Origin: Thermococcus sp. MAR1
GTDB taxonomy: Archaea; Methanobacteriota_B; Thermococci; Thermococcales; Thermococcaceae
Direction: 5' to 3'
Length of the DNA: 64,000 bases
Assembly (NCBI RefSeq): GCF_012027305.1
Contig: NZ_SNUF01000001.1
Location: forward strand, 868,001-932,000
This document shows, piece by piece, positions 1 to 64,000 of this stretch. Position 1 is the stretch's first letter; each line of letters begins with the position of its first letter. The notes beneath the pieces were generated by a model. The model searched no databases. It was not told where the DNA came from and worked only from the letters and a program-made list of their open reading frames with translations. Both the position numbers and the translations under genes were made by a program.

Positions 1-93
1 CCTCGCACCGCCGTAGATTTCAAAGCTTCCCCAGGCAAAGCCTCTCCTTCTCATCAAATCCTGAAGAATCTCGTACTTATCCACCTCTCCCAT
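1..93 (-). CDS. glyS: Glycyl-tRNA synthetase, N-terminal fragment cut by window edge
   Basis: Only the first 31 codons are inside the window. They read as the N-terminus of the archaeal/eukaryotic-type glycyl-tRNA synthetase, with the characteristic RRRGFAWGSFEIYGGAR stretch at residues 15-31 that precedes the class II catalytic core. The enzyme charges tRNA-Gly in the cytoplasm. The ATG at 91-93 is preceded on the minus strand by a GGTGGTGA ribosome binding site. The gene is divergent from lsm, with about 150 bp between the two. The family call rests on the N-terminal pattern alone; the catalytic motifs lie outside the window. Confidence 0.85.
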   Translation of the reverse strand, partial: MGEVDKYEILQDLMRRRGFAWGSFEIYGGAR

Positions 94-250
94 CACTCAC
101 CACCTGAAACTGGAGTAAGGCCATTTCATAAAAAGCTTTTGGGAGGGGCCTCGTCTATCCGTCAACGTTCCTTCCTCTGGAAACGGAAAGAGTTATAAAC
201 CGTTTCCCTCGTTATCGTTACGAGCTTTGATTATTTGGAGGTGCGTGAAA

Positions 251-481
251 ATGGCGGAAAGACCACTCGACGTTATCCACAGGTCGCTTGACAAGGACGT
301 GCTCGTGCTCCTGAAGAGGGGTTCCGAGTTCAGAGGGAAGCTCATCGGTTATGACATCCACCTGAACGTCGTCCTCGCCGATGCCGCCCTAATTCAGGAC
401 GGCGAGGTCGTGAAGAAGTACGGTAAAATCGTCATCAGGGGAGACAACGTTCTGGCCATTTCCCCTGTCGAGATTGAGTGA
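251..481 (+). CDS. lsm: LSm (Sm-like) RNA-binding protein
   Basis: A 76-residue Sm-fold protein. Sm1 (about residues 8-45, with the strand around GSEFRGKLIGYD) and Sm2 (about 60-73, with the IRGDNV signature) are both present. Archaeal LSm proteins form heptameric rings that bind U-rich RNA. An upstream in-frame start at 227 exists, but the ATG at 251 sits 7 nt after a clean GGAGGTG site (237-243) and gives the family-typical N-terminus, so it was chosen. A TATA-like element (GTTATAAA, about 192-199) lies upstream. rpl37e follows 25 bp downstream; the lsm-rpl37e pair is a conserved archaeal operon, which supports both calls. Confidence 0.95.
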   Translation: MAERPLDVIHRSLDKDVLVLLKRGSEFRGKLIGYDIHLNVVLADAALIQDGEVVKKYGKIVIRGDNVLAISPVEIE

Positions 482-506
482 AGTGAGACCTTAGAGGGGT
501 GATAGC

Positions 507-698
507 ATGGGAAGCGGGACTGCACCGAAGGGCAGGAGGAACCACACTCCAACTCACATTAAGTGCAGGCGCTGTGGAAGGCGCGCCTACAACATCAAGA
601 AGGGCTACTGCGCCGCTTGCGGTTTCGGCAGAAGCAGGCGCATGAGGAAGTACAGCTGGTCCCACAAGTGGAGGAAGAAGAGGAACCTCCCCTACTGA
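507..698 (+). CDS. rpl37e: Large-subunit ribosomal protein eL37 (L37e)
   Basis: A 63-residue, very basic protein with a four-cysteine zinc ribbon: CRRC at residues 20-23 and CAAC at 35-38. This is the hallmark of eL37, a zinc-binding protein of the 50S subunit. An AGAGGGGTGAT ribosome binding site precedes the ATG. It follows lsm in an operon and is followed by an oligo-T stretch that probably ends the transcript. Length and motif agree with archaeal L37e. Confidence 0.96.
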
Positions 699-700
699 CC

Positions 701-715
701 CTTTTTATTTTCTCC
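701..715 (+). terminator. Oligo-T terminator after lsm-rpl37e
   Basis: A T-rich run (CTTTTTATTTTCTCC) begins two bases after the rpl37e stop. Intrinsic termination in Thermococcales occurs at such oligo-T tracts without a required hairpin. The next gene has its own AT-rich promoter region at 740-760. Confidence 0.5.
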
Positions 716-787
716 TTCTGCATCTTCCGGTTCACCGCAATTCTTATTAACTTAAATGTCATTCTGTTCGTTTAGAGGGACGTCTTA

Positions 788-2158
788 ATGTTGCACTTCA
801 ACGAGGAGCAGAGAAGGCTCTGGAAGCTTGCCTGGCCCGCAATCATGGGCAACATATCCCAGACGCTTCTCAACCTAGTGGACATGATGATGGTCGGCCA
901 GCTCGGGGCTTTGGCCTTAGCCGCTGTCGGCCTCGGCGGTCAGGTCAGCTGGTTCATGATGCCCATTATGGCTGCCGTAGCCACGGGGACCCTCGCGCTG
1001 GTGGCGAGGTTCGTTGGGGCTAAAGACGAGGAAAACGCAACCTTAGCTTTGGAGCAGAGCCTTTACCTGGCGTTCCTCCTTGGAATCCCCGTCATGCTCT
1101 TCGGCTGGTTTCTCGGCGACGACATCCTGAGGATAATGGGCGCTAAGCCGGACGTAGTTGCTCTGGGCTACGAGTACATTAAGGTAATCTTTGCCTTCTA
1201 TCCCATTCGATTCGCCGGCTTTACGGCCTTCTCGGCCCTCAGAGGGGCTGGAGACACGAAGACACCCATGAAGCTCGGCATCCTTATGAACGTGGTAAAC
1301 GCGGTTCTCGATTACCTCCTCATATTCGGAAAGCTCGGTTTTCCACAGCTCGGCCCCGTTGGAGCGGCCTGGGCATCGGGAATAGGAATCACCACCTCGT
1401 TCCTTATCGGTCTCTACCTCCTCTGGAGCGGGAGGCTCGTGCTGAGGTTCCGGCCGAGCTGGAGCTTCCACCCCGAGATGGCGAGCAGAATCCTCCGCAT
1501 CGGTGTGCCAACGATGATAGAGCGCGGCATCTTCAGCTTCTACAACTTCCTCTATATGAGCATCGTTACGCGTTTCGGAACCGTGGCCCTTGCCTCCCAT
1601 CAGGTTGGTCTCCGCGTTGAGAGCATAGCATACATGCCCGCCTTCGGCTTCAACGTGGCGACATCAGCTTTAGTCGGTCAGAGCCTCGGTGAAGGAAAAC
1701 CCGAAAAGGCTGAAAAGACCGTCTATGAGGCGCTCAAGATGGTGGGCCTGTTTATGAGCGTCATGGCGGCTGTCCTGATAATATTCCCGCGCTACCTTGT
1801 CATGCCCTTCATAAGCCCGAGCGACCCGAACTACAGCGAGGTCATGAGACTGGCGAGCATATACCTCATAATAGTCGGAATAAGCGAGATTCCCCTCGGA
1901 TGGCTCTTCGTCCTTGGAGGTGCACTGAGGGGAGCCGGCGATACTAAAACGCCGATGTACATCACAGCGGTCAGCAAGCTCCTCTTCCGCATAGTGCCGG
2001 CATACATCCTCGGCTTTGGCTTTTCAATCGGGCCGGTGCACTTTGAGGGCCTTGGGGTCATCGCCGCGTGGATAGCCATGAGCTTAGAGACCTTCACAAC
2101 CGCCGCTCTCTTCTGGTGGGCATTCAAGCGAGGCAAGTGGAAGCACGTGAGGGTATGA
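788..2158 (+). CDS. MATE-family multidrug/toxin efflux transporter
   Basis: A 456-residue integral membrane protein with about 12 hydrophobic segments in two homologous halves, each half carrying the MATE repeat ALRGAGDTKTP (about residues 154-164 and 379-389). MATE proteins expel cationic drugs and metabolites using Na+ or H+ gradients. The length matches the NorM/DinF family. A GAGGGA site at 775-780 supports the ATG at 788. It is transcribed alone between rpl37e and a vapBC pair. The substrate cannot be read from sequence. Confidence 0.92.
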   Translation: MLHFNEEQRRLWKLAWPAIMGNISQTLLNLVDMMMVGQLGALALAAVGLGGQVSWFMMPIMAAVATGTLALVARFVGAKDEENATLALEQSLYLAFLLGIPVMLFGWFLGDDILRIMGAKPDVVALGYEYIKVIFAFYPIRFAGFTAFSALRGAGDTKTPMKLGILMNVVNAVLDYLLIFGKLGFPQLGPVGAAWASGIGITTSFLIGLYLLWSGRLVLRFRPSWSFHPEMASRILRIGVPTMIERGIFSFYNFLYMSIVTRFGTVALASHQVGLRVESIAYMPAFGFNVATSALVGQSLGEGKPEKAEKTVYEALKMVGLFMSVMAAVLIIFPRYLVMPFISPSDPNYSEVMRLASIYLIIVGISEIPLGWLFVLGGALRGAGDTKTPMYITAVSKLLFRIVPAYILGFGFSIGPVHFEGLGVIAAWIAMSLETFTTAALFWWAFKRGKWKHVRV

Positions 2159-2205
2159 CGACAACGTTTATATCCTTGCAATGCGTTTCTGTAAACGGTG
2201 GTCGT

Positions 2206-2427
2206 ATGGCCGTCATAAGCGTTCGCGTCCCCGACGAGTTAAAGGAGAAGATGAAGAAGTACGACATCAACTGGAGCGAGGAGATACGGCGGTTCATAGC
2301 TTTGAGGATAAGCAAAGAGGAGAAAAGAAGAACCATTGAGATGATGCACGAGTTACTCGCTGGGGGAACCCCCGCTAAGGAAGGAACTGCAAAAAGGTAC
2401 GTGAGGGAGGACCGTGATAGTAATTGA
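2206..2427 (+). CDS. VapB-type antitoxin (ribbon-helix-helix)
   Basis: A 73-residue protein beginning MAVISVRVPDELKEKM, a classic ribbon-helix-helix DNA-binding start (beta strand ISVRV, then helix), with a charged C-terminal tail that would wrap the toxin. The start at 2206 follows GGTGGT and a TATA-like TTTATAT at about 2167-2173; longer in-frame extensions upstream overlap the MATE gene and lack a site. It overlaps the downstream PIN toxin by 14 bp, the usual coupling of vapBC pairs. It is expected to repress its own promoter. Confidence 0.85.
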   Translation: MAVISVRVPDELKEKMKKYDINWSEEIRRFIALRISKEEKRRTIEMMHELLAGGTPAKEGTAKRYVREDRDSN

Positions 2428-2812
2428 CGCCTCAGTGCTTGCAAAGTACGTTCTCCTCGAACCCGGCTGGGAGCTGGTAGAGGAGCTATTTTTTAAAGAC
2501 GTCGTCTCGCTTGACTACGCCTTGGCTGAGGTTTCAAACGCCCTCTGGAAACATCACGTCCTCTACGGTGAGATATCCCTGGAGGAGTTCAATAAGAGAT
2601 CAAAGGTTGTGGATGCTCTCCCGAACGTCGTCGTTCTTGAGAATGGAATGCAGTATTTGGCGAAATCAAGGGGGATAAGTGTTAACCATCGAATCCCAAT
2701 CTATGACGCCCTCTACATCGCCCAGGCACTCAAGTACGGCAAGCTTGCAACGAGCGATGAGAAACAGGGAAAAATAGCCGAGAAGCTCGGCGTTGAGGTA
2801 ACCTATCTCTAA
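2414..2812 (+). CDS. VapC-family PIN-domain ribonuclease toxin
   Basis: A 132-residue PIN-domain protein starting with GTG. The acidic residues expected in the Mg2+ site are visible: D in VIDASVL near residue 5, E in YALAEVSNALW near 37-44, D in IYDALYIAQAL near 98, and D in TSDEKQ near 113. VapC toxins cleave tRNA or rRNA when not held by VapB. It overlaps the antitoxin by 14 bp. Its stop overlaps the convergent VIT1-like gene by 4 bp. It appears intact. Confidence 0.88.
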   Translation: MIVIDASVLAKYVLLEPGWELVEELFFKDVVSLDYALAEVSNALWKHHVLYGEISLEEFNKRSKVVDALPNVVVLENGMQYLAKSRGISVNHRIPIYDALYIAQALKYGKLATSDEKQGKIAEKLGVEVTYL

Positions 2813-3903
2813 AGCGCCGAGACATTGAAGAGGGTCTCCATGAGCCGGCCGAAGAGGTAGCTCAGGAACGCAGCTCCAAGCCCCGTTGCCACCATCTCCG
2901 CGACCTTCTTTCTGATGGAGATTCCAGAGAGGAGCGATATCAGGGTCGCCACTATGGCTAAAGCAGAGCCCGCCAGCAGTATCGAGAACGGGAGCGCGGT
3001 CAGCGAACTGGAAGCTACGAAGTATGGCGTAACCGGGAAAGCGACACCGAGGAGGTAGGCGAAGCCCGTGTAGAGAGCCGCCCTTATCTCGTTCTCCTCA
3101 GCCTCCGGAAGGAGTAGCTGCATTACCGCCTCGCTGTTGTCGGATAGCTCTTTGGCAACCTCCCTAGCAACCTCCTCGGGCATTCCTCCCTCAACGAGCT
3201 TTTCCACAAGCTCCTCAGCGGCTCTTTCCGGCGAGACTCTGAAGAGAACCTCCATCCTCTCGCGTATTGACTCCTTAATCTGCCTCTGGGAGCGGACGGA
3301 GACGAAGGTGCCTATCGCCATCGAGAGCGCGCCTGCTACACCGACTATGAGGCCGCTTATTCCAACGAGCTGCGGACTGTTCGGGTAGACCGCGGACAGA
3401 CCCGTAACTGCTCCGAGGATTTCAACCAGCCCGTCGTTCATGCCCAGAACGAGGTCGCGGGTATTCTCGACGTGGAAGCGCTCCTTGCTCTCGTAGAAGA
3501 ACTTCTCGTGCTCCAGCTCGTCCAGTATAACATCCTTTATCTCCCTCAACTCATCCTTGTTGAACCTGTCCGCGTAGGTCGTGAGGTACTTGAAGTACTT
3601 CTGTATCGCACTGTTCTCACCCATCTCAAGGAGCGAAGCGACCGAGCCCGGTCCAAGGAGCCTTCTGAGGAGCTTGACGCTGAAGATTGTGAGCCTTTTC
3701 ACGGAAGGCTTTGGAACCTTCCCCCCGTGCCGCTTTATGAAGTCGTGCCAGAACTTGGCGTGCTTTGACTCGATATTTGAGAGCCGAAGAAATTCCTTCC
3801 TTATCTCCTCGTCCTTTTCAATCCTTGCAAGCTGGGCGTAGAGGACTGAATCGGCGTACTCGTCCTTATAAAAGCCCCTCGCTAGTTCCAGCATCTCGTC
3901 CAT
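2809..3903 (-). CDS. VIT1/CCC1-family Fe/Mn transporter with N-terminal ferritin-like domain
   Basis: A 364-residue two-domain protein. Residues 1-140 form a rubrerythrin/ferritin-like helical bundle with ExxH pairs at E45-H48 and E129-H132 that could bind two metals. Residues about 150-364 are a VIT1/CCC1 membrane domain (segment starting LVLGMNDGLVEILGAVTG, then about five hydrophobic helices). Homologues of this architecture move Fe2+ or Mn2+ across membranes. The ATG at 3901-3903 follows GAGGGGGAT; an upstream TTG is less likely. It is divergent from dac, with the 115-bp gap holding TATA boxes for both. The iron/manganese role is inferred from the family. Confidence 0.85.
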   Translation of the reverse strand: MDEMLELARGFYKDEYADSVLYAQLARIEKDEEIRKEFLRLSNIESKHAKFWHDFIKRHGGKVPKPSVKRLTIFSVKLLRRLLGPGSVASLLEMGENSAIQKYFKYLTTYADRFNKDELREIKDVILDELEHEKFFYESKERFHVENTRDLVLGMNDGLVEILGAVTGLSAVYPNSPQLVGISGLIVGVAGALSMAIGTFVSVRSQRQIKESIRERMEVLFRVSPERAAEELVEKLVEGGMPEEVAREVAKELSDNSEAVMQLLLPEAEENEIRAALYTGFAYLLGVAFPVTPYFVASSSLTALPFSILLAGSALAIVATLISLLSGISIRKKVAEMVATGLGAAFLSYLFGRLMETLFNVSAL

Positions 3904-3962
3904 CTTTATCCCCCTCAAGGTTGGAAAGAGGGTTTAAAATACCTATCGAACTAACCGGAGGA

Positions 3963-4005
3963 TTTATATATTTCACTCGCTCTATAAAACCAGCAGTGTT
4001 TATAA
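3963..4005 (+). promoter_or_regulatory. dac promoter with TATA boxes and CAGTGTT element
   Basis: The 115-bp gap between divergent genes holds TTTATATA (3963-3970) and TCTATAAAA (3981-3989), with CAGTGTTTATAA at 3994-4005, just upstream of the GGGGGAGGG ribosome binding site of dac. A near-identical CAGTGTTATAA follows the TATA box of the ABC transporter gene at 7096-7106, which suggests a shared operator. Function is inferred from position only. Confidence 0.45.
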
Positions 4006-4018
4006 GTGGGGGAGGGCC

Positions 4019-4822
4019 ATGTTCGAAAAGGTTGCCGATTTTGACGAGGCTCTAAGGAAACTTCTCGAGGAGGTGCTCGAGTTTGACCTGAGCGACCCCT
4101 TCTCGGAGGTGGAGAAGGTTCTCTGCATCGAACCGCATCCCGACGACTGCGTCATAGGAATTGGTGGAACCATTAGGAAGCTCACCGGGATGGGAAAGGA
4201 GGTCGTTTACCTCTGCCTCACGGACGGCTCCATGGGCACCGACGACGATGGAACAACCGGGGAAGAGCTTGCCCTCGTGAGGAGGAGGGAGGAAGCTGAA
4301 AGCGCAAAGTTGCTTGGGGTTGATAAAATTCTGTGGCTAGACTACAGGGACACCGAACTTCCCTATTCCCCCGAGGTCAGGAAGGAGATAATCAGAGTTA
4401 TACGGTCAGAGAAACCCGATGCGGTTTTAGCCCCAGACCCCTGGCTCCCCTACGAGGGTCACCCGGACCACATAGCGGCAGGAAGGCTCGCCATTGAGGC
4501 GGTATCGTTCTCCCCACTGCCTAACGTGGGCAGAAGCGACCGCTACCTCGGACTGAAGCCGCATCAGGTTGATCTCTTCGGCTTCTATTACACGGCCAAG
4601 CCGAACTACTTCGTCGATGTAACCGACGTTATGGAGCTCAAGCTGAGGGCGATACGGGCCCACAAAAGTCAGTTTACAGATGACGTCTGGGAAAAGTGGG
4701 AGCCCTTCCTAAGAACTGTGGCGCTCTACTACGGTAAAAAAGCGGGGGTAAAGTACGCTGAAGGACTCCGCTTCATGCCGGGGCTTTTTCTCCACATAAC
4801 CCCCTTCGCGGAGCTGATTTAA
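4019..4822 (+). CDS. dac: N,N'-diacetylchitobiose deacetylase (PIG-L/LmbE family)
   Basis: A 267-residue PIG-L-type Zn-dependent deacetylase. The metal motif HPDD at 40-43 (ligands H40 and D43) and GHPDH at 147-151 (H151) match the H-D-H triad of the Pyrococcus/Thermococcus diacetylchitobiose deacetylase. It removes one acetyl group from (GlcNAc)2 so that GlmA can cleave the product. It lies in the same neighbourhood as the GH1 glycosidase, ABC importer, GlmD and GlmA, which fixes the substrate class. The start at 4019 follows GGGGGAGGG. In T. kodakarensis I recall a chitinase gene next to dac; here a VIT1-like gene occupies that place. Confidence 0.93.
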
Positions 4823-5274
4823 CCCAGCTCCCTTTCCACTATTATTTCGAGTTCGCGCAGGAATTTCTCCAGGGGCATGGTGTCAAGGCCAAACTGCCGC
4901 ATCACCTCGTACCTCTTGGGATCGTCGGTAACGAGCAGGCTGTTGCTCCATATCGCAGTTGCCGCCGTCAGAACGTCCTCAAGATCGAGCATCTTTCTTT
5001 TCTGGAGGAGGTGAGCCTCTATCTGGGCGGCCTTGACTATTATCTCATCGTTCAGGGGTATCACAGTGTAAATGTCTCTAAGAACCTCAAGCTCTCCCTC
5101 CACGTTTCTCTTTAGGTACGCCTTCGCGGAGAGATAGCGGTAGACCGTGATTATGGAGAGGGAGACGTTGAACTTGGCCAGGGTTATCTCCAACTGTCTC
5201 TTCCTCTTAGCGGTGTGCATCCTGAGGAGGGTTATGCTGTCAAAGGTTATGTCCTCTGGCAGGGGCATCTTCAA
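4819..5274 (-). CDS. PIN-domain protein, putative VapC-like toxin
   Basis: A 151-residue PIN-like protein. Its first acidic residue is in [12 protein letters not shown] (about residues 8-19), preceded by a short extra N-terminus. A central [12 protein letters not shown] and a C-terminal [10 protein letters not shown] match the second and third PIN signatures. It overlaps the upstream small protein by 4 bp, which itself overlaps the GH1 glycosidase by 4 bp, so all three are probably cotranscribed. Its stop also overlaps the dac stop on the other strand. It is probably an RNase toxin; its divergent N-terminus lowers certainty. Confidence 0.7.
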
Positions 5275-5480
5275 CTCCCCTTCTTCTTTTCAAGCAGGTT
5301 GATGAGAACCTCAGCTTCCTCCTCGTCAACTATGACGTTGTCCACCTTCTTGTCAAGCTCCACGAGGTGCCAGGTCTCAATGAGCTTCTGGAGTACCTCG
5401 TCGTAGGAGCGAGCATCAAGCTTGTCCTTGAGGAGCTTTATCTTTCTCCATGTGCTCTCATCCACGGCTATCGTCTTCAT
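5271..5480 (-). CDS. Small antitoxin-like protein paired with PIN gene
   Basis: A 69-residue charged protein beginning [21 protein letters not shown], a layout typical of VapB antitoxins: short beta strand and helix-turn-helix-like start, then an acidic tail with [15 protein letters not shown]. It overlaps both neighbours by 4 bp: the GH1 glycosidase stop on one side and the PIN gene start on the other. The antitoxin role is inferred from size, composition and pairing. No close family name is recognised. Confidence 0.65.
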
Positions 5481-6931
5481 TCCAATCCCTCCTCAACAAC
5501 CTTTCTGTAGGTCTCAACGCTCCTTCTTCTCGGAATACGTTCCTTTGTGATGAGGTCAACCTCGTAGAGGCCGAAGCGTATCTTGAAGCCCATCGCCCAC
5601 TCGTAGTTATCCGTCAGAGCCCAGTGGAAGTATCCCCTCACATCAGCCCCTGTCTCCACGAGCTTCTTTACCTCGTCCACGTGCTCCGTTATATACCTCG
5701 GCCTCAGTACGTCCTTTGAATCCGCGACTCCGTTCTCGGTTATAAACACGGGCTTCCCGTACTCCAGAGCTTCCATAGTTGAATCGTATAAGCCTTTTGG
5801 GTACACCTCCCAGCCGAAGTCGCTGGTGGGATTGTTGTCTGGCGAGACGCTCTTCGGGTTTCCAGAATAGCCGTAGCCTTCCACTCCCACAAAGCTTACC
5901 ATGGGCAGCTCCTTGAACTTCGGCTCCATCCACTTGACGACCTCTCTCGTGTAGTAGTTGTTGCCTATCCAGTCGTTCCTTTCGATGTGGGCTATCCTCA
6001 CGGGATTGAAATCAAGCTCCAGGTCAACCCGGCCCCTGTTGAGGGCTTCAAGAAAGAGCCTGTTGTGGAAGTAGTCGTAGTTTTCCGCGGCTTTGAGGTC
6101 CTTTTCGCTGGCTGGATTTTTCGGGTAGGCCGGGATTATATTGAGAATTATCCCGACAGGGGCTTTGGTGTGCTCCTTTATAGCCTCGTAGGCCCTTGCG
6201 TGGGCAACCATCTGGTTGATGATAACCCTTTTAGCCGCCTTTGGATTGAGGATTCCCGGCGGCCAGCCAACGTAAGGGGCCAGATAACCGAGCTCCACCG
6301 TGACCATCGGCTCGTCGAAGGTTGCCCAGTAATCCACGAGCTCCCCGAACTTCCACGCAATGTAGGCAGAGAACTTGGCGAACTCTACCACATTTCCCTC
6401 ATCCACCCAACCCCTCGCAGGGGTGTTTTCAAGGTTTTTCCTAACCGATATCGGGTCGTGAACCCATAGTGGAAGTGTCTGATGATTCAGCGTTACAAAG
6501 GTTGAGAAGCCGAGCTTTTTGAGGTTCCTCAGGATTGAGTGGTAGTGTTCAACCTCCTTTCGGTTGGCGAGTTCATCAAGCTCTTCGAGGTGTTCATTCC
6601 TTATTTTAATGCGTTTTATAAGCCCGTACGAATCCCTCTCCAGCTCTACGTCAACACTCCAGGTTGGACAGGGAAAGATCCTGCTCCATTCTATTGTGAG
6701 CTGGTATGCGTTCAGTCCCAAATCCTTGGCTAGGCGGTGGTCGATCTCATAGAGCTCGTAGTTGTTTATCCCGTCCTCCGGCAGATCCCCGCTGACGAGT
6801 TCATTCTTTATATTGAACCCGTCCCTGACCCAGGCCCACCAGTCGGTTCTCGCGTCTATGTTCCTCCGGTAAGGGTCCCCCATCTCGAACTGAAATGCCG
6901 ATTGAACGACGCCCCAGTGAAATTGCTCCAT
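5477..6931 (-). CDS. GH1 beta-glycosidase of the chitooligosaccharide cluster
   Basis: A 484-residue TIM-barrel glycosidase of family GH1. The acid/base glutamate is E207 in TFDEP (the usual motif is TFNEP, so Asn is replaced by Asp) and the nucleophile is E399 in ITENG. FHWGVVQSAFQFE near the N-terminus is the family's first strand. A longer reading begins at 7021, but the ATG at 6931 is preceded by AGGTGAAACCC and starts where homologues start. It corresponds in position to a beta-glycosidase in the T. kodakarensis chitin locus (TK1761, from memory). It is divergent from the ABC transporter operon. The exact substrate (beta-glucoside or glucosaminide) is not resolved. Confidence 0.88.
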   Translation of the reverse strand: MEQFHWGVVQSAFQFEMGDPYRRNIDARTDWWAWVRDGFNIKNELVSGDLPEDGINNYELYEIDHRLAKDLGLNAYQLTIEWSRIFPCPTWSVDVELERDSYGLIKRIKIRNEHLEELDELANRKEVEHYHSILRNLKKLGFSTFVTLNHQTLPLWVHDPISVRKNLENTPARGWVDEGNVVEFAKFSAYIAWKFGELVDYWATFDEPMVTVELGYLAPYVGWPPGILNPKAAKRVIINQMVAHARAYEAIKEHTKAPVGIILNIIPAYPKNPASEKDLKAAENYDYFHNRLFLEALNRGRVDLELDFNPVRIAHIERNDWIGNNYYTREVVKWMEPKFKELPMVSFVGVEGYGYSGNPKSVSPDNNPTSDFGWEVYPKGLYDSTMEALEYGKPVFITENGVADSKDVLRPRYITEHVDEVKKLVETGADVRGYFHWALTDNYEWAMGFKIRFGLYEVDLITKERIPRRRSVETYRKVVEEGLE

Positions 6932-7075
6932 GGGTTTCACCTGGACAGTTATAGATTTTGATGTTTTTATAATTTTCCTATGAGCATCCTTGGGCATGGG
7001 TAATGGTATATCCACGTGCATCCTCCCCTGTATCTTGCATATAGCTGTACATTAGTGGCACTCTGTGACCACCAA

Positions 7076-7106
7076 AAAGCTTATATAGAATCCGACAGTG
7101 TTATAA
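7076..7106 (+). promoter_or_regulatory. Promoter of the chitooligosaccharide ABC operon
   Basis: A TATA box AGCTTATATAG (about 7077-7087) is followed by CAGTGTTATAA at 7096-7106, where a repressor would block initiation. The same CAGTGTT-TATAA arrangement follows a TATA box upstream of dac (3994-4005). Upstream at 7052-7069 lies an imperfect palindrome with GTGG and CCAC arms. The GH1 glycosidase promoter on the other strand uses a TTATAAAAAC element at about 6967-6976. Confidence 0.45.
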
Positions 7107-7138
7107 AATTGACATTATTTATAATGAGGTGGGAAACT

Positions 7139-8965
7139 ATGAAAAAGTACCTCGGCTTTGCTTTGGTGGCCCTTCTTCTGGCCGGTATGATAGGGTTCGC
7201 CTCCGTGCGTGCGGAGGACTTTCCAAGAAACGAAACCATATACACAGCCAACAGTGCACCTCCAACAAGTGCCAACCCCTTCCAGGGAGGAAACATAATA
7301 GGTATCGATGGTCTTGTTTTTGAGCCCCTCTTCATGCTGAACTTCATGACCACCGAGCTGAAGCCCTGGCTGGCTGAGTATGGAAAGTGGATTGACAGCA
7401 CGACCTTTGAGGTCAAGCTCCGTGAGGGTACCAAGTGGCAGGACGGAAAGCCGTTGACGGCTGAGGACGTTAAGTTCTCCTTCGAGTACTATGAGAAGCT
7501 CGGTCTCAAGAAGATCGAGGGGCTAAAGGAGATAAAGGTCGTTGACGACAGGACCGTGAGGTTCGTCTTCTCCGGCCAGCCCAACATCTGGGTATGGAGG
7601 AGCAACCTCTACACCACCCTTATCATCCCGAAGCATATTTTTGAGAACCTCGATCCAGAGAAGGTCAAGACCATGACCTTTACCGGGGACGAGAAGCAGT
7701 ATCTCATCGGTTCTGGAGCCTACAAGCTCAAGGAAGTCGTTCAGCAACAGAAGTCTATCCTCGAGAGGAACGAGGACTGGTGGGGGGCCAAGTACTTCAA
7801 CAAGCCCGCCGCTAAGTACATCATTCAGCTTTACATCTCAAGCAACGACCAGGCTGCCAACGCCTTCCTCAAGGGCGACCTCGATGTTGCCACCTACTAC
7901 CTGGACATAGCCGAGCTGAAGAAGCAGAACCCGAAGATAGTCAGCTGGCTTGACAGGGAACCCTACTTCCCGCCCGTTGTCCCTGTGGTTCTCTACTTCA
8001 ACACCGAAAGGCCGCCCATGAACATGCCCGCCTTCAGGAGGGCCATAGCCATGGCCATAAACCCGGAGCAGATAGTCAAGCAGGGACCGATAAGTGCAGT
8101 TCCAGACCAGACCCCGCTTGGTCCGATCATGGCCGGCTGGAAGAAGAAGATAGACGCCGATGGACTCATAAACGACTATGGCTGGAAGTATGGCGACCTT
8201 CAAGGGGCAATGAAGATACTCGACCAGCTCGGAATTAAGGACACCGACGGCGACGGATGGAGGGAGTACAACGGAAAGAACATAGAGCTCCACTTCGTGA
8301 CCTGTGCCGGCTGTTCTGACTGGATACAGGCCGGTGAGATAATAGCCAACCAGCTTAAGCCCCTCGGAATAAAGGTCGTTATAGACAAGGGAGACTGGAC
8401 CAACTTCTTCATGCAGAAGCTGAACACTGGCGACTTCGACCTGGCCCTCCACTGGGCCGGAACCTTCAAAGCGGACCCGTATAGCGTTTACCAGGCCCTG
8501 ATGTACTATCACAACGAAACCGATAAGGGCGCCGCAAACTTTGGCAACTACCACAACGAGAGGGTCAACGAACTACTTCAGAAGCTCTCGGCGACTCCCA
8601 ACGAGGACGAACAGGTGCAGTACCTTAAGGAGCTGACAGAGATATGGCTTAAGGACGTCCCGGCGGTTCCTGTTTACACCGGAACCGTCTTCTACGAGGC
8701 CAGCACACAGTACTGGAAGAACTGGCCCAACGAAAAGAACCCCTACGGCGTTCCGATATTCTGGCCCGGATTCGGAACGTGGGGAACGGCACTGGCGATG
8801 CTGGGTGTCCAGCCAGCCCAGACACCCACTCCAACTGAGAGCCCAACGGAAACCACTCCAAGCAGCAGTCCCACGACCACTGCCGGCGGCGGAGGAATCT
8901 GCGGACCGGCGGCGCTGATAGGGCTGACTGTAATACCGCTCCTTCTCTACCGGAGGAAGCGTTAA
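7139..8965 (+). CDS. ABC transporter solute-binding protein (peptide/oligosaccharide SBP_bac_5) with CGP-CTERM tail
   Basis: A 608-residue extracellular binding protein. It has an N-terminal signal peptide (MKKYLGFALVALLLAGMIGFASVRA), then an SBP family 5 domain (about 30-560; VEFSFEYYEKL-type region near 105 and NPEQIVKQGPIS near 315). A Thr/Ser/Pro linker (about 560-583) and a terminal CGP motif (C588) with a hydrophobic stretch and RRKR end follow. CGP-CTERM tails occur in Thermococcales surface proteins. The start at 7139 follows GAGGTGGG. It leads the importer operon and probably captures diacetylchitobiose or related oligosaccharides, judging by its neighbours. Confidence 0.9.
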   Translation: MKKYLGFALVALLLAGMIGFASVRAEDFPRNETIYTANSAPPTSANPFQGGNIIGIDGLVFEPLFMLNFMTTELKPWLAEYGKWIDSTTFEVKLREGTKWQDGKPLTAEDVKFSFEYYEKLGLKKIEGLKEIKVVDDRTVRFVFSGQPNIWVWRSNLYTTLIIPKHIFENLDPEKVKTMTFTGDEKQYLIGSGAYKLKEVVQQQKSILERNEDWWGAKYFNKPAAKYIIQLYISSNDQAANAFLKGDLDVATYYLDIAELKKQNPKIVSWLDREPYFPPVVPVVLYFNTERPPMNMPAFRRAIAMAINPEQIVKQGPISAVPDQTPLGPIMAGWKKKIDADGLINDYGWKYGDLQGAMKILDQLGIKDTDGDGWREYNGKNIELHFVTCAGCSDWIQAGEIIANQLKPLGIKVVIDKGDWTNFFMQKLNTGDFDLALHWAGTFKADPYSVYQALMYYHNETDKGAANFGNYHNERVNELLQKLSATPNEDEQVQYLKELTEIWLKDVPAVPVYTGTVFYEASTQYWKNWPNEKNPYGVPIFWPGFGTWGTALAMLGVQPAQTPTPTESPTETTPSSSPTTTAGGGGICGPAALIGLTVIPLLLYRRKR

Positions 8966-8966
8966 G

Positions 8967-8983
8967 TTCTTTTTCATTTTTTT
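8967..8983 (+). terminator. Oligo-T partial terminator between binding protein and permeases
   Basis: Two T-runs (CTTTTTC then ATTTTTTTG) directly follow the binding-protein stop, and the first permease follows within 43 bp without its own clear promoter. Such a leaky oligo-T stop would give more binding protein than permease, a common arrangement for ABC importers. Confidence 0.45.
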
Positions 8984-9007
8984 GTATGAGGTTCAGGAGG
9001 GCTGACG

Positions 9008-10000
9008 ATGGGGTTCAGGAAGTACCTCGCACAGAAGACTCTCGTCTATGGTGTTACTTTCCTCTTTGCGGTCACACTCAACTGGCTCCTGCCCAGGCTC
9101 ATGCCGGGCAATCCGATAGAAGCCATGATAGACTCAATACTTAACCTCGCGCCCGGAGAGCGGGAGATCCTAATCGAGTTTTATGAGGAGCTTTACGGCC
9201 TCAATGAGCCTCTCTGGAGGCAGTTTGTGAACTTCTGGGTGAGACTTTTCCACGGGGACCTTGGTTACAGTCTTCTCTACAAGGCTCCCGTGTGGGATCT
9301 AATCAGGCACGCCCTTCCCTATGATATAGCCATCCTCTTTCCGGCTATAGCTTTGAGCTGGCTGGTCGGAAACTGGCTGGGGGCCATCGCCGGCAAGAAC
9401 AGGAGATACGACAGGTACATGATGCCCCTCTTTTATTTCCTCGCGAGCATGCCCTACTTTTGGTTCGCCATGCTCCTCGTATACTTCATCGGGGTTAAAG
9501 CCGGCTGGCTCCCATACCAGGGCGCGTACGACCCCTCACTGGTGCCGAGCCTCTCATGGGAGTTCATAAAGAGCTTCTTCTCCCACTGGATTCTCCCATT
9601 CCTGAGCCTCTTCATCGTTATGATAGGCAGCTGGGCTATAGGAATGCGCAACATGATAATCTACGAGCTTGAAGCTGACTACGTGCGCTATCTCGAAGCC
9701 CTTGGAGCGAGCGAAAAGCTGATGACCAAGCACGCCTACAGGAACGCGATTTTGCCACAGGTTACCGGTTTAGCTTTACAGCTCGGCCTAATGGTGGCCG
9801 GAGCGATAGCCACGGAGATAGTCTTCAACTACCCGGGAATAGGAATACTCCTGATGAACGCTGCGCTTAGCCAAGACTACTTTCTCCTCCAGGGAGCGTT
9901 TCTAATGGTGGTCATCTCGGTTCTGGCTGCCAACTTTGTCATCGACATAGTTTACGCCTTCATAGACCCGCGCGTTAGGGCAAGCTACACGGAGGGTTAA
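9008..10000 (+). CDS. ABC transporter permease, DppB/OppB type
   Basis: A 330-residue inner-membrane permease with about six helices. N-terminal features include MPGNPIEAM (residues 32-40). The cytoplasmic EAA loop LEALGASEKLMTKHAYRNAILP (about 228-249) is the contact with the ATPase. It forms the translocation pore with the next gene. The ATG follows a purine-rich AGGAGGGCTGACG. It lies 3 bp upstream of the second permease. Substrate (chitooligosaccharide) is inferred from operon context, since the Dpp/Opp family also carries peptides. Confidence 0.92.
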   Translation: MGFRKYLAQKTLVYGVTFLFAVTLNWLLPRLMPGNPIEAMIDSILNLAPGEREILIEFYEELYGLNEPLWRQFVNFWVRLFHGDLGYSLLYKAPVWDLIRHALPYDIAILFPAIALSWLVGNWLGAIAGKNRRYDRYMMPLFYFLASMPYFWFAMLLVYFIGVKAGWLPYQGAYDPSLVPSLSWEFIKSFFSHWILPFLSLFIVMIGSWAIGMRNMIIYELEADYVRYLEALGASEKLMTKHAYRNAILPQVTGLALQLGLMVAGAIATEIVFNYPGIGILLMNAALSQDYFLLQGAFLMVVISVLAANFVIDIVYAFIDPRVRASYTEG

Positions 10001-10002
10001 GG

Positions 10003-10947
10003 ATGTCGAGGAGGGGCAGAATGAACACGGTAAAAATAGCCTTCAGGAACAGGAAATTCCAGTTTGGCTTCGGAATATTGCTGTTTTTTGTGCTGTTCGC
10101 GCTCATAGGCCCGATGCTCACGCCCTTCGCCGGGGATGGTCTTTACTACGAGAAGCTCCCGGGTACGGAGATGGAGATAGCCACGTACTCTACGAAAACA
10201 CTGCCGCCGCTGACAAACGAGACGTTGGTTACATACACCGGCAGGGAAGTTCACGTAATTCACATCCTTGGAACGGACAAGCTCGGAAAGGACGTTTACG
10301 CCCAGCTAGTCTATGGTCTCCGGACAAGTCTCTGGGTGGCGGTTTTGGCAGCGGTAATCGGAACCGCCTTCGGGATAACGATAGGCTTCGTCGCCGGTTA
10401 CCGGGGCGGTCTAACCGACGAGCTGCTCATGATGTTCGTGAACATAATGCTGGTCATACCATCGATAGTGCTCCTTATCCTCGTCGCGGCGTATCTGGAG
10501 GCGAGAAGCCCTGAGGTTCAGGCACTCATCATAGGCCTCACTGGATGGCCCTGGGTGGCAAGAGCCGTCCGCTCGCAGACTCTCTCGCTGAAGAACCGGG
10601 AGTTCGTGAACCTCGCGAGGATAGTTGGTCTCAGTGACATCAGAATTATCTTCGAGGAGATAATGCCCAACATGATTTCCTACATCTTCATGGTCGGAAT
10701 CCTCCAGTTCAGCGGGGCAATACTGGCAAGCGCGACCCTTGACTTCATAGGCCTCGGCCCGACAACGGCCGTATCTCTGGGGACGATACTCCAGAAAGCG
10801 ATAGCCCACAACGCCCTCCAGTTCGGCTGGTGGTGGTGGTTCATTCCGCCCGGGCTGATAATCACCCTCATCATCACAGCGTTGTTCTTTGTCAACCTGG
10901 GAATGGAGGAGGTATTCAACCCGAGGCTCAGGAGGGGAGGGGAATGA
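10003..10947 (+). CDS. ABC transporter permease, DppC/OppC type
   Basis: A 314-residue permease with an N-terminal helix, a short extracytoplasmic domain containing the HILGTDKLGKDVYAQLVYG signature (about residues 87-105), and about five further helices. The EAA loop is near LARIVGLSDIRIIFEEIMPN (about 205-224). GGAGGGTTAAGG precedes the start. Its stop overlaps the next ATPase start, which shows tight coupling. It partners the DppB-type permease above. Confidence 0.92.
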   Translation: MSRRGRMNTVKIAFRNRKFQFGFGILLFFVLFALIGPMLTPFAGDGLYYEKLPGTEMEIATYSTKTLPPLTNETLVTYTGREVHVIHILGTDKLGKDVYAQLVYGLRTSLWVAVLAAVIGTAFGITIGFVAGYRGGLTDELLMMFVNIMLVIPSIVLLILVAAYLEARSPEVQALIIGLTGWPWVARAVRSQTLSLKNREFVNLARIVGLSDIRIIFEEIMPNMISYIFMVGILQFSGAILASATLDFIGLGPTTAVSLGTILQKAIAHNALQFGWWWWFIPPGLIITLIITALFFVNLGMEEVFNPRLRRGGE

Positions 10948-11915
10948 ACCTGCTGGAAGTCAGGGATCTCAGGATCTATTACAACACTCCCATCGGCAGG
11001 GTAAAGGCCGTTGACGGTGTCAGCTTCGAGGTCAAGGAGGGAGAGGTCTTCGGCATAGCCGGAGAGAGTGGCTGCGGAAAGTCGACGCTCGTACACTCCC
11101 TCATACTGAGAAAACCGCCCATGCTCCACGCCGGCGGTGAGGCACTTTTCAAGGGACAAGACCTGATGAAACTCAGCGAGGAGGAAGCCAGAAGAATCCG
11201 CTACACAGAGCTCTCGATAATCCCCCAGTACGCGATGAACGCCCTGAACCCGACGAAGAAAATCAAGGACATCGTCTGGGACCTCGCTAAGGAACACGGA
11301 TACACCGACAGGGGAAAAGTTGAGGAACTCCTCCGTGAGAGGCTGGGGATGGTCAAGCTCAGCGAGAAGGTAGCGGATATGTACCCCGTCGAGCTGAGCG
11401 GTGGCATGAGACAGCGCGCTACGATGGTAGTCTCAACCCTTCTAAACCCCGACTTGCTCATAGCCGATGAAATAACCTCCGCGCTTGACGTCACGACGCA
11501 GAGGGTCGTCATAGAACTCCTCCACCACTTCATGAAAGAGGGAATCGTTAAGTCCATCATCTTCGTCACCCACGATTTGGCCATCCTCGACAAAATAGCC
11601 GACAGGATAATGATAATGTACGCGGGGAAAGTGGCTGAAATTGGCCCGACCAATGAGGTAATAAACAACCCTGCCCACCCGTATACCAGACTCCTCCTCA
11701 ACTCCCTGCCGAGGATGGGCGTGCAGTACAAGCGACAGAAGCTGAGTGGCATTCCTGGCTACCCAATAAGCCTCCTCAACCCGCCGAGGGGCTGCCGCTT
11801 CTACACCCGCTGTCCCAACGTGATGGAGCAGTGCAGCGAGATTGAGCCGAAACTGACCGAGGTAGGACCGGAACACTACGCGGCCTGCCATCTCCTTGGG
11901 GGTGATGAGCAATGA
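10944..11915 (+). CDS. ABC transporter ATP-binding protein, DppD/OppD type
   Basis: A 323-residue ATPase. Visible elements are Walker A GESGCGKST (about residues 38-46), signature LSGGMRQRA (about 151-159), Walker B LLIADEITSALD and the H-loop VTHD. The C-terminal oligopeptide-transporter extension has cysteines (GCRFYTRCPNVMEQC) that in relatives hold a 4Fe-4S cluster. The ATG at 10944 overlaps the permease stop; a longer upstream reading is a frame extension. It powers uptake together with the DppF-type ATPase. Confidence 0.92.
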   Translation: MNLLEVRDLRIYYNTPIGRVKAVDGVSFEVKEGEVFGIAGESGCGKSTLVHSLILRKPPMLHAGGEALFKGQDLMKLSEEEARRIRYTELSIIPQYAMNALNPTKKIKDIVWDLAKEHGYTDRGKVEELLRERLGMVKLSEKVADMYPVELSGGMRQRATMVVSTLLNPDLLIADEITSALDVTTQRVVIELLHHFMKEGIVKSIIFVTHDLAILDKIADRIMIMYAGKVAEIGPTNEVINNPAHPYTRLLLNSLPRMGVQYKRQKLSGIPGYPISLLNPPRGCRFYTRCPNVMEQCSEIEPKLTEVGPEHYAACHLLGGDEQ

Positions 11916-12874
11916 CCCTTCTCGAAGTCCAGAACCTAACCAAGGTGTTCACCTCCGGCCTCATTGGGGGCTTTGAAATCCGCGCCGTCGATGATGTCAG
12001 TTTCTCGATGAGAGAGGGAGAGATAGTCTCTCTCGTGGGCGAGAGCGGAAGCGGGAAAACCACCGTTGGAAAGCTCATCCTCAGGCTCCTCAAGCCGACC
12101 TCCGGAAGGATACTCTTCGAGGGAGAGGACATAACGGGCTTTGACAAGAGGAAGCTGCGCACCTACTACTACCGCCAGGTACAGGCAGTCTTCCAGGACC
12201 CCTTCGCTAGCTTCAACCCCCTCCACGAGATAGACAGGGCGTTCGACCTGGTCTTTCGTTCGTTCCTCCCAGAGGTAGGCAGAGACGAAAGGGAAAGAAT
12301 GATAGACGACGCCCTCAGCCAGGTTGGCCTCAACCCGGCGGAAGTTCGGGGCAAGTATCCCCACCAGCTCAGCGGCGGGCAGCTTCAGAGAATCCTCATA
12401 GCGAGGGCCCTTCTCGTGAAGCCAAAGCTCCTCATAGCGGATGAAGCCGTCTCGATGCTTGACGCGAGCACTAGAATAGACGTCCTCAACCTCCTTGGAG
12501 AATTCAGGGACAGGTATGGCACCTCAGTCCTCTTTGTCACCCACGACTTGGCTTTGGGCTACTACATCAGCGACTCGACGATAATCATGTACAGGGGAAC
12601 CATCGTCGAGATGGGTGATACCGAGAAGGTCTTCCACAACCCGCTCCACCCCTACACCCAGATGCTCCTTGAGAGCGTTCCCGACCTGAACGTGAAGTGG
12701 GAGTTCAGGGGAATCGAACCTGAGAAAGAGGAGCGCGGCATCTACGAGATAGCCGGCTGTCGCTACGCGCCGAGGTGCCCGAAGGCCATGGAGAAGTGCT
12801 TCAAAGTCCGTCCAGAGCTTCGCGAGGTTGAGAAGAACCACTGGGTTGCCTGCCACCTTTACGGGGGTGATTAA
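11912..12874 (+). CDS. ABC transporter ATP-binding protein, DppF/OppF type
   Basis: A 320-residue ATPase with Walker A GESGSGKTT (about residues 43-51), signature LSGGQLQRI (about 151-159), Walker B LLIADEAVSMLD and H-loop VTHD. The C-terminal cysteine-rich segment (GCRYAPRCPKAMEKC) matches the oligopeptide-ABC tail. It overlaps the DppD-type gene by 4 bp and abuts glmD with no gap, so transporter and catabolic genes are one operon. Confidence 0.92.
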   Translation: MTLLEVQNLTKVFTSGLIGGFEIRAVDDVSFSMREGEIVSLVGESGSGKTTVGKLILRLLKPTSGRILFEGEDITGFDKRKLRTYYYRQVQAVFQDPFASFNPLHEIDRAFDLVFRSFLPEVGRDERERMIDDALSQVGLNPAEVRGKYPHQLSGGQLQRILIARALLVKPKLLIADEAVSMLDASTRIDVLNLLGEFRDRYGTSVLFVTHDLALGYYISDSTIIMYRGTIVEMGDTEKVFHNPLHPYTQMLLESVPDLNVKWEFRGIEPEKEERGIYEIAGCRYAPRCPKAMEKCFKVRPELREVEKNHWVACHLYGGD

Positions 12875-13855
12875 ATGCACGCAACTCTGAGGGAGATACT
12901 AAAGACCCCTGAGGGCATAATCAGGGCTCAGAAGGCCTTTGAGGAGTTCGTAACGGTTCATGACTTCCGGTTACCGAGAGAGGTAGTTTACACGGGCTGT
13001 GGCAGTTCACATTTTCTGGCAAAGCCGCTGGCCATGGCAACCACCCGCCTTGGGGGCAGGGGGTTCAGCGCCCCCTGCTCCGAACTTCTCTATTCGAGGG
13101 AGTGGTATCCGATAGGAAAGCCGGGGCTTCTCGTGGCGATATCTCGCTCCGGCGAGACGACCGAGGCGGTGAAAGCTCTTAACGCCTTGAACGTTCCAGG
13201 GTTCGCGCTCACGGCCTACGAGAGCACGCTCTCAAAGAAAGCCGATTACGCGCTAGTAGTCCCCACCCACGAGGAGAGCGTCGTCATGACGCACTCGTTC
13301 ACGGCCTTCTACTTCTCGTTCATTCAGCTTCTCCTCAGTTCATACGGAAGGGAAACCCACGACGCTAAAACTGTCTCGTCGCTAACTAAGGACGTCCTGG
13401 GGAGCAAGGGGTACATCAGGGAAATCGTCAAGGGCTTTGACTTCCGGAACGTCATCTTCCTCGGCTCGGGAATACTCTATCCGGTAGCGCTTGAGGCCAT
13501 GCTCAAAATGAAGGAGATGGCCCTCTTCTGGAGTGAAGCGTATCAAACCTTTGAGGTCAGGCACGGCTTCAAGTCCATAGCCGACAATGGAACTTTAGTT
13601 GTCCTCCTCGTGAACGAGCCCTTCGACTGGCACGAGAAGCTCACGAAAGAGTTCAAAAGCCAGGGTGCAAGGGTTCTCACCGTCGGAAGGCGCGATACCG
13701 GGGCGGACTACTTCATCGAAGTTCCCGCGCTCGACGAAATCCTCAGCCCTGTCCTGCACCTCCCGGTAATCCAGCTCCTGGCTTATTACAAGGCCATTGA
13801 GCGCGGACTCGATCCAGACAGGCCCAGGTTTCTGAGCAAGGTCGTCAAGTGGTGA
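12875..13855 (+). CDS. glmD: Glucosamine-6-phosphate deaminase, SIS-domain type
   Basis: A 326-residue protein with two SIS (sugar isomerase) domains: [13 protein letters not shown] (about residues 42-54) with SRSGETTEA (about 90-98), and [21 protein letters not shown] (about 194-214). It resembles the GlmS isomerase half without the glutaminase domain. The T. kodakarensis homologue deaminates glucosamine-6-phosphate to fructose-6-phosphate. It starts immediately after the ABC ATPase stop and runs into glmA, which fits a role in the last step of chitobiose catabolism. A kinase for glucosamine is not in the window. Confidence 0.9.
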
Positions 13856-13860
13856 TTGCT

Positions 13861-16209
13861 ATGAAGGTTGGCCACGATGGAAAGGTGTATTACCTTGATG
13901 GGGAGCCTTTTATCGTCTACGGCGGAACGCTCCAGTTCTTCCGCGTTCCCAAGAGATACTGGCGAGATAGGCTGGAAAAGATGAGGAGGCACGGCCTCAA
14001 CACGGTAGATACCTACGTCGCCTGGAACTGGCACGAGCCGGAGCCTGGAAAGTTTGACTTCACGGGTGAAACAAGGGCCGAGAGAGACTTGGTTGGCTTC
14101 CTTGAGCTTGCAGAGGGGCTCGGCTTCAAGGTCATCATCAGGCCCGGCCCCTACATCTGCGGCGAGTGGAGGAACGGCGGAATCCCCGACTGGCTCATCA
14201 GAGAACACCCTGAGATACTCGCCAGGGGACCGAACGGGCCCCTGCCTGGGGACATCTATTATCCCCCGATAACATACCTCCATCCCACTTACCTGGGGGC
14301 CGTCTCAAAGTGGTATGAGGCAGTTCTGCCGGTAATCCGGGACTACCTCTACACCAACGGCGGGTCGATAATAAGCGTCTCCATAGACGACGAGCCCTCC
14401 TACTGGGAGACCATCTTCCAGCCCTTTTTGACGGACTACAACGAGATAATAACCCGTCCCGGAGGCCTCTGGGAGGAGTGGCTTCGCTCGAACTACTCCC
14501 TCGACGAGCTGAGCGAGCGCTACGGAACGCCTATAAGTGATTACTCCGAGGTTTATGCGCCGGCGAGCGAGAACGAACCGTTGCCGAAGATACTCGACTG
14601 GCACCACTTCAAGATTTGGATGACCAACCGCTACGTTGAGAGGCTTTACCATCACATGAAACGCTACGTTGACGTCCCGATAAGCATACTCGACCCATAC
14701 CTGCTTCTCTCTGCCTGGAGGCATTTCTACCGCTACGTTAGGGAGAATAACCTCAATATCCACCTCTGGACCGAGTTCTGGTACTCCTTCTACCGCTCCT
14801 TCGACTTTAAGGAGGATAAGCTGGGCCACATCTATTACAAGACCGGAATCTACCGCTTCTACCAGGAGAGACTCGGAACGCCGCCTCTGAGCATAGAGAC
14901 CCAGGTCTCCTTAGCTCATACAATCGAGCCGGACGAGGCCGAGCACCTTTATGCCCTCATCGCCTCCCTCGGAATCCACAACATCAACTACTACCTCTAC
15001 GTCGGCGGTGAAAATCCGAAGGGCTACGAGTCCCACAACGGAATCACTTGGGACGTATACTCGCCGATAGGCCTCGATGGAAGCGAAAGGCCCCACGTTG
15101 AGCCGATAAAGTGGCTCGGCGAGTTCATTCTCAACAACCCGGACTTCGTTAATTCCGAGCTCAGGCCGAGGGTTGCCTTCGGAACCTACGAGCCCTACGA
15201 AGCTCTCTCGCTGTTTGACCTCAGGAAGAACCTTACGGAAAGCGTAAACCTCAACGAGTACATCCTAGGGGAAAGGGGACTTCTGACTCTCCTCGCCATG
15301 AGCAACGTTCCCTTCGACGTTCTTGACCTTGAGGAGGCGAGCGTTGAGGAAATGTTGAGATACGGTCAGCTCTGGGTTTACAGTCTCGACTTCATGGGCA
15401 GGAAAGTCCAGGACAAGCTCGCTGAATTCGTTGCCAGAGGCGGGAACCTCGTAATCCTGCCGATGCTTCCCTACCTTGACGAGAACATGAAGCCCTATTC
15501 GGCCTTGGCCGAGTTCCTCGGCGTCGAGGTTGAAAGGGCGAAAGCGAGGGACAATCCCAGGTTGATTCAGTTCACGAGCGTTTCTTCGGAGGGAATAGAC
15601 AGGATGCTCGTCAGGAACACGGTCAGGGGAGTTAGGGGAGGAGAACCCTTTGTCTTCCACTACGGCAGGCCGGTTGGGACGTTCGTGAGGAGGGGAAAGG
15701 GAAGTGCAATCGTTCTCGGCTTCAGGTTGCAGTACTACAGCAGCCACCACGACCTCCACAGGAAGTTCGTGGAGGAGATTCTGGCAATGCAGAACGTTGG
15801 AAGGGACTTCGAGGTAACCGAGGGGGACATAATAGCGCTCCCGCGTGGCAACTACCTCGTCCTTCTCAACCCGAGGGGCCACAGGGTCTTTGGAAAGGTC
15901 AAGTACAGGGGCGTTGAGGTTCCAAAGCTCCTCGACGGAATAGAGATGAGAAAGCGCGGTGCCCTCTTCCTGCCCTTTGGGGTCAGATACGGCAAAGTCG
16001 AGGTCGTCTACTCCACGGCGACTGTCCTGGGCTGGGATGGCTCGATGCTCCGCCTCCGCAACCACCTCTCCGGCTTAAGTGAGGTGGCACTGAGGAACGT
16101 TGAGGACGTCAGGGTAATCGGTGGCAAAATCGTGGACGAATCGCTCTCAGACGGTGTTCTTATCATCGTGATTGAGCACGAGCCCGGAAACTTTGAGGTG
16201 GAGTTCTGA
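13861..16209 (+). CDS. glmA: Exo-beta-D-glucosaminidase (GH35)
   Basis: A 782-residue GH35-type enzyme. The N-terminal TIM barrel holds a catalytic acid/base E178 (SIDDEPS) and nucleophile E346 (LSIETQVS), one residue offset from E179 and E347 reported for T. kodakarensis GlmA. Further beta domains follow to the C-terminus. It removes glucosamine from the non-reducing end of chitosan oligomers made by Dac. GTG codons at 13849 and 13852 could start it, but the ATG at 13861 follows GGTGATTGCT and is preferred. The start overlaps or abuts the glmD stop. It is the last gene of the operon and faces trm1. Confidence 0.93.
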   Translation: MKVGHDGKVYYLDGEPFIVYGGTLQFFRVPKRYWRDRLEKMRRHGLNTVDTYVAWNWHEPEPGKFDFTGETRAERDLVGFLELAEGLGFKVIIRPGPYICGEWRNGGIPDWLIREHPEILARGPNGPLPGDIYYPPITYLHPTYLGAVSKWYEAVLPVIRDYLYTNGGSIISVSIDDEPSYWETIFQPFLTDYNEIITRPGGLWEEWLRSNYSLDELSERYGTPISDYSEVYAPASENEPLPKILDWHHFKIWMTNRYVERLYHHMKRYVDVPISILDPYLLLSAWRHFYRYVRENNLNIHLWTEFWYSFYRSFDFKEDKLGHIYYKTGIYRFYQERLGTPPLSIETQVSLAHTIEPDEAEHLYALIASLGIHNINYYLYVGGENPKGYESHNGITWDVYSPIGLDGSERPHVEPIKWLGEFILNNPDFVNSELRPRVAFGTYEPYEALSLFDLRKNLTESVNLNEYILGERGLLTLLAMSNVPFDVLDLEEASVEEMLRYGQLWVYSLDFMGRKVQDKLAEFVARGGNLVILPMLPYLDENMKPYSALAEFLGVEVERAKARDNPRLIQFTSVSSEGIDRMLVRNTVRGVRGGEPFVFHYGRPVGTFVRRGKGSAIVLGFRLQYYSSHHDLHRKFVEEILAMQNVGRDFEVTEGDIIALPRGNYLVLLNPRGHRVFGKVKYRGVEVPKLLDGIEMRKRGALFLPFGVRYGKVEVVYSTATVLGWDGSMLRLRNHLSGLSEVALRNVEDVRVIGGKIVDESLSDGVLIIVIEHEPGNFEVEF

Positions 16210-16222
16210 TTCCACGCCTCCT

Positions 16223-17368
16223 TCACACCTTTCTATTTTGGGACTTGAGTGCATGGAGGACCTCTTCAAACGGGGCATCTGTCTTCAGGGCCATGGGAGA
16301 GAAGTGCGTTCTCGTTGCGGAGTAGCCTTTCCCGCGGAGGGTCTCGATTATATCCGCGAGCTTCCCGACCTGAAGGTTGTTCTTTCTAGCCAGCGCGTGG
16401 GTGTCGTAGTGGAACGGAACGTCAAGCTCCCTGGAGATGGTTTCGAGGAACGGGAGGGTCTTCTTGTGGGCAATGGGGTACTCATTGGCCCGCCTCAGCA
16501 TATCGTCAACGAACCCCTGTTCCTTCAGTGGACCGAGCCAGAGAGGACCGTAGGCTTTCGGCTTCTCCGGGAGGAAGGCCTGTTCGTAGGTAAACTTTCC
16601 GCTCTCATCCTGCCAGAGATAGCCGAGGTTTGAAAGGCTCTCGTCGGCCTTCCTCGCGCCGCTCTTGAGCCTCAGAAATGCCCTGAAGTAGTGGTCGCGG
16701 TAGTAAGCGAGCAGAACCTCGACGCCGAGGTCGTACTTGGCGGCGTACCTGACAACGGTTCCGATGAGTATCCTAAGGCCAGCCTCGTGGCAGAGCTCGC
16801 CCCGTATGGGCTCGGCGAGGTACTTCCTGCGGCAGGCGTTTCTGTATGCACCGCAGAGGACGCCGGTATCGGTGGCGGTGAGGGCTAAAACGCCCCTTCT
16901 CCTGACGCTCCTTAGGGCGGTGTCGAGGAACTCCAGGGGGGAGCCGAAGGGATCCAAGTCCAAGAAGTCGAAGTAGCGAAACTTCTCCGCCATTAACCTG
17001 TTTGCATCGTCGTGGTTGGCCACGATCCTCTTCTCTCCCTCAAAAGAGACCCTCTTCTCGCCTATTCTCTCCCCATCGATGCCAATGTTCAGCCGGACGT
17101 TTTTCAGGATCAGGTTGAATGCCTCCTCGCTTATGTCGTTGAGCCAGACCTCCTTGGCCGGGGTTTCGAGGGCGTAGCGGATGCCCCTAATACCTGTGGC
17201 GGAGAGGGCGTCGAGAACAGTCCCCGGTTTGAGCACTCCAACGGCCAGGACGCTTATATCCCGGTTTAGAGCCATGACTGGGTTGTAGAAGACCGGGGCG
17301 TCGTATATCCTCTCCGCCTTCGGGACAAGGATTCTCGCAAGACCCTCGCGCACCTCAACGAGTTCCAT
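16223..17368 (-). CDS. trm1: tRNA (guanine26-N2)-dimethyltransferase
   Basis: A 381-residue Trm1-family SAM methyltransferase that makes m2,2G26 in tRNA. Typical features are [17 protein letters not shown] (motif I region, about residues 56-72), the catalytic-site [17 protein letters not shown] (about 128-144) and [11 protein letters not shown] (about 158-168). GGTGA lies 4 nt before the ATG at 17368; an adjacent ATG at 17371 is too close to the site. It is cotranscribed with, or downstream of, rpl35ae 47 bp away. Its 3' end is 13 bp from the convergent glmA. Confidence 0.95.
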
Positions 17369-17414
17369 CATCTCACCGGAGAAAGAAAAGGTTGGGAGGT
17401 TTAAAGGGTTGCGC

Positions 17415-17681
17415 TCAGAGAATCTCAACGTAGTCCCCAAGGGCCTGGCCCGGCAGGCCGGGCTTGAAGTAGGCCTTCACCTCGCCTCGATTGCCGTGCG
17501 TCCTGAGGATTTTGCCGTACATCTTCCGGCCGGTTGGGGTCTTCCACACAACCTTCCTGCCTATGAGCCTCGAAGCAGCGCCCCTGTCGTCGATGCCAAG
17601 GGGCTTCAGAATCATGTGGTGGTTGTCCTGGTGCTCCTTCGTCCCGGCGTAGGCAAGGACGAGAGCCTTTCCCCTGGCCAT
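17415..17681 (-). CDS. rpl35ae: Large-subunit ribosomal protein eL33 (L35Ae)
   Basis: An 88-residue protein beginning [18 protein letters not shown] and carrying the family signature [16 protein letters not shown] and [16 protein letters not shown] near the C-terminus. It is a beta-barrel protein of the archaeal 50S subunit. An upstream in-frame start at 17714 exists, but GGAGGTGAGGACG precedes the ATG at 17681 and homologues start there. It lies between a HAD phosphatase and trm1 on the same strand. Confidence 0.95.
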
Positions 17682-17723
17682 CGTCCTCACCTCCACCGGA
17701 TGGGGGTTCTCCAACAGACATTT

Positions 17724-18392
17724 TTAAGTCTTATCCTCCTCTGCGAAGGCGAAGAGCCCGTCGTCTATCTCCAACACTTCCCTGATGCTCCTTATCTTCA
17801 GGAAGTTCTGTCTCTCAAAGAGGAGAGCCACGTCGCTCTTGTACGGCGATGCCTTCTGAACGAGCAGCGTGTTCTCATCCAGTATGTACGTGAACCTGCT
17901 CGGGCTGTCGTCCACCCAGACGAAAGGTTCATCCGGGTAGAACTCCCGCAGGGTCTGGAACTTCTTAAGCATGTCCTTAGTGCCCCTGAAAGTTATCACT
18001 TCGTCAAACTCGTCGTACCAGTTCGTCTTCTTCATGAAGATGACCTTTCCGCCCGGGTAAGTGTGCTCACCGGAGAAGCTTATTACGCGCCTCCCCCGTG
18101 CTCTGAGCTCCCTGATGACCTCCCTGGCGAACGGAAAGTCTTTGATGTACCTGGGCATGAGCTTGTAGTACTCGTGGATTGTACCCTGTGCCACCAGCTC
18201 GTGTATAACCCCTAGGTGCCGGTAGGTTAGTTTGCCCTTGATGAAGAGGAAAAGAGCTTTGTAGTAATCGTCGTAGAGGTCGCTCTCTATAACCGCCGGC
18301 ACGGTCTTTTCGATGGCTATGCGAAGGGCCTTCTCAACGGCCTCGGTGCTGTCAACGAGGGTTCCATCGAAGTCGAAGAGGTACGTCACCAT
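17724..18392 (-). CDS. HAD-superfamily hydrolase (phosphatase-like)
   Basis: A 222-residue HAD protein with motif I DFDGTL at residues 7-12, motif II SFSGEH near 105 and motif III/IV FVWVDDSPSRF near 178. An alpha-helical cap (about 18-85) fits the phosphoglycolate-phosphatase/beta-phosphoglucomutase subclass. The start at 18392 has no ribosome binding site but lies about 27 nt after a TATA element (GTTATAAC, about 18415-18422), so the mRNA is probably leaderless; longer in-frame extensions upstream overlap the prolidase gene. The substrate is unknown. Confidence 0.82.
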   Translation of the reverse strand: MVTYLFDFDGTLVDSTEAVEKALRIAIEKTVPAVIESDLYDDYYKALFLFIKGKLTYRHLGVIHELVAQGTIHEYYKLMPRYIKDFPFAREVIRELRARGRRVISFSGEHTYPGGKVIFMKKTNWYDEFDEVITFRGTKDMLKKFQTLREFYPDEPFVWVDDSPSRFTYILDENTLLVQKASPYKSDVALLFERQNFLKIRSIREVLEIDDGLFAFAEEDKT

Positions 18393-18495
18393 GCCATAAC
18401 GTATCGCTGACAGGGTTATAACTTTTTCTGGGCCATCCAAAGTTGTCCGAAAGGGTTTTATTCTCGGTGGGATTACAGGGAACGGGTGGTTGTGA

Positions 18496-19542
18496 ATGAG
18501 GATTGAAAAGCTCAAGGAATTCATAGCCGAAAAGGAGCTCGACGGTGTTCTAATCACATCAAAGCCGAACCTCTTTTACTTCACGGGAAGTTCGCCCGTC
18601 CTCGGGGGATACCTTGTCGTTACCCCTGATGATGCCCTCTTCATCGTCCCGGAGCTGGAGTACGAAGAGGCGAGGGAAACCTCCAGGGTTCCCGTCGAAA
18701 AATTCAAGACAGGAAAGGAGCTTTATGAGAGGCTTTCCTCCTTCAAGCTGAAGAGGCTTGGCATAGAGGGCAGAACGAGCTTCTCGACCCTCCAGACACT
18801 CAGGGAGAAGGTGGGCGCCGCAGATTTCGTCTCAGTCGATGATGTGGTGAAGGAGCTCCGCATAATCAAGACTCCCGCGGAAATCGAGCTCATAAAGGCC
18901 GCCTGCGAGATAGCGGACATGGCAATGATGGCCGCCCTTGAGGAGATAAGCGAGGGCAAGCGCGAGAGGGAGATAGCGGCGAAGATGGAGTACGTCATGA
19001 AGATGAACGGGGCGGAAAAGACTGCCTTTGACACGATAATAGCCAGCGGCTGGCGTTCTGCCCTGCCCCATGGAGTCGCCAGCGACAAGAGGATAGAGAA
19101 GGGTGATCTGGTCGTCATCGACGAGGGAGCGCTCTACAGGCACTACCACTCGGACACGACAAGAACCATAGTCGTGGGAAGCCCCAACGAGAAGCAGAAG
19201 GACATCTACTACGCCGTTCTTGAGGCCCAGAGAAAGGGCGTTGAATCCGCCAAACCCGGGATGACGGCCAAAGAACTCGACACCATTGTCAGGGACGTCA
19301 TAGCGGAGTACGGCTACGGCGACTACTTCATACACTCCACTGGCCACGGTGTTGGCCTGGAGATTCACGAGTGGCCAAGGGTGAGCCAGCAGGACGAGAC
19401 AGTTCTCAAGCCAGGGATGGTGATAACAATCGAGCCTGGAATCTACCTCCCCAAGTTCGGAGGAGTTAGGATAGAGGACACTGTTGTCATAACTGAGAAC
19501 GGCGCGCTGAGGCTCACCAAGACAGAGAGGGAGCTGATTTAG
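18496..19542 (+). CDS. pepQ: Xaa-Pro dipeptidase (prolidase)
   Basis: A 348-residue pita-bread metallopeptidase, the same length as the P. furiosus prolidase. All five dinuclear metal ligands fall at the numbers reported for that enzyme: D209, D220, H284, E313 and E327, within IDEGALYRHYHSD, HSTGHGVG, TIEPG and VRIED. It hydrolyses X-Pro dipeptides, with Co/Mn usually required. An N-terminal domain spans about 1-120. The ATG at 18496 follows GGTGGTTGTGA. It is divergent from the HAD gene. Confidence 0.96.
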   Translation: MRIEKLKEFIAEKELDGVLITSKPNLFYFTGSSPVLGGYLVVTPDDALFIVPELEYEEARETSRVPVEKFKTGKELYERLSSFKLKRLGIEGRTSFSTLQTLREKVGAADFVSVDDVVKELRIIKTPAEIELIKAACEIADMAMMAALEEISEGKREREIAAKMEYVMKMNGAEKTAFDTIIASGWRSALPHGVASDKRIEKGDLVVIDEGALYRHYHSDTTRTIVVGSPNEKQKDIYYAVLEAQRKGVESAKPGMTAKELDTIVRDVIAEYGYGDYFIHSTGHGVGLEIHEWPRVSQQDETVLKPGMVITIEPGIYLPKFGGVRIEDTVVITENGALRLTKTERELI

Positions 19543-19595
19543 TTTCTCCAAAACTTTTATTTGCACCTCCGCATAACCAACGGATGGTGGGGGAA

Positions 19596-19790
19596 ATGGA
19601 AGACGTTGAGAGACTGATACTCCAGGAGCTTCGCGAGATCAAGGAAGAGCTCAGGATACTAAACTCAAAGATAGATAATTTTGCCGGTTACTTCGAAGTC
19701 AGTGAGGAAGAGCTCCAAGAGCTTATAAGTGAACTTGAGGATGCCAAGAAAAACGGCGTTAGATTAGAGGAGATTCTCCATGAGCTATAG
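19596..19790 (+). CDS. RelB-like antitoxin
   Basis: A 64-residue acidic, helical protein (MEDVERLILQELREIKEEL and a C-terminal LEDAKKNGVRLEEILHEL) overlapping the RelE-like toxin by 11 bp. The ATG at 19596 has GGTGGGGGAA in front; an in-frame ATG at 19584 would lie inside the expected transcription start region below the TATA-like CTTTTATTTG at about 19554. The antitoxin role is inferred from size and pairing with RelE. Confidence 0.75.
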   Translation: MEDVERLILQELREIKEELRILNSKIDNFAGYFEVSEEELQELISELEDAKKNGVRLEEILHEL

Positions 19791-20040
19791 TGTTGTCCTG
19801 TCCCGAAAGAGCAAGAAATTTCTCAAAAAGGTGCCTCCTCAGGACAAGAAAAGATTAGTGGAGGCTCTGGTAAAACTTGAGCAGAACCCGTGGTTTGCAC
19901 AGTACAAAAAGGTTAAAGGATATCCATTTTACCGCATTCGTGTTGGTGATTACAGGATAATATACAGCGTCGACGAGGATTCAAAAACCGTTTATGTTGT
20001 TATAATTGGGAGGCGAGAGGGCGTATACGACGACCTCTAA
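19780..20040 (+). CDS. RelE/ParE-family toxin
   Basis: An 86-residue basic protein with the RelE fold: MSYSVVLSRKSKKFLKKVP, then a KLEQNPWFAQYKKVKGYPFYRIRVGDYRIIYSVDE core and VVIIGRREGVYDD tail. The conserved R in YRIRVGDYRIIY and the terminal H/R region are typical of RelE mRNA interferases that cut mRNA at the ribosome. It overlaps the antitoxin by 11 bp and ends 11 bp before pelota. Confidence 0.88.
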   Translation: MSYSVVLSRKSKKFLKKVPPQDKKRLVEALVKLEQNPWFAQYKKVKGYPFYRIRVGDYRIIYSVDEDSKTVYVVIIGRREGVYDDL

Positions 20041-20050
20041 GGTGGTTGTG

Positions 20051-21124
20051 ATGCAGATAATCCACCAGGACGTCAAGGAGGGCAAGATAAAGGTCAAGGC
20101 CGAGACGCTCGACGACCTCTGGCACCTCTACCACATCATAGACCCGGGCGATACCGTTTACGCGAAAACGCTCAGGAAGCAGAGCCAGAGGAGCGATTCC
20201 CTGAGGGCCGAGAAGGTTGAGGTCATCCCGGTCTTTCTCGGCGTCAGGGCCGAGAAGATAAACTTCCACAAGTTCGCCAACCAGGTTCGCGTCACCGGGC
20301 CGATAGTCTACGCCAGCAGGGACGACGTCCCCCTCGGCAAGTACCACACCATAGCGATAGAGGAGGGCACCGTTGTCACCATTCAGAAGCCCCGCTGGAA
20401 GGAGCACCACATAGAGAGGCTGAAAGAAGCGGTTGAGGCATCAAAGAGGGCAAGGGTCATGATAGTCGTCATAGACGACGGCGAGGCGGACATGGCGATA
20501 ATCAGAGAATACGGCGTCGAGATACTCAAGGGGATACGCTACAACCTCGGGGGGAAGCGTTACAACACCAACCGCGAGAGCGAGGAGAAGAAGTTCTTCC
20601 ACGACGTTGCCAAGAGCATGGAGGAGATAATAAACCGCGAGGGCATAGAGAGGGCGATAGTTGCCGGTCCCGGCTTCGTCAAGGAGGACTTCCACAAGTT
20701 CCTGCGCGAGAACTATCCGGAGCTGGCCAAGAAGGTGGTCATCGAGGACACGAGCGTGACCGGGAGGACGGGCATCTACGAGGTCATAAGGCGCGGAACA
20801 GTCGATAAAGTCTACCACGAGAACCGCGTTGCTAAAGAGGTTCAGCTCGTCGAGAAGGTGCTTGAGAATATAGCTAAAAACAACGGCCTGGCCGCCTACG
20901 GTCTCAGAGAGGTCGAGGAGGCAGTAAACTACGGGGCTGTTGAAACGCTCCTGGTTCTCGACGAACTGCTCAAGGGAGAGCACAGGGAAAAGATAGAGGA
21001 GCTCATGGACGCGGTGAGGTATTCGAGGGGCGAGGTCGTTGTTGTAAGCTCGGAGCACGAGGGAGGCGACAAGCTGAAAGCGTTGGGCGGCCTGGCGGCA
21101 CTGCTGAGGTTCAGGGTGAGGTGA
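20051..21124 (+). CDS. pelA: mRNA surveillance protein pelota (aPelota)
   Basis: A 357-residue three-domain protein related to eRF1: N-terminal Lsm-like domain (MQIIHQDVKEGKIKVKAETLDDLWHLYHIIDPGD, 1-130), central domain (131-260, with VAGPGFVKEDFHKF) and C-terminal L7Ae-like domain (261-357). With aEF1A (aABCE1 for recycling) it rescues stalled ribosomes. It lacks the GGQ motif, as expected for pelota. The ATG at 20051 follows GGTGGTTGTG; a longer in-frame reading overlaps the RelE gene. Its 3' end overlaps the broken HEPN gene on the other strand. Confidence 0.95.
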   Translation: MQIIHQDVKEGKIKVKAETLDDLWHLYHIIDPGDTVYAKTLRKQSQRSDSLRAEKVEVIPVFLGVRAEKINFHKFANQVRVTGPIVYASRDDVPLGKYHTIAIEEGTVVTIQKPRWKEHHIERLKEAVEASKRARVMIVVIDDGEADMAIIREYGVEILKGIRYNLGGKRYNTNRESEEKKFFHDVAKSMEEIINREGIERAIVAGPGFVKEDFHKFLRENYPELAKKVVIEDTSVTGRTGIYEVIRRGTVDKVYHENRVAKEVQLVEKVLENIAKNNGLAAYGLREVEEAVNYGAVETLLVLDELLKGEHREKIEELMDAVRYSRGEVVVVSSEHEGGDKLKALGGLAALLRFRVR

Positions 21125-21475
21125 GTTTGGACTTCACAAATGCAAGGACGAGCTCAGCCAGTTTTATGGCATTTTCCGCCTCTTCTTTCTCCGGCTCATG
21201 AATGGTAGGATACCTTGCCTCCACAGCATAAGCGGTTAGAAGATCCACATCGTCATCAAAGAGCTTTAAGAATTCAGAATCCACATCGGCACACAGGAGT
21301 ATGAGCTATGGGTTCGTTTGATGGGTTTTCCCTTTGATACCAAAAACGCCTTTAAAGCCTTTTCAGCACACTGCTGGGCGTGAAAGGTTGCATAGTCGTA
21401 GTAGCCAAGAGAAAGGCTATTTTTGGCCAGTACAAGATCTTTTTCAGCCTTTTCGAGCCATTTCTTGAAGCTCAA
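21111..21475 (-). pseudogene. HEPN-domain toxin gene, frameshifted
   Basis: The first 57 codons (21475-21305) encode a HEPN domain (MSFKKWLEKAEKDLVLAKNSL ... GKPIKRTHS). After the Ser codon the frame runs into unrelated residues and stops at 21266. The lost C-terminal half continues in another frame from about 21303 to a TGA at 21111-21113 and reads LILLCADVDSEFLKLF ... YAVEARYPTIHEPEKEEAE, the normal HEPN ending with its YxxxRYP signature. One missing base near 21304 explains it. It overlaps the MNT gene by 4 bp. It could be an inactivated toxin or a sequencing error. Confidence 0.85.
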
Positions 21476-21789
21476 ATTTTCACACCCTCCCTGAGAGCGT
21501 AGTAGTAAAGAAAACCCGTGTCATCCTTGACCTTTTCGAGTTCATCCTTAGAAATAAACAGGATGTCCACCTTGATTCCCTTTAACAGAAGCTCCCTGTG
21601 TATCCTTTTGTACGCTTCCAGTTCCTTCTTCCTCTCCAGTGGCCTGGAGAGAACCACCAGAACATCCCAATCGCTGTCGGCTCTAAAATCTCCCCTGGCT
21701 CTGGAACCGAAAAGGATTATATCATTGACCTCTAGGCCGAGCTCTCTCGATACCCTGAGAATCACATCTCTGATTGCCTCACGGCTCAT
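21472..21789 (-). CDS. MNT-type nucleotidyltransferase (MntA-like antitoxin)
   Basis: A 105-residue minimal nucleotidyltransferase with an exact GSx10DxD motif: G28-S29 in GSRARGDF and D40-W41-D42, plus a later VDILF aspartate. In HEPN-MNT modules, this protein AMPylates and blocks the HEPN RNase. The start at 21789 lies 26 nt after GTATTTAT (TATA on the minus strand, about 21811-21818), which fits a leaderless mRNA. An in-frame start at 21828 would add 13 residues. Its partner HEPN gene is frameshifted, so the module may be inactive. Confidence 0.85.
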   Translation of the reverse strand: MSREAIRDVILRVSRELGLEVNDIILFGSRARGDFRADSDWDVLVVLSRPLERKKELEAYKRIHRELLLKGIKVDILFISKDELEKVKDDTGFLYYYALREGVKI

Positions 21790-21814
21790 GGTCGGTAATA
21801 CACCCTTCCGGTAT

Positions 21815-22819
21815 TTATCCTTTGCCATACAGCTCCACGTAGGGGTCGCCCTTGAACGTTGGAAACTTCTTCTCTTCCCCGTTTTCGATTAGAGTACGTT
21901 TCCTATCGGCGGTGAATTCACCGAGTTCAAATGCAATAATTCCATTTTTCTGCAATTCTGCAATTAGGGAATTGGATTTTTCTGGTGGGACTATCGCTAT
22001 CAGCGTCCCGCTTGAGGAGACGCTCCATGGGTCAACGCCGTAAAAGTCGAGGACTTTTCTCACCATCGGGTCGAGCCGGAGCTTCTCGGCATATATCCTG
22101 AACCCAAGCCCAGAGTTGTTGGCTATCTCGTGGAGGGCAGTTAGTCCGCCTTCAGTTGCATCGTGCATGCCCCTCACAAAGGGCTTTGCAGTGAGGGCCT
22201 CAGGGACAACGGTTTCAAACCTGAAGGACTTCTTGAGTCTGGCTATCTCCCTGAAGGACAGGAGCTTCCTCAGCTCCCTCTCGCGGAAATAGGAAGCCGA
22301 GACCGCGAACTCAAGGCCAACCTTGCCGGTCACGACTATTCTGTCGCCGGGTTTAGCAAGAGGGAGCTTCAGTTCGTCCTTCCTAACGAGCCCCATCGCG
22401 GTGGTGGTAGCGGTTGGCTCAGCCACACTCGGATAAACGCCCGTGTGGCCGCCGATTATCGCGCTCCCGTACTTCCGGCATTCCGCGTTTAAATCGCGCA
22501 TAGCCTTTTCGAGAAAACCCTTCTCGCTTCCGGGCGGGAGGAGGATATCAACCACCAGCCACCTCGGCCTCGCCCCGAAAACCGCAACATCGCTTGCCGC
22601 GAAGTGGTATGCAAAGAACCCGAAGGTCTCCTCCGGAACGGCCAGAACGGGGTCCGTGGCAACCACCAGATAGTGGTCGTGGTCGTATTCGAGGACCGCC
22701 GAGTCAAACCCCTCCCTGGGTCCATACACCACCCTCATGTCCTCTACTCCCAGGTTGGGGAACACAACGTCCCTTAGGAGGTCGTTTCTAAGTTTTCCGA
22801 GCGGAAGTTCCACTTTCAT
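21815..22819 (-). CDS. AIR synthase (PurM/HypE/SelD)-like ATP-binding protein
   Basis: A protein of about 334 residues with the PurM fold: an N-terminal half carrying ATDPVLAVPEETFGFFAYHFAASDVAVFGARP (about 55-86) and a C-terminal half with MHDATEGGLTALHEIANNSG (about 220-239). Relatives include HypE, ThiL, SelD and the methanogen marker-2 group; none fits clearly. There is no purine operon here. It overlaps the PP-loop ATPase gene by about 32 bp and is probably cotranslated. The start is uncertain: TTG at 22828, ATG at 22819 or GTG at 22813, with GGAGGGG in front of the last. Confidence 0.8.
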   Translation of the reverse strand: MKVELPLGKLRNDLLRDVVFPNLGVEDMRVVYGPREGFDSAVLEYDHDHYLVVATDPVLAVPEETFGFFAYHFAASDVAVFGARPRWLVVDILLPPGSEKGFLEKAMRDLNAECRKYGSAIIGGHTGVYPSVAEPTATTTAMGLVRKDELKLPLAKPGDRIVVTGKVGLEFAVSASYFRERELRKLLSFREIARLKKSFRFETVVPEALTAKPFVRGMHDATEGGLTALHEIANNSGLGFRIYAEKLRLDPMVRKVLDFYGVDPWSVSSSGTLIAIVPPEKSNSLIAELQKNGIIAFELGEFTADRKRTLIENGEEKKFPTFKGDPYVELYGKG

Positions 22820-23609
22820 CCCCTCCAAACTTCGAGATAATCTCCCCCACCCCCCGAAGGGTTTCCCCGTCGCAGTCCCAGCACATGACCTCGAAGCTGG
22901 GAACCCTGACGCTCACGCGGACTTTACGCTTCCTCGCAATCTTGCTCACCTCGTAGTTGACCCGATAGGCTAAGTCCATGAGCTTTTCTGTCACTATCTC
23001 CTCGCGGTCGATGTACTGGAGCGGACAGCCCTCGCGCCACTGCCTTCTCCGCGAGTGCTCGTACATGCGATATGGTCTTATTCCAGCCTCTTCTGCAAGG
23101 GCTTCAACTTCCTCGGCCGTGTATTTAATCAGAGGTCTGAAGAAGGGAATTCCTATCCTCGGAAGTCCGCAGAGCCTTATATCTCCCTCGCACTGATCCA
23201 GGAGGGCGCCGATTATCTTGTCGTTGGCGTTGTCCCCCTTGGCCAGTATATCGAACCCGTTGTTGATGGCGAACCACTTGGCGTTCCAGAGCATGACCTT
23301 CTTGCAGTTGATGCACACCGGGCCTTTTCTCCCGGTTACCTCCCTGAGGAGACCGTTCGTGATGTCAACGAGGTAGTGTTCAACCCCGAGTTTTTTGGTA
23401 AAGCCCATCGCCCAGTTGAGCGTTTCCCTCCAGCTCCAGCGGTGGAAGAAGGTTAGCGCCGATACGTTAAGACCTGCCTCCTTGAGGATGTAGAGGGCCA
23501 GTGAACTGTCCTTTCCGCCAGAGAACATGACGAGTATGCGTTTTTCATAAAGCCCGTGTTCCTCGGAGAATCTCGCTATCTCCTCAACAACGCTCTCGAT
23601 GTCCCTCAT
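22788..23609 (-). CDS. PP-loop ATPase with two CxxC motifs (tRNA thiolation-like)
   Basis: A 273-residue N-type PP-loop ATPase: SGGKDS at residues 30-35, CINC at 99-102, GDNANDKIIGALL near 125, EGCPLQY near 212 and CWDC at 243-246. The pattern resembles sulfur-transfer or tRNA-modifying ATPases that adenylate a substrate and may hold an Fe-S cluster. It precedes and overlaps a PurM-like gene, suggesting that the two act together. It appears leaderless: ATG about 27 nt below GATTTTTAAG (about 23632-23641). The product and substrate are unknown. Confidence 0.8.
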   Translation of the reverse strand: MRDIESVVEEIARFSEEHGLYEKRILVMFSGGKDSSLALYILKEAGLNVSALTFFHRWSWRETLNWAMGFTKKLGVEHYLVDITNGLLREVTGRKGPVCINCKKVMLWNAKWFAINNGFDILAKGDNANDKIIGALLDQCEGDIRLCGLPRIGIPFFRPLIKYTAEEVEALAEEAGIRPYRMYEHSRRRQWREGCPLQYIDREEIVTEKLMDLAYRVNYEVSKIARKRKVRVSVRVPSFEVMCWDCDGETLRGVGEIISKFGGDESGTSARKT

Positions 23610-23646
23610 GGGGTGAGATAAAAAAGGAGGCTTAAAAATCTGAGCC

Positions 23647-24009
23647 TCAGATGTTGACCTTGCCGACCCACTCCTCGGCCAGGTTGCCGACGATGGGGAA
23701 CTTGTAGCGTTCGCCCTGGTAGGCCTTGAGCATCCCGACTATCCATAGTACGAGCCCGAGAACCCACAGGAGAGCCCCGAGCAACGTACCTATAATGGGT
23801 ATGAATCCAAGGACAATCTGCAGTATCGTCAGTCCCAGGAACGTTATCGTTGACTGCATAGCGTGGAAACGGACGAAGTCGCTCTCTTTTTCGAGCAACA
23901 GGAATATTATCCCAGTAAGCCATCCAAGCACGTATGCCAGCAATCCCTCTACGTTCTCCTCCATACCCAGGGAAGTCTTCTTGGGTTCTTCAGGTGGAAT
24001 CTCTTCCAT
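23647..24009 (-). CDS. DUF4870-type small membrane protein
   Basis: A 120-residue protein with a short acidic-proline N-terminus (MEEIPPEEPKKTSL), then three hydrophobic segments: VEGLLAYVLGWLTGIIFLLLE, ITFLGLTILQIVLGFIPIIG and LLGALLWVLGLVLWIVGMLKAY. KESDFVRFHAMQS between helices one and two is typical of DUF4870/Tic20-like proteins. Function is unknown. The ATG at 24009 follows GGAGGTGCATCGATT. A TATTTAAGG element lies near 24055-24063. It is divergent from feoABC. Confidence 0.8.
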   Translation of the reverse strand: MEEIPPEEPKKTSLGMEENVEGLLAYVLGWLTGIIFLLLEKESDFVRFHAMQSTITFLGLTILQIVLGFIPIIGTLLGALLWVLGLVLWIVGMLKAYQGERYKFPIVGNLAEEWVGKVNI

Positions 24010-24158
24010 AATCGATGCACCTCCGAACTTCAATCAGTTGTATTCTTCCCAATCCCTTAAATACCTTTCCAAAGTTTTAAGACGAGTTTCCATAACCGAC
24101 GCCATGTGTTTAACGTCTCAGAACCCACCCATTTCTGATATCGAACCCCTGAGTTTTG

Positions 24159-24172
24159 TTAGGCTCACCAAA
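24159..24172. promoter_or_regulatory. DtxR/IdeR-like operator upstream of feo TATA box
   Basis: TTAGGCTCACCAAA matches the palindrome TTAGGnnnnCCTAA with one mismatch. It lies just upstream of the likely TATA element (CTTTTTAAGG, about 24174-24183) of feoABC. Iron-dependent DtxR-family repressors bind this kind of site. The regulator itself is not in the window. Confidence 0.55.
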
Positions 24173-24207
24173 GCTTTTTAAGGTCATCGAGAGATTGGAA
24201 TATCGAA

Positions 24208-24221
24208 TTAGGAGAGCCTAA
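24208..24221. promoter_or_regulatory. DtxR/IdeR-like operator overlapping feo transcription start
   Basis: TTAGGAGAGCCTAA is a perfect 5-4-5 palindrome placed 25-40 bp after the TATA element and just before the feoA ribosome binding site. Binding here would block transcription start of feoABC when iron is plentiful. With the upstream site at 24159 it brackets the promoter. Confidence 0.65.
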
Positions 24222-24232
24222 CGGTGATGCTC

Positions 24233-24460
24233 ATGATTGTACCTTTAAACAGTATGCGGCCCGGCGAGAGGGGGGTTGTCGTTAACATCCTAGGAGGTCC
24301 CAACGCCAGAGGGAGGCTCGTCTCAATGGGGCTGACCCCTGGAGCGACGGTTCAGGTATTGGAGTCGCATCCTCTGGGCCCTATAATAATCTCTGTTGGC
24401 GGTGTGCGGTTCGCCATAGGACGGGGAATGGCCAGCAAAGTCATGGTAAGAAGGATGTGA
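24233..24460 (+). CDS. feoA: Ferrous iron transport protein A (SH3-like)
   Basis: A 75-residue beta-barrel protein: MIVPLNSMRPGERGVVVNILGG, then RLVSMGLTPGATVQVLE and FAIGRGMASKVMVRRM, the full FeoA/SH3 pattern. It is a cytosolic partner of FeoB. GGTGAT precedes the ATG at 24233; GTG 24224 and ATG 24227 are in frame but overlap the site. It leads the operon feoA-feoB-feoC, downstream of two DtxR-like palindromes. Confidence 0.92.
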   Translation: MIVPLNSMRPGERGVVVNILGGPNARGRLVSMGLTPGATVQVLESHPLGPIIISVGGVRFAIGRGMASKVMVRRM

Positions 24461-24470
24461 GGTGCCTGCT

Positions 24471-26447
24471 ATGATGAAGGTAGTGGCTCTGGCAGGGAAT
24501 CCCAACGTTGGAAAGACCACGATCTTCAACTCCCTCACGGGAATGAGGCAACACGTTGGAAACTGGCCCGGTGTGACCGTTGAGAAGAAGGAGGGAATCC
24601 TGGAATACAAAGGTCAGAAGTTTCTCGTGGTTGATCTCCCCGGAATATATTCCCTGACGGCTCATTCAGTTGACGAGCTCGTGGCGAGAGATTTCCTTCT
24701 CAAGGGGAGCGCCGATGTCGTTGTGAACGTCGTTGACGCCACAGCCCTCATGAGGAACCTCTTCCTGACGATGGAGATACTCGAGATGGGTCTGAAGAAC
24801 GTTATAATAGCGCTCAACAAGACAGACCTCGCCGAGAAGCGCGGCATCGAGATAAACGTCAGGAAGATGGAAGAACTCCTCGGGGTCCCCGTTGTTCCAC
24901 TTAACGCCAAGGAGGAAGTCGGCCTGGACGAGCTCAAGGACAAGATACACCGAATGGCGAACGGAGAGGTTAAGACAACTCCTATCGTCCCCACGTACGA
25001 CCCCGAGGTCGAGAGGGAGATAGGGCACATAATCGAGGCCCTCGAGCACACCAAGCTTGCCGGGGAGTACAACCTCCGCTGGCTCGCGGTGAAGCTCCTC
25101 CAGAGGGACGATGGTGTGATAAAACTCGTCCTCAGACACCTCGGGAAGGAGAAGCTCGACGAGATTATGGGGCACATAGCCGAAGTTGAGGAGCGCTATA
25201 AGAGAGCGATGGACCTGATAATAGCCAGCCAGAAGTACGAGTTCATAGACGGCCTCATGCACCGCTTCGTGAGGTACTCTCACGAGCAGGGCGAGACCTT
25301 CAGCGACCAGCTGGACAGATTCCTCACACACCCGGTTTACGGCCTCCTCGCACTTTTCGGTGTGTTCTACGTCCTGTTTAAGTTTGTCTTTGTTCTTGGA
25401 CTGCCCCTGCAGGGCCTGCTGGATGAAGCCTTTTCCGCCTTCGGCGAGTGGCTTGCCCCTCACATCGCCAACGAAACGCTTCGCGGTCTCCTCGTTGACG
25501 GTATCATAGCCGGTGTCGGCTCGGTCCTCAGTTTCTTCCCCCTGGTCTTCCTGCTGTTCCTCGCTATGTCGATCCTCGAGGACGTGGGTTACATGGCCAG
25601 AGCGGCGGTAGTGATGGAGCGCATCATGAGGAAGTTCGGCCTCCCTGGGAAGAGCTTCATCCCATTAGTTCTCGCCTTCGGCTGTAACGTTCCTGCGGTT
25701 ATGTCGACGAGGACACTAGACGAGGAGAGGGACAGAATAATAACCATGCTCGTCAACCCGCTGATACCCTGCAGTGCCAGGCTGAGCGTCATAAGCTTCC
25801 TCGCGGGGGCGTTCTTTGCCGGGAATCAGGCACTTGTCGCTGTGAGCATATACGCAACCGCCATACTGCTGGCCCTCGTTATGGCGTGGATTTTCAGCCG
25901 CTTCGTGGTTAAGGGGGAGGAGAGCCCGTTCATAATAGAGCTGCCAGAGTACCTCATACCATCATGGAAGACCGTGACACTCCACTCATGGGAGAGGAGC
26001 AAGGAGTTCGTCAAAAAGGCCGGAACGATTATCCTGCTCGGCTCGATTGCCATCTGGTACCTCAGCACGTATCCAGTCGAAATAGGAACTGGTGGGAGCT
26101 ACGCTGAGAGGCTTGGAACGTTCTTCGAGCCCTACATGCGCCTCATGGGACTCGACTGGAAGGCCGCGGTGAGCCTGCTCTTTGGAATCATCGCCAAGGA
26201 GAACGTCATCTCCACCTACGGCATAATATACGGCAGTGTCGACGAGATAGTGAACGCCATGAGCCCCCTGCAGGCGTACGTTTTGGCCCTCGTCACGACG
26301 CTGTACGTTCCGTGCATCGCCACGATAGGAGCAATAAGAGCAGAGAGCAACTGGAAATGGGCACTCTTTACTGTCGTCTACATGATAGGCCTTGCAAGCA
26401 TCGTGGGAATACTGGTCTGGAATATAGGGACCGCCCTCGGGTATTGA
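24471..26447 (+). CDS. feoB: Ferrous iron transport protein B (GTPase-permease)
   Basis: A 658-residue Fe2+ transporter. The N-terminal G domain has G1 GNPNVGKT (9-16), G2/G3 with DLPG near 55 and G4 NKTD near 120. A helical GDI-like spacer (about 165-270) follows. The membrane part has two Gate motifs, including a GCNVPAVMSTRTL-type segment near 405 and YVPCIATIGAIRAE near 610. The GTPase part drives or gates ferrous uptake. ATG at 24471 with GAGGTG in front; a second ATG follows at 24474. It overlaps nothing but sits 10 bp after feoA. Confidence 0.96.
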   Translation: MMKVVALAGNPNVGKTTIFNSLTGMRQHVGNWPGVTVEKKEGILEYKGQKFLVVDLPGIYSLTAHSVDELVARDFLLKGSADVVVNVVDATALMRNLFLTMEILEMGLKNVIIALNKTDLAEKRGIEINVRKMEELLGVPVVPLNAKEEVGLDELKDKIHRMANGEVKTTPIVPTYDPEVEREIGHIIEALEHTKLAGEYNLRWLAVKLLQRDDGVIKLVLRHLGKEKLDEIMGHIAEVEERYKRAMDLIIASQKYEFIDGLMHRFVRYSHEQGETFSDQLDRFLTHPVYGLLALFGVFYVLFKFVFVLGLPLQGLLDEAFSAFGEWLAPHIANETLRGLLVDGIIAGVGSVLSFFPLVFLLFLAMSILEDVGYMARAAVVMERIMRKFGLPGKSFIPLVLAFGCNVPAVMSTRTLDEERDRIITMLVNPLIPCSARLSVISFLAGAFFAGNQALVAVSIYATAILLALVMAWIFSRFVVKGEESPFIIELPEYLIPSWKTVTLHSWERSKEFVKKAGTIILLGSIAIWYLSTYPVEIGTGGSYAERLGTFFEPYMRLMGLDWKAAVSLLFGIIAKENVISTYGIIYGSVDEIVNAMSPLQAYVLALVTTLYVPCIATIGAIRAESNWKWALFTVVYMIGLASIVGILVWNIGTALGY

Positions 26448-26456
26448 GGTGGGGAC

Positions 26457-26711
26457 ATGCTTGAGAAGATACTCGAACTCGTAAAGGACGGGAAGAGCAT
26501 TGATGAGATAGCGGATGAGCTTTCAATTCCGCGGGAGGAAGTGGAAGGGGCCCTCAGCGTTCTGGAGAGTATGGGGTATGTGGAACGGGTGGAGCTCGGC
26601 AGCTCTGCCTGCGAAAGCTGTCCGCTGAAAAGCATCTGTCCCGGCTCATGTTTCAGGTTCAAGGGAAAGGTGTACATGGTGCCTGAATTTCGGATTGATG
26701 CACAGAAATGA
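26457..26711 (+). CDS. feoC: FeoC-like winged-helix protein with four cysteines
   Basis: An 84-residue protein. Residues 1-45 form a small winged helix (LEKILELVKDGKSIDEIADELSIPREEVEGALSVLESMGYVERV), followed by C52, C55, C61 and C65 (CxxCx5CxxxC), a probable Fe-S or iron site. It follows feoB by 9 bp. In bacteria, FeoC-type proteins tune FeoB activity or stability, and the cysteines may sense iron or oxygen. The symbol is assigned from operon position and fold; sequence similarity to bacterial FeoC is not tested. Confidence 0.75.
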   Translation: MLEKILELVKDGKSIDEIADELSIPREEVEGALSVLESMGYVERVELGSSACESCPLKSICPGSCFRFKGKVYMVPEFRIDAQK

Positions 26712-26798
26712 GCTCGTCCTTCTTCAGGTTCATCGTTGGGCATATTTAATGGCCGTAAAATATATAAGTTTTCCACCGGAACCTTAAACGGTGATACC

Positions 26799-28040
26799 AT
26801 GAAAGCTGTTATTCTTGCCGGTGGTTTTGGTACCAGGTTAAGGCCACTCTCATCGACCAGACCAAAGCCGATGGTACCGGTCCTTGGAAAGCCCAACCTC
26901 CAGTACCTTCTGGAGAGCCTGGAGAAAATCCCGGAGATCGACGAGATAATCCTGTCCGTTCACTACATGCGCGGCGAGATAAGGGAGTTCATCGACGAGA
27001 AGATGAGCGACTACCCGAAAGGCATAAGGTTCGTCAACGACCCGATGCCCCTGGAAACCGGGGGAGCCCTCAAAAACGTTGAGGACTACGTGAGCGAGGA
27101 CTTCCTCGTGATATACGGTGATGTCTTCACGAACTTTGACTTCGGAGAACTCATAGAGGCGCACAAGAGAAACGATGGTCTCATAACAGTGGCCGTCACC
27201 AAGGTCTACGACCCCGAGAAATACGGTGTCGTTGAGATGGACAAGGAAGGCAGAGTAACTCACTTCGAGGAGAAGCCGAAGAGGCCCAAGACCAACCTCG
27301 TTGATGCCGGAATATACATGGTAAACAAGAAGGTTTTGGAGGCCATACCCAAGGGCAAGGAGGTCTACTTTGAAAGGGAAGTCCTCCCGAGGTTCGTGGG
27401 GCAGGAAGCTGTGTACGCGCACAAGATACCTCGCGAGTACTACTGGATTGACCTTGGAACGCCCGACGACCTGTTCTACGCGCACCAGCTCGCCATGGAT
27501 GAGATAACCAAGCAGAACGGCTATTACACCATCGCTGAAGGCGCGGAGGTTCCTGAGGACGTCGAGATACAGGGACCGGCGTACATTGACGAGGGCGCCA
27601 AGATAGGGCACGGGGTTAAGATAAAGGCCTACACCTACATCGGGCCGAACACCGTAGTCGAGGACAAGGCCTACTTCAAGCGCGCCATCCTCATAGGCAA
27701 CGACATCGTAAAGGAGCGCTCCGAGATAAAGGACAGCATCCTCGGAGAGGGGGTCGTCGTTGGAAAGAACGTCATCCTCAAGGAGAACGCTGTAGTCGGC
27801 GACTACGCGAGGATATACGACAATCTGGTCATTTACGGTGCAAAGGTTCTCCCATGGAAGAAAGTTGAGGAGTACGAGGCCTACATCAAGATAAAGCTCG
27901 ACCCGACCAAGGTGAGGCCCGGCGTCACCCCGGACCGCTGTCCGCTGGGCCTGCCGGAGTGCATCTACACCAAGTTCAAAGCCATAGCGGGCGAGAAGCC
28001 GCCCTGCGACGAGTGCATAGAGAACCAGTGGCTCTTCTGA
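26799..28040 (+). CDS. Sugar-1-phosphate nucleotidyltransferase with left-handed beta-helix tail
   Basis: A 413-residue enzyme. An N-terminal nucleotidyltransferase domain has the activation loop AGGFGTRLRPLSSTRPKPMVPV (about 7-28). A hexapeptide left-handed helix follows (about 250-350, repeats such as GAKIGHGVKIKAYTYIG). The C-terminal 40 residues hold a cysteine cluster (DRCPLGLPECIY and PPCDECIENQW). The family includes glucose-1-P and mannose-1-P nucleotidyl/guanylyltransferases; which NDP-sugar is made is not clear. ATG at 26799 after GGTGATACC, TATA AAATATATAAG at about 26758-26768. Confidence 0.88.
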   Translation: MKAVILAGGFGTRLRPLSSTRPKPMVPVLGKPNLQYLLESLEKIPEIDEIILSVHYMRGEIREFIDEKMSDYPKGIRFVNDPMPLETGGALKNVEDYVSEDFLVIYGDVFTNFDFGELIEAHKRNDGLITVAVTKVYDPEKYGVVEMDKEGRVTHFEEKPKRPKTNLVDAGIYMVNKKVLEAIPKGKEVYFEREVLPRFVGQEAVYAHKIPREYYWIDLGTPDDLFYAHQLAMDEITKQNGYYTIAEGAEVPEDVEIQGPAYIDEGAKIGHGVKIKAYTYIGPNTVVEDKAYFKRAILIGNDIVKERSEIKDSILGEGVVVGKNVILKENAVVGDYARIYDNLVIYGAKVLPWKKVEEYEAYIKIKLDPTKVRPGVTPDRCPLGLPECIYTKFKAIAGEKPPCDECIENQWLF

Positions 28041-28065
28041 GTCCTTTTTGTTTAGTTTTTTTATT
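28041..28065 (+). terminator. Oligo-T terminator after nucleotidyltransferase gene
   Basis: The stop codon at 28038-28040 is followed by CCTTTTTG, TTTAG and TTTTTTTATTT runs, a strong archaeal oligo-T terminator. The remaining gap to dacZ (28066-28271) has two perfect hairpins and no gene. Confidence 0.55.
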
Positions 28066-28116
28066 TAGAATCGTTAGGACAAACTAGAATTCTATGTTAC
28101 TGAGGCCGCAATTTTA

Positions 28117-28133
28117 GACGTCCGAAGGACGTC
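28117..28133. repeat. Perfect inverted repeat GACGTCC-GAA-GGACGTC
   Basis: A 7-bp perfect stem with a 3-nt loop in the AT-rich gap between two convergent genes. It may be a hairpin terminator or a remnant of another element. No oligo-T tract follows it on either strand. Confidence 0.6.
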
Positions 28134-28245
28134 GAGTGAGCGGAACTCAAGTTAAACTGCAGAATGATAAGGGAATTCAGCAAAACCGATCACCGTAGTA
28201 TAATGCAACCCAAAATTTAACCCGTTAAAAGTCAAAATTTTTGAT

Positions 28246-28269
28246 GAAACTTTGCACCAGCAAAGTTTC
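28246..28269. repeat. Perfect inverted repeat at the 3' end of dacZ
   Basis: GAAACTTTGC, a 4-nt loop ACCA, then GCAAAGTTTC: a 10-bp perfect stem that begins 3 bp beyond the dacZ stop. On the minus (dacZ) strand it is followed by ATCAAAAATTTTG. It may protect or end the dacZ mRNA, or be a copy of a dispersed repeat. It occurs once in this window. Confidence 0.75.
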
Positions 28270-28271
28270 CT

Positions 28272-29075
28272 TCAGTACCTTATCCTCGGGTTATACTCCA
28301 GGAGCATGAGGCCGTTTTTGAATATCCTTATCGTGCCGCTCTCCGAGAGGGTTATCGCTATCGCCTTTGTGAGCCGGGTTATGCCTGCGGCGGCTATATG
28401 TCTGCTTCCGAGTCCAGGGGGGAGCATGAGGTCTATCACCTTTGGCTCGACTTCGAGGTACCTCCCGGCCGCGGCTATCCTGCCGTCCTCCCTGACTATA
28501 AACGCCCCATCGAGCTGGGCGAACTCCTTTATTATCTCCTTGCTGTTCCTGTCGAGGACATTTACCTTGTGGCCCTTAAATGGGTTGGGTATGAGCTGGT
28601 GAGAGTGCCTGAGAACCCGCCTCGTGTCGCCTATGACAAAGATGGTTCCAACGGGAAGGCCTTCTCTGCCCTCGATGCTCAGCTCTATCGTTATCTCAAG
28701 TAAACGCTGGAGGACGTTCTGGTTCTGGGCGAAAAATCCCCTCATCGCGGAGATGCTCTTTTTGACCGTCTTGATTCCGATGAGCTCCCGGGTGACGTAG
28801 ACGAAGGAGTCACCCTCCCGGAGTATGTCGTGCTCTAGGAGGAAGGCAGAGATGAGGTTGAGAACGTTATTGATGTCGAGGTTCTGGGGGATCGAGACTC
28901 TCTTTACTCTATCACTCTCCACATCGAAGGAAGAACTAACGATTACAACGGTGACGTCCACGTCAGGAACCCTTTCGGGCTCGATATCCTCCAGAATAAC
29001 GAGGGCCTTTCCGTCAAGGGCCTCAACGACGTCCACCGCACCCTTTATCAGAACCTCGGGAACTTTATTCTCCAT
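28272..29075 (-). CDS. dacZ: Diadenylate cyclase (c-di-AMP synthase), DacZ type
   Basis: A 267-residue protein with an N-terminal domain (1-120) and a C-terminal DAC (DisA_N) domain. The catalytic DGA is at 189-191 (LDGAFIV) and GSRH at 223-226 (GLGSRHIAAAGITRLTKA); the usual motif is G-T-R-H-R, so Ser and Ile are small variations. It makes c-di-AMP from two ATP. The ATG at 29075 follows GGTGAGAGT. It is divergent from ubiX and convergent with the nucleotidyltransferase. Confidence 0.88.
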   Translation of the reverse strand: MENKVPEVLIKGAVDVVEALDGKALVILEDIEPERVPDVDVTVVIVSSSFDVESDRVKRVSIPQNLDINNVLNLISAFLLEHDILREGDSFVYVTRELIGIKTVKKSISAMRGFFAQNQNVLQRLLEITIELSIEGREGLPVGTIFVIGDTRRVLRHSHQLIPNPFKGHKVNVLDRNSKEIIKEFAQLDGAFIVREDGRIAAAGRYLEVEPKVIDLMLPPGLGSRHIAAAGITRLTKAIAITLSESGTIRIFKNGLMLLEYNPRIRY

Positions 29076-29177
29076 ACTCTCACCAACCGTTGATAGGGTA
29101 ACTCCAGCGGGTATAAAAACCTACCGTCCTTAGAAAACGTTAAAACATAACCCGACGAAGCCTTTTTGGTGTGGAAG

Positions 29178-29711
29178 ATGAAGGTAGTCGTCGCAATCAC
29201 CGGCGCGAGCGGTTCAATCTACGGTCTTCGGCTGGTGCAGGTTCTAAAGGAGCTTGGCCATGAGGTCGTCACAATAGCCTCCAAAACGGGCCTCGCAGTT
29301 GTGAGACACGAGACAGGGACTGATTTCAAGCCCGACTACATGGAGGATGACCTCTTCGCCCCCATTGCTTCGGGCTCAAATCCCTTCGATGCAATGGTCG
29401 TAGTCCCCTGCTCAATGAAGACGTTATCAGCGATAGCCAGCGGATACGCCGACAACCTGGTAGCGAGAACGGCCGATGTGGCACTGAAAGAGCGCAGAAA
29501 ACTCATCCTAGTTATCAGAGAGACTCCTCTGAACTTGATACATCTCCAAAACATGGTAAGGGTTGCACAAGCCGGTGGGATAATCATGCCAGCTTCCCCA
29601 GGATTTTACACAAAGCCCAAAACTTTGGACGATATGGTAAACTTTATAATTGGAAAAATCTTAGACCTTCTTGGTATTGAGAACGAGATATACCCTCGAT
29701 GGAGGAGTTAA
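29178..29711 (+). CDS. ubiX: UbiX-family flavin prenyltransferase
   Basis: A 177-residue flavoprotein: [23 protein letters not shown] at the N-terminus (FMN-binding GASGS), [42 protein letters not shown] in the middle. It joins dimethylallyl phosphate to FMN to make the prenylated flavin used by UbiD decarboxylases. An in-frame TTG at 29166 precedes it, but GGTGTGGAAG supports the ATG at 29178. The next gene starts 1 bp after its stop, suggesting one transcript. A UbiD partner is not in the window. Confidence 0.92.
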
Positions 29712-29712
29712 C

Positions 29713-30195
29713 ATGGTTCAGCTTGATGACCTTGATAGGGCTATCCTCCGCATCCTGAAGGAGGATGCAAGGTTAACGATATCAGAAATCGCTGAGAGGC
29801 TCAAGCGTCCCGAATCTACAATCCATTTCAGGATAAAAAAGCTCCAGGAGCGAAACATAATTGATAAGTACACCATAGTTCTCGGAGAAAACCTACAGCC
29901 GAAGAGCCTTGCGATAGTCTACATCCAAGCCGAGACCCCGATCATCGAAGACTTCCTTGAGAGATACATCCGTCACATAATGAAGACGCTTTCCCTACTA
30001 CCCAATGTCCTCGCCGTTGCCCGGAGTGGAAAGGACGGGGTTGTGGCACTCATCGGGGAGGACACACCCGAAAAACTCAACCGCTTCGTTGACGAGACCA
30101 TTAGGGTTCTTCCAACGCTCAAGAGAGTCGAGGTCTTCACCCTCGATGAATTCAGCAAGGGCGATGGTCTGGTGGGCTTCCTAGTGGGGGTTTGA
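29713..30195 (+). CDS. Lrp/AsnC-family transcription regulator
   Basis: A 160-residue protein: an N-terminal winged helix (VQLDDLDRAILRILKEDARLTISEIAERLKRPESTIHFRIKKLQERNIIDKY, residues 2-53) and a C-terminal RAM-like alpha/beta domain (about 60-150). The helix-turn-helix motif is complete. It follows ubiX with a 1-bp gap and is followed directly by a CYTH protein, so it may be regulated with them. GGAGG near 29702 precedes the ATG; a longer in-frame reading overlaps ubiX. Its ligand and targets are not visible. Confidence 0.88.
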   Translation: MVQLDDLDRAILRILKEDARLTISEIAERLKRPESTIHFRIKKLQERNIIDKYTIVLGENLQPKSLAIVYIQAETPIIEDFLERYIRHIMKTLSLLPNVLAVARSGKDGVVALIGEDTPEKLNRFVDETIRVLPTLKRVEVFTLDEFSKGDGLVGFLVGV

Positions 30196-30708
30196 ATGGA
30201 AGTAGAGGTCAAGTTCCGCGTTGACTTCAACTCCATCCGAGAGAAGATAGAATCCCTCGGGGCAACCTTCATCAGGGAGGAGATGCAGGAGGATGTTTAC
30301 CTCTCCGTCCCCTTACCCGAGCTCCTCCGGGTGAGGAAGATAAGCAACCTAAACCGTTCTTTTCTGACTTACAAGCGCATAGCCGACCCCGGCAGAAACG
30401 AGGAGTTTGACGAGATAGAGGTTGAGGTCTCCGATTTCGAGAAAACCCTTCAGATACTGAAGCGCCTCGGCTTTAAGGAGGATGTTTGGGTCAGAAAGAG
30501 ACGTCTGGTATATCGTCTGGGGGACGTTACCTTCGAGCTGAACGACGTCGAGGGGCTGGGGGCTTTTCTGGACATCGAAGTCATCGCAGACGACGTGGAA
30601 GAAGCGAAGCGGAAAATCTGGGAGGTAGCGAAAAGAATAGGACTGAGCAAAGACGACGTCGAGCCGAGGCTCTACCAGGAACTCATTAGGTCAGCGGGAA
30701 GGGTATAA
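30196..30708 (+). CDS. CYTH-domain protein (CyaB/thiamine-triphosphatase-like)
   Basis: A 170-residue tunnel-fold protein whose N-terminus has the ExExK motif (E2, E4, K6 in MEVEVKFRV), followed by the basic and acidic strands typical of CYTH (RVRKISNLNRSFLTYKR, EIEVEVSDFEKTL, FLDIEVIADD). CYTH enzymes act on triphosphorylated substrates (class IV adenylate cyclase, tripolyphosphatase or thiamine triphosphatase). The exact substrate is unknown. It starts one codon after the Lrp-like stop. Confidence 0.85.
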   Translation: MEVEVKFRVDFNSIREKIESLGATFIREEMQEDVYLSVPLPELLRVRKISNLNRSFLTYKRIADPGRNEEFDEIEVEVSDFEKTLQILKRLGFKEDVWVRKRRLVYRLGDVTFELNDVEGLGAFLDIEVIADDVEEAKRKIWEVAKRIGLSKDDVEPRLYQELIRSAGRV

Positions 30709-30744
30709 ATATCCCGACATCTCTATTACCTATCGGTGGACTCA

Positions 30745-31182
30745 ATGAGGGGGAAGAGTGGACAAGGCTCCATTGAGTACCTATTCATGATAGCCCTTGC
30801 ACTCCTCATGGTTCTCCTCGTCATTAAGGCTCTGTCAAGCATAACAACACCATACACTGCCATTCTAACCTTGAGTCCCGGCTCCATGGAATCGCAGGTG
30901 GAAGATGTGGGAAGTTTCAAGGTTGAAGCATGGCTCGAAGATAACAGGGACGGAACTTACAAGGTGTATTACCGCATCTGGGCTCTTAAGAGGCCTCTCA
31001 CCAAGGCTAACGTTGAACTGGTCTGTTTTGGAAACACCGAACACGTTGGGGGCCTTGGTCCGATTCAGCATTCTACTCTCCTTGAACCGGTGAACTACTG
31101 GGCAAACTACTGGACACCGGTACCACAGGACGCTTTCCCTTGTCAGGTGCAGGCAACAGTTTGGAAAAAGGGAATATGGTGA
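30745..31182 (+). CDS. Class III signal-peptide (type IV pilin-like) surface protein
   Basis: A 145-residue protein. MRGKSG is followed by QGSIEYLFMIALALLMVLLVIKAL, the class III signal peptide pattern (Q7-x-S9-x-E11, then a hydrophobic stretch) processed by the archaeal prepilin peptidase EppA. The rest (about 35-145) is a beta-rich ectodomain. It is probably a pilus or cell-surface subunit. An in-frame GTG at 30736 exists; GGTGG precedes the ATG at 30745. TATA GTATAAATA at about 30704-30712 indicates its own promoter. Confidence 0.82.
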   Translation: MRGKSGQGSIEYLFMIALALLMVLLVIKALSSITTPYTAILTLSPGSMESQVEDVGSFKVEAWLEDNRDGTYKVYYRIWALKRPLTKANVELVCFGNTEHVGGLGPIQHSTLLEPVNYWANYWTPVPQDAFPCQVQATVWKKGIW

Positions 31183-31185
31183 GGT

Positions 31186-32379
31186 TCACCTCGCCGTCGC
31201 GACTATCTTGATTATATCGTTGAACTCCATCTCGTAGTCTTCTCCAACGCGCCTGTGGGTTCTCGCGTTGACTGCGTAGAGGAAGGTCTTCCCCAGGTCG
31301 GTGTGTACCTTGTAGGCCAAATCGCGGGGCGTTGAACCCTTTGGAAGGAGGTGAACGTGGGGTAAAACGTTACCGAACCCGTCGGTGAGCTTGTGCTCGT
31401 CCTCGACTGGATAAACGGGGATTAGGTTAAGCAGCTCAAAGGTCGCCCTGTTTATGACTTCCTGAACACCAGTGGACCCAAAGCGATCGAGGACTTTCTC
31501 CTTTATCAGCTGAAGGGCCTTTTCTTGCTTGGGGCTCATCGGCTTCAGGATTTTGAAGTCACTTGAACCTGGAATATATTCTATGAAGCCTGCCTTTGCT
31601 GCCTTCCTCAGCGTTAGTTCTGCTGCTGCACTCGTTGGAACGACTATGTAACCCCTGCTCTTGCCCTTCCTTACCAGGCGCTCTATCTGGGCATCGGCCG
31701 CCGCGTCGGCCTTATTGGCCGCTATGATAATCGGCTTGTTTATCTTCCTCAGCTCGCGGACGAAGGCAAAAAGGTCCTCATCGCTCCACTTCGTCGGGTC
31801 GTTGTCGAGGCCGAGCTTGTGGATGGCCTCGAAGGCATCTTCCTCGCTCACCCCTATCCCGGTCAGCTGGTCGGCTATGGCCTGGGCGAGCTTGAGATGC
31901 TGGAGCTTTATCCTCTTCGCGAACTTCTCCCAGTTCTTCCGGAGAATGCCGTATATCCAGTAGTCTATCTCCTTCTCAAGGAACTCGATGTCCTCCACGG
32001 GGTCATGGTGCTCCACAGGATTTCCCTCGGCGTCTGTCTTTCCGGTGGCGTCAACCACGTGTATCAGAGCGGAGGCCATTCTCAGGTCGTCGAGGAACTT
32101 GTTGCCCAAGCCTCTTCCCTCATGCGCCCCTGGAACGAGACCGGCAACGTCTATCATCTTTATCGGGATAAGCGCCTTTCCGTCCCTGTACTCGTAGTTC
32201 TGGGGGTTCGGTGTGCAGCCGAGTTCTTTGCAGGGATGCTCGGCTATCGCGTAGGTGACGCCGACGTTGGCATCAATGGTGGTGAACGGATAATTGGCAA
32301 TCTGGACATCGACAAGGGTTGCCGCCGAGAAGAAAGTTGACTTTCCTACATTTGGCTTTCCAACAACACCTATCTCCAT
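31186..32379 (-). CDS. ychF: Obg-family GTPase/ATPase YchF (OLA1-like)
   Basis: A 397-residue P-loop protein: G1 GKPNVGKS (7-14), G3 DVAG, G4 NKAD (about 220), and a C-terminal TGS-like domain (about 310-397, with LPKGSTPRDLAYKVHTDLGKTFLYAVNART). YchF proteins prefer ATP in many species and bind ribosomes and the proteasome. The length matches the family. GGTGGTAGC precedes the ATG. It is convergent with the pilin-like gene and divergent from the MBL gene. Confidence 0.92.
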   Translation of the reverse strand: MEIGVVGKPNVGKSTFFSAATLVDVQIANYPFTTIDANVGVTYAIAEHPCKELGCTPNPQNYEYRDGKALIPIKMIDVAGLVPGAHEGRGLGNKFLDDLRMASALIHVVDATGKTDAEGNPVEHHDPVEDIEFLEKEIDYWIYGILRKNWEKFAKRIKLQHLKLAQAIADQLTGIGVSEEDAFEAIHKLGLDNDPTKWSDEDLFAFVRELRKINKPIIIAANKADAAADAQIERLVRKGKSRGYIVVPTSAAAELTLRKAAKAGFIEYIPGSSDFKILKPMSPKQEKALQLIKEKVLDRFGSTGVQEVINRATFELLNLIPVYPVEDEHKLTDGFGNVLPHVHLLPKGSTPRDLAYKVHTDLGKTFLYAVNARTHRRVGEDYEMEFNDIIKIVATAR

Positions 32380-32472
32380 GCTACCACCGCCCTAACTTCG
32401 CGCGAGGGTTTTAAGGGGTTTCGGCCGAAAACTATAACTCCACCTTTGCACCACTTCTTTTGGTGAAAACCC

Positions 32473-33300
32473 ATGCGAATATACGTCCTTGTCGAGGACT
32501 ATTCCGGCTACGAAAGCCCTTTTCTGGCACAGCACGGCATAAGCTTCCTGATAGAGAAGGACGGGAAGGGAGTACTCTTCGATACCGGCCAGAGCGCCGA
32601 GCCGATACTCCACAACATGAGGCTCCTCGGTCTCGATCCAAGTTCACACATCGATTACATCTTCCTGAGCCACTGTCACTACGATCACACGGGCGGGCTC
32701 TTGGGGATTCTGAAGGCCATCGGAAAGCGAGTCCCGGTCATAGCGCATCCTGAAATCTTCCGGAGGCACTTCATCACAAAACCCCACCTCAGAGACGTTG
32801 GAATGCCCTTCCGGCGGGAGGAAGTTGAAGAGCTCGCTGACCTGTACCTCACCCCAAAGCCCCTGGAAATAGTTGAGGGCATCTACTCGACGGGCGAGAT
32901 CCGCAGCCGCGAGGACTTCGAGCAAAGAGGTATAGGGGTTTATACTCTAAAGGACGGCCAAGTGGTGGAGGACAGTATTATGGACGACATGAGCGTCGTG
33001 GCTAAAACCTCCGAGGGGCTGGTTATCGTGAGCGGCTGCAGCCACGCGGGTATAGTGAGCATAGTAAAGCACGCGATACGGATGACCGGGGAGAGGAGGA
33101 TAAAAGCCGTCATAGGGGGATTTCACCTTATAGGCGAGGATAATGAGCGAATCGAAAGAACGGTTAAAGAATTTGGAGAGCTTGGAGTGGAGGAGGTTTA
33201 CACGGGGCACTGTACCGGGCTGAAGGCTGAGACGGCCTTTCTTGCGGAATACGGTGAGCGCTTCCACAAGCTCCACTCGGGAATGGTCATGGAGTTCTGA
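32473..33300 (+). CDS. Metallo-beta-lactamase fold hydrolase, RFAP-synthase-like
   Basis: A 275-residue MBL-fold protein: SHCHYDH at 66-72 (H67, H69, D71, H72 as metal ligands), a later GCSHAG near 195 and GGFHLIGED near 222. This subfamily resembles the 7,8-dihydropterin-6-methyl-4-(beta-D-ribofuranosyl)aminobenzene 5'-phosphate synthase-like group of methanopterin-type metabolism. Which chemistry it performs cannot be settled. It starts after TTTTGGTGAAAACCC and lies 9 bp before the CorA gene. Confidence 0.82.
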   Translation: MRIYVLVEDYSGYESPFLAQHGISFLIEKDGKGVLFDTGQSAEPILHNMRLLGLDPSSHIDYIFLSHCHYDHTGGLLGILKAIGKRVPVIAHPEIFRRHFITKPHLRDVGMPFRREEVEELADLYLTPKPLEIVEGIYSTGEIRSREDFEQRGIGVYTLKDGQVVEDSIMDDMSVVAKTSEGLVIVSGCSHAGIVSIVKHAIRMTGERRIKAVIGGFHLIGEDNERIERTVKEFGELGVEEVYTGHCTGLKAETAFLAEYGERFHKLHSGMVMEF

Positions 33301-33309
33301 GGTGGGAAC

Positions 33310-34290
33310 ATGGGCGAAGAGGCCGAAAAACCCTGGATAACAGTCATCGTGTATTCGCGCGAGGAGTTCCTCAGCAGAAAGGTGCGAAGCATGGGGGATG
33401 TCCTTAAAATCAAAGGTTACGAGGTTGTCTGGGCGAACGTGGACACGGTTGAGGCCGTTTCGGAGATAATGGAGGTTCTTGACATCCATGAGAGGCCAAT
33501 GAAGATTCTAAGAAGGGAAAGCACGCACGCGAGAGTCTTCGTGTTTCAAGATTATATGTTCCTCATCCTGCACCAGGTTTACGAGATAAACGGGGGACTG
33601 AAAAGGGAAAGAATGGGTCTTCTGCTTAAAGGAAACCTCGTTATAACAGTCCAGGAAAGGCCTGGAGACGTCTTTGACCCCATCAGGGAGAGCATCCGCG
33701 AGGGGGAGGGCCTCTTCAGGGAGAGGGGAGCAGATTACCTGCTCTTCGCCCTTCTAGAGGCGATAGTCGAAAACTACGTTCCAATAATAGAGAGGATCAG
33801 CTCGAAGATGGAGTCCCTTGAGGCACAGATACTCTCGAAGGGCGAGAAGGGTGTTCTCCACAGAATACACGGTCTCAGAAGAGAGATACTCTTCATGCGC
33901 CGCACGATATTTCCCCTGCTGGAGGCGTTCAGAAAGCTCGAACTTGAAGGGGGGAGGTTCTTCACAGATGAGACGAGGGATTACATCGGGGAGCTCCACG
34001 ACCACGTCCTCGAAGTTCTCGAAATCCTCGAAGGGCAACGGGAGCTCGCCAACAGCCTCGTCGAGCTTTACTACTCGACCATCTCGATGAAGACCAATGA
34101 CATAATCAGAATCCTGACTGTGGTCTCAACGATATTCATCCCGCTGACCTTCATAACCGGCCTCTACGGAATGAACTTCCGATACATGCCGGAACTTTAC
34201 TGGCGGTATGGCTATCCCTTCGTTCTCCTGCTGATGCTCTCCATAGCGGTTGGAATGCTCATCTACTTCAGGAAGAAGGGGTGGATTTAG
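33310..34290 (+). CDS. corA: CorA-family magnesium/cobalt transporter
   Basis: A 326-residue protein. A long cytosolic alpha/beta domain (1-250) is followed by two C-terminal helices, with the selectivity motif YGMNF (about residue 290) between them. CorA pentamers carry Mg2+, Co2+ and Ni2+. GGTGGGAACATG begins the gene. Its stop overlaps the racemase gene stop on the other strand by 4 bp. Cobalt uptake would link it loosely to the cobamide cluster, though nothing in the sequence proves that. Confidence 0.9.
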
Positions 34291-34982
34291 GAGTCGAGCC
34301 CGAGGGCGAGTTTCAGGGCCTTCTCGGCTATCACGTCGAGAGGATCGATCAGGGGCACCTCTAGGTCTCCGGGTCTCAGGGCAACGCTGACCTCCGTGCA
34401 GCCGGCTATTATTCCATCAACCCTGCGCTCGAGCCTTTTGGCTACCTCCAAAAGGAGCCTTCTTCCCAGCTCAAGGTTCCCGGCCTTCACACCTTCGTAG
34501 ATGGCTTCCATAACAAGCCTTTGATCCCCTTCGCTTGGAACGACCAGCTTTATCCCCCTCCTGGCAAGAGGGCCTTCGTAAACCGCGCCCCTCACTGTCC
34601 CGTCGGTCGCAAGGAGACCGACCTTCTTGAGACCCATTTTTGCTATTCTCTCGGCAGTTGCTTCCACCATGCTGACAAGGGGAACCTTTATCGCCCTCTG
34701 GATGTCTTCAGCAAAGAAGTGCGCTGTGTTGCATGGCATTATTATAAAATCAGCCCCCCAGCTTTCGAGCTTCTTAGCGCTCTCAATGAGCTCGGGCCTC
34801 GGATCTTCCCCGTTCCCCAGGATGAACGCGGTCCTGTCCGGAATTTTGGGGTTGTTGTAGATGATTATCCTCGGATGATCCTGGTCGCGCTTTGCCGGCG
34901 TCTTCTCGACTATCCTCCTGAAGAGCTCCGCAGTCGCCAAAGGGCCCATTCCACCGAGGATGCCTATGACCCTCTCGGTCAT
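34287..34982 (-). CDS. Aspartate/glutamate racemase
   Basis: A 231-residue cofactor-independent amino acid racemase of the Asp/Glu/hydantoin family. The two catalytic cysteines are present: C84 (MPCNTAH) and C195 (AGCTEV), at nearly the same numbers as in P. horikoshii aspartate racemase. N-terminal [11 protein letters not shown] is the family start. GGAGGAGTAAGG precedes the ATG, overlapping the cupin stop, so the two are cotranscribed. Confidence 0.93.
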
Positions 34983-34984
34983 CC

Positions 34985-35329
34985 TTACTCCTCCAGCCAG
35001 ACTGAGTCATCGCCGTAGTAGTTCAGCTTGACCACGAAGAGCCTGAACGGTTCATCCCGCTCGTTGATTACCCAGTGGACGGTTCTCGGCTTTACCAGGA
35101 AGATGTCGCCTGGCTTCGCGAGGTATTCCCTTTCGCCGATGCCGAGCCTCGCCTCGCCGCTTATTATGTAGAACAGCTCGTACTGGTGTTTGTGGTAGTG
35201 CTTCTTAACAGTCTGCCCCGGCTTGACCTCGACTATCTGGGCGTAGCCTCCTTCTGGGAGCTCTCCTTCGAAGAGGGGGAGCTTCCGGTAGGTGCCCCTG
35301 TCGATGAGGTTTTTGATTTCGGCCTTCAT
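34985..35329 (-). CDS. Small cupin-domain protein
   Basis: A 114-residue single cupin: [28 protein letters not shown] (about 38-65) holds motif 1 histidines, and [18 protein letters not shown] (about 72-89) holds motif 2. It resembles the sugar-isomerase-like cupins (type II PMI C-terminal). It lacks a ribosome binding site and lies about 26 nt below a GTTTATTTT element (about 35353-35361), so it is probably leaderless. It is followed by the racemase gene. Substrate unknown. Confidence 0.8.
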
Positions 35330-35470
35330 AGGCGTTTGTTTATTCGCAAAGAAAATAAACTTAACTATCTAAACTAATTTTTGGATTTATGGCGTGAAAG
35401 GGCTAAGACCTCAAACGTTTTCCACAAGAGTCCGTGTGTTGTCAAATTTGGAAAGTAAGAAGTGAAAACT

Positions 35471-35818
35471 TCAAAATGCATGTTCAGCATGCCGTATCTT
35501 TGAAACCCTCCACTGAAAAATCAGTCCTTCTGCAAGTGCGAAGATTCCGAGTATTAGGAGATTGTACCCTATGGTATAGCCCTTTGTGTAGTCAACGAAT
35601 CCCAGCGCCAGCAAAATTGTCCCAATTATGGCACTAATCACTCCAACTTTCCTGGGCGCTTTTTTGTAGGTAAACTCTATTGCTAACATCGGTACCAAGT
35701 ATGTTAACACAGTCATCCCGAGGGCTAAAAGGGGTCTGTTTTTTAGGCCCATATAATACCCCAAGAATATCAGGACAGAAAGGGCCGTAATTTCGCCAAC
35801 TCTACTTTTCTCATTCAT
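35471..35818 (-). CDS. Small membrane protein downstream of cysteine-rich gene
   Basis: A 115-residue hydrophobic protein with about four membrane segments (ITALSVLIFLGYYMG, LLALGMTVLTYLVPMLAIEF, VGVISAIIGTILLALGFV, IGYNLLILGIFALAEGLIF). No family is recognised. Its ATG at 35818 overlaps the stop region of the cysteine-rich gene, so they form one operon. Such a small membrane partner beside a secreted cysteine-rich peptide gene could be an immunity protein, but this is inference only. Confidence 0.65.
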   Translation of the reverse strand: MNEKSRVGEITALSVLIFLGYYMGLKNRPLLALGMTVLTYLVPMLAIEFTYKKAPRKVGVISAIIGTILLALGFVDYTKGYTIGYNLLILGIFALAEGLIFQWRVSKIRHAEHAF

Positions 35819-36519
35819 GGCGCATTCCCCCAGTCTTGGCAGAGACTTCCCCATTCAGTACAGCAGTAATCTGCAGTACACCAACCGCATTCTGCTACAA
35901 CACAGGCTATGCAGACTTCTTCTCCCAGTCTGCAAAGCCATTTACAATGGCCTGCTTGCAGGCAACAAGAAATTGCGCATCCCCAGTCAGTTGAACAACA
36001 ATATGGCTCACAACTGCTGAATTCTCCACAGTCATTATTTGAATTGCAGTCGTGTGGGCAACTATTAGCTGTTTTATACTGTCCATTAGTTGTTAAAGCC
36101 ACCGTCTTCACCACTGGATTATCCAACTCAAGAAGATATCCTCTAACCTTCACTCCTTGTACGGGTTTTGAGAACTCGTACAGTGCTATCACGTGCTTCT
36201 TGTCCTTCAATGGAATTCCCATGGCGAGCATTGTTATCTTCTCACCGTTGTACTCAATCGTGTGCTTCACAATCTTAACGTGCGAGTAGTCAACGTCCCA
36301 GGGTTTGGCTAATTTCCAGAAGTCCCTGCTCGTTGCCAGCTTTAGGAAAACGTGAGCCTTCGACCAGTTTTCCTGAACCCTGCTTACGGGTGTTGTAACC
36401 CTGAAAGGATTCACGCAGCCGTTGACCTCCGGATACTTGGGGTAGCTCACCACGTACGCCCCATAAGCTCCAATCAACAGCAAAACCACAAACATGGCCA
36501 GCAGTGCACGCCTCCGCAT
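35815..36519 (-). CDS. Secreted/membrane-anchored protein with 18-cysteine C-terminal tail (bacteriocin-like)
   Basis: A 234-residue protein. Residues 6-27 form an N-terminal signal/anchor. Residues about 30-150 are a folded domain with one cysteine (C35). Residues 154-227 hold 18 cysteines, including paired CC at 174-175, 185-186 and 219-220, and many Trp/Gly. The layout (signal, N-terminal domain, cysteine-rich tail) recalls halocin C8-type archaeal bacteriocin precursors; no database search was possible. GGGGGGT precedes the ATG at 36519. It is cotranscribed with a small membrane protein and divergent from tldD. The surroundings look AT-rich. Confidence 0.7.
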   Translation of the reverse strand: MRRRALLAMFVVLLLIGAYGAYVVSYPKYPEVNGCVNPFRVTTPVSRVQENWSKAHVFLKLATSRDFWKLAKPWDVDYSHVKIVKHTIEYNGEKITMLAMGIPLKDKKHVIALYEFSKPVQGVKVRGYLLELDNPVVKTVALTTNGQYKTANSCPHDCNSNNDCGEFSSCEPYCCSTDWGCAISCCLQAGHCKWLCRLGEEVCIACVVAECGWCTADYCCTEWGSLCQDWGNAP

Positions 36520-36610
36520 CGACCCCCCCAACGGGATTTTGCATACATATTATACTGTCAATAATATATAAGAATTATTTCAACCAAAGGTTTAAAACTA
36601 AACTCGCGAA

Positions 36611-36639
36611 AGTATACTTATGCTTGCTAAATGTATACT
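36611..36639. repeat. Inverted repeat AGTATAC ... GTATACT between divergent genes
   Basis: Two perfect 7-bp arms separated by 15 bp, between the cysteine-rich gene promoter (ATATAAGAA near 36565) and tldD. It may be an operator for the divergent pair. Each arm also contains GTATAC, itself palindromic. No regulator gene is adjacent. Confidence 0.5.
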
Positions 36640-36791
36640 ATCGTTCGAAACCTCTTAACTGAGGAATGTCTGAAACTCCAGACTTAAGTCCATTCCGTTT
36701 AGATATTCCTTTCGACCCACATCGAAAGGCTCAAAAGACTTTTATACCCAGCCCGCGATTCATCAGTGAACAGATAGAAACGGTGGTGACC

Positions 36792-38159
36792 ATGGAAGCG
36801 CTGGAGAAAGCCCTCCGCTGGGCGGAGGAAAACCTGAAAGCGGACTACATAGAACTCCGCTACGAGAACCTGAGAAAGACGACCCTTGCCCTCAAAGACG
36901 GCGTTTTTACCAGCTTTACAGGGAAGCTGAACAGGGGCGTTGCGATAAGGGTCTTGGCCGATGGAGCTTGGGGATTCGCCTCGACGAGCGATCTAAACGA
37001 CCTTGAGAGGAAGATCGAGGAGGCCTACAAGCTGGCCAAAGCGGCAGCGGAGACCAAGAAGGAAAAGATAGAGCTGGCCGAGATAAAGCCGGTCGAGGAC
37101 TTCGTGAAGAGCAGGATGAAAGTCAAACCGGCGGAGGTTGACATAGAGGAGAAGGTAGCTCACCTGAGGGAGCTGGAGAGGCTTTTAAAGGCCGATGAGG
37201 CCGTCAAGAGCGTTCAGATACGCTACGAGGACGGGAGCGGCGAGAAGATACTCCTTACCAACGAAGGGACGCACATAGAGTGGGACTACAACTACCTCTA
37301 CCAGGGAGCCTACGTCACCGGAAAGGCCGATGGAAAGCTGGCCATGGCGAGGGACAGCATAGGTGCGGTGGACTACGGCTGGGAGCTCATGACGGAGCAC
37401 GAGCCAAACGAGAAGGTCACCGAAAGAATTCTCAGAAAGATGCACAGCCAGCTGAAAGGAATAGCCCCGAAGCGCGGCGAGTGGCCGATTGTAGCCGGCC
37501 CGATTGTCGTTGGAATAATAGCGCACGAAGCTCTTGGCCACCTCGCAGAGGCTGACCTGACCATAAACTCGCCCTTCAAAGACCTCATCGGCAAGCAGAT
37601 TGCCCCGGAGTACGTCACGATGAGCGAGCGCTACGTTGAGGGTGGCTTTGGCAACGACCGCTATGATGACGAGGGAGTTCCTGTTAAGGACATTCACATC
37701 ATCGAGAACGGAATCCTCAAGGAGATAATGCTGAACAGGGAATACGCCCACAAGTGGGGCATGGAGCCGAACGGCCATGCCAGGGCCGAGAGCTACCGCT
37801 ACCCGCCGATAATCAGAATGCGCAACACGGTTTTCGAGCCTGGTGATTACTCCTTCGAGGAGCTGATTGAAGATATTAAGTTCGGCTACTACGTGGTTGA
37901 CTTCCGCGGTGGCCAAGCCCAGCTCAACTCGGCATTCCAGGTTGGTATCCAGGAGGGCTACGTCATAAGGAACGGCGAGATAGCGGAGCCGATAAGGGAC
38001 ACGTCCATAACAGGCGTTGCCATCGAGGCTCTCAAGAAGATTTCAGCGGTCGGAAAGGACTTCGGCCTTGAGGTCGGCTTCTGCGGAAAGGGACAGACGG
38101 CCTTTGTGAGCTCCGGTGGCCCGCATATGCGCTTTGACGGGGGAATACTGATTGGCTGA
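36792..38159 (+). CDS. tldD: TldD-type metalloprotease subunit
   Basis: A 455-residue TldD/PmbA protein with the zinc motif HEALGH at 245-250 (HExxxH), which distinguishes the active TldD subunit. With TldE it forms a heterodimeric peptidase that in bacteria trims unfolded peptides and matures modified peptides such as microcin B17. A longer frame begins at 36666, but GGTGGTGACC precedes the ATG at 36792 and homologues start there. TATA CTTTTATACC at about 36739-36748. tldE follows after two small genes. Confidence 0.92.
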   Translation: MEALEKALRWAEENLKADYIELRYENLRKTTLALKDGVFTSFTGKLNRGVAIRVLADGAWGFASTSDLNDLERKIEEAYKLAKAAAETKKEKIELAEIKPVEDFVKSRMKVKPAEVDIEEKVAHLRELERLLKADEAVKSVQIRYEDGSGEKILLTNEGTHIEWDYNYLYQGAYVTGKADGKLAMARDSIGAVDYGWELMTEHEPNEKVTERILRKMHSQLKGIAPKRGEWPIVAGPIVVGIIAHEALGHLAEADLTINSPFKDLIGKQIAPEYVTMSERYVEGGFGNDRYDDEGVPVKDIHIIENGILKEIMLNREYAHKWGMEPNGHARAESYRYPPIIRMRNTVFEPGDYSFEELIEDIKFGYYVVDFRGGQAQLNSAFQVGIQEGYVIRNGEIAEPIRDTSITGVAIEALKKISAVGKDFGLEVGFCGKGQTAFVSSGGPHMRFDGGILIG

Positions 38160-38424
38160 GGTTAACTTCACCGAACATGCCATTGAAGCTATGAAAAAGA
38201 GGAATATTGCCCCCGAAGAGGCCATCAATGCCATAGAAAAGGCCGAACTCAGGGCAGTCGATACGCTAACGGGACACTTTGTAGCCATAAAGAAAAACGG
38301 AAAGTGGACTGTGGCAGTTTACGATGTTTATGGCCAAAGCCTGGAAGTGGTGACCGTTTACAGAGTCTCAAGAAAGGCTCAAATAGAGAACCGCCTAAGA
38401 AAAGGCAGGTGGGTTGGGATATGA
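38152..38424 (+). CDS. DUF4258-type protein, putative toxin of a pair
   Basis: A 90-residue protein starting with TTG inside the last codons of tldD. FTEHAIEAMKKRNIAPEEAINAIEK (helical start) followed by GHFVAIKKNGKWTVAVYDVYGQSLEVVTVYRVSRKAQIENR matches DUF4258, a RelE-related fold often found beside DUF2283. Overlaps the next gene by 4 bp. Toxin activity is inferred from the pairing. Confidence 0.75.
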   Translation: MAEVNFTEHAIEAMKKRNIAPEEAINAIEKAELRAVDTLTGHFVAIKKNGKWTVAVYDVYGQSLEVVTVYRVSRKAQIENRLRKGRWVGI

Positions 38425-38648
38425 AGGTCAGATACGACCCAGTTGGGGACGTCCTGTACATTGAGGTGGCCCATGAAAAGGCCGCCGAGACCGTGGAGCT
38501 GGATGAAGATTTGCTGATTGACTACGACGAAAGAGGCAACATCGTAGGGATAGAAGTATGGCGCGCCAGGGAAGTTCTCCTCGGGGAGATGCTGAAGAGA
38601 ATTAAGGAACTCGGTCTGAAGTTTGAGACTGCTGAGGTGGAGGGGTAA
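38421..38648 (+). CDS. DUF2283 protein, putative antitoxin
   Basis: A 75-residue protein: MKVRYDPVGDVLYIEVAHEKAAETVELDEDLLIDYDERGNIVGIEVWRARE is the DUF2283 core, with a helical tail. DUF2283 proteins frequently pair with DUF4258. A longer in-frame reading starts at 38304, but the ATG at 38421 overlaps the previous stop and fits the family start. It lies 2 bp before tldE, so the pair is embedded in the tldDE operon. Confidence 0.8.
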   Translation: MKVRYDPVGDVLYIEVAHEKAAETVELDEDLLIDYDERGNIVGIEVWRAREVLLGEMLKRIKELGLKFETAEVEG

Positions 38649-38650
38649 CT

Positions 38651-39976
38651 ATGGAGGAACTAATACGGTACGGTGAGAAGTTTTTCGATGAGCTGGAGAT
38701 CGCCGTTTATCGCTCCCGTGATGTCAGCGCGAACGTCGAGCTGAACGAGATTTCAATGGCCTCCACGAGGAGCGGAGCCCTTACCATAATCCGAGGAATC
38801 AAGGACAAGCGCCTCGGTCTGGCGATAGTCGACAGCGACGAACCCCCCAGGATAATGGAGGCCATAGAGCAGGCGGCCAAGATGGCGAGGCTCAACAGCC
38901 CCGACGAGAAGTGGGTCTCCCTTCCGGAGCCGGGGAAGTACCGTGAGGGACCAAAGCCCAACTACGAGCTGAAGGATGCTTCACCTGACGGGCTCGTTGA
39001 GATGCTCGTCCGCGGCATAAAGCTCGCCCGTGAGAAGGATGAGCACGTTGTAGTTGCAGGCGGGGAGGGCGGCGTTTCGTGGGAGGAGAGGCACATCGTC
39101 AACTCCCACGGGGTAGACGTTTCCCAGGAGGGCGGTGCGGCGTTTCTGTTCCTGGAGCTGGTGGGAAGGAAGGGTGACGTCGTAACGCCCGGCATCTTTG
39201 ACTTCGATGCGAAGCGTAGCTTAGACCTCGACGTTGAGGGGGTCGTTGAAAGGGCCGTCCAGAAGGTCAAGTGGGCCTACAGCGTCAAGGCCAGCAAAAA
39301 CGAGGAGGTTCCAATAATCCTCGGCCCATGGGCGATTGCTGGACTTTTCAGCTACGCTCTCTTCCCAGCCTTCAGCGGTGAGCGCCTGGTTAAAGAAACG
39401 ACACCGCTGGCAGGGAAGGTAGGAGAGAAGATAGCCAGCGACGTGCTCACGATATACGACGACCCGTTCCACGAGCTCTCCATACAGCCGGTTATAGCCG
39501 ATGGTGAGGGAGTGCCAACGAGGAAGAACGTCCTCATCGAGAAGGGGACCTTCAAGGGCTTCGTCTGGGACAACTACTGGGCCAGGATTCACGGCACCGA
39601 GAGCACTGGGAATGGAAAGCGGGATCTGAGAACCGGCGGCATAAACATAGGCTTCCACAGCATGGTCATAGAGAACGGTAAGCGCCCGCTGGAGGAGGTC
39701 ATAGCGGAAATCGAGCACGGCTACTTCGTGGACGGCTTCCAGGGCGCCCACTCAAGCAACCCCGACAACGGGAACTTCGCGGTAACAGCAAACCCGGCGT
39801 TCCTCATCGAGGACGGGGAGGTCAAAGGTGCTAGCGTCTTCCTCGTTGCGGGCAACGTCTACGAACTGCTGAATAGCGCCACTGAGGTAACGAAGGAGCA
39901 GACCGTAATGCCCTTCATGACCACCATCATAACGCCCTTCGTAAAGTTCGAGAACGTGAAGATAGCGGGGAAGTGA
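38651..39976 (+). CDS. tldE: TldE/PmbA-type subunit
   Basis: A 441-residue TldD/PmbA family protein without the HExxxH motif, as expected of the TldE partner. It resembles TldD in fold (VELNEISMASTRSGALTIIRG near the start, GPWAIAGLFSYALFPAFSGERLVKETTPLAGKVG near 225-258). It completes the TldDE heterodimer. It starts 2 bp after the DUF2283 gene and ends at a T-rich terminator. The two tld genes are usually adjacent; here a toxin-antitoxin-like pair splits them. Confidence 0.92.
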   Translation: MEELIRYGEKFFDELEIAVYRSRDVSANVELNEISMASTRSGALTIIRGIKDKRLGLAIVDSDEPPRIMEAIEQAAKMARLNSPDEKWVSLPEPGKYREGPKPNYELKDASPDGLVEMLVRGIKLAREKDEHVVVAGGEGGVSWEERHIVNSHGVDVSQEGGAAFLFLELVGRKGDVVTPGIFDFDAKRSLDLDVEGVVERAVQKVKWAYSVKASKNEEVPIILGPWAIAGLFSYALFPAFSGERLVKETTPLAGKVGEKIASDVLTIYDDPFHELSIQPVIADGEGVPTRKNVLIEKGTFKGFVWDNYWARIHGTESTGNGKRDLRTGGINIGFHSMVIENGKRPLEEVIAEIEHGYFVDGFQGAHSSNPDNGNFAVTANPAFLIEDGEVKGASVFLVAGNVYELLNSATEVTKEQTVMPFMTTIITPFVKFENVKIAGK

Positions 39977-39995
39977 CTTTTCTCTTTTCTAACCT
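39977..39995 (+). terminator. Oligo-T terminator after tldE
   Basis: CTTTTCTCTTTTCTAACC directly after the tldE stop forms a T-rich tract. The convergent trm5-type gene ends 60 bp further on. Confidence 0.45.
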
Positions 39996-40053
39996 TTTGG
40001 GTGTTTTATCGGGAAAACAACTTCTTTTTAAAGCCTGTTCTTCCCACAAAACA

Positions 40054-41049
40054 CTACTTTAAAACCCTGAAGTCAATCGCTATGTTGAACTGCCTCGGCG
40101 CGTAGGGGCGGACTTTCCTCTTCTCCAGGAACTCGACGGTGAAGCCGAGCTCTTTTGCGGCCGCCTTTATCTTCGCCTCGTGCTCCGAGAACAGGTCTTC
40201 CTCCGGGCCGAAGCCGTAGTAGTGGACAACTCCACCATCCCTAACGCTCAGCATCGCCTCCCTCAGAAAGCGGTCGGCGAACTTGGGGAGGTTCATTATC
40301 ACCCGGTCGGCCTCCACTTTGCCCGCCACCTTTCGAACGTCGCCGAGGACGGGCACGACGTTGTCAGCCTTGTTCAGCCGGATGTTCTCCTCAAGGTAGC
40401 GAACCGCCCAGGGGTTGATGTCACAGGCGAAGACGAGCTTTGCCTTCTTAGCTAAGAGCACCGCGTATGGCCCGACGCCGGCGAACATATCAAATATAAT
40501 CTCCCCCGGCCGGGTCTTCTCAAAAATCCTCATTCTCTCCGTGGCCAGGCGGGGAGAGAAGTAAACCCTTGCAACGTCGAGCTTGAGCCTTATCCCGTTC
40601 TCGCGGTGGAGGGTTTCAGCCCTCCTCTCGCCGGCGAGGTGAACCAGCTCCCTAATGCGGTATTCCCCGGAAACTCTGCCCCCCTTGGCGAAGACGGCCT
40701 TTATGTGCCGATGAACCCTGAGGATGGCATCTCCGATAGCTTTTCCATAGGACATCAGCTCTTCAGGTAGCTCGATTATCGCGAGGTCGCCGATAATGTC
40801 GAAGGAGCTCGGGAGGAGCGGTCTAACTTCATCCGGAACCTCAACGACCTCGCGGTAGCTGTGGGGCCTTCTCCCAAGCCTCTCAAAGTCGGCCTCAACG
40901 AGCTCAAAGCCCTCAACCGGCTCTGTGACGGGGAAGAGTACGAACTCGCCCTCTCTTCTGACGGCGTATCCTTTAGCCAGGATGCCAAGCTCGAGTAATT
41001 TCCTGCGGATTTTTTCGGCCTCTCGCTTGGGGACTTTGACTGCGAGCAT
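40054..41049 (-). CDS. trm5b: tRNA (guanine37-N1)-methyltransferase, Trm5 type
   Basis: A 331-residue class I SAM methyltransferase with an N-terminal D1-like domain (1-60), a middle D2 (about 65-160) and a catalytic Rossmann domain (165-331). Motifs include FDMFAGVGPYAVLLAKKAKLVFACDINPWAVRYLEENI and NLPKFADRFL. It forms m1G37, the first step towards wyosine in tRNA-Phe in archaea. No ribosome binding site is clear; the ATG at 41049 lies close to CTTAAAAAAC upstream. tRNA-Glu is divergent from it. Trm5b is preferred over Trm5a or Taw2 but not proved. Confidence 0.85.
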   Translation of the reverse strand: MLAVKVPKREAEKIRRKLLELGILAKGYAVRREGEFVLFPVTEPVEGFELVEADFERLGRRPHSYREVVEVPDEVRPLLPSSFDIIGDLAIIELPEELMSYGKAIGDAILRVHRHIKAVFAKGGRVSGEYRIRELVHLAGERRAETLHRENGIRLKLDVARVYFSPRLATERMRIFEKTRPGEIIFDMFAGVGPYAVLLAKKAKLVFACDINPWAVRYLEENIRLNKADNVVPVLGDVRKVAGKVEADRVIMNLPKFADRFLREAMLSVRDGGVVHYYGFGPEEDLFSEHEAKIKAAAKELGFTVEFLEKRKVRPYAPRQFNIAIDFRVLK

Positions 41050-41128
41050 CGGGGAAACATTAGAAAGAAACCTTAAAAAACTGGCCCCAACGAAAGATTT
41101 TTAAACGCTCGCCCTTCCCTAATATCGA

Positions 41129-41206
41129 GCCCCGGTGGTGTAGCCCGGTCAAACATGCGGGCCTTTCGAGCCCGCGCCCCGGGTTCAAATCCCGGCCGGG
41201 GCACCA
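41129..41206 (+). tRNA. tRNA-Glu (anticodon TTC)
   Basis: A full cloverleaf can be drawn: acceptor GCCCCGG (41129-41135) with CCGGGGC (41196-41202), anticodon stem CGGGC/GCCCG with loop CTTTCGA (anticodon TTC), and T arm with GGTTCAAATC. The discriminator is A and a CCA is encoded at 41204-41206. There is no intron. A TATA-like TTTTTAAAC (about 41097-41106) lies upstream. It reads GAA/GAG codons. Confidence 0.95.
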
Positions 41207-41225
41207 GAACTCGTTTTCTTGACAT

Positions 41226-41594
41226 TTACCTGTTAACACCGACCAAAATACTGCCGAGGATTATCAGTAGCACTCCCACCCACCTAGTAGTTCTCACAGG
41301 TTCGTTGAGTATAATGAACGCTAACACGGTGGTTACAACGTATGCTAAGCTCAACAGGGGATACATCAAACTCACATCTAACATTGAAAGTCCAATGAGC
41401 CATAGCACGGAAGAAATCCCGTACAGTATCAGCCCCATAACAATGTACTTGTTGGAAAATATAATTGTCATGGTTTTGATGGAGAATAAATCCCCCAACG
41501 GTCCTATCGAGTTCATTCCCATCTTAAACAAAATCTGAGTACTTCCCCCGAGGAGGATACAGGTTGCGAGTATGGTATAAGGTAGGGATTTCAT
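41226..41594 (-). CDS. EamA/SMR-like four-helix membrane transporter
   Basis: A 122-residue protein with four hydrophobic helices (ILATCILLGGSTQILFKMG, YIVMGLILYGISSVLWLIGLS, LMYPLLSLAYVVTTVLAFII and WVGVLLIILGSILVGV). It resembles the EamA/SMR half-transporters, including ArnE/ArnF-type lipid-linked sugar flippases. ATG at 41594 after GGAGGTGAAAAA, overlapping the glycosyltransferase-like gene stop by 4 bp. Codon use appears AT-rich compared with neighbours. It probably works with the GT-C-like protein upstream. Confidence 0.75.
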   Translation of the reverse strand: MKSLPYTILATCILLGGSTQILFKMGMNSIGPLGDLFSIKTMTIIFSNKYIVMGLILYGISSVLWLIGLSMLDVSLMYPLLSLAYVVTTVLAFIILNEPVRTTRWVGVLLIILGSILVGVNR

Positions 41595-43081
41595 TTTTTC
41601 ACCTCCCACACAGTCACGTCTTCAATCCAATACGCGGGAATAGCAACACATCTCATATCTGTTACATTCCAATGCTCATAAACAAATGGTTCAGTTATTA
41701 TCACTCTGACGTGGTATTCTTCAATAATCTCTCTTTTTTTGCTACAATTGCCTGTAAACAATTGTTCTAGGTCATCTCGCCTTTTTTGGTTGTCTATAAA
41801 GGTATTTCCGTGCCCATACAGGGTAGCTACAATTGGGCGACCGGTCAATGCATTTAGCATCATGCCTGCTTCTTCACTAGTGGCAATTACATCATCCCGC
41901 TCAGTGTGGTTCAATACCCAAGAACTAATCTCCGGGAAATGCTCTCTCGGAAAATACTGTGAAAAATCATGATTTGATGGCCGTATAAATTTATCATTAG
42001 TTACAGTATTCCAGAAAACTAATGCTCCCGCGATGGGTGTCAAGACCATCATTGTTACTGTTACAATTGCCGTCATCTTTTTTCCAGACAAGTTGAGCGT
42101 AGAAAGCCCATATGCACTAAGGAGAAGATATACATACCCGAGCATTCCAGTAAATCGTTTAGACCAGATGAAGATTCCAAAATACTCCAGTAGCCCCGGA
42201 GAAATCCTAGCTACAGCTATGATACCCACTAAGAGAAGTAGAGCCTCCACTGAAGACTCCCTCTCATACTTCCAGTGAAGAACTGCTAATCCTAGAAATG
42301 GCAACATGTACAGTGGGGGTAACAGGCTTCGTAATTTATTTTCAAATGTGTCTGTTTGCCATGGGTTGTAAATGCTCTCTATTCTAGGAACGCCTCCTGA
42401 ATGAAGGCTCACATTAATAATGAACGGAGAGAAAACAAGAAAGGCCAACAATACAACCAAGAGGTATCTTTTTTCCCTCTTAATCACTCCAATTACCAAG
42501 GGAAGTCCGGCCAAGGGTATAACAAAAGCGTAATGTGTCCACAAGGCCAAACCCATCAAAATCCCTGAAACAATGAACATTTCTTTCAACATAAAATAAA
42601 CCGAAAGAATGCCGAATAATGGTGCCAACTCTTTGGGATTTGGATAAATGTGAGCGGTTAACATCATGAGAGATAGTGCCGCCGCGTATGTTCCCGCTTT
42701 AGATCCCCACAAACCTCTAGCCACGTAAAATAATGTCAGGATCATTAGAATCACTAGAACAGCTTGGAAGAGAATCATTGTTGTCTCGATGGATATTCCA
42801 ACAGCTTTGGATATTGTGGCGATAATGAGATGGTACAAAAAGGGGTACCAATTTGGATAAACATTGTAAGTCTGATCCAAGAAAGGATTCCTGCCAAGGT
42901 GAATGCCCCTAGATATGGCAGCATGAACCAGAGTATCTCCCCCAATTATATATCCCGGCGGGGTCTTTCTAGTCAGAAAGTATGGAAAAGTTATGACAAC
43001 GGCAATGAGTGTGATATAAGCTAGACACACGATGGAATCATGGAGCTGAAATCTAATTACCCATCGATTTTGTTGAGACAT
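41591..43081 (-). CDS. GT-C-like polytopic membrane glycosyltransferase
   Basis: A 496-residue membrane protein with about ten or more hydrophobic helices and a soluble C-terminal part (about 385-496). An early acidic loop YIIGGDTLVHAAISRGI (about 43-59) has the Asp expected in GT-C enzymes. No clear family name can be assigned. It could add a sugar from a polyprenyl-phosphate donor. It probably lacks a leader: ATG at 43081, TATA ACTTTTAAC on the minus strand at about 43108-43116. The gene is AT-rich relative to its surroundings, suggesting transfer. Confidence 0.65.
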   Translation of the reverse strand: MSQQNRWVIRFQLHDSIVCLAYITLIAVVITFPYFLTRKTPPGYIIGGDTLVHAAISRGIHLGRNPFLDQTYNVYPNWYPFLYHLIIATISKAVGISIETTMILFQAVLVILMILTLFYVARGLWGSKAGTYAAALSLMMLTAHIYPNPKELAPLFGILSVYFMLKEMFIVSGILMGLALWTHYAFVIPLAGLPLVIGVIKREKRYLLVVLLAFLVFSPFIINVSLHSGGVPRIESIYNPWQTDTFENKLRSLLPPLYMLPFLGLAVLHWKYERESSVEALLLLVGIIAVARISPGLLEYFGIFIWSKRFTGMLGYVYLLLSAYGLSTLNLSGKKMTAIVTVTMMVLTPIAGALVFWNTVTNDKFIRPSNHDFSQYFPREHFPEISSWVLNHTERDDVIATSEEAGMMLNALTGRPIVATLYGHGNTFIDNQKRRDDLEQLFTGNCSKKREIIEEYHVRVIITEPFVYEHWNVTDMRCVAIPAYWIEDVTVWEVKK

Positions 43082-43176
43082 CAGAACCAGAATTCTATTC
43101 CCCAAGTTAAAAGTATTATGACTGAACCCAACTGCACCCGCGAAAACCTTTTAACTCCCATCTCGACCCTCAACCG

Positions 43177-44295
43177 ATGGCCATGAAGACGCTCGCCGAT
43201 GTTTTCAGGGAGGCACTGGGGGAGAAGGGGATCGAGAGCTTCGGGGTGCTCTCAAAGCGCTTCAGAAAGTCAAAGAACAAGCTCCAGGACGTGGCAGTGG
43301 AGATAATCAACGGGAAGGGGGCAGTATTCCGCGTCCCGGAGAAGACCGCCGTTGCGTGGAATCTGAACGGCAACCGCGTTGAAGGCTCTTACTACGCCTA
43401 CGCTCCCCTGTGCATGATGGAGAAGTTCGAGCCTGTTTTAACACCCGAAGAGCTGAAGGCAAAGCTCCCGGAGTGGCCCTACTTCATAATCGACCTCTAC
43501 CACTGGGACAGGCACACCCAGAAGGAGAAGGGGAAGATATGCCTCCAGGTGAGCCAGAGCTACGGCCTTCTGAGGGACTACTTCACAGGTCGTGAGCTGG
43601 CAGTAACGTGGGCGAATGACGAGTTCAAGTCCATGTTCCACGGCCCTATCGGGAGGATAACAACCTACGCCGGACCGACGGCAGATTTTCTGAAGGAAAA
43701 GGACATCGACGAGGTTGTTCTCCTCGATCCCTGGGCGGAGGAGGTTCTGAGCGAGAAGGATTTCGACGTCGGGGCCTTTATAATCGGCGGCATCGTCGAC
43801 ACCGGTGGGAACAAGAAGAAGACCACGCCCAAGATAGGAGAAGAGCTTGAGAGGGCTGGAATAAGGGTACGCAGAAGGAAGATCGTTCTCAAAGGCGACA
43901 TCGTCGGCGTCCCCGACAGGATAAACCGGATTCTGGGGATAATCCTCAAGATGATGGTGGAAGGGAAGTCGATGGACGAGGCAGTTTACGAGTTTCAAGA
44001 ACCCCTCCACGCCCGCTGGCGCCTGAGGAAGGAACTGCCAAAGAGGGTCATCAGGTACAAGGTGAACGGCAAGACCTACAGGGTCGTCGAGAAGGAGCTT
44101 TTCGATGAATACTCCAAGTGGCTCAAAATCCGCTGGGAGGACTTCGTGAAGGTGCTGAGGGAGCTGGACTTAATAGCGCTTGAGAAGAAGAGGATACACC
44201 ACCTCAACAAGATATCCAGCGCGAGGATAATAAACAGAAAGCTTTACAGGGTGATTCTGCTCAAAAAGGCCGCGATGCTGTGCTATAACTGCTGA
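43177..44295 (+). CDS. trm10: tRNA m1G9/m1A9 methyltransferase, Trm10 family
   Basis: A 372-residue SPOUT-class methyltransferase. The N-terminal domain (1-85), a central SPOUT core (about 95-255, with YFIIDLYHWDRHT, LLDPWAEE and IIGGIVDTGGNKKKTT) and a C-terminal domain fit archaeal Trm10, which in T. kodakarensis makes both m1A9 and m1G9. ATG codons occur at 43177 and 43183; CCTTTTAACT at 43148-43157 sits 25 nt before the first, so a leaderless mRNA is likely. Confidence 0.85.
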   Translation: MAMKTLADVFREALGEKGIESFGVLSKRFRKSKNKLQDVAVEIINGKGAVFRVPEKTAVAWNLNGNRVEGSYYAYAPLCMMEKFEPVLTPEELKAKLPEWPYFIIDLYHWDRHTQKEKGKICLQVSQSYGLLRDYFTGRELAVTWANDEFKSMFHGPIGRITTYAGPTADFLKEKDIDEVVLLDPWAEEVLSEKDFDVGAFIIGGIVDTGGNKKKTTPKIGEELERAGIRVRRRKIVLKGDIVGVPDRINRILGIILKMMVEGKSMDEAVYEFQEPLHARWRLRKELPKRVIRYKVNGKTYRVVEKELFDEYSKWLKIRWEDFVKVLRELDLIALEKKRIHHLNKISSARIINRKLYRVILLKKAAMLCYNC

Positions 44296-44342
44296 GGCTT
44301 TCTTTTATCCGGTGTAGAAATCGGAGAATGAAAAGAAAGAAC

Positions 44343-47015
44343 TCAGAAGAACACCACAACGGCATCCCCAACGACTGCCGTCTCGACCTCTTCGCCCTCG
44401 CTGAACACTGCCTTCCTGAGCACGATGTCCTCCTTGCCCAGCTCGACCGTCTGGCCTTCCACCTCAAACTCGACCTTTCCGGCCTCTTTGAGGGCCCTTG
44501 CAACCTCTTCCGCGTTCTCCTTGAGGTAGGCGGTGATCTTCGGCACGAGCTTGCCGTAGCGCGGGCCAACAGTCCTGAAGTTGGGCTTTATCTCAATGAT
44601 GCGCTCCTCAAGTTCCGGCTCGCCCTGGATTACCTCCAGCCTCTCGATGTTCATGGTTCCGGCGATGTCCTTCTCGATGGCCTTCAGGGCCTCATAGCCC
44701 TCGGTGGCGTAGATGGCCACGTGCTTGAGCTTGGCGTTCAGAGCGAGGCCGTGGCTGTTCTTGTAGCGCCTCATGACACCGACTATCTCGCGGGCGAGCT
44801 CTCCGAGCCTCTCGGCCTCCTCGCTTATCCTGCCCTCATCGTACTTCGGCCACTCGAGGAGGTGCACGCTCTTGACACCAACGTGCCTCTTGAACATCTC
44901 CTGGTAGAGCTCCTCAGTTATGTGCGGCGCGAACGGAGCGAGGAGGAGCATCACGTTGTAGAGCAGCTCGTAGAGTGCCGCTTTCGCCTTCAGCTTGCTC
45001 TCTTCGTCGTCGCCGTAGAGGCGGTACTTGATCATCTCGATGTAATCGTCGGCCACCTCATGCCAGACGAAGGTCATCAGCTCTCTGGTGAGCAGGTTGA
45101 AGCGGTAGCGCTCCATCTCCTCGGTGGCGAACTTTATCAGCCTGTGGAGCCTGCTGAGTATCCAGCGGTCCATCGGCTCAAGCTCCTCCGGAGCGCTGCT
45201 CGGGTCAAAATCTACCAGATGACGCTCGGCGAAGCGGTAGATGTTCCAGACCTTCTGCAAAAACCTGTAGTTGTAGTCGACGGTCTCCCACTTGAACGGG
45301 TGGTCCTCTCCGGGCGGAGCGAGGGCGGTCCAGAGGCGGAGCGCATCGGCGCCGTACTTCGGGATGACCTCGTCCGGTGCTACGACGTTGCCGTAGCTCT
45401 TGCTCATCTTCCTTCCGTCCGGGCCGGCCACCATTCCGTTGATGAGGACGTCATCCCAGGGCTTCTCGCCGGTTAGTTTATAGGTTCTGAATATCGTGTA
45501 GAAGGCCCACGTCCTTATGATGTCCGTCCCCTGCGGCCTGAGCGCGGTCGGGAAGTTGTGCTCGAACCAGCGCTTGGCCTCTTCGTCGCCCTTGATGGCC
45601 TCGTGCCACCGGGTTATGATGAGCGGGGTTATGCTTGAGTCTATCCAGCAGTCGAGGACGTCCGTGACGGGCTCAAGCTCGGCACCGCAGACCGGGCACT
45701 TCTCGACCGGAGGTTTGTCAAAGCGCGGGTCAACCGGCAGGTCTTCTTCCCTCGCCGGAACCACGTGGCCGTTCTTGCAGACCCAGAACGGGAGCGTCGT
45801 TCCAAACACGCGCTGCCTGCTTATGACCCAGTCCCAGTCCATGCTCTCGGCCCAGTCCTTAAGCCTCAAGAACATGTCCTCGGGGTACCAGTTGATCTCC
45901 TCCGCGACCTTCACTATCTCGTCCGTGAAGTCCTTCACCTTGATGAACCACTGGGTCTTGGGGAGCAGCTCGATGGGCGCCATACAGGAGCTCCTCTCGG
46001 TGTGCCTCAGCACGCGGTGGTGGACCTTCTGCTTCTTATATAGCAGGCCCATCTTTTCGAGGTCCTCGGCTATTACCTTCCTCGCCTCCTCGGTTTTCAG
46101 CCCCTTGTACGGCCCGGCCCTCTCGTTCATCGTGCCGTCCTCGTTGATTGCTATGATAACCGGCAGGTTGTAGCGCTTCTGCCAGACGACGTCCTGCTCG
46201 TCGCCGTAGGTACAGTTGTAGACCGCACCGGTTCCAAATTCGGGGTCAACGTCCTCATCGGCTATAACAGGCACTTCCCTCTCGAATATCGGGAGCTTAA
46301 CCTTCTTACCTACCACGTCTTTGTAGCGCTCGTCGTCCGGGTGGACGAACACAGCGACACAGGCAGGCATCAGCTCGGGCCTCGTGGTGGCTATGGGGAC
46401 GTAGCCGCTTCCATCCGCCAGCGGGAGCTTGATGTAGTATAGGTAACCGTCCTCCTCAACATAGCCGACTTCAGCCTTAGCCAGACTCGTCCTGCATCTT
46501 GGACACCAGTAGACCGGGTGCTTGTCGCGGTAGAGCATGCCCTTCTCGTAGAACTCAAGGAGGGACTTCTGCACGGCAGCCTTGTACCAGTCATCCATCG
46601 TGTGGTACTCCAGGTCCCAGTCGGCCGAGTAACCTATCCTGATGAACTGGTTTCTCATCGCCTCAATGGCCTGCCAGGTCCATTCGACGCACTTCTGGAG
46701 GAACTTCTCCGGCTGGTCTTTGCTGATTCCGAACTCCTTCTCAACCTTCAGCTCGGTCGGGAGGCCGTGGTTGTCAAAGCCCTGGGGGAAGAGCACGTTG
46801 TAGCCGGTCATTCTCTTGTAGCGCGCTATGATATCAATCCAGGTGTGGCTGAGCACGTGACCGAGGTGGAGCGTTCCGCTCGTGAACGGGGGTGGGGTGT
46901 CTATCGCGTAGCTCGGCCTCTTCTCGTCGAGCTCGTACTTGTAGATTTTCTCCTCAAGCCAGAACTTCTGCCACTTCGGCTCAATCTCGTTCGGGTCGTA
47001 GGTCTTAGGAAGCAT
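44343..47015 (-). CDS. valS: Valyl-tRNA synthetase
   Basis: An 890-residue class I synthetase. The HIGH-type signature HLGH is at 50-53, the editing CP1 insert lies between about 170 and 350, KMSKS is in GRKMSKSYGN near 525, and an anticodon-binding domain follows with a C-terminal region. The ATG at 47015 follows GGTGATGCCC; two upstream start codons at 47021 and 47024 overlap the site. A TATA element TTTTTAAG (about 47066-47073) gives a short leader. A structured RNA candidate lies just upstream. Confidence 0.97.
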   Translation of the reverse strand: MLPKTYDPNEIEPKWQKFWLEEKIYKYELDEKRPSYAIDTPPPFTSGTLHLGHVLSHTWIDIIARYKRMTGYNVLFPQGFDNHGLPTELKVEKEFGISKDQPEKFLQKCVEWTWQAIEAMRNQFIRIGYSADWDLEYHTMDDWYKAAVQKSLLEFYEKGMLYRDKHPVYWCPRCRTSLAKAEVGYVEEDGYLYYIKLPLADGSGYVPIATTRPELMPACVAVFVHPDDERYKDVVGKKVKLPIFEREVPVIADEDVDPEFGTGAVYNCTYGDEQDVVWQKRYNLPVIIAINEDGTMNERAGPYKGLKTEEARKVIAEDLEKMGLLYKKQKVHHRVLRHTERSSCMAPIELLPKTQWFIKVKDFTDEIVKVAEEINWYPEDMFLRLKDWAESMDWDWVISRQRVFGTTLPFWVCKNGHVVPAREEDLPVDPRFDKPPVEKCPVCGAELEPVTDVLDCWIDSSITPLIITRWHEAIKGDEEAKRWFEHNFPTALRPQGTDIIRTWAFYTIFRTYKLTGEKPWDDVLINGMVAGPDGRKMSKSYGNVVAPDEVIPKYGADALRLWTALAPPGEDHPFKWETVDYNYRFLQKVWNIYRFAERHLVDFDPSSAPEELEPMDRWILSRLHRLIKFATEEMERYRFNLLTRELMTFVWHEVADDYIEMIKYRLYGDDEESKLKAKAALYELLYNVMLLLAPFAPHITEELYQEMFKRHVGVKSVHLLEWPKYDEGRISEEAERLGELAREIVGVMRRYKNSHGLALNAKLKHVAIYATEGYEALKAIEKDIAGTMNIERLEVIQGEPELEERIIEIKPNFRTVGPRYGKLVPKITAYLKENAEEVARALKEAGKVEFEVEGQTVELGKEDIVLRKAVFSEGEEVETAVVGDAVVVFF

Positions 47016-47084
47016 GGGCATCACCTTTTCGGTTTTTTGAAGATGGGTTACCCTCAGAAGGGCGGCTTAAAAATCTTAGCAACG

Positions 47085-47179
47085 CCGGTGGTGCCGGAGT
47101 AAGGGCTAACCAAGAAGCGCGGAACGCGTGAAATTCATGGGTCGAAATCGGCGTTACGGTGGACGATAGGCACCACCGG
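47085..47179 (-). ncRNA. Structured RNA candidate upstream of valS
   Basis: A GC-rich, ORF-free 95-bp segment bounded by perfect 11-bp arms: CCGGTGGTGCC (47085-47095) and GGCACCACCGG (47169-47179). On the minus strand a TATA-like ACTTTTTAAACC (about 47200-47212) lies 26 nt before the first paired base, and GATTTTTAAG follows the last arm. Inside are smaller hairpins such as CGCG-TTC-CGCG. No known RNA family was recognised. The strand is inferred from promoter and T-run positions; the plus strand folds equally well. Confidence 0.55.
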
Positions 47180-47214
47180 GGTATAGAAGGGGACAGGGGT
47201 TTAAAAAGTTTTGG

Positions 47215-47961
47215 CTACTTAACCGCCACCAGCCAGTACCTCCTGTCGTTGGGCCTCAGCTCGTGCCTATCCCCGTAGATTTTTACCTTCCTGAAATGCT
47301 TCCCAGCTAGGAGTCCCATCTCCCTCGGGGTGTAGATGTTGAGCTCGTCGTCCACAAAGACGGCCTTAACGTTCCCATCGGGTTTGATTATCTGGACGAG
47401 CCTCTTGAAGCGGAGCTTCTGGAAGGCCGGCTCGACCTCTCGCCAGTCGGTTATGACTAGCCTCTCATCTCCTTTCGTCTCGTCCCAGACTATCGGGCCG
47501 TCCCTCCCGCCGTAGTGCCATGCTGGGAAGTCGGCGATGAAAAGCCCGCCCGGTTTCAGAGCCCGTTTTACAGAATTAAATAATTCGCGAATTGCAGAAT
47601 CATCGAAGTAGGTAATTGAGGAGAAGAACATGGTCACCGCGTCGAACTCCTCCTCAAAGGTTATTTCGATGGCGTCACCCTGGATGAACTCAACGTTCAG
47701 GCCTTCCTTCTTCGCTTTCCTCCTTGCAACGGCCAGCATCTCCTCGTGGAGGTCTAAACCGACAACCTCGTACCCCCTCCTTGCGAGCTTAAGGGTCGGA
47801 ATTCCGGTGCCGCAGGCGAGGTCGAGGACTCGCCTTACACTTCTCTCCGCATCTTCCCTGAAGGTTTCTTCCACGAAGTCGATTTCTGCCCCAACCCGTT
47901 CTGCCCTCCTCCGGTATATGGCGTCATAGTACTCCGCTAGGAGGGTGTAAAGCTCGTGCAT
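47215..47961 (-). CDS. SAM-dependent methyltransferase, class I
   Basis: A 248-residue Rossmann-fold methyltransferase: motif I LDLACGTGIPTLKLA (about 46-60), motif II with GLDLHEEMLAVAR, GDAIEITF near 95, and the post-motif FFSSITYFDD. The C-terminal beta region includes the DELNIYTPREM and RYWLVAVK strands. The substrate is unknown. GGTGGTGGG precedes the ATG. It lies between the structured RNA candidate and the cobD-like gene. Confidence 0.85.
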   Translation of the reverse strand: MHELYTLLAEYYDAIYRRRAERVGAEIDFVEETFREDAERSVRRVLDLACGTGIPTLKLARRGYEVVGLDLHEEMLAVARRKAKKEGLNVEFIQGDAIEITFEEEFDAVTMFFSSITYFDDSAIRELFNSVKRALKPGGLFIADFPAWHYGGRDGPIVWDETKGDERLVITDWREVEPAFQKLRFKRLVQIIKPDGNVKAVFVDDELNIYTPREMGLLAGKHFRKVKIYGDRHELRPNDRRYWLVAVK

Positions 47962-47992
47962 CCCACCACCAAAAATGAATGTAGGTTCAGGT

Positions 47993-48961
47993 TTAAAATT
48001 CTACCTCCAGCTCCTTGAATGCCTCAATCAGCCTCTCGTTCTCCTCCCTCTTCCTCACGCTGAAGCGGACGTACTGAGGCAAACCAAAGCTCGTGCAGTC
48101 CCTCACGAGGATTCCCCTCTCTTTCAGCCGTTCGACGGTTTCCCTCGCATCGCCGACATTTTTTATGAAGAAGTTGGCGTCGCTTTTGATGTTCAGGGCC
48201 TTTTCCATCCGCTCCTTCTCACTCCAGATGAGCGGCATCGTTTTCTTGAGGTGCTCGAAGCCGTCCTCGATGAGGAACTCCAGAAAAGCGTAGCCGAGCG
48301 AGCCTATGCTCCAGGGCATGCGGACGCTTTTAAAGGCCTCCTCAAAGCCGATGACGTAGCCGACCCTTATCCCCGGCAGGCCGTAGCTCTTGGTGAAGGT
48401 CCTGAGCTTCACGAGGTTTTCCCCTTCGGGACTTTTCGCCCCTTTGACAAAGTCTATGAAGGCCTCGTCGAGAATGAGGAGGGCTTTTCTATCCTCCACA
48501 GCGTCGAGGAGAGGTCTAAGCTCTCTGACGCGGTAGAACCTTCCGTCGGGGTTGTTGGGGTTGCAGAAAAATGCAACAGAGTTTCTCTCGACGAGTTCCG
48601 CCAGCATTTCTGGCTCGTTGGGAGCTTTGACGACCTCTGCCCCAAAAATCCGCGCAACCCTCTCGTACTCGCCGTAGGTGTGGCGGGGGATTATCACCCT
48701 CCTTCCGCGGAGCGCGAGGATGCCGATTAGATAGAGCGCCTCGGTGATGCCGGCCGTTAGGGTTAGAGGTTCCCCTATCAGCTCGGCAAGCCCTTCTTCA
48801 AGCTTCTCGTAGTAAGGATACCTGTCGCTTATCTCTTTGGAGCGCTCAAACATCTCGTCGAGCCACTCAGGTGGATATGGATTGAGTGATGCCGAGAAGT
48901 CCAGCAAACCTTCTTCCCTGCTTCCGCCGTGGTAGGTTGAGAACTTCACGGGCTCAAGCAT
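47993..48961 (-). CDS. cobD: PLP-dependent aminotransferase-fold enzyme, CobD/HisC type (threonine-phosphate decarboxylase)
   Basis: A 322-residue fold-type I PLP enzyme. N-terminal [18 protein letters not shown] (about residues 20-37) is the CobD/HisC start, and the PLP lysine is in [15 protein letters not shown] (about 213-227). In this cobamide cluster it probably makes (R)-1-aminopropanol phosphate from threonine phosphate for CbiB. A histidinol-phosphate aminotransferase is the alternative, but no his genes are near. ATG at 48961 after GGGGGTG; overlaps the cbiB stop by 16 bp. Confidence 0.85.
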
Positions 48962-49830
48962 GGGAACACCCCCAGCAACAGCATTAAAACAACAATTCCG
49001 ATCCATTCAGCAACGATGAACCAATAAACCCTCAGGGCTCGCCCGATATCATCGTTCTCTGGAGTCCTACCTGGAAAGCGGTAAACGCCAGGTTTTTCCA
49101 GCCAGACGCCGAGGACGGCTGACATCGCTGAGATGGGTTTGTCAGAGTTGAGTTTGAACCTCGCGAGACGGTAGTGCTGGAGGACATTTCTTCCACCGAA
49201 AGGAAGGTAGAGGAGAACTGTCAATCGGGCCGGAATGAAGTTGAGGATGTCATCCAACCTGGCGGAAAACTTGCCAAAATATTCATAGCGCTCGTTCCTG
49301 TAGCCGAGCATCGCGTCGAGAGTGTTGACGGCGCGGTAGAGCAGAGCTCCAGGGAGGCCAAAGAGGAGGAAGTAGAACAGCGGGGCGATTACTGAGTCGT
49401 TGAGGTTCTCGGCGAGGCTCTCTATTGAGGCGGAGTTGAGGTGGGCCTCATCGAGAGCTCTGGTGTCTCTGCTCACTATCATCGAGACGGCCTTCCTCTT
49501 TTCCTCGACCTTCCAAGTTACGGTTTTCGCGACGTGCTCGTATAAACTTCTAATGGCGAAGGAGCTTTTGAGGAGGTAAACGGCCAGAGCATAGTTGAGC
49601 GGGAAAGTGAGGTAGAACGGGAGGAGCGAGAGAGCTAAGGCAAAGATGACAACGATGAGAGCAACCAGTGTCCCTGCGAGAAAATCCCGGAGAGGGCTTT
49701 TTCTTTTCCACCTTTTGTCAAGAAAGCCCGCCATCTTTCCGAACCACACCACAGGGTGAAGCTTCGCCGGCGGTTCTCCAAGGAGCAAGTCCCAGAGCAG
49801 TGCAAGGAAGAAAACCGTCAGAACCTCCAT
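48946..49830 (-). CDS. cbiB: Adenosylcobinamide-phosphate synthase
   Basis: A 294-residue polytopic membrane enzyme with the family signature [19 protein letters not shown] near residues 13-31 and [36 protein letters not shown] near 190-225. It attaches aminopropanol phosphate to cobyric acid. The ATG at 49830 was chosen over the longer frame starting at 49911, which overlaps the UDG gene. It overlaps both neighbours by 13-16 bp. The symbol CobD is used for this enzyme in aerobic-pathway nomenclature. Confidence 0.92.
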
Positions 49831-50564
49831 TCTCCGAAAACCTCCCCTATTGCAGAATACTCCTCCAGCATCTCCTCGTTCGGCTCTCTGATTCCGCGCC
49901 GCACGTACCATGCCGGGTGTTTGAGGTACCTGAACTCAAAGCCGAGCCGTTTCAGCGCTTTCTCAGCCGTTCTGCCGACCGCGAAAATGGCCCTTGGCAT
50001 CACTACTTCAAGTTCCCTCGCGAGTAGCTCAAGCTCACCCTTGCCGAAGCCTTTCAGCCTGTTATCGGGCGGGTTGCACTTGACGACGTTGGTGATGTAA
50101 AGAAAGTCCGGGTTGATGCCCAGAGTGAAGAGCGTCTTCCTAAGCAACATGCCCGAGGCGTCGCGGTAGAAGCATATCCCGGTCTTTCCGCAGCCCTTCC
50201 TTCCCGGTGCCTCTCCAACGAGGACAACCCCCGAACCGGCCCAGCCGTTGGCGAAGGGAAGGCCATCAAACTCGCCCACCCTGAGCTGATAGCGGTAGTA
50301 CTCCTCGCGGCAGAACCATAGGGGGTCTTTGAGGAGCTCGCGGTAGAGGCCTTCCAGCTCCCGGGCTTTTCTCTCGTCTTCCCCGTTCACGACGAGGAAT
50401 CTCTCCATCGGGTTGTATATCGTCCTCGCGTAGACCCCGTAGGTCTTCTCGTCCAAGCTCAGGAAATCCCTCCAGTCGCGGAGGGCTAACGGAATTACTT
50501 TAAGATTGGCAGGGTTTGTGTAGACCCCACCGACCTTTTTGAGGTTCTCAAACGGCAGGAGCAT
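49818..50564 (-). CDS. Uracil-DNA glycosylase-like protein (UDG family 4/5-type)
   Basis: A 248-residue UDG-superfamily protein with GEAPG at 117-121 (motif 1), [14 protein letters not shown] near 155-168, and HPAWY in the C-terminal motif. Cysteines C85, C125, C131 and C163 may hold the 4Fe-4S cluster typical of thermophilic UDGs. It would remove uracil from DNA. It overlaps cbiB by 13 bp, so it is cotranscribed with a cobamide gene. It appears leaderless: CTATAAACC (about 50588-50595) lies 26 nt before the ATG. Confidence 0.75.
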
Positions 50565-50606
50565 AATGGATAAAAAGTCCAGAGGGTTTATAGGTTTGGT
50601 GGTTCG

Positions 50607-51257
50607 ATGTCTCACGAGGAGGGAATTGCATTCTTTTCCGGTGGAAAGGACGGGCTTTACGCGGTCCATCTTGCGGAGAGAAAAGGGATTAAAGTCCCCT
50701 ATCTGCTCACGCTGAAAACCACAATAGGCATTTCACCCCACCGGGAAAATCTCGGAGCTTTAGAAACACTCGCCGGAGCAATGGGAAAGGAACTGCTCAC
50801 CTTCGACATGGGGGAGGGAAGCGAAGCTTTGGCGGAGTTCATAGGCTCCCTCGGTGTTGATTACCTCATAGCGGGAGACGTTCTGCTTGAGGATCACCTG
50901 AGATGGGTTGAGCGTCTCGCCCGTGAGGCCAGTGTGACTCCATTTGAACCCCTCTGGGAACGGGACACGGGGGAGCTCGCCGTTGAAATGCTTGAGGCTG
51001 GCTTTGAATACGCGATGATTGCGGTCAACAAGGAGAAGCTCGACAGAGAGTGGCTTGGCTACACCTTCCGCTCGGTTAGGGATTTAGAGCTTTTCCTCGA
51101 TTCAAATCCCAGCGTTGACCCGATTGGAGAGATGGGAGAGTTCCACACGGTCATTTTGAGAGCTCCTCTCTTCCAGGAACGCTTTGTCCTTGAGGTGTTC
51201 TCAACTGAGGAAAGCGAGAGGTATTACTGGGTCAGGTTCAGGCTGGTGAGAGAATGA
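50607..51257 (+). CDS. PP-loop ATPase, COG2102/diphthamide-ligase-like
   Basis: A 216-residue ATP-pyrophosphatase: SGGKDG at 11-16, GDVLLEDHLRWVERLAREASVTPFEPLW in the middle and GEMGEFHT near 176-183, the signature of the MJ0570/DPH6 group. That group includes diphthine-ammonia ligase. Here it leads an operon with cobZ and cobS (4-bp overlap), so a cobamide-related ligation is possible. Its true substrate is unknown. ATG at 50607 with GGTGG at 50598-50602. Confidence 0.8.
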   Translation: MSHEEGIAFFSGGKDGLYAVHLAERKGIKVPYLLTLKTTIGISPHRENLGALETLAGAMGKELLTFDMGEGSEALAEFIGSLGVDYLIAGDVLLEDHLRWVERLAREASVTPFEPLWERDTGELAVEMLEAGFEYAMIAVNKEKLDREWLGYTFRSVRDLELFLDSNPSVDPIGEMGEFHTVILRAPLFQERFVLEVFSTEESERYYWVRFRLVRE

Positions 51258-51676
51258 GAACCAAAGAACTCCTCAAAAGGCTCGAATCAAAGGAGATAAC
51301 CCTCGAAAAAATGCTCGATACTGCTATGGAGCTTTATATAGGAGAAGGGCAGGAGGGAGTCCGGAAAAAGCTCCGGGAGCTGATGCTGAAGTATTTGAGC
51401 GACATCAACGTTCAGGCATTAATTCTTTCCGCTCTCCTGCTTGAGGAGAACTTCACGGTCGAAGACGACCCTGTGAATTTAGTGGCGGACGAGCTGATTG
51501 GAATAAACATCGCCGAATACATAGGTGGAAAGATGGCGCTCTTCAACTTCTTCTACTACGACACAAGGAAGCCCGGGATTCTGGCGGAGCTACCGCCCTT
51601 TTTGGACGATGCCATCGGAGGCTTCATAGCGGGCTGCATGACGAGGCTCTTCGAATCGGAGGCGGACTGGCCATGA
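51254..51676 (+). CDS. cobZ: Alpha-ribazole phosphatase, CobZ type
   Basis: A 140-residue PgpA-like phosphatase. The core [55 protein letters not shown] (about 80-133) matches archaeal CobZ, which dephosphorylates alpha-ribazole-phosphate or adenosylcobalamin-5'-phosphate. It overlaps both neighbours by 4 bp within the ATPase-cobZ-cobS operon, a strong context signal. Confidence 0.9.
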
Positions 51677-52368
51677 GGAACCTCCTGCCGTTCTTGACAC
51701 GGGTGCCAATCAAGGGCGACTTCGAAAAAGCCCGCGAGGAGCTCTGGGCCTTTCCACTCGTTGCATTAGTTAGTTCAGCGCTCCCAACGCTCGTCCTCTA
51801 CTTAAGGCTTCCCCTCTCGAACGTCCTAGCGGTTATCGCGCTTTACTTCACCATTGGCCTCCTTCACCTCGACGGCTTGGCGGACTTTGCCGACGGAGTG
51901 ATGGTCAAGGGCGAGCGGGAGAGGAAGATAAAGGCCATGAAGGACGTAAACACAGGTATAGCCGGCTTCTTTGCCGTGGTAATGGTTCTGCTCCTGCAGG
52001 TTTACTCGCTCGGGCTCGTTCCTTTCTATGCGCTCTTTTTAGCCGAGCTGAACTCAAAGCTCGCCATGCTCCTCGCTTTAGCCACTAAAAAACCGCTCGG
52101 CCAGGGGCTTGGGGCGTACTTCATGGAGGGTATGAACGGTAAGCAGCTCCTCGGCGGGCTCGTTTTCTACGCCATCCTCCTCGCCCCTGTAGTTGTCTAC
52201 GAGCAAAATGCCCTGGTCTCGCTCCTCGGTCTGGCTTTCGGAGGTTACACCATCAAAGTTGCCCTCGACAACTTCGGCGGGATAAACGGTGACTGCCTTG
52301 GTGCAATAGCGGAGATAACGAGGAGTGGGACGCTTTTGGTCATGGCGTTTGCGGGGCAATGGATTTAA
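51673..52368 (+). CDS. cobS: Adenosylcobinamide-GDP ribazoletransferase (cobalamin synthase)
   Basis: A 231-residue membrane protein with about six to seven helices. The N-terminus [20 protein letters not shown] and the acidic [36 protein letters not shown] (about 62-97) are the CobS signatures. [18 protein letters not shown] (about 197-214) closes the active site. It joins GDP-cobinamide and alpha-ribazole at the membrane. Overlaps cobZ by 4 bp. Confidence 0.95.
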
Positions 52369-52401
52369 AGGGTAACAAGATAAGAACGGTGCGGTGGGAT
52401 A

Positions 52402-52611
52402 ATGGAAGAGGTGGAGAGAATATTTGCCAAGCTTCCACCCGAGGCCCGGAGGGAGCTTTTAGACTACGCGGAATTCCTGCTTCAGAAATATGGAAAGCGA
52501 GAGGCTAGAGGATTTAAGTTTACATGGGAAGGAAAGCTGAAGGGCGTTAAGATGACCTCCGTTGAACTTCAGCACAAGGCCTCGGAGTGGCGAGAGGATG
52601 TATCTGGTTGA
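52402..52611 (+). CDS. VapB-type antitoxin (DUF2281-like) of a broken pair
   Basis: A 69-residue protein: MEEVERIFAKLPPEARRELLDYAEFLLQKYGK is the DUF2281-type antitoxin start and FTWEGKLKGVKMTSVELQHKASEWR the toxin-binding tail. GGTGGGATA precedes the ATG. It overlaps by 14 bp a PIN start codon, as in intact vapBC pairs, but the toxin gene is truncated. It may be an orphan antitoxin. Confidence 0.75.
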   Translation: MEEVERIFAKLPPEARRELLDYAEFLLQKYGKREARGFKFTWEGKLKGVKMTSVELQHKASEWREDVSG

Positions 52612-52726
52612 CACGAACGTCTTTCTTAGGGAACCACTTTCCGAACTTTTGGAATATCTATGGGTCATCAAGGAGTTCTTTAAAGACCTTGACGGAAATT
52701 CCCACTTCTCGAAGGATAGCCCTTAA
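52598..52726 (+). pseudogene. Truncated vapC (PIN toxin) remnant
   Basis: Starting with ATG inside the antitoxin gene, the frame reads MYLVDTNVFLREPLSELLEYL, a typical VapC N-terminus with its first Asp, then diverges and stops after 42 codons. A normal VapC has about 130 residues. Its lost part is replaced by the 3' end of hicA (52658-52888) on the other strand, so the hicAB unit probably replaced the rest of the toxin gene. Confidence 0.8.
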
Positions 52727-52888
52727 AAGGCCAGTTTTTAGGCTTTTGTGTAGCGGAACCGTTATCATTTTTCCGGAAGGGCCAATTAGAATAACGTGAG
52801 AACCTTTTTGACGAGCAGGGTAGTATCCCAACTTTCGAAGGGCTTTAACAACTTCCTCTCCGGAAACGTCCCGTGGAAGCTTTGTCAT
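52658..52888 (-). CDS. hicA: HicA-family mRNA interferase toxin
   Basis: A 76-residue dsRBD-fold toxin: MTKLPRDVSGEEVVKALRKLGYYPARQKGSHVILIGPSGKMITVPLHKSLKTGLLRAILREVGISVKVF is the full HicA pattern with its catalytic His in KGSHVIL. Overlaps hicB by 4 bp. Orientation is hicB first, hicA second. Its 3' end overlaps the truncated vapC on the opposite strand. Confidence 0.9.
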   Translation of the reverse strand: MTKLPRDVSGEEVVKALRKLGYYPARQKGSHVILIGPSGKMITVPLHKSLKTGLLRAILREVGISVKVFKELLDDP

Positions 52889-53112
52889 AGGGATACCTCG
52901 ACGATGTGGCTTTTCTCGGAGCGAATGAACTTTTTCATAGTCTTTCCAAGTTCTTTCTCCTCAAGGACTTCAAGGTAGAGCTCGATAGCCTCTTTTATGT
53001 TTTTAAGAGCTTCCTCTTTTGTTTCACCCTGGCTAAAGCAACCAGGGAGGGCGGGAACGTATGCGACATAGCCACCTTCCGGTTGAGGTTCAAGTACGAC
53101 CTTAAACTTCAT
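52885..53112 (-). CDS. hicB: HicB-family antitoxin
   Basis: A 75-residue protein: MKFKVVLEPQPEGGYVAYVPALPGCFSQGETKEEALKNIKEAIELYLEVLEE is the HicB RNase-H-like fold. A separate DNA-binding domain is lacking; the tail (KTMKKFIRSEKSHIVEVSL) is short. GGTGAGAGACTG precedes the ATG. It neutralises HicA, encoded next with a 4-bp overlap. Confidence 0.9.
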   Translation of the reverse strand: MKFKVVLEPQPEGGYVAYVPALPGCFSQGETKEEALKNIKEAIELYLEVLEEKELGKTMKKFIRSEKSHIVEVSL

Positions 53113-53229
53113 CAGTCTCTCACCGCCAAAAGCTTACCCTCACGGGTTAAATAGGTTTTTATTTTCCATACCTCTAGCAGGGAAAAACACAAAAGAGCCG
53201 TTTTAGAAAAGCCCCATATTCCGTCAAGG

Positions 53230-54356
53230 TTATTTTTCTGTAGGAAGCTGAATCCCCGGAATCACATCGAGTCTATCCAACTCCCTGTCCTCGAAGGCCG
53301 CATAAGGCAGGTATCCCCTATCCTGGGCCTTTTCTATAAAGTCGAGGATTCTCACGAGGTCTTCCTCGCCCCTTGTCCCGTCGTCAACGTAGTCCACAAC
53401 CAGAACGACTTTTCCGGCCTTGACAACCCTATCAAGGAGTGAAACCTTTTCGCCCGTCCAGGGACTCGACCCAAGGCCGTCGTAGAAGACATCTTCACTC
53501 GCCCAGCCCGAAACCGTCTCAAGGAGCGTTCCATTGTCGTATTCGAGCAGATACTCCCCATTCTGGGGAATTATTATGAAGCTCGGTCCTGCCTTGGAGC
53601 GTGTGTAGTTCGCTATTTCCAGGATAAACTCAATCATCTGCCTGGCCGTCCAGCTCTCCCCATATTTCTCGGCCCAGAACCAGTACTCATCGACCTTGTC
53701 GAGGTAAACACCCGAAAAACCCTGCGCGATGATTTTGTCGAGGTACTTAAAGATGATTTGCTTCCACCCCTCCTCCCAGTACTTGACGGCGTAGTTGCCC
53801 TCCCAGTCCGGATTCTCCGGCCCGAGCCATCCAGGAGAGTTCTCTTTCCACCCATCTTTCCAGTAGAAGCGGTAATTCTCGGCCTCGCCGATGCTGATGT
53901 AGGCTATGGGGATTACCCCCGCCCTCTTAATCATCTCGATTTCTTCCCGCGTGTAGGCCCTCTCATCGCTCCCGTCCCTTGAGTAGTCCATGACAACCAG
54001 CTCAAAGCCGCTCCTCGCTATAACCTCCGGACTCGCGTTCTGGAGCCAGTACGCCCAGCCCCTAACCGAGGAGAGGTTCAGCCTTCCCTTAACCTGGATT
54101 TGGCTTGAGTCTTCACCTTTTGGAGTGGTCTGAGTCGTTGGTGTTACGTTTTGCTGAACTATTTTGGGGAAGTTGTGTTCGATGGAACCGGAAAGGAGGT
54201 GTGCGATAACTGAAAAGGAGAAGACGTCGTCTCAGGTATGGAGCGGGAAGAGGACGAGATCGAAGTCGTGCTGGTTTTCTCTGTTGGAGCGTTTGAAAGA
54301 CAGGCGGATGCCAAAACTATGAGGAGCGAGAGGAGTAGCACGCCGGCGAGCCGCAT
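53230..54356 (-). pseudogene. Lipoprotein with GH114/TM1410-type TIM-barrel domain, frameshifted in the linker
   Basis: The first 65 codons (54356-54159) encode a lipoprotein signal with lipobox LASAC and a Ser/Thr-rich linker, then stop. The rest continues in another frame: VQQNVTPTTQTTPKGED, then a TIM-barrel domain (QVKGRLNLSSVRGWAYWLQN ... VVMDYSRDG ... GVYLDKVDEYW) to 53230, resembling the endo-alpha-polygalactosaminidase-type GH114 family. One extra A in the A4 run (54162-54165, T4 on the plus strand) would restore one protein of about 376 residues. The lesion could be real, phase-variable or a sequencing error. Leaderless start 25 nt from a shared TATA. Confidence 0.8.
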
Positions 54357-54377
54357 AGAGGTAGTTGGGGGAAGACC

Positions 54378-54383
54378 TTTTAA
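54378..54383. promoter_or_regulatory. Shared TATA element for two divergent leaderless genes
   Basis: TTTTAA (within CCTTTTAACC) reads as a TATA-like box on both strands. Its centre is 24.5 nt from the start codon of the lipoprotein glycosidase (54356, minus) and 25.5 nt from the start codon of cobY (54406, plus). Neither gene has a ribosome binding site, so both mRNAs should begin at or next to their start codons. Only about 50 bp separate the two genes. Confidence 0.6.
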
Positions 54384-54405
54384 CCGTTGCCCGCTATCAA
54401 CTCCC

Positions 54406-54945
54406 ATGATAATCATCATGGCCGGCGGAAGGTCGAGCAGGATGGGCCAAGAAAAGCCTGTCCTGAAGGTAGGAAATAGGTCGATGCTCCTGCGCGTTTA
54501 CGAGGAGACCGAAAAGGTTGGAGAAACCCTCGTTGCCGTCTCCAAGAAGGCGCCGAAGACGAGGGAGCTCTGCCTCCGCGAGGGGATTTCCTTTGTTGAG
54601 ACGCCGGGGAACGGCTACGTTGAGGATCTGATTTACCTTCTTCGCGAGTTTGGGCCTTTCGTCAGCGTTTCCGCCGATCTGCCCTTCCTGAAGGCGAGTG
54701 ATGTAGTGGCCATCGAGAAGGCCTTTGACGGGAGAACTAGTCTGACCGGCGTTCTTCCCCCAAAGCTCGTTCCGAAGGACTTAAGACCTGTTGTTTATCG
54801 GGGCTACGCGATAGTCGGCCTCAACGCCGTCGGAACTGAGGGAGAGCGATTTTTCGAGCTGAGCAACCCGCTCTTGGCTTTGAACGTGAACACACCGGAA
54901 GAGTTAAAGCTCGCCAACCGAATATCCCGTCTGGTGGGAAGATGA
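54406..54945 (+). CDS. cobY: Adenosylcobinamide-phosphate guanylyltransferase, CobY type
   Basis: A 179-residue nucleotidyltransferase: MIIIMAGGRSSRMGQEKPVLKVG at the start, SADLPFLKASDV near 86-97 and a C-terminal LALNVNTPEELKLANRI. It activates cobinamide-phosphate with GTP; CobY is the archaeal replacement for CobU. A longer frame starts at 54238, but the start at 54406 gives the family N-terminus. Overlaps a 70-residue membrane protein by 4 bp. Confidence 0.9.
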   Translation: MIIIMAGGRSSRMGQEKPVLKVGNRSMLLRVYEETEKVGETLVAVSKKAPKTRELCLREGISFVETPGNGYVEDLIYLLREFGPFVSVSADLPFLKASDVVAIEKAFDGRTSLTGVLPPKLVPKDLRPVVYRGYAIVGLNAVGTEGERFFELSNPLLALNVNTPEELKLANRISRLVGR

Positions 54946-55154
54946 GGGGCAGTGAGGTTAAGGGTGCAATAGCCTTCGTTCTCTTCATGATCATCGCGGG
55001 ACTGTTCCTCTTCGGCTTCCTGCTCTTTGCAGTGGTTCTAATCCTCATCGGTCTGCTCCTTTTCCTCGGCTTCTACCTCTACGTCCGCCTGAAGCTCTGG
55101 CGGGCGAAGAGACACCCACCCAAGGAGCTTGAGGGGCCGGAGGACTACTTTTAG
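54942..55154 (+). CDS. Small membrane protein cotranscribed with cobY
   Basis: A 70-residue protein with one or two closely spaced hydrophobic helices ([39 protein letters not shown]) and a basic tail [20 protein letters not shown]. No family is recognised. Its ATG overlaps the cobY stop, and its stop overlaps the convergent cobQ stop. It could anchor or assist the cobamide enzymes at the membrane, which is a guess. Confidence 0.65.
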
Positions 55155-56602
55155 AGCCCCAGCTCTCCTAAAATCCTCTCCACGTCGAGGTTTCTCTCAA
55201 CAATCCCCGCGAACCTCTCAATTTCCTCCTCTATGCTCCACCGCTCAATTGAAACCGGCTCAAGGCCCTTCTCTGCCCTCAGGAAGTTGAGGAAGCGCTC
55301 GGTGAAGACGAAGTTGTGAAAGATGCCGTGGAGGTATGTCCCGAAGGCTCTCTTCCCGATGGCCCCTTCAGGCTCAAAGGTTTTCGCCCCGTTGAGGGTG
55401 GTTATGACCGAGAACGGCCTCTCAGAGGTGCTCCTGCCGAAGCGTATCTCGTAGCCCTCAACCGCCGTTCCCTTTGCCGGTCCCCACAGAACTTTAGCGG
55501 TTAAGTGGTTCGTCCTCTTGGTCTTTTCGAAGACGGTCTTAGCAGGCAGAAGGCCGATGCCATTCACAGTTCCTCGCTTCGACTCAACAGTATCTATTAT
55601 CTTCTCACCCAGCATCTGGAAGCCGCCGCAGATTCCGACGACGAAAGAACCCTCGCGGTGAGCCTCTATTATGGCATCTTCAAAGCCGTTCTTCCTTAGC
55701 CAGAGCAAATCCTCGACTGTGTTCTTGCTCCCGGGGACTATGATAACGTCGCCTCCGATTTCCTCCGCTTTGGTGACGTAATCAACGCCGTTGGCCCAGT
55801 GGAGGGGCTCAAAGTCTGTAAAGTTGCTTATGTGGGGCAGCTTAATTACCTGTATGTGGAGCTCGCCTCTGACTTTTGGAAACTCTGCTAAGGAGTCCTC
55901 CTCCGGTAAGCGGTGCTCGACGTACGGGATAACGCCCAAGGTGGGCTTCCCGTAGCGCTTTTCAAGGTACTCGAAGCCGGGCTTTAGGAGCGATGCATCC
56001 CCCCGGAACCTGTTGAAGACGAAGCCGATTATCGCTTCCCTCTCCCGTTCACTCAAAAGCTCCATCGTGCCCACTATCGAGGCAAAGCTCCCGCCCCGGT
56101 CTATGTCGGTAACGAGGATTCCCTTTGCCTTTGCGTGGAGCATCACCCTCGTGTTCGCTATGTCGTAGTCCTTGAGGTTGATTTCGACAGGACTGCCGGC
56201 GCCTTCGATTATGACGAGGTCGTGCTTCTCCTTCAGCTCGTTGAGAACGGTCATCGCTTTCCTGAAGAGCTCCTCCTTCTTGGACAGCATGTAGTCTCTG
56301 GCCGAAACGCTTCCCACTGGCTTCCCCATGAAGACGACCTGGCTTCTCATGTTGCCCTCCGGCTTGAGCAGAATCGGGTTGAACTTAACGCTGGGCTTTT
56401 TTCTGCACGCTATTGCCTGCAAATACTGCGCCCTGCTTATCTCGCCCCCTTCGATGCTCGGCGCTGAGTTCAGGCTCATGTTCTGGCTCTTGAATGGAAC
56501 GACGTCGTAGCCGAGGTTCGAGAAAACCCTGCAGAGGGCTGTAGCGAGGAGCGACTTTCCAGCTCCTGACGAGGTCCCGAGTACCATTAAAGCCTTTCCC
56601 AT
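55151..56602 (-). CDS. cobQ: Cobyric acid synthase
   Basis: A 483-residue amidotransferase. The N-terminal ATP-binding DRTGG-type domain begins [27 protein letters not shown] (P-loop GTSSGAGKS). The C-terminal GATase domain has the catalytic cysteine in [10 protein letters not shown] (about 330). It amidates side chains of adenosylcobyrinic acid a,c-diamide using glutamine, making cobyric acid. GGTGGGAGG precedes the ATG. A TATA at ACATATAAAC (about 56630-56639) may serve both cobQ and the divergent cobT. Confidence 0.95.
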
Positions 56603-56670
56603 CCTCCCACCGTTCGGAGTTGGCCGAAGGACATATAAACCCTTGGATAAAAAGTCCAGCGGTGGTTGAA

Positions 56671-57678
56671 ATGGAGAGCCTCTTCCTGCTGGTTTTGGGT
56701 AACACGGAGATAAGCACAGTCCCGGGAATAAGTGTGGCCGGGGCTACACCCGAACTTACCAGACTCACCCCAGTAGCCGATGCGGAGTACCTCTTCCACG
56801 AGAAGCCCCTGACTATTGATGTAATCCCCGTAACCCCTGAAGGCCACCCGACGCCGGCTATAATCACCAAAGCGGCGAAGGAGCTTGCGAACTTCCCGGT
56901 TCTAGTTGTAAGGGGTGGAACATATCTCGCTCCGCTCGTCCCCCATATCCACATCAGCAACGCCGTCGGGAGGGACTTTAGGAAAGAACCTGCACTGCCG
57001 GAGTTTGGGGAGATAATCAGGCGTGCCAAGCTCCTCGGCGAGGAGCTGAACAAGATGCCAATCAAGGAACTCGTCATCGGTGAATCAACGCCTGGCGGAA
57101 CTACAACTGCCCAGGCCGTTCTGTGGGCGCTCGGGTATGAAGCTAAGACGAGTTCGGCCTCGCCCAATAACCCTCAAAGCCTGAAGGAGAAGGTCATCAG
57201 CGAGGCCTTCAAGAGGGCCGGAATTGAGAAGGGCCAGCTCAGAGACAATCCTCTCGAAGCTCTAAGGCAGTTCGGCGACCCTATGCTGGCGACGGTGATA
57301 GGTGTCTCCCTCGGCTTCAGGAAGAACGTCGTCCTGGCTGGAGGAACGCAGATGCTGGCCGTCTCAGCGCTCCTAAGGGCCCTCGGCGAGAGCCTTGATA
57401 GGTTCATGATAGCCACAACAAAGTGGGTGGTAAATGACAAAAGCGCAACCTTCCTCGAAACGGCGAAGGAAATTGGGATAATAACCTATTCGGCCGACCT
57501 TGACTTCTCCAGGAGCGAGTTTAATGGTCTTAAGGACTACGAGCGCGGCTACGTCAAGGAAGGAGTTGGAGCGGGAGGGGCGACGTGGCTGGCCGTTAAA
57601 GCCGGCTTCTCGCCAGAAGAAGTCAGCAAAAAGGTCGAGGAGCTTTACGGAAGGCTTATGGAGATGAAGGCCACCTGA
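56671..57678 (+). CDS. cobT: Nicotinate-nucleotide-dimethylbenzimidazole phosphoribosyltransferase-like (CobT, archaeal form)
   Basis: A 335-residue protein of the archaeal CobT group: [34 protein letters not shown] near the start, [19 protein letters not shown] (about 139-157) and [16 protein letters not shown]. It makes alpha-ribazole-phosphate for the lower ligand. A longer frame at 56620 is unlikely; GGTGGTTGAA precedes the ATG at 56671. Divergent from cobQ. Its 3' end faces a vapBC pair. Confidence 0.9.
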
Positions 57679-57689
57679 GGAGCTCTGCC

Positions 57690-58118
57690 CTAATTCCAGC
57701 TTTTACCGCTTTTTCGTAACATCTTTTTGTCGTCGGTTATCAGCTTGGCACCGGCTCTTTTTGCACATGCTAGGAAAAGGACGTCAAAACCGCTTGCCTT
57801 TGTAGTAATTCCCAGGTCAATGGCGATTTCAAGGAGATAAACGTCCGAGTACAGTAGGGAATGTTCGGTAATAAAACTAACCGCAAGCCTGGAAAGGGCC
57901 GGATTGTTGGAGAGGCGTGAGACAACGGAAGCCGTCTCCACAAGCATAGCAACCGGCTCGTGTAGCAGTATCCTACCCATGGTCACTTCATCGAGAATGG
58001 ACTTCGCTTTTCTGTGAAGCGCGAGCCGGGAGTAGTAAACTTCGTCCCTTTTCTTCCGCTTTGGTGGAACAAAGCCCTTCACGAAGACGCTCGTGTCGAG
58101 GACGAGGTCAGTAGTCAT
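57690..58118 (-). CDS. PIN-domain VapC-like toxin
   Basis: A 142-residue PIN protein: LVLDTSVFVKGFVPP (D8), E in VAMLVETASVV near 61, D in ASGFDVLFLACA near 111 and a C-terminal LITDDKKMLRKS. The central acidic residues are in place. It overlaps the antitoxin gene by 11 bp. It lies between cobT and cbiZ, splitting the cobamide cluster. Confidence 0.88.
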   Translation of the reverse strand: MTTDLVLDTSVFVKGFVPPKRKKRDEVYYSRLALHRKAKSILDEVTMGRILLHEPVAMLVETASVVSRLSNNPALSRLAVSFITEHSLLYSDVYLLEIAIDLGITTKASGFDVLFLACAKRAGAKLITDDKKMLRKSGKSWN

Positions 58119-58314
58119 AGTTCCTCTCCCTCATCTCCCGTACCATCTCGGTTATGTCCTCTACGTCTTCCGTGTACTCAGTCTCCTCTTCCGCAAGTTG
58201 AATGAGCTCTTCAAGGGTAACCTTGCTCTTCTGAAGTTCCTTTAACCGTATTTTCAACAAGAGATTCTGTGCATCAAGGAAGAGCCTTTCAACCTGGCTC
58301 TCAACGTCCTCCAT
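58108..58314 (-). CDS. VapB-like antitoxin
   Basis: A 68-residue acidic, helical protein (MEDVESQVERLFLDAQNLLLKIRLKELQKSKVTLEELIQLAEEETEYTEDVEDITEMVREMRERNYDY). It precedes and overlaps the PIN gene by 11 bp. GGTGAGAGA precedes the ATG. No DNA-binding fold is obvious, so the antitoxin call rests on pairing and composition. Confidence 0.7.
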   Translation of the reverse strand: MEDVESQVERLFLDAQNLLLKIRLKELQKSKVTLEELIQLAEEETEYTEDVEDITEMVREMRERNYDY

Positions 58315-58343
58315 TCTCTCACCAGCGTTAATAGGGGCTGAAG

Positions 58344-58934
58344 CTATTTAACCTTTGTCGCTTCCCACTTTCTCAAACTCTCCTCAAGTGCCTTCCTGAC
58401 GGCTTTTCCGATGTTTATCCCCAGCTCCGTCGCCGTTCCTGCCCACTCGATTTCACCTTCGAAGGCAAAGACACCAATCCCATCGCTCGTCGTTCCCGTC
58501 GCGTTGTAACCGAGGCTGAGGAGAGTGTATGTCTTTGCCTCCGTTGCCGTCATTATTGCGTTGGCCATCGCACCGACGGTCAGGCCGTCCTCGATGACGA
58601 GGGCGATGTTTATCGTCCCCGGCTTCCAGGGAGGCGGCACATCGCCGGCTATCGCTGGGTTTGTGATTCCTGCGGTGACATAGGCAGTAACGCTTCCGCG
58701 CCTTGAAACCGCGAGTACCTTTTTGACGTCGGCCGCCGTCATGAAACCGACGAAGTTTTTGAGCCCATGTTCCATCTCAAAGGCATGGCAGTCGGCTTTG
58801 TAATCCCCCGCATAATCCTTGTGCACCATCATGAAGAAGAAGCCGTTGGCTTTGGTTAATCCTCCCCTGCAAGGGGCGTTGCTCAGGGCCAGCATCGGCT
58901 CGTTGAAGGGTCGTATAAAGTGCTCAAACTCCAT
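58344..58934 (-). CDS. cbiZ: Adenosylcobinamide amidohydrolase
   Basis: A 196-residue enzyme with the CbiZ pattern: LSNAPCRGGLTKANGFFFMMVHKDYAGD near 17-44, VTAGITNPAIAGD near 86-98 and TATEAKTYTLLSLGYNATGTTSDGIGV (about 128-154). It cleaves the aminopropanol side chain from salvaged cobinamides, yielding cobyric acid for re-use by CbiB. It appears leaderless, with GTTATATCC (about 58951-58960) 24 nt upstream of the ATG. Confidence 0.93.
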   Translation of the reverse strand: MEFEHFIRPFNEPMLALSNAPCRGGLTKANGFFFMMVHKDYAGDYKADCHAFEMEHGLKNFVGFMTAADVKKVLAVSRRGSVTAYVTAGITNPAIAGDVPPPWKPGTINIALVIEDGLTVGAMANAIMTATEAKTYTLLSLGYNATGTTSDGIGVFAFEGEIEWAGTATELGINIGKAVRKALEESLRKWEATKVK

Positions 58935-59035
58935 GTATGCACATCCGCGGGTGGGGATATAACGCTTGCGCCGTTAAACGCTTCTGTTTGCTGAAAGGTT
59001 ATTAAGTTCAGGGATGAGGTTAATCGGGTGATGGT

Positions 59036-59551
59036 ATGGGAGCGGAAGAACACAAAAAGAAGGCCCCACGGAAGTTCAAGTTCGCGGTCATAACGGTCAG
59101 CGACACAGCCAGCAGGGGTGAGAAAGAGGACAAGAGCGGGAAGTTCCTCGTTGAGGAGCTTAAAAAGGCCGGGCATGAGAGGGTGCTCTACAAAATCGTC
59201 CCCGACGAGAAGATAGAGATAATTGGCGCCGTTGTCGAGGCCTTTGAGAGGGGAGCTGAAGTTGTCGTTACCTCTGGCGGAACCGGAATAGCGAGCAGGG
59301 ACGTTACGATAGAGAGCCTAAGGCCGCTGTTCGACAAGGAACTTACTGGCTTCGGTGAGATTTTCAGGCTTCTCAGCTACGAGGAGATTGGAACTGCCGC
59401 GGTCATGACGAGGGCAACCGCCGGCATAATCAGGAGCTCGGGAAGGGCGATGGCAATCTTCTGCCTGCCGGGAAGCCTCGGCGCGGCGAAGACGGGAGTA
59501 AAGATCATCCTCAAGGAGGCCGGCCACGTCCTCAAGCACGGGAGGGAGTGA
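59036..59551 (+). CDS. moaB: Molybdopterin adenylyltransferase-like protein MoaB
   Basis: A 171-residue MoaB/Mog-fold protein: KFAVITVSDTASRGEKEDKSGK (about 16-37), VVTSGGTGIASRDVTIESL (about 81-99) and the C-terminal IFCLPGSLGAAKTGVKIIL. It adenylates molybdopterin (or the tungstopterin used in Thermococcales). GGTGATGGT precedes the ATG; moeA follows after 1 bp. Confidence 0.95.
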   Translation: MGAEEHKKKAPRKFKFAVITVSDTASRGEKEDKSGKFLVEELKKAGHERVLYKIVPDEKIEIIGAVVEAFERGAEVVVTSGGTGIASRDVTIESLRPLFDKELTGFGEIFRLLSYEEIGTAAVMTRATAGIIRSSGRAMAIFCLPGSLGAAKTGVKIILKEAGHVLKHGRE

Positions 59552-59552
59552 G

Positions 59553-60743
59553 ATGAGAGAGTTCAAACGCCTCACACCCTATAAAGAAGCTTTAAGCCTG
59601 CTCCTCGATGATTTAAGCGAGATTGATGAAGTCGAAGAAATTCCACTGAAAGAGGCCCTCGGCAGGGTTTTAGCCGAGGACGTCGTTTCGCCGATAGACA
59701 GTCCGCCCTTCGACCGTTCCGCTGTGGACGGCTACGCTTTAAGGGCGGAGGACACATTTTCGGCGAGGGAATACAGTCCGGTTGAGCTGAGGGTTATAGA
59801 TGAAATAGTCGCCGGCGAGGAGAGCAAAGCCAAAGTGGAACCCGGCACGGCGGTAAAGCTCATGACCGGCTCAAAGATGCCGGAAGGAGCGAACGCAGTT
59901 CTCATGCAGGAGATGGCAGAACGTAAGGGAGAGGTAATAAGGGTCCTTCGCCCCGTTGCTCCCGGTCAAAACGTGGCCTTCGCCGGCGAGGACGTAAGGA
60001 AGGGGGAGATAATCCTGCGGAAGGGGCAGGTTCTAAGGCCGCAGGATCTGGCCCTCCTTAAGAGCATTGGTTTCAGGACAGTTAAGGTCAAGAGAAAGCC
60101 CCGCGTCGGGATAATAGTTACCGGCGATGAGCTGATAGAGGAGTTCTATGAGGGGGCATTGAAGGCAGGAAAGATTATGGAGAGCAACTCGGTGATGCTA
60201 AAGGGACTTGTAAGGCAGTATTTCGGTGAGCCAGTCTTCTACGGCGTCCTTCCCGATGACGAGAAAGCCATAAGAGACGCAATAGAGAGGGCCAAGAATG
60301 AGAACGATCTCGTCCTCGTCACCGGCGGCTCTGCCTTCGGCGATAAGGACTTCGCTCACCGCTTTGTCAGGCTCATGTTTCACGGCACGACGATAAAGCC
60401 CGGAAGGCCAGTAGGCTACGGCGAGAGGGTCTTCATAATGAGCGGTTATCCTGTGGCTGTCTTTGCCCAGTTCCACCTCTACGTCAAGCACGCCCTGGCA
60501 AAGCTCGTCGGTGCTAAGAACTACGAGATTCGCGTTAAAGCAACGCTCACTGAGCGTGTATCAAGCCAGCTCGGAAGGCACGAGTTCGTGAAGGTGTGGT
60601 ACGAGAACGGCAAGGCAAGGCCGATTAAGAAGAAGGGCAGCGGGATAATAAGCTCGCTCGTGGAGAGCAACGGGTACATGGAAATTCCAGAGGACAGTGA
60701 AGGATACCTCAAGGGAGAGACCGTCGAGGTCGTACTCTACTAA
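59553..60743 (+). CDS. moeA: Molybdopterin molybdenumtransferase MoeA
   Basis: A 396-residue enzyme. N-terminal LPLKEALGRVLAEDVVSPIDSPPFDRSAVDGYAL-type region (about 27-62; here EIPLKEALG...) is the MoeA signature. A MoaB-like core with VTGGSAFGDKD near 253-263 and a C-terminal beta domain follow. It inserts Mo or W into the adenylated pterin. Thermococcales mostly use tungsten for aldehyde ferredoxin oxidoreductases. Forms an operon with moaB. Confidence 0.95.
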   Translation: MREFKRLTPYKEALSLLLDDLSEIDEVEEIPLKEALGRVLAEDVVSPIDSPPFDRSAVDGYALRAEDTFSAREYSPVELRVIDEIVAGEESKAKVEPGTAVKLMTGSKMPEGANAVLMQEMAERKGEVIRVLRPVAPGQNVAFAGEDVRKGEIILRKGQVLRPQDLALLKSIGFRTVKVKRKPRVGIIVTGDELIEEFYEGALKAGKIMESNSVMLKGLVRQYFGEPVFYGVLPDDEKAIRDAIERAKNENDLVLVTGGSAFGDKDFAHRFVRLMFHGTTIKPGRPVGYGERVFIMSGYPVAVFAQFHLYVKHALAKLVGAKNYEIRVKATLTERVSSQLGRHEFVKVWYENGKARPIKKKGSGIISSLVESNGYMEIPEDSEGYLKGETVEVVLY

Positions 60744-60959
60744 CTAAGCCTCCTGGAGAAAAGACTCCAGCCTGATGAACTTTAGGATGGCGCGGACGTC
60801 CTCGGGTATGTCCCTGAGCTTCCGCGGGTCGCCCAGCATCTCAAATACCTCAATTACTTCCGTCGTTTTCCTCTCTCTTCTCTTCTTGGGTGGGTATCCC
60901 TGCCAGGGTGGGTAATACCTCAAAAGAATCTCCCATTTGTTTTTGCCTGCGATCCTCAT
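60744..60959 (-). CDS. Small basic protein of unknown function
   Basis: A 71-residue protein (MRIAGKNKWEILLRYYPPWQGYPPKKRRERKTTEVIEVFEMLGDPRKLRDIPEDVRAILKFIRLESFLQEA). It has a basic N-terminal half with a YYPPWQGYPPKKRRERK segment and a helical acidic half. No family is recognised. GGAGAAGACC precedes the ATG and TTTATTAG (about 60991-60998) gives a promoter. Its stop abuts the moeA stop. It lies downstream of the H/ACA RNA. Confidence 0.6.
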   Translation of the reverse strand: MRIAGKNKWEILLRYYPPWQGYPPKKRRERKTTEVIEVFEMLGDPRKLRDIPEDVRAILKFIRLESFLQEA

Positions 60960-61045
60960 GGTCTTCTCCGTGTGACTCTTTCATCTAGTCCCTAATAAAC
61001 TTTTTCAACGCACCAGAGGGCATCGTCGAAGATGTTTCGGTGAGC

Positions 61046-61259
61046 GTCTATGGCCCGCCCGTAACCCCCGCCCCCATCGGTGCCCAACGGCGAACTCGGG
61101 CGGGTTAACCCAGGCGGGCCGTCTGTGCTCGGCCTGGGTTTCCCGCGGCCATCGTGCTCCGTAACGCGGAAGGCCCTCCCGCGGGGACCTCGCTGAGGCC
61201 GAGCTGTAGCCCCCGCATCGCCCCCCGGTTCATTCTCCCCGGGGTCCTCGCGCGGGGGC
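61046..61259 (-). ncRNA. Three-hairpin H/ACA guide RNA (pseudouridylation guide)
   Basis: A GC-rich (visibly above the flanking genes) non-coding stretch on the minus strand folds into three H/ACA units. Unit 1: lower stem GCCCCCGC (61259-61252) with GCGGGGGC (61216-61209), then U and ACA. Unit 2: GCTCGGCCT (61204-61196) with AGGCCGAGC (61135-61127), then ACA. Unit 3: GGCCCGCC (61120-61113) with GGCGGGCC (61059-61052), then ATA. In each unit exactly 15 nt separate the base of the upper stem from the ANA box, and K-turn or K-loop type GA/TGA elements occur above. GGTATATAAAG (TATA on the minus strand, about 61281-61291) lies 26 nt before 61259. Confidence 0.85.
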
Positions 61260-61282
61260 ATTTTTAAAGTGGAAAGAAGAGG

Positions 61283-61288
61283 TATATA
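61283..61288 (-). promoter_or_regulatory. TATA box of the H/ACA RNA gene
   Basis: On the minus strand CTTTATATACC, centred at 61285.5, lies 26.5 nt from the first paired base of the H/ACA RNA (61259), the usual archaeal distance. It lies just beyond the stop codon of the DUF835 gene. Confidence 0.65.
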
Positions 61289-61296
61289 AAGCTGTC

Positions 61297-62391
61297 TCAC
61301 TCCATGAGTTTTCTGAGCTGGGCGTAGAGCCTGTTCTCAAGGCTTTCCTTCTCAATAACAAGTATCAGTGTGCCCTTGTTAATTATCACGAAGTCCCTGA
61401 GCTTCGATAAGAACTTCATGAGGCTCTCCCAGGAGTTGTAAACGGTGAGATACTCAAGGCAGTCGATGACTATTATCCCGTGATCGCCCATCCTGGCGAA
61501 CTCCTCCAGATACTTGTACGACAGCTCGGTCATTCTAGCAAGGTTCGTCGGGTTTATGGTGTTCTTGAACCTCCCCTGGAATGGTATCGTCGTGACGAAG
61601 TAGTACTGCCATCCGTCGGGAACCTGGGTAACGTCCCTAACGAAGGCTAGAACCGGCCTGTCCTTGAGCTTCTCCCTGAGCTTTTCATATTCATTTCCGT
61701 TGACTATGATGACTCCCGGCTTTAGGTCGACGGGTGCCGTAACCCTTCCCTTCCGCGGCGTGAATGACTCCGAGGATGTGAGCTTCACCATGGCGACTAC
61801 CATGCTCACTATCAGTATCGTGGAGAGTGTGAAACCAACGACCTTGTACCACTCCTCGATTCCAAAGAGCGCGGCGGGAATCAGGTGCAGTCCAAAGAGG
61901 ATTATGCTGATGTAGAGGTATTTGACGGCACTCTTGTAAATCTCCTCGGTCTCCTTCAGCAGGAGTCCTCCCGCTATGACGAACACGCCCGTTATGCCGA
62001 GGGTGGCGGCGCTCGTTATGGTCCACACGGCGTCTCCGGTGTAGAGGTACACCCCAACCATGTATATCATAAACGCCACTGGCATTACCGCCAGTACGGC
62101 CAGGGTTCTGTACCTGACGGTGATGGACTCTTCCTCAAGGAACTTTACCGCACCATAGAATATTAAGCCAGAGAACGCTGGCAACAGGAGGATTCCTATC
62201 ATCTGAATGTTGGGATTTGCGAGGGTTGTGGAGAGGATGGCCAGAAAATCGAATATCCACGCCAACGAGAAGGCCAGGGCTGATCTTCTCCGATTACGAA
62301 GGTATATACGGAATATCCATCCCGCGGCCACTAGGTCCGCGATCAGGACCATCACGGCCTCGGCAAGTACCAGCGCATGAATGCCATCCAA
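61297..62391 (-). CDS. DUF835 membrane-sensor-like protein
   Basis: A 364-residue protein: about seven hydrophobic helices in residues 1-200, a linker with basic residues (TPRKGRVT, about 210-217), then a soluble C-terminal DUF835 domain (about 225-364; PGVIIVNGNEYEKLREKLKDRPVLAFVRDV and HGIIVIDCLEYLTVYNSWESLMKFLSKLRDFV). DUF835 proteins are abundant in Thermococcales, with unknown, presumably signalling, roles. It follows the LuxE-like gene by 6 bp in the same direction and probably shares its transcript. Confidence 0.85.
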   Translation of the reverse strand: MDGIHALVLAEAVMVLIADLVAAGWIFRIYLRNRRRSALAFSLAWIFDFLAILSTTLANPNIQMIGILLLPAFSGLIFYGAVKFLEEESITVRYRTLAVLAVMPVAFMIYMVGVYLYTGDAVWTITSAATLGITGVFVIAGGLLLKETEEIYKSAVKYLYISIILFGLHLIPAALFGIEEWYKVVGFTLSTILIVSMVVAMVKLTSSESFTPRKGRVTAPVDLKPGVIIVNGNEYEKLREKLKDRPVLAFVRDVTQVPDGWQYYFVTTIPFQGRFKNTINPTNLARMTELSYKYLEEFARMGDHGIIVIDCLEYLTVYNSWESLMKFLSKLRDFVIINKGTLILVIEKESLENRLYAQLRKLME

Positions 62392-62397
62392 TACGTC

Positions 62398-63456
62398 TCA
62401 CCCCACTTTCCTTTCGGGATCCCCAAACCCGTCCCATTTAAACGGCCGATGCGGAGGAGTTCTGAGAGCAGTTTCATCCTCAAATTTAACGACCAAGACT
62501 TCGGGTCTGGCTATCACCATGGCCACCCTTCCCCTCTCGTGGCGCTTCACTATCCTGTACCCATCGGCCTCCTTCCTCATTGGGAAGATTATCGTGAACG
62601 GATAGTTGGGATAGTACCAGAACTCCTTGCCCCTGTGTATGCCCATCAGATCGCCAATGAGATAATAGCCGTAGAGGGGTATAAGCTTTGCGCCCTCGAA
62701 TTTCGCACCTAATGCCTCGAAGAATTCGTGGTTCACACCCACGCCGCTGATTATCGCCGTCTCGATGTCCTCGCTGTACGGTTCAAAAAGCGCCATAAGC
62801 GGAGGCGCCGAGCGTACGGTGTTTATAGAGTCTCGCTCCATGATGCGGTTCGTGTACCTAACCAGTGGATCCAGTATCTTTAAAACAGCTTCCAACCCCT
62901 GGGTCTCGTAAACTTTCTTCAACCCATCGGTTTCCATACCTATGAAGTACAGCAAACCCCCGTAGCTCCACACCAGCTCGCTGATCTCTTCCTGAAACCA
63001 TCCGTAGGGACCGTGGGCAATGGTTCTCATCCGGTGCTTCTCGTCGTAAGTCTTGTTGAGGGCGTAAACTTCATCTAGAGACGTTCTCAAATATCTATGA
63101 ACGGCGAAAAGATATCCCCTGTCCCAGTGACCAATGGCCCGCTCCCTGGTGGTTCCAGAGGACTGATAGAACCTAATCTTCCCGGTGTATCCGTCGGGAA
63201 CGAAGTCCACCCAGTTGTGCCTGAGGTATTCCTCCTCCACGATGAGTCCGGAATTAAAAATATTCTCAAAAACTTCCTCCAGAGTCCCTTGGAATATTGA
63301 ATCCAAATCCGGCCGAAGCTCTGCGGAGACTCTCCTCCAGTAGGGGGTGGTTTGAAAATGAAACTCAAAAACCTCTCTGAGATACTCTGTTACAGTGAAG
63401 TCATTAATCTTCAGTGGATTTTTATACAAACTACCAAGTATCTCCCCATAGTTCAT
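62398..63456 (-). CDS. Adenylate-forming (LuxE/phenylacetate-CoA-ligase-like) protein
   Basis: A 352-residue member of the adenylate-forming superfamily: RFYQSSGTTRERAIGHWDRGYLF (about 95-117) is the SSGTT ATP-binding signature, ISGVGVNHEFFEALGAKF (about 235-252) and PLYGYYLIGD (about 257-266) follow. It is shorter than phenylacetate-CoA ligases and closest in layout to LuxE-like acyl-protein synthetases. Leaderless: TTTTTATAC (about 63479-63486) lies about 25 nt before the ATG. The GYYxIGD place, where ligases have a GxTE-like motif, is unusual. Substrate unknown. Confidence 0.75.
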   Translation of the reverse strand: MNYGEILGSLYKNPLKINDFTVTEYLREVFEFHFQTTPYWRRVSAELRPDLDSIFQGTLEEVFENIFNSGLIVEEEYLRHNWVDFVPDGYTGKIRFYQSSGTTRERAIGHWDRGYLFAVHRYLRTSLDEVYALNKTYDEKHRMRTIAHGPYGWFQEEISELVWSYGGLLYFIGMETDGLKKVYETQGLEAVLKILDPLVRYTNRIMERDSINTVRSAPPLMALFEPYSEDIETAIISGVGVNHEFFEALGAKFEGAKLIPLYGYYLIGDLMGIHRGKEFWYYPNYPFTIIFPMRKEADGYRIVKRHERGRVAMVIARPEVLVVKFEDETALRTPPHRPFKWDGFGDPERKVG

Positions 63457-63471
63457 AGTGACAATTTAAAA

Positions 63472-63515
63472 AACTTGTATAAAAATATTTCCTGTTGAAA
63501 CTTATTCTACAAGTT
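63472..63515. repeat. Inverted repeat AACTTGTA ... TACAAGTT in the divergent promoter
   Basis: Two perfect 8-bp arms (63472-63479 and 63508-63515), 28 bp apart, lie in the 115-bp AT-rich gap between two divergent adenylate-forming genes. The first arm overlaps the TATA region of the minus-strand gene, so a dimeric regulator could control both directions. Confidence 0.5.
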
Positions 63516-63571
63516 GGAAAAATCTCAATTGTTATATAATCCAAAGTAATGTATTGTTCCGGTGAGTTTAC

Positions 63572-64000
63572 ATGGCTTTGGTTGTTGGAAGGGTTGATAG
63601 GGAGGGGGTTGATGACCTTAGATACACTCTTGGAAAAGCCCTAGAGACGACACGATTCTGGCAGGAGAAGTTCTCAGGAGTTGACCCCGATGAACTATCC
63701 ATAGAGGACCTCGCCAGTCTCGTTGATGCCGTAAAGATAACCCCCTGCGATCTCTACGACATCGATAGGGTATGGCCCGATTATATCCAAGATGCCCGGA
63801 TATTTTACACCGTGATGCGGACGAGCGGAACAACTGGGAAGCCCAAGAGAATAGCCTACACCCGAGACGACCGCTTCCGGACTGCCCGTCAGATAGAGCC
63901 ATGGGTCAGAGAGTACATGGACAAAGGTGATAGAATCGCCTCGTTTTTCCCACCGCTACCATCTTCATCCGGAATGTTTGCCTTCGGGAGCTTTGAAGCG
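63572..64000 (+). CDS. Phenylacetate-CoA-ligase-like adenylate-forming enzyme, 5' part cut by window edge
   Basis: The first 143 codons are present. VMRTSGTTGKPKRIAYTRDD (about 86-105) is a full AMP-binding ATP signature, followed by SFFPPLPSSSGMFAFGS as in phenylacetate-CoA ligases. ALVVGRVDREGVDDLRYTLGKALETTRFWQEKFSGV opens it. GGTGAGTTTAC precedes the ATG at 63572. It is divergent from a second, LuxE-like member of the same superfamily. The C-terminal domain lies outside the window. Confidence 0.8.
   Translation, partial: MALVVGRVDREGVDDLRYTLGKALETTRFWQEKFSGVDPDELSIEDLASLVDAVKITPCDLYDIDRVWPDYIQDARIFYTVMRTSGTTGKPKRIAYTRDDRFRTARQIEPWVREYMDKGDRIASFFPPLPSSSGMFAFGSFEA

Follow-up and report, generated by a model that had tools for sequence, protein, structure and literature searches.

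The window, a stretch of 64,000 nucleotides from the genome of Thermococcus sp. MAR1, contains a cassette of two overlapping genes flanked by tldD and a cupin gene (Table 1). The first gene of the cassette encodes a precursor protein that is our toxin candidate (ATG at 36519, TGA at 35815-35817), and the second a small membrane protein, called the partner in what follows, which overlaps the precursor gene by four nucleotides (ATGA). The divergent tldD lies upstream, while the cupin gene and a racemase gene follow downstream. A preliminary description of the pair had its coordinates, strand and divergence from tldD right, as well as the overlap at the precursor stop; the four helices it assigned to the partner correspond to three to four predicted transmembrane segments. 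Between tldD and tldE (38152-38648, plus strand), the window also has small ORFs, one of 90 aa and one that reads as DUF2283-like from its translation; in most relatives tldD is close to tldE.

The N-terminal anchor that had been described for the 234-residue precursor was found as its single hydrophobic segment, residues 6-24, preceded by an Arg-rich start. By the positive-inside rule, this arrangement should leave the tail extracellular. There are 19 cysteines in the precursor, and all except C35 belong to the tail segment listed in Table 1, whose count of 18 had been reported correctly; they include three CC pairs, at 174/175, 185/186 and 219/220.

Table 1. Positions of the genes, protein segments and neighbouring features (window coordinates, except for the last row)
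Feature	Position	Strand	Basis or remark
Precursor, toxin candidate, 234 aa	35815..36519, stop codon included	-	ORF and homologues
Residues 1-24, predicted N-in signal anchor, highly conserved	36448..36519	-	Hydrophobic segment and alignment
Residues 25-146, conserved N-domain made of a helix and an antiparallel sheet	36082..36447	-	Alignment, AF2; closed by an invariant NG (alignment)
Residues 147-234, polymorphic Cys-rich tail	35818..36081	-	Tail comparison, AF2
The 18 cysteines of the tail, residues 154-227	35839-36060	-	
Residues 177-216, helical insert of hydrophobic character, with the greatest variability within the tail	35872..35991	-	Identity, GRAVY, AF2
Partner (type I3), membrane protein of 115 aa and predicted cognate immunity protein	35471..35818, stop included	-	
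Putative TATA-like element (CTTATATATTATTG)	36559..36572	-	About 40-50 bp 5' of the precursor start; read from the sequence
Recombination tract versus G012	36189..36819	.	DNA identity, high over most of the tract; stops where N-half and tail join
tldD, neighbour outside the cassette, marks the insertion hot spot	36780..38159	+	
Cupin gene, borders the hot spot on the other side	34985..35329	-	
Tandem arrays of 2-4 small genes, each for a different immunity-like membrane protein, between tldD and cupin	L104 2001-3888; L106 180-2069; L103 3053-4237		Positions within each locus

Neither the precursor nor the partner gave a meaningful match in NCBIfam, Pfam, PADLOC or PHROGs, and a sequence search of the PDB returned nothing significant; the precursor family is unrecognised by existing protein-family libraries. 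Of the 94 Thermococcaceae genomes searched over their whole length, 41 carry the precursor, and these represent five of the six genera; many of the compared genomes are metagenome assemblies. An alignment-profile search over the phylum found it in 46 of 115 genomes and 5 of 12 genera, with no relative outside the Thermococcaceae at E ≤ 0.01; plasmids and viral contigs yielded no relatives either. Decayed precursors are frequent and take the form of frameshifts, stops and leader-only remnants, and in several genomes the signal anchor (residues 1-24) persists on its own. Long proteins with a leader-like N-terminus in G001 and G060, one of which carries a peptidase-like HELTH motif, were judged unrelated. 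A small hydrophobic ORF stands 3' of the precursor in all 30 open frames analysed. When tails of the same type are compared, dN/dS is mostly 0.05-0.6, which indicates mostly purifying selection; the exception is the G077/G074 tail pair, where the ratio exceeds 1 on very few substitutions. The homologues, the hydrophobic ORF after every frame and the mostly purifying selection together argue that the gene pair is real.

Tail types, partners and tail anatomy

The conservation of the precursor is very uneven. Over the 30 open frames, the mean pairwise identity is 71% for residues 43-126 and 23% for the tails with Cys-Cys matches excluded, and the tails fall into 14 types by single linkage at 40%. 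These thresholds are arbitrary; independent of them is the Mantel test, in which tail and partner are correlated with r = 0.76 (p = 2e-4) and still with 0.76 after control for the N-half, versus only 0.08 for N-half and partner. With the partner taken as the nearest hydrophobic downstream ORF, BLASTP matches between partners were found in 18 of 24 same-type pairs, and among the 411 different-type pairs in only one (permutation p = 5e-5); this lone match, G006/G054, involves tails that are visibly similar. Comparison across the genomes shows co-inheritance of tail and partner. In three same-type comparisons the partners do not match, being remotely similar (z 4-5) in G052 versus G000/G063 and in G010 versus G055/G058, and dissimilar in G017 versus G089/G083, so that not every adjacent membrane gene need be cognate. 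The partners range from 75 to 140 aa and have no signalling domain. Relatives of the window's own partner type, I3, occur only in G063, which has the same tail type, and in an orphan array of G060. The I12 partner (75 aa) turns up repeatedly in the final position ahead of the cupin gene and is possibly a resident there.

How the tails are exchanged can be seen by comparing the window genome with G012, a member of another genus. In tldD the two are 80-83% identical at the DNA level, i.e. about 17-20% different, and in a stretch that begins about 300 bp before the precursor and reaches into its N-half the identity is ~94-100%. It drops over codons 80-110; the tail and everything after it, the partner among them, are at background. 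G039/G017 and G051/G036 break in the same way, close to nucleotide 360 of the gene. Unrelated tails are carried on near-identical N-halves, and a tail of the G012 type is also found in G051 and G001, which makes three genera. Such comparisons show modular swapping, and the breakpoints suggest that the conserved N-domain would serve as the stretch of homology for replacing tail and partner together.

All 30 tails have an even number of cysteines, 14, 16, 18 or 20, a parity that would arise by chance with a probability of ~6e-5 if the 14 types were independent. The preliminary description had called the composition extreme. It is indeed unusual, and the even count throughout the relatives fits full disulfide pairing outside the cell and not metal binding. 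The most conserved parts of the tail are the motif C-x3-C-x5-(D)C-x5-C-x3-CC at its start and G-x2-C at its end. Between types, the insert (residues 177-216) has an identity of 13% versus 34% and 23% for the flanking frame; its GRAVY value stays between +0.7 and +1.5 across the types, and the tail as a whole is acidic. An AF2 model of the tail alone, built on an alignment of at most 8 sequences, places two long strands around four short helices (pLDDT 81.5, pTM 0.63). In structure searches the best matches of this model were weak WAP or cystine-dense ones, a half of SLPI and omwaprin (Z 3.2-3.3, rmsd 2.5-3.3 over 34-35 residues). Omwaprin was also the best sequence match, at a non-significant E of 0.12, and the Pfam WAP HMM matched no tail at E ≤ 10. 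The tail may thus be pictured, from the model, as a disulfide frame presenting a variable and possibly membrane-active insert, with the likeness to the WAP frame serving as a lead only. For the N-domain, the best matches were StARkin- and cystatin-like folds; at Z < 6 and Foldseek E > 0.5 these are uninformative, and no convincing relative emerged.

Orphan partners

Homologues of the partner that lack a toxin are common. At the precursor sites they lie downstream of an active or decayed precursor, on the same strand. In G014 and G016, a leader remnant is followed by the final 28-29 residues of a tail of the G010 type, and after these come four different partner types and the cupin gene; a remnant of this kind, leader plus tail end, precedes each of the three arrays in Table 1. 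Other orphans occur as pairs in G023, G069 and G013, the last without any toxin, and further ones stand behind the precursor in G060. Comparison of these loci shows displacement of the toxin with retention of its partner. The genomic features by which polymorphic toxin-immunity systems are recognised, namely swapped C-terminal domains, a co-varying downstream partner, and orphan cassettes with effector remnants, were all found in this family.

Two side observations were made on such genes. An orphan I1-type partner ~358 bp 3' of the precursor has an open frame in G010 (L053) and G007 (L054) and is apparently frameshifted in G011 (L058), which has the same active cassette upstream; it is apparently an unused immunity gene decaying between close relatives. 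In G077, G078, G080, G083 and G089 (L061-L064, L066) there are more small hydrophobic ORFs near the cassettes that could not be typed, for example of 103-112 aa ('MKTDNSLFLVSIFGVLLGG...', 'MKKTGVEERGLAFIPLF...'), and these may be immunity genes for tail types not seen in our set.

A candidate toxin-immunity module and its alternatives

We read the pair as a polymorphic bacteriocin-like (archaeocin-like) toxin-immunity module, with a probability of about 0.77. That the locus encodes a secreted or anchored Cys-rich precursor with an immunity-like partner had been suggested before, and the suggestion gains support from the co-variation, the tail swapping, the orphan arrays and the even cysteine counts. 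The precursor is predicted to be exported and held in the membrane by its N-terminus, and the N-domain would carry a cystine-dense tail, modelled by AF2 as a WAP-like frame with the variable hydrophobic helical insert, its disulfides deduced from the cysteine parity. A protease cutting near the conserved NG boundary could free the tail, or the tail could act by contact while on the surface; in either form its target would be the membrane of close relatives or a protein in that membrane. The overlapping membrane protein, judging by its co-variation, would shield the producer against its own tail type. Comparison of the loci shows how new tail-partner pairs come in: homologous recombination takes place in the DNA that the cassettes have in common, upstream and in the N-domain, the earlier toxin decays, and its immunity gene persists downstream, where arrays can build up. 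Among the genes at the sites examined there was no dedicated protease, transporter or regulator.

Two other readings start from known peptide antibiotics, and both were touched on in the preliminary description. The cassette might encode a peptide matured by TldD/TldE in the manner of microcin B17, as suggested by the divergent tldD in the window and at the about 15 loci where an intact precursor copy stands beside tldD. However, about half of the intact copies are elsewhere, next to cobalamin-salvage, adenosylhomocysteinase, Elp3 or aldehyde ferredoxin oxidoreductase (AOR) genes and more (names read from translations); tldD is present in 89 of the 94 genomes, irrespective of the cassette, versus 41 for the precursor; no modification enzymes are encoded nearby; and the empty site is common, with the tldD and cupin starts ~115-120 bp apart in a dozen cassette-free genomes. 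We therefore reject TldDE maturation as a general requirement and find the microcin-like reading hardly credible. The link is positional, as had been cautioned: the tldD/cupin intergenic region is one hot spot, and tldD is not a functional partner as far as the data show. The second reading, a true archaeocin of the halocin C8 family, draws on the same layout of exported precursor, N-domain, Cys-rich tail and small membrane partner, and on the similar build of thermococcal halocin C8 precursors. Yet TIGR04449 matched no member of the precursor family at E ≤ 1 in the 94 genomes, although it matched eight other places above the cut-off; NCBIfam gave nothing at E ≤ 10 for the eight tails tested; and hhalign, with small alignments, assigned a probability of 0.1% to the tails against nine thermococcal halocin C8 tails and 0.3-0.4% to the N-domains. 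Family membership finds no support in TIGR04449 or hhalign, and we hold the reading to be very improbable; the likeness proposed earlier is an analogy of layout and probable function.

Co-variation itself leaves room for a pair that does no killing, since a ligand and its receptor would yield the same tail-partner statistics. The membrane protein could be a receptor or antagonist for a tail that serves as surface tag or pheromone, in an Agr-like or a self/non-self system. Since an obvious signal-peptidase motif is absent from the anchor, the tail may remain tethered, and for VARTIG, a hypervariable surface-protein module of Thermococcales, self/non-self recognition is among the hypotheses (PMC8416519). 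Against such contact or kin recognition stand the small partners devoid of signalling domains and the arrays kept without a ligand in G014, G016 and G013, as immunity predicts, while a receptor lacking both ligand and signalling domain has no evident use; on balance we consider this alternative unlikely. The very high cysteine content could also belong to an exported metal-binding or redox protein next to a membrane gene by chance. In that case one would have to explain cysteines that vary in number and spacing between types and are always even in count, together with a partner that co-varies; nor did the tail match a metal-binding family, an outcome the preliminary description had allowed for. 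There seems to be next to no room for this explanation.

The toxin-immunity reading can be taken one step further, to a new archaeal toxin class in which the exported N-domain would be a recombination platform for interchangeable cystine-dense membrane toxins and the membrane immunity genes would form memory arrays, in analogy with T6SS effector displacement transposed to a two-gene bacteriocin system of hyperthermophilic archaea. About this joint proposal we are evenly divided. If the pair works in the way we propose, it would be a widespread, strain-specific weapon of hyperthermophilic archaea, present in 41 of 94 genomes. Its toxin specificities would number at least 14, every one paired with a predicted antidote gene, which would allow killing-and-immunity matrices to be tested directly in a genetically tractable, harmless archaeon. 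The tails would then amount to a naturally occurring library of small, heat-stable peptides with multiple disulfides, and the orphan arrays would extend immunity memory by effector displacement beyond the bacterial T6SS. No bacteriocin of Thermococcales is described in the open-access literature that we searched. Archaeal toxins and antimicrobial peptides were surveyed in mBio in 2019 by Makarova et al., who reportedly expanded halocin C8 greatly and listed analogous candidates, and the precursor family may already be among them.

Comparison with known systems

A close parallel in organisation is with the polymorphic toxin systems (Zhang et al. 2012, PMC3482391), which share an N-terminal part, a swappable C-terminal effector and an adjacent cognate immunity gene. 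In the T6SS of V. cholerae, successive additions of effector-immunity pairs displace the old effectors and keep their immunity genes 3' (PMC5361080), and the orphan immunity genes so retained resemble the arrays described above. The window system differs from both in being archaeal, in consisting of a single small self-anchored protein with no delivery machine at the locus, and in having a cystine-dense, membrane-type effector instead of an enzyme.

Halocin C8 (TIGR04449; L079-L090) offers the likeness of an exported archaeal precursor with a conserved N-part and a Cys-rich C-terminal peptide, followed in several thermococcal cases by a small membrane protein. A single gene directs both the production of halocin C8 and immunity to it, as the title of Sun et al. 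2005 states, whereas the window pair has a separate predicted cognate gene. Genuine halocin C8-domain precursors do occur at other Thermococcales loci (L079-L085, L089, L090), in two families with different conserved N-domains of about 230 and 180 aa and with variable Cys-rich tails; these are probably parallel polymorphic toxin systems. VARTIG likewise joins a hypervariable exported protein to distinct membrane proteins in Thermococcales (PMC8416519); its proteins are much larger and of the Ig-domain type, and the comparison made is one of layout. Finally, the WAP and other cystine-dense peptides, such as the SLPI half and omwaprin, share the frame C-x3-C-x5-DC-x5-C-x3-CC with the tails. The resemblance is probably convergent, and in the thermococcal tails the frame is split by the variable hydrophobic helical insert of ~28-49 residues.
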